The notes beneath the pieces are model-generated. The model was not told the DNA's origin. It did no database searches and saw only the letters and a program-made list of their open reading frames with translations. From positions 1-15,381 of the forward strand of contig JAUVIT010000003.1 in assembly GCA_030592605.1 (NCBI GenBank): 15,381 nucleotides of DNA. Reading direction: 5' to 3'. The position numbers and the translations under genes are program-made. This stretch comes from Bacteroidota bacterium (GTDB lineage: Bacteria > Bacteroidota > Bacteroidia > Bacteroidales > GCA-2748055). Positions 1 to 15,381 of this stretch are shown here, piece after piece. Position 1 is the stretch's first letter. The number at the start of each line of letters is the position of its first letter.

Positions 1-14
1 ATCGCTAATCCCAT

Positions 15-2273
15 ATGAGGAAGTCAACAGTATTTCATACCCTGGCGGGCATCTTTCTAATGATGCTGGCACCTTCTATGCTCGCTTCCGGGAGCGACCT
101 CCCTGGATTGGTACCAGTTGATCACACATATTCCGTTGGAACAACAAGCGATCCCATTCAGATCGATGGTGTACTATCCGAGGATATCTGGAACAGAGTC
201 CCTGTAGCCTCGGGATTCTGGATGACTTACCCGGTGGATGACCGTGCAGCTGAAGATCGTCTGCAGACCGAGGTAAGGATAACCTCGGATGAAAACTACC
301 TTTATATTTCTGCAGTATGCTATGGCCCTGAGAAATATGTTATTAAAACCCTGAAGCGGGATAAAGAGTTCTGGGAGGGTGATGGTTTTGGGGTGGTCAT
401 TGATCCGGTAAACGAGCAGACAAACGGCTTTGTATTTCATATTAATCCTGCAGGTGTCCAGGCCGAATACCTGGTAACAGGACAAACCGGACGGAGGAGG
501 GCACCTGAACCCGGACAGGGATTAAAAGGTTTTAACCTGGCCTGGGACAATAAATGGATATCGGAGGTGAGTACTCATCCTGACAGGTGGATTGCAGAGA
601 TCGCCATCCCCTTTAAAACCCTGAGGTATGAAGAGGATAAAAGCAGCTGGGGAATCAACTTTTTTCGCAGGGATGCAGCTTCCAACAGTACGCATACCTG
701 GGCCCCTGTCCCCATTGAATTTTTTGAAATAGAGCTGGGTTATACCGGCACACTAAGCTGGGACCAGAACCCAAAAAAAACCACATCCAACTTTGCCATA
801 ATTCCTTATGCGAAGGGTGGTGTGTCCAAGGACTATGAAGCAGGAACAGATCCGGAACCCATCTATCAGGTGGGAGTGGATGCCAAGGTACCCATTACCT
901 CCAGTCTCAATCTCGATCTGACCATCAATCCCGATTTCTCGCAGGTAGAGGTGGACGAGCAGGTGATCAACCTCACCTTGTTTGATGTCCAGCTGCCAGA
1001 AAAAAGACTCTTTTTCCTGGAGAACAGTGATGTTTTTGATGATTTCGGGATTCCGCCCATGCGTCCCTTTTTCTCAAGGAAAATAGGTCTTGACGAAGAT
1101 AGCAATCCCATACCCATCCTCTACGGAGCCAGGCTAAGTGGGAATGCTACTGAGAATCTTCGTATTGGGGTGATGAACCTGCAAACCAGGGAGTCAGAGG
1201 GTTTCCTTCCCCAGAATTACACCCTTGCCTCCTTTCAGCAACAGGTTCTGGAAAGATCTGTGATCAAGGGCTACTTCCAGAACAGGGATGCCCTCCAGAG
1301 TGAAAATCCTGATTACAACCGGAATGCCGGACTGGAGTTCCAGTACAGGTCAGCCGACGGCCGCTTCCAGAGCTTTGCAGGATACGCCAGATCATTCACG
1401 TCTGGGCTGGAGGATAAATCATACTCTTACTTAACCGGAATTGGATACGACAACCGGAATATCAGTGTCTATTCCAACTTTTCGGGCATGGGAAAAAACT
1501 ACCGGGCCGATATGGGGTTTATCAGGGGACAGGAGTACTACGATGCCGAGCGGGATACTTCCATTTTCATCGGCATGAACCATTGGTTTACGCGGGCAGC
1601 CTATACCATCTATCCTGAAAACAATAATCGGATTATCTCCCATGAGTTCAACGGGCGCTATATATACGATATCGATACCTCTTTCTCCATGCTGAATAGT
1701 GAAATCGAAGGTGGTTATACTCTGGAATTTGCGTCCACAGCCCAGCTAAAGGTCTCCTACAATCACACCCTGGTGAACCTGCTCTACCCATTCACTTTTA
1801 TCGGCGAAGAACCATTGCCGGCAGGGAACTACCGTTATAACCAGGCTGAAATAGGGATCCAGTCAGACCAGCGCAGGCTTTTCAGTCTAACGGGAGGCTT
1901 TGCCTATGGCACCTTCTACAATGGGACCAGGATGCAATACACCTTTGGAATAAAATACAGAGCCCAACCCTGGGGTAATTTCTCGATCAACTTTGAACAG
2001 AATGACCTGGAGTTTCCTGAACCATACGGATCGGACAATCTTTTCCTGATCAATCCTCGTATCGAGATAAACTTTTCCAGAAAACTTTTCTGGACCACCT
2101 TTCTGCAGTACAATACCCAGGAGGATAATTTCAATATTAACAGCCGGATCCAATGGCGCTTTAAGCCCATGTCGGATCTCTACATCGTCTATACCGATAA
2201 CTATGCGGTAGAATTCTGGGGACCCAAACACAGGGCCCTGGTCGTCAAATTGAATTACTGGTTTAACTTTTAA
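15..2273 (+). CDS. DUF5916 outer-membrane protein with N-terminal CBM9-like domain
   Basis: 752 residues. An N-terminal signal peptide (hydrophobic about 8-24, likely cut near ALASG) indicates export. Residues about 44-225 resemble a family 9 carbohydrate-binding-like domain: 'IQIDGVLSEDIWN' at 48-60, 'YLYISAVCY' near 95-103 and 'EGDGFGVVIDP' near 121-131. The middle has the DUF5916 hallmark near 297-345, reading NPDFSQVEVDEQVINLT and then EKRLFFLEN. The remainder alternates aromatic and polar residues as in a beta-barrel, and the protein ends in LNYWFNF, the terminal phenylalanine typical of outer-membrane barrels. The family is usually annotated as hydrolase or carbohydrate-binding, but no enzymatic activity is evident here. 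It lies 8 bases before the Tat oxidoreductase, so the two are probably co-transcribed, which suggests a role in glycan binding or passage at the outer membrane. The promoter would lie outside the window. Family call is firm; function is inferred. Confidence 0.85.
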   Translation: MRKSTVFHTLAGIFLMMLAPSMLASGSDLPGLVPVDHTYSVGTTSDPIQIDGVLSEDIWNRVPVASGFWMTYPVDDRAAEDRLQTEVRITSDENYLYISAVCYGPEKYVIKTLKRDKEFWEGDGFGVVIDPVNEQTNGFVFHINPAGVQAEYLVTGQTGRRRAPEPGQGLKGFNLAWDNKWISEVSTHPDRWIAEIAIPFKTLRYEEDKSSWGINFFRRDAASNSTHTWAPVPIEFFEIELGYTGTLSWDQNPKKTTSNFAIIPYAKGGVSKDYEAGTDPEPIYQVGVDAKVPITSSLNLDLTINPDFSQVEVDEQVINLTLFDVQLPEKRLFFLENSDVFDDFGIPPMRPFFSRKIGLDEDSNPIPILYGARLSGNATENLRIGVMNLQTRESEGFLPQNYTLASFQQQVLERSVIKGYFQNRDALQSENPDYNRNAGLEFQYRSADGRFQSFAGYARSFTSGLEDKSYSYLTGIGYDNRNISVYSNFSGMGKNYRADMGFIRGQEYYDAERDTSIFIGMNHWFTRAAYTIYPENNNRIISHEFNGRYIYDIDTSFSMLNSEIEGGYTLEFASTAQLKVSYNHTLVNLLYPFTFIGEEPLPAGNYRYNQAEIGIQSDQRRLFSLTGGFAYGTFYNGTRMQYTFGIKYRAQPWGNFSINFEQNDLEFPEPYGSDNLFLINPRIEINFSRKLFWTTFLQYNTQEDNFNINSRIQWRFKPMSDLYIVYTDNYAVEFWGPKHRALVVKLNYWFNF

Positions 2274-2281
2274 TCATAAGT

Positions 2282-3781
2282 ATGATGAAACAAAAAAAGA
2301 ACAACAGCAAATCCGGTAACGGTCTCTCGCGAAGAGCCTTTATTGGAAAAACTGCTGCAGCAACAGCTGCCTTTACCATAGTACCGCGCCATGTGCTCGG
2401 GGGACCGGGATTTACCGCACCCAGCGATATGGTGAATGTGGCAGGAATCGGACTGGGGAACCAGGGTGGAAGCGATATCCAGAACATTGCTACTCCCGAT
2501 GTGCCCATTAAACGCAGCGGTGGACTACCTGGGTTGAAATTTTATCGCTATCCGGGAGTAAGGCCTGAGAGAACCAGGTCAACTGGTGCCAGGAGAAGTG
2601 ACAATCCCAACCAGATGGGAGATGCCGGTGGGGATAAGAGCTTCAAGCATGCCAATATCTATGCTCTCTGTGATGTGGATACAGAATATGCTGGTCATAT
2701 TATTGCCGGCTACCCCAAGGCCAAGGTGTATGATGATTTCCGTAAGATGATTGATAAGGAAAAGGACCTTGACGCCATTGTGATCGGGACCCCCGACCAT
2801 ACGCATGCTGTTATTGCTTCTTATGCCATGAATGCAGGCTTAAATGTCTTTGTGGAGAAGCCCATGGCCAAAACCATCCACGAGGTACGTTTCCTGAGAG
2901 ACCTGGCCAAAAAGACCGGTGTAGTTACCCAGATGGGAAACCAGGGACACAACATTGAAGGTACCATGCAGACCGTGGAGTGGATCCAGTCGGGTGCCAT
3001 CGGTAATGTAAGGGATGTGCATATGTGGTCCAACAGGCCCGTTTGGGCGCAGGGTCCGCTGGAACGTCCAGCAGGTGTGGATGTACCTAAAAATCTTAAT
3101 TATGATGTCTGGCTGGGACCGGCCCCCGAGAAACCTTACAGCCCGGAGACAACCCATTTTGCATGGCGTGGGTTATGGGATTATGGAACCGGTGCCATGG
3201 GAGATATGGGAGCCCATACCTTTGATGCACCCATCTGGGCCCTCGGACTAGGAATGCCCACTAAAATCCAGGCGACTACTTCTCCTTATAATACGGAATA
3301 CCTGCCCCAGGCAGAGAATGTTATGTATGAATTTCCTGCCAGAGGAGATAAGCCTCCCGTGAAAGTCACCTGGTCAGACGGTGGCATCAAACCTTTCCGT
3401 CCGGCTGAACTGGAAGCAGATCGACAGCTCAGGGAAGCCCTTTACATAGGTGATAAAGGTATGTTGCAGCACGGCACACACGGAGCCATGCCAGAACTGA
3501 TTCCTGAGGACCCAGGCTTCAAGGCCCCGGAACCGTGGTTGAATCGTCCCAGTAGTGTATACGTGGACTTTATCGAAGCCATCAAGGAGGGACGTAAGGC
3601 CGCCAACGATTTCGAGATCTCCTCTGTGCTGACAGAGATCATGTTGCTGACCAATATTGCAGTAGCCTCACAGCAGGTCAATCGCACTCTGGAATATGAC
3701 GCAGAGAACATGAGGATCACCAATCTCGAAGGAGCCAATGAATACTTCCACTACGAGTACCGTGATGGATGGAAATTGTAA
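2282..3781 (+). CDS. Tat-exported Gfo/Idh/MocA family oxidoreductase
   Basis: 499 residues. The N-terminus carries a twin-arginine signal, SRRAFIG at 16-22, followed by an Ala-rich hydrophobic stretch, so the protein is probably folded with its nucleotide and then exported to the periplasm. The Rossmann part shows GIGLGNQGG (55-63), ALCDVD (128-133), GTPDHTH (169-175) and the family's EKP (192-194). The C-terminal half contains GDMGAHTFD (307-315), whose Asp and His are the usual catalytic region. The family oxidises or reduces hydroxyls of sugars with NAD(P), and Tat-exported members generally keep a tightly bound cofactor. About 50 residues (roughly 70-122) separate the glycine-rich loop from the second strand, an insertion not usual in cytosolic relatives. 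The gene is 8 bases after the DUF5916 gene and 21 bases before a secreted TIM-barrel gene. This pairing resembles Bacteroides 3-keto-glycoside modules, but the substrate cannot be read from the sequence. Confidence 0.9.
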   Translation: MMKQKKNNSKSGNGLSRRAFIGKTAAATAAFTIVPRHVLGGPGFTAPSDMVNVAGIGLGNQGGSDIQNIATPDVPIKRSGGLPGLKFYRYPGVRPERTRSTGARRSDNPNQMGDAGGDKSFKHANIYALCDVDTEYAGHIIAGYPKAKVYDDFRKMIDKEKDLDAIVIGTPDHTHAVIASYAMNAGLNVFVEKPMAKTIHEVRFLRDLAKKTGVVTQMGNQGHNIEGTMQTVEWIQSGAIGNVRDVHMWSNRPVWAQGPLERPAGVDVPKNLNYDVWLGPAPEKPYSPETTHFAWRGLWDYGTGAMGDMGAHTFDAPIWALGLGMPTKIQATTSPYNTEYLPQAENVMYEFPARGDKPPVKVTWSDGGIKPFRPAELEADRQLREALYIGDKGMLQHGTHGAMPELIPEDPGFKAPEPWLNRPSSVYVDFIEAIKEGRKAANDFEISSVLTEIMLLTNIAVASQQVNRTLEYDAENMRITNLEGANEYFHYEYRDGWKL

Positions 3782-3802
3782 TCACAGACTAAAAAATAAA
3801 AA

Positions 3803-4777
3803 ATGATGAAATTTAAGAAAATCAAATCAAGGTTTTTTGTACTGGCAGCAGCTGGGCTCATGTTAATGACCTCATTGCCTGCACAAGGACAGGAGCCCAT
3901 TAACTCCAACTATGGTGGAGTACAGATCGGCGCCATTACCTATAGTTTCAGGAGCATACGTGAAGTAGATGCAGTCCTACAGGCCTGTGTGGATGCAGGC
4001 CTCAGCTCGGTGGAGCTGATGGGAACCGGTGTTGAAGCCTACCTGGGAGCTCCTGAGAGTACAGTTTCAAGGAGAAGAATGAGAGCCAGCGATCTGACAG
4101 ATGAAGAGAAAGGTGCCATAGAAAAATACCAGAAGGATATCAAGGTATGGCGCTATTCGGATGAGACCATGGATAAGTATGTGGCGTTCAAGCAAAAATT
4201 CAATGATGCCGGAGTGAATATCCATATTTACAAGTGGACCGCCGGAATGAGTGATGAGGACCTGGATTATTCCTTCAAGGTGGCCAAAACACTGGGCGCC
4301 ATCGGGATCACCACAGAGATTGGGGAAGAAAACTGCACCAAAGTGGGTGCCGCCGCTGAACGGGCCGGAATGTTGGCCCTCTTCCATAACCATTACCAGT
4401 ATGCCGATGAGGATTTTGATGTGGATAAGCTCCTTGCTCTTTCACCAGCCAACAGGTTGAACTTTGATATCGGGCACTACCTAGGATCGACTGGTAAAGA
4501 TCCGGTAGCATTTATTGAAAAATACCACGACCAGATTGCAAGTATTCACATTAAGGATAAGACAGCCAAAGCTCCAGAAGGCAGTGAGGTTAAGGGAAAT
4601 GTTAACATGCCTTTTGGCCAGGGGGATACTCCTGTCAATGAGGTCCTGCAACTGATCCAGAAGAATAACTGGCCCATCTATTGTGACATTGAACTGGAAT
4701 ATAAAATTCCGGAAGGTTCCGATGCCGTAAAAGAGACAGCTATCTGCAGGGAGTATTGCAAGTTAGCCCTCGAATAA
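3803..4777 (+). CDS. Secreted sugar phosphate isomerase/epimerase-like TIM-barrel protein
   Basis: 324 residues. A Lys-rich start and hydrophobic core (about 11-27) ending in PAQGQ form a Sec signal peptide, so the product is periplasmic and unlikely to act on a phosphorylated sugar. The mature part is a xylose-isomerase-like (AP endonuclease 2 superfamily) TIM barrel. Likely divalent-metal ligands are visible in the expected order: E172 (ITTEIGE), H195/H197 (FHNHY), D222 and H225 (FDIGHY), H249 (SIHIKD) and E297 (CDIELEY). Secreted members encoded beside Gfo/Idh/MocA oxidoreductases in Bacteroidota have been linked to beta-elimination or isomerisation of 3-keto-glycosides, so lyase activity is as plausible as isomerase activity. 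The gene ends 12 bases before a strong hairpin terminator and is probably the last gene of a three-gene operon. Confidence 0.85.
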   Translation: MMKFKKIKSRFFVLAAAGLMLMTSLPAQGQEPINSNYGGVQIGAITYSFRSIREVDAVLQACVDAGLSSVELMGTGVEAYLGAPESTVSRRRMRASDLTDEEKGAIEKYQKDIKVWRYSDETMDKYVAFKQKFNDAGVNIHIYKWTAGMSDEDLDYSFKVAKTLGAIGITTEIGEENCTKVGAAAERAGMLALFHNHYQYADEDFDVDKLLALSPANRLNFDIGHYLGSTGKDPVAFIEKYHDQIASIHIKDKTAKAPEGSEVKGNVNMPFGQGDTPVNEVLQLIQKNNWPIYCDIELEYKIPEGSDAVKETAICREYCKLALE

Positions 4778-4789
4778 GCATAATTCATT

Positions 4790-4817
4790 TACAAAAGCTC
4801 CTCCGGGAGCTTTTGTA
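4790..4817 (+). terminator. Rho-independent terminator after the TIM-barrel gene
   Basis: A perfect 12-bp inverted repeat (arm TACAAAAGCTCC, loop TCCG) is followed by TTTTC. It starts 12 bases after the stop of the TIM-barrel gene. The A-rich left arm and T-rich right arm may allow function in both directions, but the gene on the far side points the same way. It separates the Tat-oxidoreductase/TIM-barrel operon from the cytosolic oxidoreductase, and it argues against the upstream in-frame start of that gene at 4756, which would place the hairpin inside the coding sequence. Confidence 0.8.
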
Positions 4818-4824
4818 TTTTCAT

Positions 4825-4832
4825 TACCTTAG
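4825..4832 (+). promoter_or_regulatory. Possible Bacteroidota -7 element before the cytosolic oxidoreductase
   Basis: TACCTTAG matches the TAnnTTTG element except for one base. Only 19 bases separate the terminator hairpin from the ATG at 4837, so any dedicated promoter must lie here, and the transcript would be nearly leaderless. No TTTG lies about 20 bases upstream, where it would overlap the hairpin. The alternative is read-through of the terminator. Confidence 0.25.
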
Positions 4833-4836
4833 TTAC

Positions 4837-5835
4837 ATGACAGAAAAAACAATCCGCTGGGGCATGATCGGTACAGGTAATGTTACTGAACTCAAGAGCG
4901 CCCCATCTTTTAATAAGATCGAGAACTCCCGCCTGGTTGCTGTTGGGAACCGGACTCCGGAGAAGGCAGAAGATTACGCTGCAAGGCATGGCTTCCCAAC
5001 TGTTCACAAAGATCCCAATGATGTAATCCACAACCCTGAGGTGGACATCGTTTATATCGCCACGCCTCCCGGTGCTCATCTGGCATACGCCCTGGAAACC
5101 ATCAAAGCAGGAAAGCCCCTCTACATTGAAAAACCCATGGCCCGCACCTGGGAAGAGTGTATGATCATCAATGAAGCTGCAGTAAAAAAAGGGGTGCCGA
5201 TCTTTGTGGCCTATTACCGCAGATCACTTGACTACTTTAATAAGGTAAAGTCCATAATCGATGGGGGCAGTCTTGGGAAAATCCTTTATATCAATATGCA
5301 ACAATACTACGCTGCCCGACCGGAAGATTACGATCCCCGGAATCTGCCATGGCGAGTGATCCCGGAAGATGCCGGTGGTGGCTATTTCCACGATCTGGGT
5401 TGCCATGCCCTGGACATTCTCTTTCACATATTTGGAGATCCCCTGGAGGTATCTGGAAAAGCAGGCAATATAGGTGGATTGTATGCTGCAGAAGATACCC
5501 TTTCTGCCACCCTGGTGCTGCCTGAGAACATAATGGTAACCGGCAGCTGGAATTTTGTAACGCCCGAGCCCTTCTTGAAGGATCAGGTGGAGGTTGTCGG
5601 GGAAAAGGGAAAGTTGAAATTCTCCATCTTCAGCTTTAAACCCATGACCCTTAGCTTTGGTCTTCACCAGAAGACCATGGCCACCTTACAACCGGAACAT
5701 ATACAGATGCCCCATATCCAATCGATCGTTTCCCAATTGAACGGATCGGGCACTTGTCCTGCCTCCGGAACGTCCTCAGCTGTAGTCAGCCGGGTCATGG
5801 ACATTATTACAGGTAGAATTAAGTCTGATATTTAA
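4837..5835 (+). CDS. Cytosolic Gfo/Idh/MocA family oxidoreductase
   Basis: 332 residues from the ATG at 4837. An in-frame start at 4756 would add 27 residues that overlap the previous gene and read through the terminator hairpin, and the first strand (TIRWGMIGTGNV) begins right after 4837. There is no signal peptide, so the product is cytosolic, unlike its exported paralogue upstream. The nucleotide-binding loop is GTGNV (12-16). IATPPGAH (74-81), EKPMA (98-102), YYRR (126-129) and GGGYFHDLGCHALD (180-193, with D186 and H190) give the family's catalytic pattern. The length is typical of sugar or inositol dehydrogenases. Expected chemistry is NAD(P)-dependent oxidation or reduction of a sugar or cyclitol; the substrate is unknown. 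The GH32 gene follows after 10 bases, so the two are likely co-transcribed. Confidence 0.88.
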   Translation: MTEKTIRWGMIGTGNVTELKSAPSFNKIENSRLVAVGNRTPEKAEDYAARHGFPTVHKDPNDVIHNPEVDIVYIATPPGAHLAYALETIKAGKPLYIEKPMARTWEECMIINEAAVKKGVPIFVAYYRRSLDYFNKVKSIIDGGSLGKILYINMQQYYAARPEDYDPRNLPWRVIPEDAGGGYFHDLGCHALDILFHIFGDPLEVSGKAGNIGGLYAAEDTLSATLVLPENIMVTGSWNFVTPEPFLKDQVEVVGEKGKLKFSIFSFKPMTLSFGLHQKTMATLQPEHIQMPHIQSIVSQLNGSGTCPASGTSSAVVSRVMDIITGRIKSDI

Positions 5836-5845
5836 TATTTCTTAT

Positions 5846-7432
5846 ATGAGAACAGGCTGTATAATTTTCAGCACCCTGATTGCACTGTTCATTTCATTCA
5901 CATCATGCTCCACCAATGAGTCTGGTGAGCCCGAAAATCAAAAGACCTACTACACAGAACAATACCGTCCGCAGTTTCACTTTTCTCCGGATTCCATGTG
6001 GATGAACGATCCCAACGGGATGGTCTATTATGAAGGCGAATATCACCTCTTCTACCAATATCATCCCTACACCAATGTTTGGGGACCTATGCATTGGGGA
6101 CATGCTATTACCACCGACCTTGTCCATTGGGAACATCTGCCCATTGCACTCTACCCCGACAGTCTGGGAACTATCTTTTCTGGCAGTGCGGTGATCGATT
6201 GGAACAACAGCTCGGGCCTGGGGAGTAGTGAGAATCCCCCAATGGTGGCCATCTTTACCCACCACAATCAAAAACTCGCAGAGGAAGGAAGCTTGCAGTT
6301 CCAATACCAGAGCATTGCCTACAGCCTGGATAAAGGAAGAAGCTGGACCAAATACCCGGGGAATCCTGTATTGAAAAACTCTGGAATAAGGGACTTCAGG
6401 GACCCCAAGGTAAGCTGGTATGAAGCGGGACAAAAATGGATTATGGTATTTGCTGCCCAGGACCGGATCATGTTCTACTCCTCACCCAACCTGATTCAGT
6501 GGGACAAAGAGAGTGAATTCATTGCAGAGAAAACCTCGGATGAAGGTGTCTGGGAGTGTCCTGATTTCTTTCCACTCACCTCTGGAGAGGAGACTAAGTG
6601 GGTGTTACTAGTAAGCATCGGAGGTGGTGGACCCAATGGAGGATCAGGAACCAAATACTATATAGGAGATTTTGACGGGGAAAAGTTTATCAGCGATGTT
6701 CCATCTGGCGGGGCCCGATGGATCGATTTGGGAAAGGACAACTATGCCGGGGTAAGCTGGTCCGATATTCCTTCAGAAGATGGCCGAAGGATCTTTTTAG
6801 GATGGATGAGTAACTGGCAGTACGCGAATAAAGTTCCTTCCCAAAGGTGGAGAAGTGCCATGACGCTTCCCAGGGAGCTTAAACTGGGAAAGAGTGAGAA
6901 GGGCTATTTCCTTAACTCAGTACCGGTGGTTGAAACCGAGCTGCTGAGAGGAGATCAGATCAAGCTGGAACCTGGTCCGGTCAAGGACAGACAAAATGTA
7001 GGGCCCTTTTTTGAGGATGCCTACCCCATATATGAAATCGATCTGCTTTTTGAATTTGACCCAGATCTGCACGAGGAGGGAGTTGAATTTGGAATTGTAC
7101 TGGAGAGCAAGCAGCATGAACAACTTAGTGCAGTATTTTCTACACGGACCCAGCAGGTATCTATCGCCCGGAATCAATCGGGCAAGGCTGATTTTTCTGT
7201 GAATTTCCCAGGTGTTCATGTTGGTCCATACCAAGTAACAGGCACAGGAGAGATCAGATTCCATGCCTTCATTGACCTGTCTTCAATCGAGCTTTTTATG
7301 GACGATGGAGCCTTGGTATTGACCGAATTATGCTTTCCGGAATCCGGATTCGAGCAGATACACCTGTATGCAAACAAGGAATCTGTCAAACTTAAAACCG
7401 GAACTATTTACAGTCTAAAGAGCATCTGGTAG
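5846..7432 (+). CDS. Glycoside hydrolase family 32 lipoprotein (fructan/sucrose beta-fructosidase)
   Basis: 528 residues. The N-terminus is a lipoprotein signal peptide with SFTSC and acylated cysteine C21, so the enzyme is anchored in the outer or inner membrane facing the periplasm or surface. The five-bladed propeller domain (about 44-345) carries all three GH32 acid motifs: WMNDPNG (52-58, nucleophile D55), FRDP (184-187, transition-state stabiliser D186) and ECPDFF (238-243, acid/base E238). Further family signatures are HLFYQYHP (67-74) and GWMSNWQYAN followed by WRSAMTLPREL near 325-350. Residues about 370-528 form the usual C-terminal beta-sandwich. The enzyme releases fructose from beta-fructosides; levan, inulin and sucrose specificity cannot be separated by eye, although the motifs look like exo-levanase/exo-inulinase. 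No SusC/SusD pair or fructokinase gene is in the window, so this is not a complete fructan locus as seen here. Confidence 0.93.
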   Translation: MRTGCIIFSTLIALFISFTSCSTNESGEPENQKTYYTEQYRPQFHFSPDSMWMNDPNGMVYYEGEYHLFYQYHPYTNVWGPMHWGHAITTDLVHWEHLPIALYPDSLGTIFSGSAVIDWNNSSGLGSSENPPMVAIFTHHNQKLAEEGSLQFQYQSIAYSLDKGRSWTKYPGNPVLKNSGIRDFRDPKVSWYEAGQKWIMVFAAQDRIMFYSSPNLIQWDKESEFIAEKTSDEGVWECPDFFPLTSGEETKWVLLVSIGGGGPNGGSGTKYYIGDFDGEKFISDVPSGGARWIDLGKDNYAGVSWSDIPSEDGRRIFLGWMSNWQYANKVPSQRWRSAMTLPRELKLGKSEKGYFLNSVPVVETELLRGDQIKLEPGPVKDRQNVGPFFEDAYPIYEIDLLFEFDPDLHEEGVEFGIVLESKQHEQLSAVFSTRTQQVSIARNQSGKADFSVNFPGVHVGPYQVTGTGEIRFHAFIDLSSIELFMDDGALVLTELCFPESGFEQIHLYANKESVKLKTGTIYSLKSIW

Positions 7433-7515
7433 GGAATCCCTATGAGTTGTTAATAACTCCATGCCAATTGTTAAATTTTCACCTTCGAAAAGCCACCCAA
7501 ACGAGCTTCGCGGAC

Positions 7516-7531
7516 TAGGATAGCTATTCTA
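7516..7531. promoter_or_regulatory. 16-bp near-perfect dyad upstream of the SDR gene, possible activator site
   Basis: TAGGATAGCTATTCTA is self-complementary at every position except one G/T pair. It lies about 75-90 bases upstream of the transcription start predicted from the sigma-54-like element at 7578. That is the usual range for enhancer sites of NtrC-type activators. No second clear copy was found, so the role is inferred from position only. Confidence 0.3.
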
Positions 7532-7577
7532 AAATCCCCAACTTTATGTTGGAAAACTTCAATAGATCAATGGGGTT

Positions 7578-7593
7578 TGGCGTGGTTATTGCA
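7578..7593 (+). promoter_or_regulatory. Putative sigma-54 (-24/-12) promoter of the SDR gene
   Basis: TGGCGTGGTTATTGCA compares with the sigma-54 consensus TGGCACR-N4-TTGCW. The invariant GG and GC are spaced by 10 bases, TGGC and TTGCA are intact, and two of the bases between them differ. Predicted start is near 7604, giving a leader of about 85 bases before the ATG at 7689. The gap 7433-7688 otherwise holds short inverted repeats after the GH32 stop (7430-7442 and 7444-7459) and no RNA gene that I could recognise. Confidence 0.5.
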
Positions 7594-7688
7594 TCTTATA
7601 GTAACAGATCAGGTGTTGTAGCAAAATCTAAATGAAAAATTAACAGGATCGACGCATCCTATTTAGAAATAAGTTGTCTTTTTATTAT

Positions 7689-8468
7689 ATGAATACACCG
7701 TACACCATAATATTGGGAGCTGAAGGCGAATTGGGAAAGGCACTGGCCCGCGAAGTTGCTCGCAAAGGATGCAATCTGCTTATTGTATCAACAACATCTA
7801 TTGATTTGCTGAGGTTTGCCATTGGATTACAGCTAAAGCATGATATCCAGGTCCATGCAATCAAGCTTGATCTCTCCAACCAGGAAGAGATCCAGGCTTT
7901 GACAAAGCGCATTAAGGATCAATACGAGGTCAGGGCCCTGATTAATAATATTACATGTGACTGGTCGTCGGGAGAAAATAAGTGTATTTCAGAACTGGCC
8001 AAAGATGACTTCCAAACCCGTTTCAGAGGAGCAGCTATGCTTACAATGAATCTCCTCCCCCAGATGAGGAATCACTCCACCTTCATTCAACACATAATTC
8101 CTTTCCCTTTCAGAAAGGAGCAATTCAGTACAGACCTGCAGCATTCGGTGGCTAAAATGTATTCGTATACTAAAGAGCTTGAAGAGGAATTAAAGCACTC
8201 AGGAGTATCGGTTAGCATGGTCCATCCTGCTCCCATAAAGAGCATCATGCAGAAGATGGAGAACATTGGCAGGATTTTCGAAGAGGATCTTCAAAATCTT
8301 GCACCCGGATTTATTGCCATGAAGGCTATCAACGGCATGCTTCGTGGCGACCACCTGATTATCCCGGGGCTTCGTAATAAGATACATTTCTACTTGAACC
8401 GGCAAGCCACTTCCTGGTTCAGAGCAGCTGAAGAGTCCTTTGACTCGGGCCTTCAGCCTTCCATGTAA
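7689..8468 (+). CDS. SDR-fold (short-chain dehydrogenase-like) protein with degenerate active site
   Basis: 259 residues from the ATG at 7689; an in-frame TTG 15 bases earlier was not preferred. The first strand and glycine-rich loop read IILGAEGELG (7-16), a GxxGxxG variant of the SDR TGxxxGxG. LDLS (60-63) and LINNI (84-88) fit the later NAD(P)-binding strands. HSGVSVSMVHPAP (170-182) and the C-terminal LIIPGLRNK (223-231) also match SDRs of the ketoacyl-reductase/hydroxysteroid type. The catalytic tetrad is mostly absent when aligned: R111 at the Asn position, F139 at the Ser position and H152 at the Tyr position of the YxxxK motif (HSVAK, 152-156), with only K156 kept. A second YxxxK (Y158-K162) lies six residues on but is out of register. 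The product may bind nucleotide without reducing a ketone. It converges on the permease gene 20 bases away and has its own sigma-54-like promoter. Confidence 0.75.
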   Translation: MNTPYTIILGAEGELGKALAREVARKGCNLLIVSTTSIDLLRFAIGLQLKHDIQVHAIKLDLSNQEEIQALTKRIKDQYEVRALINNITCDWSSGENKCISELAKDDFQTRFRGAAMLTMNLLPQMRNHSTFIQHIIPFPFRKEQFSTDLQHSVAKMYSYTKELEEELKHSGVSVSMVHPAPIKSIMQKMENIGRIFEEDLQNLAPGFIAMKAINGMLRGDHLIIPGLRNKIHFYLNRQATSWFRAAEESFDSGLQPSM

Positions 8469-8488
8469 TTAATACCATCATCAATTGA

Positions 8489-10873
8489 TCATTCATACCT
8501 GAGCGACATGCTGGGATTTTGACGGCTCGCCCTCACCGCATGAAAACTTACCGTTGCCATGGCAATCAGAAAGGCCAGAATTCCTGCCACAAAAAAGATC
8601 CATATGGGAATCTCCACCCTGTAGGCAAAGGTCTCCAACCATTTTTTCATGGCGAACCAGGTCAGAGGCCAGGCAATGATATTGGCCAGAAACACCCATT
8701 TAGTAAAATCGAGGGAAAGCAGCCTCAGAATATTCGAAGTGGTGGCCCCGTTGGTTTTCCGGATCCCTATTTCCTTGGTTTTTCGTTCGGCCATAAAAGA
8801 AGCCAGACCAAATAGACCAAGACAGGAGATTAGAATGGCGATAACCGAAAAAATGGTGAGCAAGGCGCGAGTCTGTTTTTCATTCTTATAGATACCATCA
8901 TAATGCTTATCCAGGATTTCGTACTCAAAGGGTATTTCAGGTACATATTTCTCCCAATCCTTCTGCAGGATCTTAATTATCTTCTGATAGTCGGAACCCG
9001 CTATCCTTACACTGAGATAATATGGATTCCTGAACCTTTCAGCCAATAGCATCAATGCGTGTGGCCTGACCTCCATATGCTTGGATTCCCAGTGGTAATC
9101 CTTTACTACTCCAATTACCTCGTATGGCAGGGTCCGATCGTTCCACAAATAGGTAATCTTTCCGATAGGATCGTCCATCTCCAGCAGATTGACTGCGGTT
9201 TCGTTAAGCACGATCTTTCCTGTATCGGCTTTAAATTCCTTTGAGAAGTATCTGCCACTGACCATTTCCATGCCCATGGTTTCCACATAGCTTTCGTCGG
9301 TGAGGTTAGCATTGAGACTAAAGCTTTTTTCCATGCCTTCGGCTCCAAAACCCCAGTTAGTTATTTTATCACCAGGAACCCATGCGGAAGAAGAAACCTG
9401 GATCACTTCGGGCAGGGTCCGCAACTCATCCTTATAGGCTTCTAGATTCTCCAAATAGGCAATATTTTCTAACAGGACTACCTGCTCCTTATTGAATCCC
9501 AGAGAATTCTCCATGATCAGGTTCATCTGCTTCTGCACTAGTATTGTAGCTGCAATCAGAAATATGGCCACAGAAAACTGGAATAAAACCAGGATATTAC
9601 GGAACCAACTTTTGGACTGCTTTACACCTTTAAAACCCAGGGAATCGATGGCTGAAAAGTTGCTCATATACAGTGCAGGATAGATCCCTGACAACAATCC
9701 AACTATTATTGAAAGCGCCAGTAATCCAGGGATTACCAGGAAATTATCCAGGTAGTGAATCTCAATCTCTCCACCTGTGAAATTCCTGTATGGCCCCATG
9801 ATCGATTCCACCAGTCCCATGGCCAGGATCAGGGCCAGAATACTGATGATAATCGCTTCACTAAAGAATTGATGCCGAAGCTTTTTCCGACTGGCTCCGT
9901 TTGTCTTTCTTACGCCTACCTCCCTGGCCCTGATGGAGGAGCTGGCGGTGGTCAGATTCATAAAATTGATACAGGCTACAAGCAGTAAAAGGAAGGCGAC
10001 AATGGAAAATATCCTGACGTAGGCAATGTTGCCATTTGGCTCAAACTCCCCATTCAGATCAGATCCCAGGTGGATCTCCTTGATATGTTGCAGATAGAGG
10101 ATCCAGAAATTATCATCATCGGAACGCTCCTCATAAGATCCCTCAAAAAGGTACTTGTCCACAAAAGCGGGTAGTTTGGCTTCCAGTTGTTCTTCCGGGA
10201 ATCCGGGTTCCAGCCTCATATAGGTTTCAAAGTTATTGGCAAACCAGTTCTGATTGTTATACAAGCCATCTATTGACACCAAAGAGATAAGCATGCTAAA
10301 ATGAAAATGTGATTGCGCTGGAAAATCCTCAAAGACTCCCATTACTGTTAATGGAATAGTATCGTAAACCATAATCACCTTTCCGTAGGCTGTTTCATCT
10401 CCGAAATACTTACGGGAAGTAGTCCGGTCAAGCAACACCTGCCCGGGCTCATTAAGTACTTTTCCCGGTGAACCCTCCAGATAATTCAAGGTGAAAACCT
10501 CAGTAAAGGTTGAGTCCACCGCAGCGGCCAAATCCTCGTTATACACCAGATCCCCCAGGGTGACTTTCATGGACCGGTCAGCGATCCGGGTTATGGCCAT
10601 GATCTCAGGATACTCATCGTACATAGCAAGGGGCATTCGAGCCGGGGTCCAGGTCTGACGAATCACTGTGTTCCCGATCTTGGCATCGACTGCCACCCGG
10701 TATATATCATCATAATGCTCATTGTACTTGTCGTAGTTGAGCTCATGGTTTACATATAGCATAATCAACACAAAACTGGCTATACCAATGGCCAGTCCTG
10801 CAATATTCAATATGGAGATCAGAAGGTGCTTCCTGATATGACGAAAAGTAAGCTTGAAGTAGTGTTCTACCAT
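8489..10873 (-). CDS. Two-module MacB/FtsX-type ABC transporter permease
   Basis: 794 residues from the ATG at 10873-10871. This start gives the family N-terminus (MVEHYFKLTFRHIRKH), and a sigma-54 promoter overlaps the ATG at 10912, which would add only 13 residues. TM1 is about 18-41, followed by a MacB-type periplasmic core domain. Three helices follow (about 287-308, 339-358, 378-402). TM5 is about 424-446, then comes a second periplasmic domain and a second three-helix FtsX module (about 670-693, 722-741, 756-778). The cytoplasmic motif that contacts the ATPase occurs twice, EVGVRKTNGA (318-327) and EIGIRKTNGA (701-710), so the protein is a fused double permease. Relatives use ATP-driven conformational change to move antimicrobials, lipids or lipoproteins or to signal. 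No ATPase or HlyD-type gene is in the window. It is encoded divergently from a two-component operon that probably controls it. Confidence 0.92.
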   Translation of the reverse strand: MVEHYFKLTFRHIRKHLLISILNIAGLAIGIASFVLIMLYVNHELNYDKYNEHYDDIYRVAVDAKIGNTVIRQTWTPARMPLAMYDEYPEIMAITRIADRSMKVTLGDLVYNEDLAAAVDSTFTEVFTLNYLEGSPGKVLNEPGQVLLDRTTSRKYFGDETAYGKVIMVYDTIPLTVMGVFEDFPAQSHFHFSMLISLVSIDGLYNNQNWFANNFETYMRLEPGFPEEQLEAKLPAFVDKYLFEGSYEERSDDDNFWILYLQHIKEIHLGSDLNGEFEPNGNIAYVRIFSIVAFLLLLVACINFMNLTTASSSIRAREVGVRKTNGASRKKLRHQFFSEAIIISILALILAMGLVESIMGPYRNFTGGEIEIHYLDNFLVIPGLLALSIIVGLLSGIYPALYMSNFSAIDSLGFKGVKQSKSWFRNILVLFQFSVAIFLIAATILVQKQMNLIMENSLGFNKEQVVLLENIAYLENLEAYKDELRTLPEVIQVSSSAWVPGDKITNWGFGAEGMEKSFSLNANLTDESYVETMGMEMVSGRYFSKEFKADTGKIVLNETAVNLLEMDDPIGKITYLWNDRTLPYEVIGVVKDYHWESKHMEVRPHALMLLAERFRNPYYLSVRIAGSDYQKIIKILQKDWEKYVPEIPFEYEILDKHYDGIYKNEKQTRALLTIFSVIAILISCLGLFGLASFMAERKTKEIGIRKTNGATTSNILRLLSLDFTKWVFLANIIAWPLTWFAMKKWLETFAYRVEIPIWIFFVAGILAFLIAMATVSFHAVRASRQNPSMSLRYE

Positions 10874-10895
10874 GGTGCCATTTTTTTCATTCTTT

Positions 10896-10911
10896 TGCAA
10901 GAGCTGTACCA
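10896..10911 (-). promoter_or_regulatory. Putative sigma-54 (-24/-12) promoter of the permease gene
   Basis: Read on the minus strand, TGGTACAGCTCTTGCA matches TGGYACR-N4-TTGCW at every specified base, with GG and GC 10 bases apart. The -12 GC lies at 10898-10897, so transcription should begin near 10885, leaving a leader of about 12 bases before the permease ATG at 10873. The element overlaps the upstream in-frame ATG at 10912 and so also fixes the start codon. A sigma-54 activator of the NtrC class is encoded divergently 156 bases away, at 11067, and is the obvious candidate regulator. Confidence 0.7.
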
Positions 10912-10998
10912 TTCTTTCTATATTGCTCTTTTATTGCTGCTTATGAAGTATCTCCCGTATTGGAAAAATGGAGAAGTGCTCGGTTTTAATGCATCTGT

Positions 10999-11017
10999 CT
11001 GTTCGATTTCGTCACAG
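10999..11017. promoter_or_regulatory. Imperfect dyad between the permease and regulator genes, possible activator site
   Basis: CTGTTCGATTTCGTCACAG has matching outer arms CTGT/ACAG and inner CGA/TCG, with a one-base asymmetry. It lies about 115-130 bases upstream of the predicted permease start, in the normal range for NtrC-type enhancer sites, and directly abuts the TTTG element of the regulator's own promoter. A second weak dyad, TTAGTAGTATTTCTAA (11046-11061), overlaps that promoter's -7 region. Function is inferred from placement. Confidence 0.25.
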
Positions 11018-11049
11018 TTTGTAAGGCTTGCCGTAAATCCATACATTAG
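11018..11049 (+). promoter_or_regulatory. Bacteroidota primary-sigma promoter of the two-component operon
   Basis: TTTG at 11018-11021 and TACATTAG at 11042-11049 are 20 bases apart and match the phylum's TTTG / TAnnTTTG promoter with one mismatch. Transcription would start near 11055, about 12 bases before the ATG at 11067. No sigma-54 element was found for this operon, so it is probably expressed by the housekeeping sigma factor. Confidence 0.45.
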
Positions 11050-11066
11050 TAGTATTTCTAAGACCT

Positions 11067-12428
11067 ATGGCACAGCCAAAAATATTGATCATTGATGACG
11101 ATCATGATGTGCTTTTGACAGCACGAATGTTTCTTGAGCAATTTGAATTTGATGTTACCGTCCTATCTGATCCGGAGAAAAGTATTGTTCAGATCAAGAA
11201 AGAGCACTATGATGTGATCTTGCTGGATATGAATTTCCAGCGTGGGAAGACTGAAGGGACCGAAGGGATCCGATGGCTGGAGATCATCAGGGAGCATGAT
11301 CCGCAAACCGTGGTTATTCTGATGACCGCCTTTGGGGATGTGGAACTGGCTGTAAAGGGGATCAGGGCAGGCGCCTTTGATTTTATCCTGAAACCCTGGC
11401 AAAATGCCAAACTTCATGCATCCATTCTGTCTGCACTGAAACTGCAACACACAAACCAGGAGAAGGAGAAATACCGGAATATGGCCCTTACCCTGGGAGA
11501 AGATGTTGATCTGCCCTTTATGCAAATCCTGGGTACATCGGATGTTATTGAAAAGTTAAAAGAGAACATCCGGATCATTGCTCCCACCGATGCCTCTGTC
11601 CTTATACTAGGTGAAAATGGTACTGGTAAGGAGATGGTAGCCCGGTCCATCCACAGGCTCTCGGACCGCAAACAGGGTATATTTATGGGAGTGGATATGG
11701 GAGCCATCCCTGAAACCCTGTTTGAATCAGAACTATTTGGACATCAGAAGGGATCATTTACAGGCGCCATCCAGGACAAGCCTGGGAGGTTCGAGCTGGC
11801 AGAAAATGGGAGCCTGTTCTTAGATGAAATAGGCAACCTGCCGGTGACCATGCAAACAAAATTACTCACTGTACTTGAGCAAAGAAACATCAGGAGAATA
11901 GGTGCTGGTACAGGTGTTCCCATTGATATTCGTTTGATTTCTGCCACCAATCAACCCATTCATAAAATGGTGGAAGAGGGCTCCTTCAGGCGTGATTTAC
12001 TCTATCGGTTGAATACCATTGAGCTGATGATCCCACCACTCAGAGACAGGGTAGATGATATCCCCTTGCTTGCAGAACATTTTTTAAGTGAAGCTTGCCG
12101 GAAATATGGAAAACCGGGACTTGAGATTGGCAAAAGGAGCCTGAAGCAACTACAACAATACCACTGGCCCGGAAATGTACGAGAGCTTCAGAACACCATG
12201 GTAAGAGCAGTCATCATGGGTGAGGATAAGCAGGTCCGGTTTGACCAGTTGGGTGCCACAGGTGTAGGAGGAACTGCTTCAATTACCCTGAACATTAAGG
12301 AGAATGAGAAATCATTGATCCAAAAGGCACTTCTCACAAACAGGGGAAATGTAACCAGGGCCGCGGCCGATCTGGGAATAGACAGGAATGCACTTTACAG
12401 GAGAATGAAGAAACATGGTATTCAATAA
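11067..12428 (+). CDS. NtrC-family sigma-54-dependent response regulator
   Basis: 453 residues in three domains. The receiver (about 5-120) has the acidic pocket D10-D12, phospho-acceptor D54 (ILLDMNF), T87 and K109 (LKPW). A stretch FQRGKTEGTEG (57-67) extends the loop after D54. The AAA+ domain (about 152-385) has Walker A GENGTGKE (182-189), the sigma-54-contacting loop GSFTGA (229-234, Ser in place of the usual Ala), Walker B SLFLDE (249-254), ISATNQ as sensor I, the arginine-finger region FRRDLLYRLN and sensor II WPGNVRELQN. A Fis-type helix-turn-helix (about 412-453) includes GNVTRAAADLGIDRNALYRRM. All residues needed to activate sigma-54 RNA polymerase are present. The downstream kinase gene overlaps it by 14 bases. 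Probable targets are the sigma-54-like promoters at 10896-10911 and 7578-7593. Confidence 0.95.
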   Translation: MAQPKILIIDDDHDVLLTARMFLEQFEFDVTVLSDPEKSIVQIKKEHYDVILLDMNFQRGKTEGTEGIRWLEIIREHDPQTVVILMTAFGDVELAVKGIRAGAFDFILKPWQNAKLHASILSALKLQHTNQEKEKYRNMALTLGEDVDLPFMQILGTSDVIEKLKENIRIIAPTDASVLILGENGTGKEMVARSIHRLSDRKQGIFMGVDMGAIPETLFESELFGHQKGSFTGAIQDKPGRFELAENGSLFLDEIGNLPVTMQTKLLTVLEQRNIRRIGAGTGVPIDIRLISATNQPIHKMVEEGSFRRDLLYRLNTIELMIPPLRDRVDDIPLLAEHFLSEACRKYGKPGLEIGKRSLKQLQQYHWPGNVRELQNTMVRAVIMGEDKQVRFDQLGATGVGGTASITLNIKENEKSLIQKALLTNRGNVTRAAADLGIDRNALYRRMKKHGIQ

Positions 12429-13782
12429 GTACATGCTCCGGATCTCGATCCGGCTTATCCTGATTTTTATAGCCATGCTTGCCCTAGCCCTGGTCATTGG
12501 TGAGCAAGCCAGGCTATTTTCTGTGCTGGGCGTATCGCTGGTTCTCCTGTTTTTAATCGCGGAATTGTTCAGGTCCATCGCCCGAACCAATCAAATCGTT
12601 GAATCCCTCCTTGAATCCATCAGATATGGTGACTTCAATAAAACCATAAGGGATAAAGCAGCAGGCCTCGGCTTCGAGGGGCTTGCAGATTCCGCACAGC
12701 AAATTATCCGGGCCATTGCCTCGGCCAGGATCGAGAAGGAGACTCAGTACCAGTATATGCAAACCATCCTTGAGCACATACATACTGCTGTCCTGAGCCT
12801 GGATGAACAACATGAACCGGAAATGATCAATCCGCTTGCCCTGAACACCCTGGGTCTGTATAATACACGCAAACCATCCTGGGCAGAGATAGAAAAGAAG
12901 GCCCCTCTTTTCACAGATGCAGTGAAGTCCATGGGCGAGTCGGGCAGGGAAATGATCCGGCTCAGCAATACTCCCACAGGAAAACAACTGCTGGTCCTTG
13001 TGAATACAATGAAAATAGGGGGAAAGCCGGTAAAGATTATCACCTTCCAGGATATAGAGCCTGAGATTGAACAAAAGGAGATGGAGTCCTGGCAAATAAT
13101 CAGCCGGATTATGGCCCATGAAATCATGAACAGCCTGACACCACTTTCCTCCCTTACCGAGACAGGCATTATGCTGCTAGAACATGAAGGCAAGCCCAAA
13201 GATATTTCAGCGATTCCACAAAAGACCATCGATAACCTGTATACAGCCTTACGTACTATTTCCAGCAGAAACCAGGCATTAGCAGCGTTTATAGGGAGCT
13301 ATCGTCAGTTGTCAAGATTGCCCTTGCCAGAAAAAAGGGAAGTGCATGTGGTCGAGTTACTGGAGGAGCTCCGGGAGCTGTATGAGATTCCTTGTAAGGA
13401 AAAGGGGATTGCCTGCTCCTTCAATCATGGACCGGAGAACCTGAGAATCACGGCGGATGATGCACAATTAAAGCAGGTATTGATCAACCTCATAAAGAAT
13501 GCAACCGAAGCTATGGACAAGGTTCAGAATCCCGTGATCGGAATTTCAGTGAAAAGGATTCTCCACCGGGTTTCCATTGAAATCTACAACACCGGACCCG
13601 CCATCCCACCCGAAGTAATGGAAAAGATTTTTGTGCCTTTCTACTCTACAAAACCAGAGGGATCCGGAATTGGCTTAAGTCTCTCCCGTCAGATCGTAAG
13701 CAATCACGGGGGACAGATTGGGGTGGAATCTCTGGAAGGAAAAGGAACCACCTTTAAGGTCATACTTCCAGTGTTTGATTAA
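12415..13782 (+). CDS. NtrB/NtrY-like sensor histidine kinase with intramembrane sensor
   Basis: 455 residues. Two adjacent membrane helices (about 10-29 and 35-52) are joined by roughly six residues, so there is no extracytoplasmic sensing domain. A HAMP-like or linker region (53-105) and a PAS-like segment (about 110-220) follow. The HisKA domain has the phospho-acceptor H235 in MAHEIMNSLTPL, then the ATPase domain with N box INLIKNATEAM (N362), F box IFVPFYSTK and G2 box GSGIGLSLSRQI (417-428). The G1 box reads YNTGPAIP (391-398), with Asn and Ala where DxGxGI is usual, which may weaken nucleotide binding, although the other boxes are intact. Its start overlaps the end of the response-regulator gene by 14 bases, so the two are translationally coupled and form a cognate pair. 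The architecture suits sensing of a membrane event or a membrane partner such as the divergent permease. Confidence 0.93.
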   Translation: MVFNKYMLRISIRLILIFIAMLALALVIGEQARLFSVLGVSLVLLFLIAELFRSIARTNQIVESLLESIRYGDFNKTIRDKAAGLGFEGLADSAQQIIRAIASARIEKETQYQYMQTILEHIHTAVLSLDEQHEPEMINPLALNTLGLYNTRKPSWAEIEKKAPLFTDAVKSMGESGREMIRLSNTPTGKQLLVLVNTMKIGGKPVKIITFQDIEPEIEQKEMESWQIISRIMAHEIMNSLTPLSSLTETGIMLLEHEGKPKDISAIPQKTIDNLYTALRTISSRNQALAAFIGSYRQLSRLPLPEKREVHVVELLEELRELYEIPCKEKGIACSFNHGPENLRITADDAQLKQVLINLIKNATEAMDKVQNPVIGISVKRILHRVSIEIYNTGPAIPPEVMEKIFVPFYSTKPEGSGIGLSLSRQIVSNHGGQIGVESLEGKGTTFKVILPVFD

Positions 13783-13784
13783 GG

Positions 13785-13816
13785 TTTGGAGTTATACTTC
13801 AATATTCGTAATTTAT
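13785..13816 (+). promoter_or_regulatory. Weak candidate promoter for the Yip1-like gene
   Basis: TTTG at 13785-13788 and TAATTTAT at 13809-13816 are 20 bases apart, the same spacing as the promoter of the regulator operon, but the -7 element matches only partly. It starts just after the kinase stop codon and would start transcription near 13823. Read-through from the kinase gene is equally possible. Confidence 0.25.
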
Positions 13817-13839
13817 GTCTTCAAATAAAATTCCAAAAC

Positions 13840-14466
13840 ATGAGCAACGAAAGCATCGATTTTAAAAAGATTCTGAAAGATTCCCGGGAAACATTGCTGA
13901 ATCCCAAAGCTTATTTTCAGTCCATGCCCCTGACAGGGGGAATAACCGAACCTCTTATAAAAGCCGCTATCTATGGTACATTAGCAGGACTGTTTGCGCT
14001 TTTATGGAGTGTTCTTGGTATGACGGCAGTAGGCGCCGGATTATTAGGCGGCGCAATTGGGATCATGTCCCTGATCTGGGCTATTATAGGGGCGATAATT
14101 GGTTTATTCATTGGCGGAGTCATCATGTTGATTATCTCAGCAATCTGCGGTGGCAATACCGATTTTGAAGCCAACCTGAGAGTATCAGCATCCTTAATGG
14201 TGATATATCCCATTAATGCCTTTCTTGCCTTATTTTATGGGATCAACTTCACCCTGGGTGGCGTGATCGCACTGGCTGTAAGCCTTTTCGGCATCTACCT
14301 GCTTTACCATGCTATCATCCAGGCCCTGAAAGGAAAAGAGTCCTCTGTGAAAATAGTGGCCATTGTACTCTTAGTTCTGGCCCTGGTGGGTTTCTTCGGA
14401 GGCAGAAGGGCCTCAAATTCGATCAGGGATTTCTCTGAGATGTATGAAGAAGAGCTGGTGGACTGA
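13840..14466 (+). CDS. Yip1-domain-like integral membrane protein
   Basis: 208 residues from the ATG at 13840; an in-frame TTG at 13786 would add 18 residues unlike the family start and was rejected. The cytosolic N-terminus (about 1-40) has the pattern FKKILKDSRETLLNPKAYF, typical of bacterial Yip1-family proteins that begin with an amphipathic '...NPxxxF' segment. Five or six membrane helices follow (about 42-60, 63-84, 86-101, 117-134, 138-158, 170-188). The second and third are glycine-rich and may pack closely. A charged tail ends in EEELVD. The bacterial function is unknown. It starts 57 bases after the kinase gene on the same strand, so it may belong to the same membrane-response locus. 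Its stop is 11 bases from the stop of the convergent DUF2202 gene. Confidence 0.7.
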   Translation: MSNESIDFKKILKDSRETLLNPKAYFQSMPLTGGITEPLIKAAIYGTLAGLFALLWSVLGMTAVGAGLLGGAIGIMSLIWAIIGAIIGLFIGGVIMLIISAICGGNTDFEANLRVSASLMVIYPINAFLALFYGINFTLGGVIALAVSLFGIYLLYHAIIQALKGKESSVKIVAIVLLVLALVGFFGGRRASNSIRDFSEMYEEELVD

Positions 14467-14477
14467 ATCTTTTAAAC

Positions 14478-15128
14478 TTAATCAGCCATAATCCTGTCAA
14501 ACTCCTCCTGGCTTAGTTTGACGGGGACATACTCCACACCATACAAAGGCAGGACCCCGGTAAATGCACGTAAGTGAGCTTCAGAAGCCCTGCATAAGTT
14601 GGTGTAGACACTGATCACATCTTCATTTTCTGCAATGGAATCCAATTCAGTTTGAAGATCAATGATATCTACCTCTTCAATCAGGGCCCCAACTTTCAGT
14701 GCCTCCTCCCTGGAGGTACTACCTATTTCAATCAGGGCATCATATAGCTCCTGCAACTCCTCATTCTGTAACACCCCTTCAGGATTATCACCTACGGGAT
14801 CTTCAAGATCGTAAATGTCAATTAGATATTTGATGGCATCCATATGGGCCTGCTCACTTTTTGAAATATTCAGGAAAGGTCTCAGAGGATAGATCTCATA
14901 AAGATAAATATAGACATCCCTGGCTACCTTCTCCTCCTCCCTCATAAACCTGATCCCTTCAATTTCGGCTTCTGTGAGTTCGGCCCCTTGAATGACCGCT
15001 TCGGTCTTTTCACTTCCGGGTGTCATTTGATCATCCAGCCCGTTGGATTCTGTACATTGTGTGATTGAAAGCGCAGCAATCATCGCTATAACCAACCGTC
15101 CTGACCATGTTAATTTAACCATTCTCAT
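14478..15128 (-). CDS. DUF2202 ferritin-like envelope protein, probable lipoprotein
   Basis: 216 residues. The N-terminus has basic residues, a hydrophobic stretch (11-22) and ITQC at 22-25. Cysteine 25 could be acylated, but Gln before it departs from the usual small residue, so ordinary Sec cleavage remains possible. Residues about 49-205 match DUF2202, a ferritin-like four-helix domain: EGIRFMREEEKVARDVYIYLYE (57-78 region), SEQAHMDAIKYLI with E92 and H95, EEVDIIDL (151-158) and ASEAHLRAF with E183 and H185. These Glu and His residues are candidate di-iron ligands. The family's biochemical role is not established. The gene shares its strand with the AraC-type gene 106 bases upstream. The gap 15129-15234 is A+T-rich with no clear promoter match. 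A second start two codons later is possible. Confidence 0.82.
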   Translation of the reverse strand: MRMVKLTWSGRLVIAMIAALSITQCTESNGLDDQMTPGSEKTEAVIQGAELTEAEIEGIRFMREEEKVARDVYIYLYEIYPLRPFLNISKSEQAHMDAIKYLIDIYDLEDPVGDNPEGVLQNEELQELYDALIEIGSTSREEALKVGALIEEVDIIDLQTELDSIAENEDVISVYTNLCRASEAHLRAFTGVLPLYGVEYVPVKLSQEEFDRIMAD

Positions 15129-15234
15129 AATACAAAATATTATATGTAATTATCTATATATGTCAATGCAAATATCAGTGATTCGAGGAAGCGGTCTGTT
15201 ACAAAATCCGGGAATTATTTAATGAAATAGGTGC

Positions 15235-15381
15235 CTAATACAATTTATCAATGAGTTTTTTGGAAGAACGGTCACTCTCCCTGTACTCACTTACAGTCAT
15301 TTCAGTGGTCAGCTTAAACTGGTTTGAGAGGTACTGCACGCTGCTGTAATCCATCATAAAGGCGATCTCACTCAGGGTAAG
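15235..15381 (-). CDS. AraC-family regulator, C-terminal fragment (cut by window edge)
   Basis: The last 48 codons and the TAG stop (15237-15235) of a minus-strand gene that continues past the window end. The translation starts LTLSEIAFMMDYSS and continues VQYLSNQFKL, then MTVSEYRES. This is the second helix-turn-helix of AraC/XylS regulators (…SEIAFxxGYSSxxxFSxxFKxxxGxTPSEYR…), with Asp where the usual turn Gly sits and VQYLSNQF in place of the common FSRxF. The short tail SSKKLIDKLY follows. It could be a plain AraC regulator or the output domain of a hybrid two-component protein; only the DNA-binding end is visible. Its relation to the DUF2202 gene downstream is unknown. Confidence 0.8.
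   Translation of the reverse strand, partial: LTLSEIAFMMDYSSVQYLSNQFKLTTEMTVSEYRESDRSSKKLIDKLY

Follow-up and report, generated by a model that had tools for sequence, protein, structure and literature searches.

In a 15,381-nt stretch of DNA from a Bacteroidota bacterium (the window), an FtsX/MacB-type permease gene and an NtrC-family regulator gene point away from each other across a gap of 193 bp, and minus-strand positions 10896-10911 within that gap read TGGTACAGCTCTTGCA. The original prediction was that this 16-mer is a sigma-54 promoter for the permease and that the divergent regulator is its dedicated activator. The question is thus whether the promoter is genuine, and whether its control is private to the locus. 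The features that bear on the answer are as follows.

8489..10873, minus strand: FtsX/MacB-type ABC permease gene (794 aa), corrected start; Pfam MacB_PCD and FtsX, conserved ATG
10874..10885, minus strand: predicted A-rich leader, 12 nt; 23-24 bases from the -12 C to the ATG in 8/8 orthologs
10885..10885, minus strand: predicted transcription start (+1), placed 12 bases 3' of the C in the -12 GC
10896..10911, minus strand: sigma-54 promoter core, TGGTACA-GCTC-TTGCA (-24/-12); exact consensus match and ortholog conservation
10977..10993, minus strand: predicted proximal enhancer site TGCATTAAAACCGAGCA (TGC-N11-GCA), centre at about -100; ortholog alignment
11000..11016, minus strand: predicted distal enhancer site TGTGACGAAATCGAACA, centre at about -123; 23 bp from the proximal site
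11018..11049, plus strand: housekeeping (sigma-ABfr type) promoter of the regulator, TTTG at 11018-11021, 20 bases, TACATTAG at 11042-11049; consensus fit
11067..12428, plus strand: NtrC-family response regulator (receiver, AAA+ with GSFTGA loop, Fis-type HTH); Pfam and motifs
12415..13782, plus strand: membrane histidine kinase; HATPase_c, 14-base overlap with the regulator

The sigma-54 promoter core

The 16-mer has no mismatch to TGGYACRNNNNTTGCW (TGGYACR-N4-TTGCW), as had been claimed, and it carries GG at -24 and GC at -12 with ten bases between them, as expected of a sigma-54 promoter; it is the sole exact match within the whole window. Seven matches with at most two mismatches occur in the window, where shuffles average 5.66; because the other six all have two mismatches, only the exact match is informative. 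The draft genome to which the window belongs (2,138,524 bases, 65% complete) contains two exact matches (the reversed-pattern control gives one), and the second of them (on contig C320) sits within an open reading frame; at the genome density, about 9e-5 exact matches would be expected on one strand of the gap. The prediction had also been made to depend on the presence of rpoN, and this gene was found in the same draft (G000:C87, 175.6 bits), its product including ARRTVAKYRE, which we take to be the RpoN box. No sigma-70-like site was found on the permease strand of the gap.

Eight full orthologous loci were drawn from the own genome and 17 relatives, all of one genus: the own locus and seven in which the permease is 72-97% identical. 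Two partial orthologs (G005 and G011) end inside the permease at a contig end and were left out of the conservation counts. Conservation of GG-N10-GC across these gaps had been proposed as a check, and the alignment retains it in 7/8, G017 having TTGG rather than TTGC at -12, and TGGYAY in 8/8. Mean pairwise identity is 0.80 over the -24/-12 stretch and 0.47 over the remaining gap, and the best of 74 other 16-column stretches reaches 0.605. The housekeeping -7 element is absent from the permease strand in seven of the eight gaps, the exception being G012, with one TAnnTTCG 22 bases before the ATG. At the level of sequence, the predicted sigma-54 promoter at 10896-10911 is thereby confirmed as real and conserved.

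A second GG-N10-GC site, TGGCGTGGTTATTGCA, lies on the plus strand at 7578-7593, upstream of an SDR gene at 7674. The TTTGGC...TTG block upstream of that gene is kept in nine of ten orthologous upstreams, and five of the nine read TTGTG, not TTGC; this may be a further sigma-54 promoter or an element of some other kind.

The permease gene, its start and its leader

The permease scores above the gathering score for both MacB_PCD (115.4 bits) and FtsX (95.4 bits), two domains that MacB permeases have likewise; no ABC ATPase was found among the six window proteins scanned with Pfam. It is similar over almost its full length to the NCBIfam models for ADOP (TIGR03434, 268.3 bits against a curated cut-off of 622.3) and DarB (NF038008, 113.8 bits against 700), and it falls below the curated cut-offs of ADOP, DarB and MacB alike. 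The own draft has at least 30 MacB_PCD matches on at least 23 contigs, a large permease family.

The longer open reading frame starting at 10912 had been suspected of being wrong, and the orthologs agree. The codons from 10912 to 10873 show no conservation among them, G007 has an in-frame stop between the equivalents of these two positions, and G013 and G007 have one additional base between the sigma-54 site and the ATG; the start is thus not at 10912. The ATG at 10873 is common to all eight orthologs, and the distance to it from the C of the -12 element, as tabulated above, hardly varies. The transcript is predicted from this geometry to start at 10885, with a 12-nt leader. In Bacteroides thetaiotaomicron the commonest leader is 23 nt and ~3.7% of leaders are under 10 nt (PMC7366714), so that a leader of 12 nt would be short yet not odd.

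The regulator, the kinase and the regulator promoter

The regulator has the Pfam domains of an NtrC-type activator (receiver, Sigma54_activat and Fis HTH), and both the receiver Asp motif and a GAFTGA-type loop, here GSFTGA, are present; GSFTGA is among the variants listed as retaining activity (PMC4641369). The predicted opposition of activator and permease holds throughout, the regulator being present and divergent in 8/8 orthologs (by protein match in seven, and in G007 by the first codons as aligned). In the kinase, an H-box (AHEIMNSLTP), an N-box and N-terminal hydrophobic segments are present, and the kinase gene follows that of the regulator in 5/5 loci, own included, whose contigs extend far enough.

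The housekeeping promoter consensus of Bacteroidota is TTTG/TAnnTTTG (PMC7366714, PMC6847099), and upstream of the regulator ATG at 11067, TACATTAG has one mismatch to TAnnTTTG. On the regulator strand, TTTG-N20-TAnnTT[CA]G occurs in 6/8 orthologs and TAnnTT[TCA]G in 8/8, the -7 element being displaced by ~17 bp in G012 and G013. Because the distal enhancer site adjoins the -33 element of this promoter, the regulator probably limits its own gene, that is, autorepression would occur via the distal site.

The predicted enhancer pair

NtrC sites have a TGC-N11-GCA layout. In the gap, two 17-bp sites are spaced 23 bp apart in 8/8 orthologs, 95-97 bp before the -12 element, so the paired upstream dyads expected of an NtrC-type circuit are found in each, with imperfect dyad symmetry. 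At the proximal site, 12 of the 17 columns are invariant and mean identity is 0.916, compared with 0.466 elsewhere in the gap; at the distal site, eight of 17 are invariant and mean identity is 0.771.

Across the 18 genus genomes, a pattern for the pair matched once in each of eight, always in the permease-regulator gap, and the control matched nowhere; 200 shuffles of the window also gave no match. Since the pattern was drawn from the same eight gaps, those eight matches arise by construction, and the informative result is the absence of others. The remaining ten genomes have no match, two of them (G005 and G011) having the ortholog broken at a contig end, and no further copy of the pair was found outside the gap in these 18 drafts, which are 58-99% complete. 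This lack of a second copy supports a one-target circuit. Single sites with one mismatch number 12 in the own genome, own locus included, against five for the control. At G006:C50:13425-18203, an orthologous permease is present as a tandem duplicate, with a single enhancer pair, which lies ahead of the first of the two genes.

The proposed circuit and its alternatives

The conserved sigma-54 promoter and the predicted paired sites of the permease are most likely operated by the neighbouring two-component regulator. Sequence and conservation show the promoter, both sites and the spacing between them, as well as the start codon, the order of the genes and the presence of rpoN; phosphorylation of the regulator, its binding to the sites, activation and autorepression are what we infer. 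The genes of the regulator and kinase would be transcribed at a basal level from the TTTG/TAnnTTTG-like promoter, and on receipt of a signal the kinase would phosphorylate the regulator. The phosphorylated regulator would then assemble on the two tandem NtrC-like sites, ~100 and 123 bp ahead of the predicted transcription start, contact E-sigma54 at TGGTAC-N5-TTGCA and open the promoter by ATP hydrolysis; the resulting mRNA, with its 12-nt leader, would be translated from the ATG at 10873. Occupancy of the distal site, next to the -33 element, would probably also hold down expression of the regulator. We hold with high confidence that the gap is a two-way control region of this kind, with a housekeeping-driven regulator and kinase, the phospho-regulator on the pair, activation of E-sigma54 at the permease and probable self-limitation. 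Weighing the other way are the TTGG of G017, the TAnnTTCG on the permease strand of G012, the five of 26 comparable loci in wider relatives that have no TGGYAY at the expected distance, the low share of related loci that keep GC at -12 (20 of 51 scored promoters), and the origin of all the orthologs in a single genus. The dedicated kinase-regulator-permease circuit that had been proposed gains support from the gene order, which is conserved where contigs reach, and from the pair, which within the genus occurs only here.

Two other readings would deny the permease promoter its central place. The 16-mer might be a chance match, the permease being transcribed from a housekeeping promoter, and two-mismatch matches are indeed as frequent as in shuffles; however, the ~9e-5 exact matches expected in the gap, the retention of the 16-mer in orthologs though the surrounding gap is only 47% identical, and the absence from the permease strand, in 7/8, of any housekeeping -7 element leave this reading next to no credence. 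It is also highly improbable that the conserved sites serve mainly as an operator for autoregulation, with the permease promoter secondary. The distal site does adjoin the regulator's -33 element, but it is to the permease that the geometry is fixed: the sites lie 95-97 bp from the -12 element, and the -12 element 23-24 bases from the permease ATG, in 8/8, whereas the regulator's -7 element has shifted by ~17 bp in G012 and G013.

A different challenge accepts the sigma-54 promoter and denies only that the circuit is private, either because another activator also drives the promoter or because the regulator has more targets. The own draft, itself 65% complete, has five further genes in which the sigma-54 activator domain is nearly complete, an AACGAACA core is also used in a paralogous site family (G000:C39), and the one-mismatch single sites exceed their control (12, own locus included, against 5). 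Against this, the tandem pair occurs nowhere else in the 18 genus genomes, the partner genes are divergent at fixed spacing, and other sub-families carry different palindromes; we therefore regard shared control as unlikely, and control of the permease by the neighbouring regulator remains the preferred reading.

Wider relatives

The window regulator was used as a query across 149 genomes, and the upstream DNA of 100 further regulator genes was taken, some of it cut by contig ends. A divergent permease was present in 33 of these upstream stretches; in seven it was at least 600 bases off, behind other sequence, leaving 26 within 600 bases. TGGYAY was found 30-75 bases before the start in 21 of the 26 (reverse-strand control, 2) and was lacking there in the other five; 13 of the 21 have it at 37-39 bases. 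Among 207 other permease starts, six had such a regulator within 1.6 kb, all six with TGGYAY (two of them, L022 and L081, are also counted among the 26). Permeases with no regulator found nearby, as judged on fetched DNA that includes little flank for part of the loci, had TGGYAY at 30-75 bases in 19/201 (reverse-strand control, 8). The link to a sigma-54 promoter thus goes with the adjacent activator; the Fisher value of 2e-14 overstates independence because the loci are related.

A link between FtsX permeases and sigma-54 irrespective of an adjacent activator was considered and rejected, only two of the 207 upstreams scoring 13 or more. The weight matrix was of an approximate shape and served for ranking only, and this scoring omitted permeases whose start lay within 60 bases of the edge of a locus. 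The best non-orthologous regulator loci (L178-L199, 22 loci outside the 26) include only one, L181, with a divergent permease by the window query, and it has TGGCATTCCTCTTGCA. In five loci (L206, L258, L274, L288 and L291), an open frame of ~228-264 aa separates the regulator from the divergent permease, and close to the start of this frame lies a sigma-54-like site; the frame is possibly an ABC ATPase.

Palindromes at comparable positions differ between the aligned sub-families, examples being TGTYGGA-N3-TCCRACA, TGTACGA-N2-TCGTACA and CTGTTCAG-N3-CTGAACAG. The TGTACGA group clearly has a second, weaker copy, which is harder to make out in the others. The enhancer core of the window locus, WWCGARCA, was rejected as a shared code: it occurs in forward orientation in 20 of the 100 regulator-divergent gaps, 10 of them in the aligned C39-like efflux group, and as a 23-bp pair in none of the 100 (three pairs occur at 21 bp), and the other groups have palindromes of their own. 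That group is exemplified by G000:C39 (L085), where a paralogous regulator is divergent from an apparent membrane-fusion protein and TolC-like gene, read by eye, and where TGGCACAAAAAGTGCA and TGTACGA-type palindromes are found. The C39-type layout is common to 12 aligned loci, own included, and the letters at -24/-12 vary among them.

Variants of the activator loop

The loop was read in 60 of the 100 surveyed regulators (L308-L367), 24 with a directly divergent permease and 36 chosen for a candidate site. GAFTDA was found in 55, GSFTDA in three and GAFTSA in one, and one was unreadable; in a set of 46 loci that includes the window family, 31 have a D-type loop. The window family, with GSFTGA or GAFTGA, is thus the exception among the regulators read. 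GAFTGA has been treated as invariant and used as a filter (PMC12316311), which here would drop the 55 GAFTDA and three GSFTDA regulators of the 60. GAFTDA is listed among tolerated variants, one GAFTDA regulator being named with its targets (PMC4641369); whether the G-to-D change breaks contact with sigma-54 was left open by PMC10714721.

Co-variation of the fifth loop residue (G or D) with GC at -12 was considered and is not supported. After seven of the 58 D-type regulators were dropped because TGGYAY was missing or weak, 51 scored promoters remained, of which 20 have GC at -12, 26 have G and another base, and five have neither. G-type loops with GC are confined to one family; outside the window family, a scored site is available for one G-type regulator, L022 (GAYTGA), and it reads TTGAA.

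On balance, and with some reserve, we favor the view that the locus exemplifies a device that recurs in Bacteroidales, in which a single NtrC-type regulator is paired with a single divergent set of export genes, the palindromic enhancers are private, and a -24-dominated sigma-54 promoter stands very near the start codon (for about half of the permeases, TGGYAY lies 37-39 bases ahead of that codon). The regulators would be mostly of the GAFTDA type, many of them opposite sigma-54-like promoters, and GAFTGA-based surveys would miss many such circuits.

Comparison with known systems

NtrC/glnA and, as a divergent example, ZraSR/zraP are NtrC-type enhancer circuits. Such circuits combine a response regulator, tandem TGC-N11-GCA-like sites ~100 bp upstream and a -24/-12 promoter, the target being divergent in zra. 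The window locus shares the regulator type, the tandem-site layout and the promoter class with both, and the divergent target with zra; it differs in that its target is an FtsX/MacB permease, the single one predicted, and in its Bacteroidales host, with a housekeeping promoter type of its own. Switches of this kind are well established, and what is new here is the private layout only. The analysis converts a pattern match into a switch with a defined layout and specified predicted binding sites, open to test.

Among the open-licence PMC papers listed on sigma-54, Bacteroidota, permeases and activators, no other title or abstract opening describes a divergent circuit of this sort. The closest report, from 2025, found sigma-54 promoters enriched at COG0577 FtsX-like permeases in Bacteroidia and called this the first evidence for the family (PMC12316311). 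The pairing of sigma-54 with FtsX-like permeases is the same, but that work is a matrix-scan enrichment and states that activator specificity was not available for every organism, whereas for the window family the activator, the predicted enhancer pair, the spacing and the start codon are laid out; the activator side lacking in PMC12316311 is thus supplied. The comparison across relatives further suggests that a strict GAFTGA rule for recognizing regulators fails in the sampled sub-families, and that Bacteroidales have many one-regulator-one-exporter sigma-54 switches with private enhancers.
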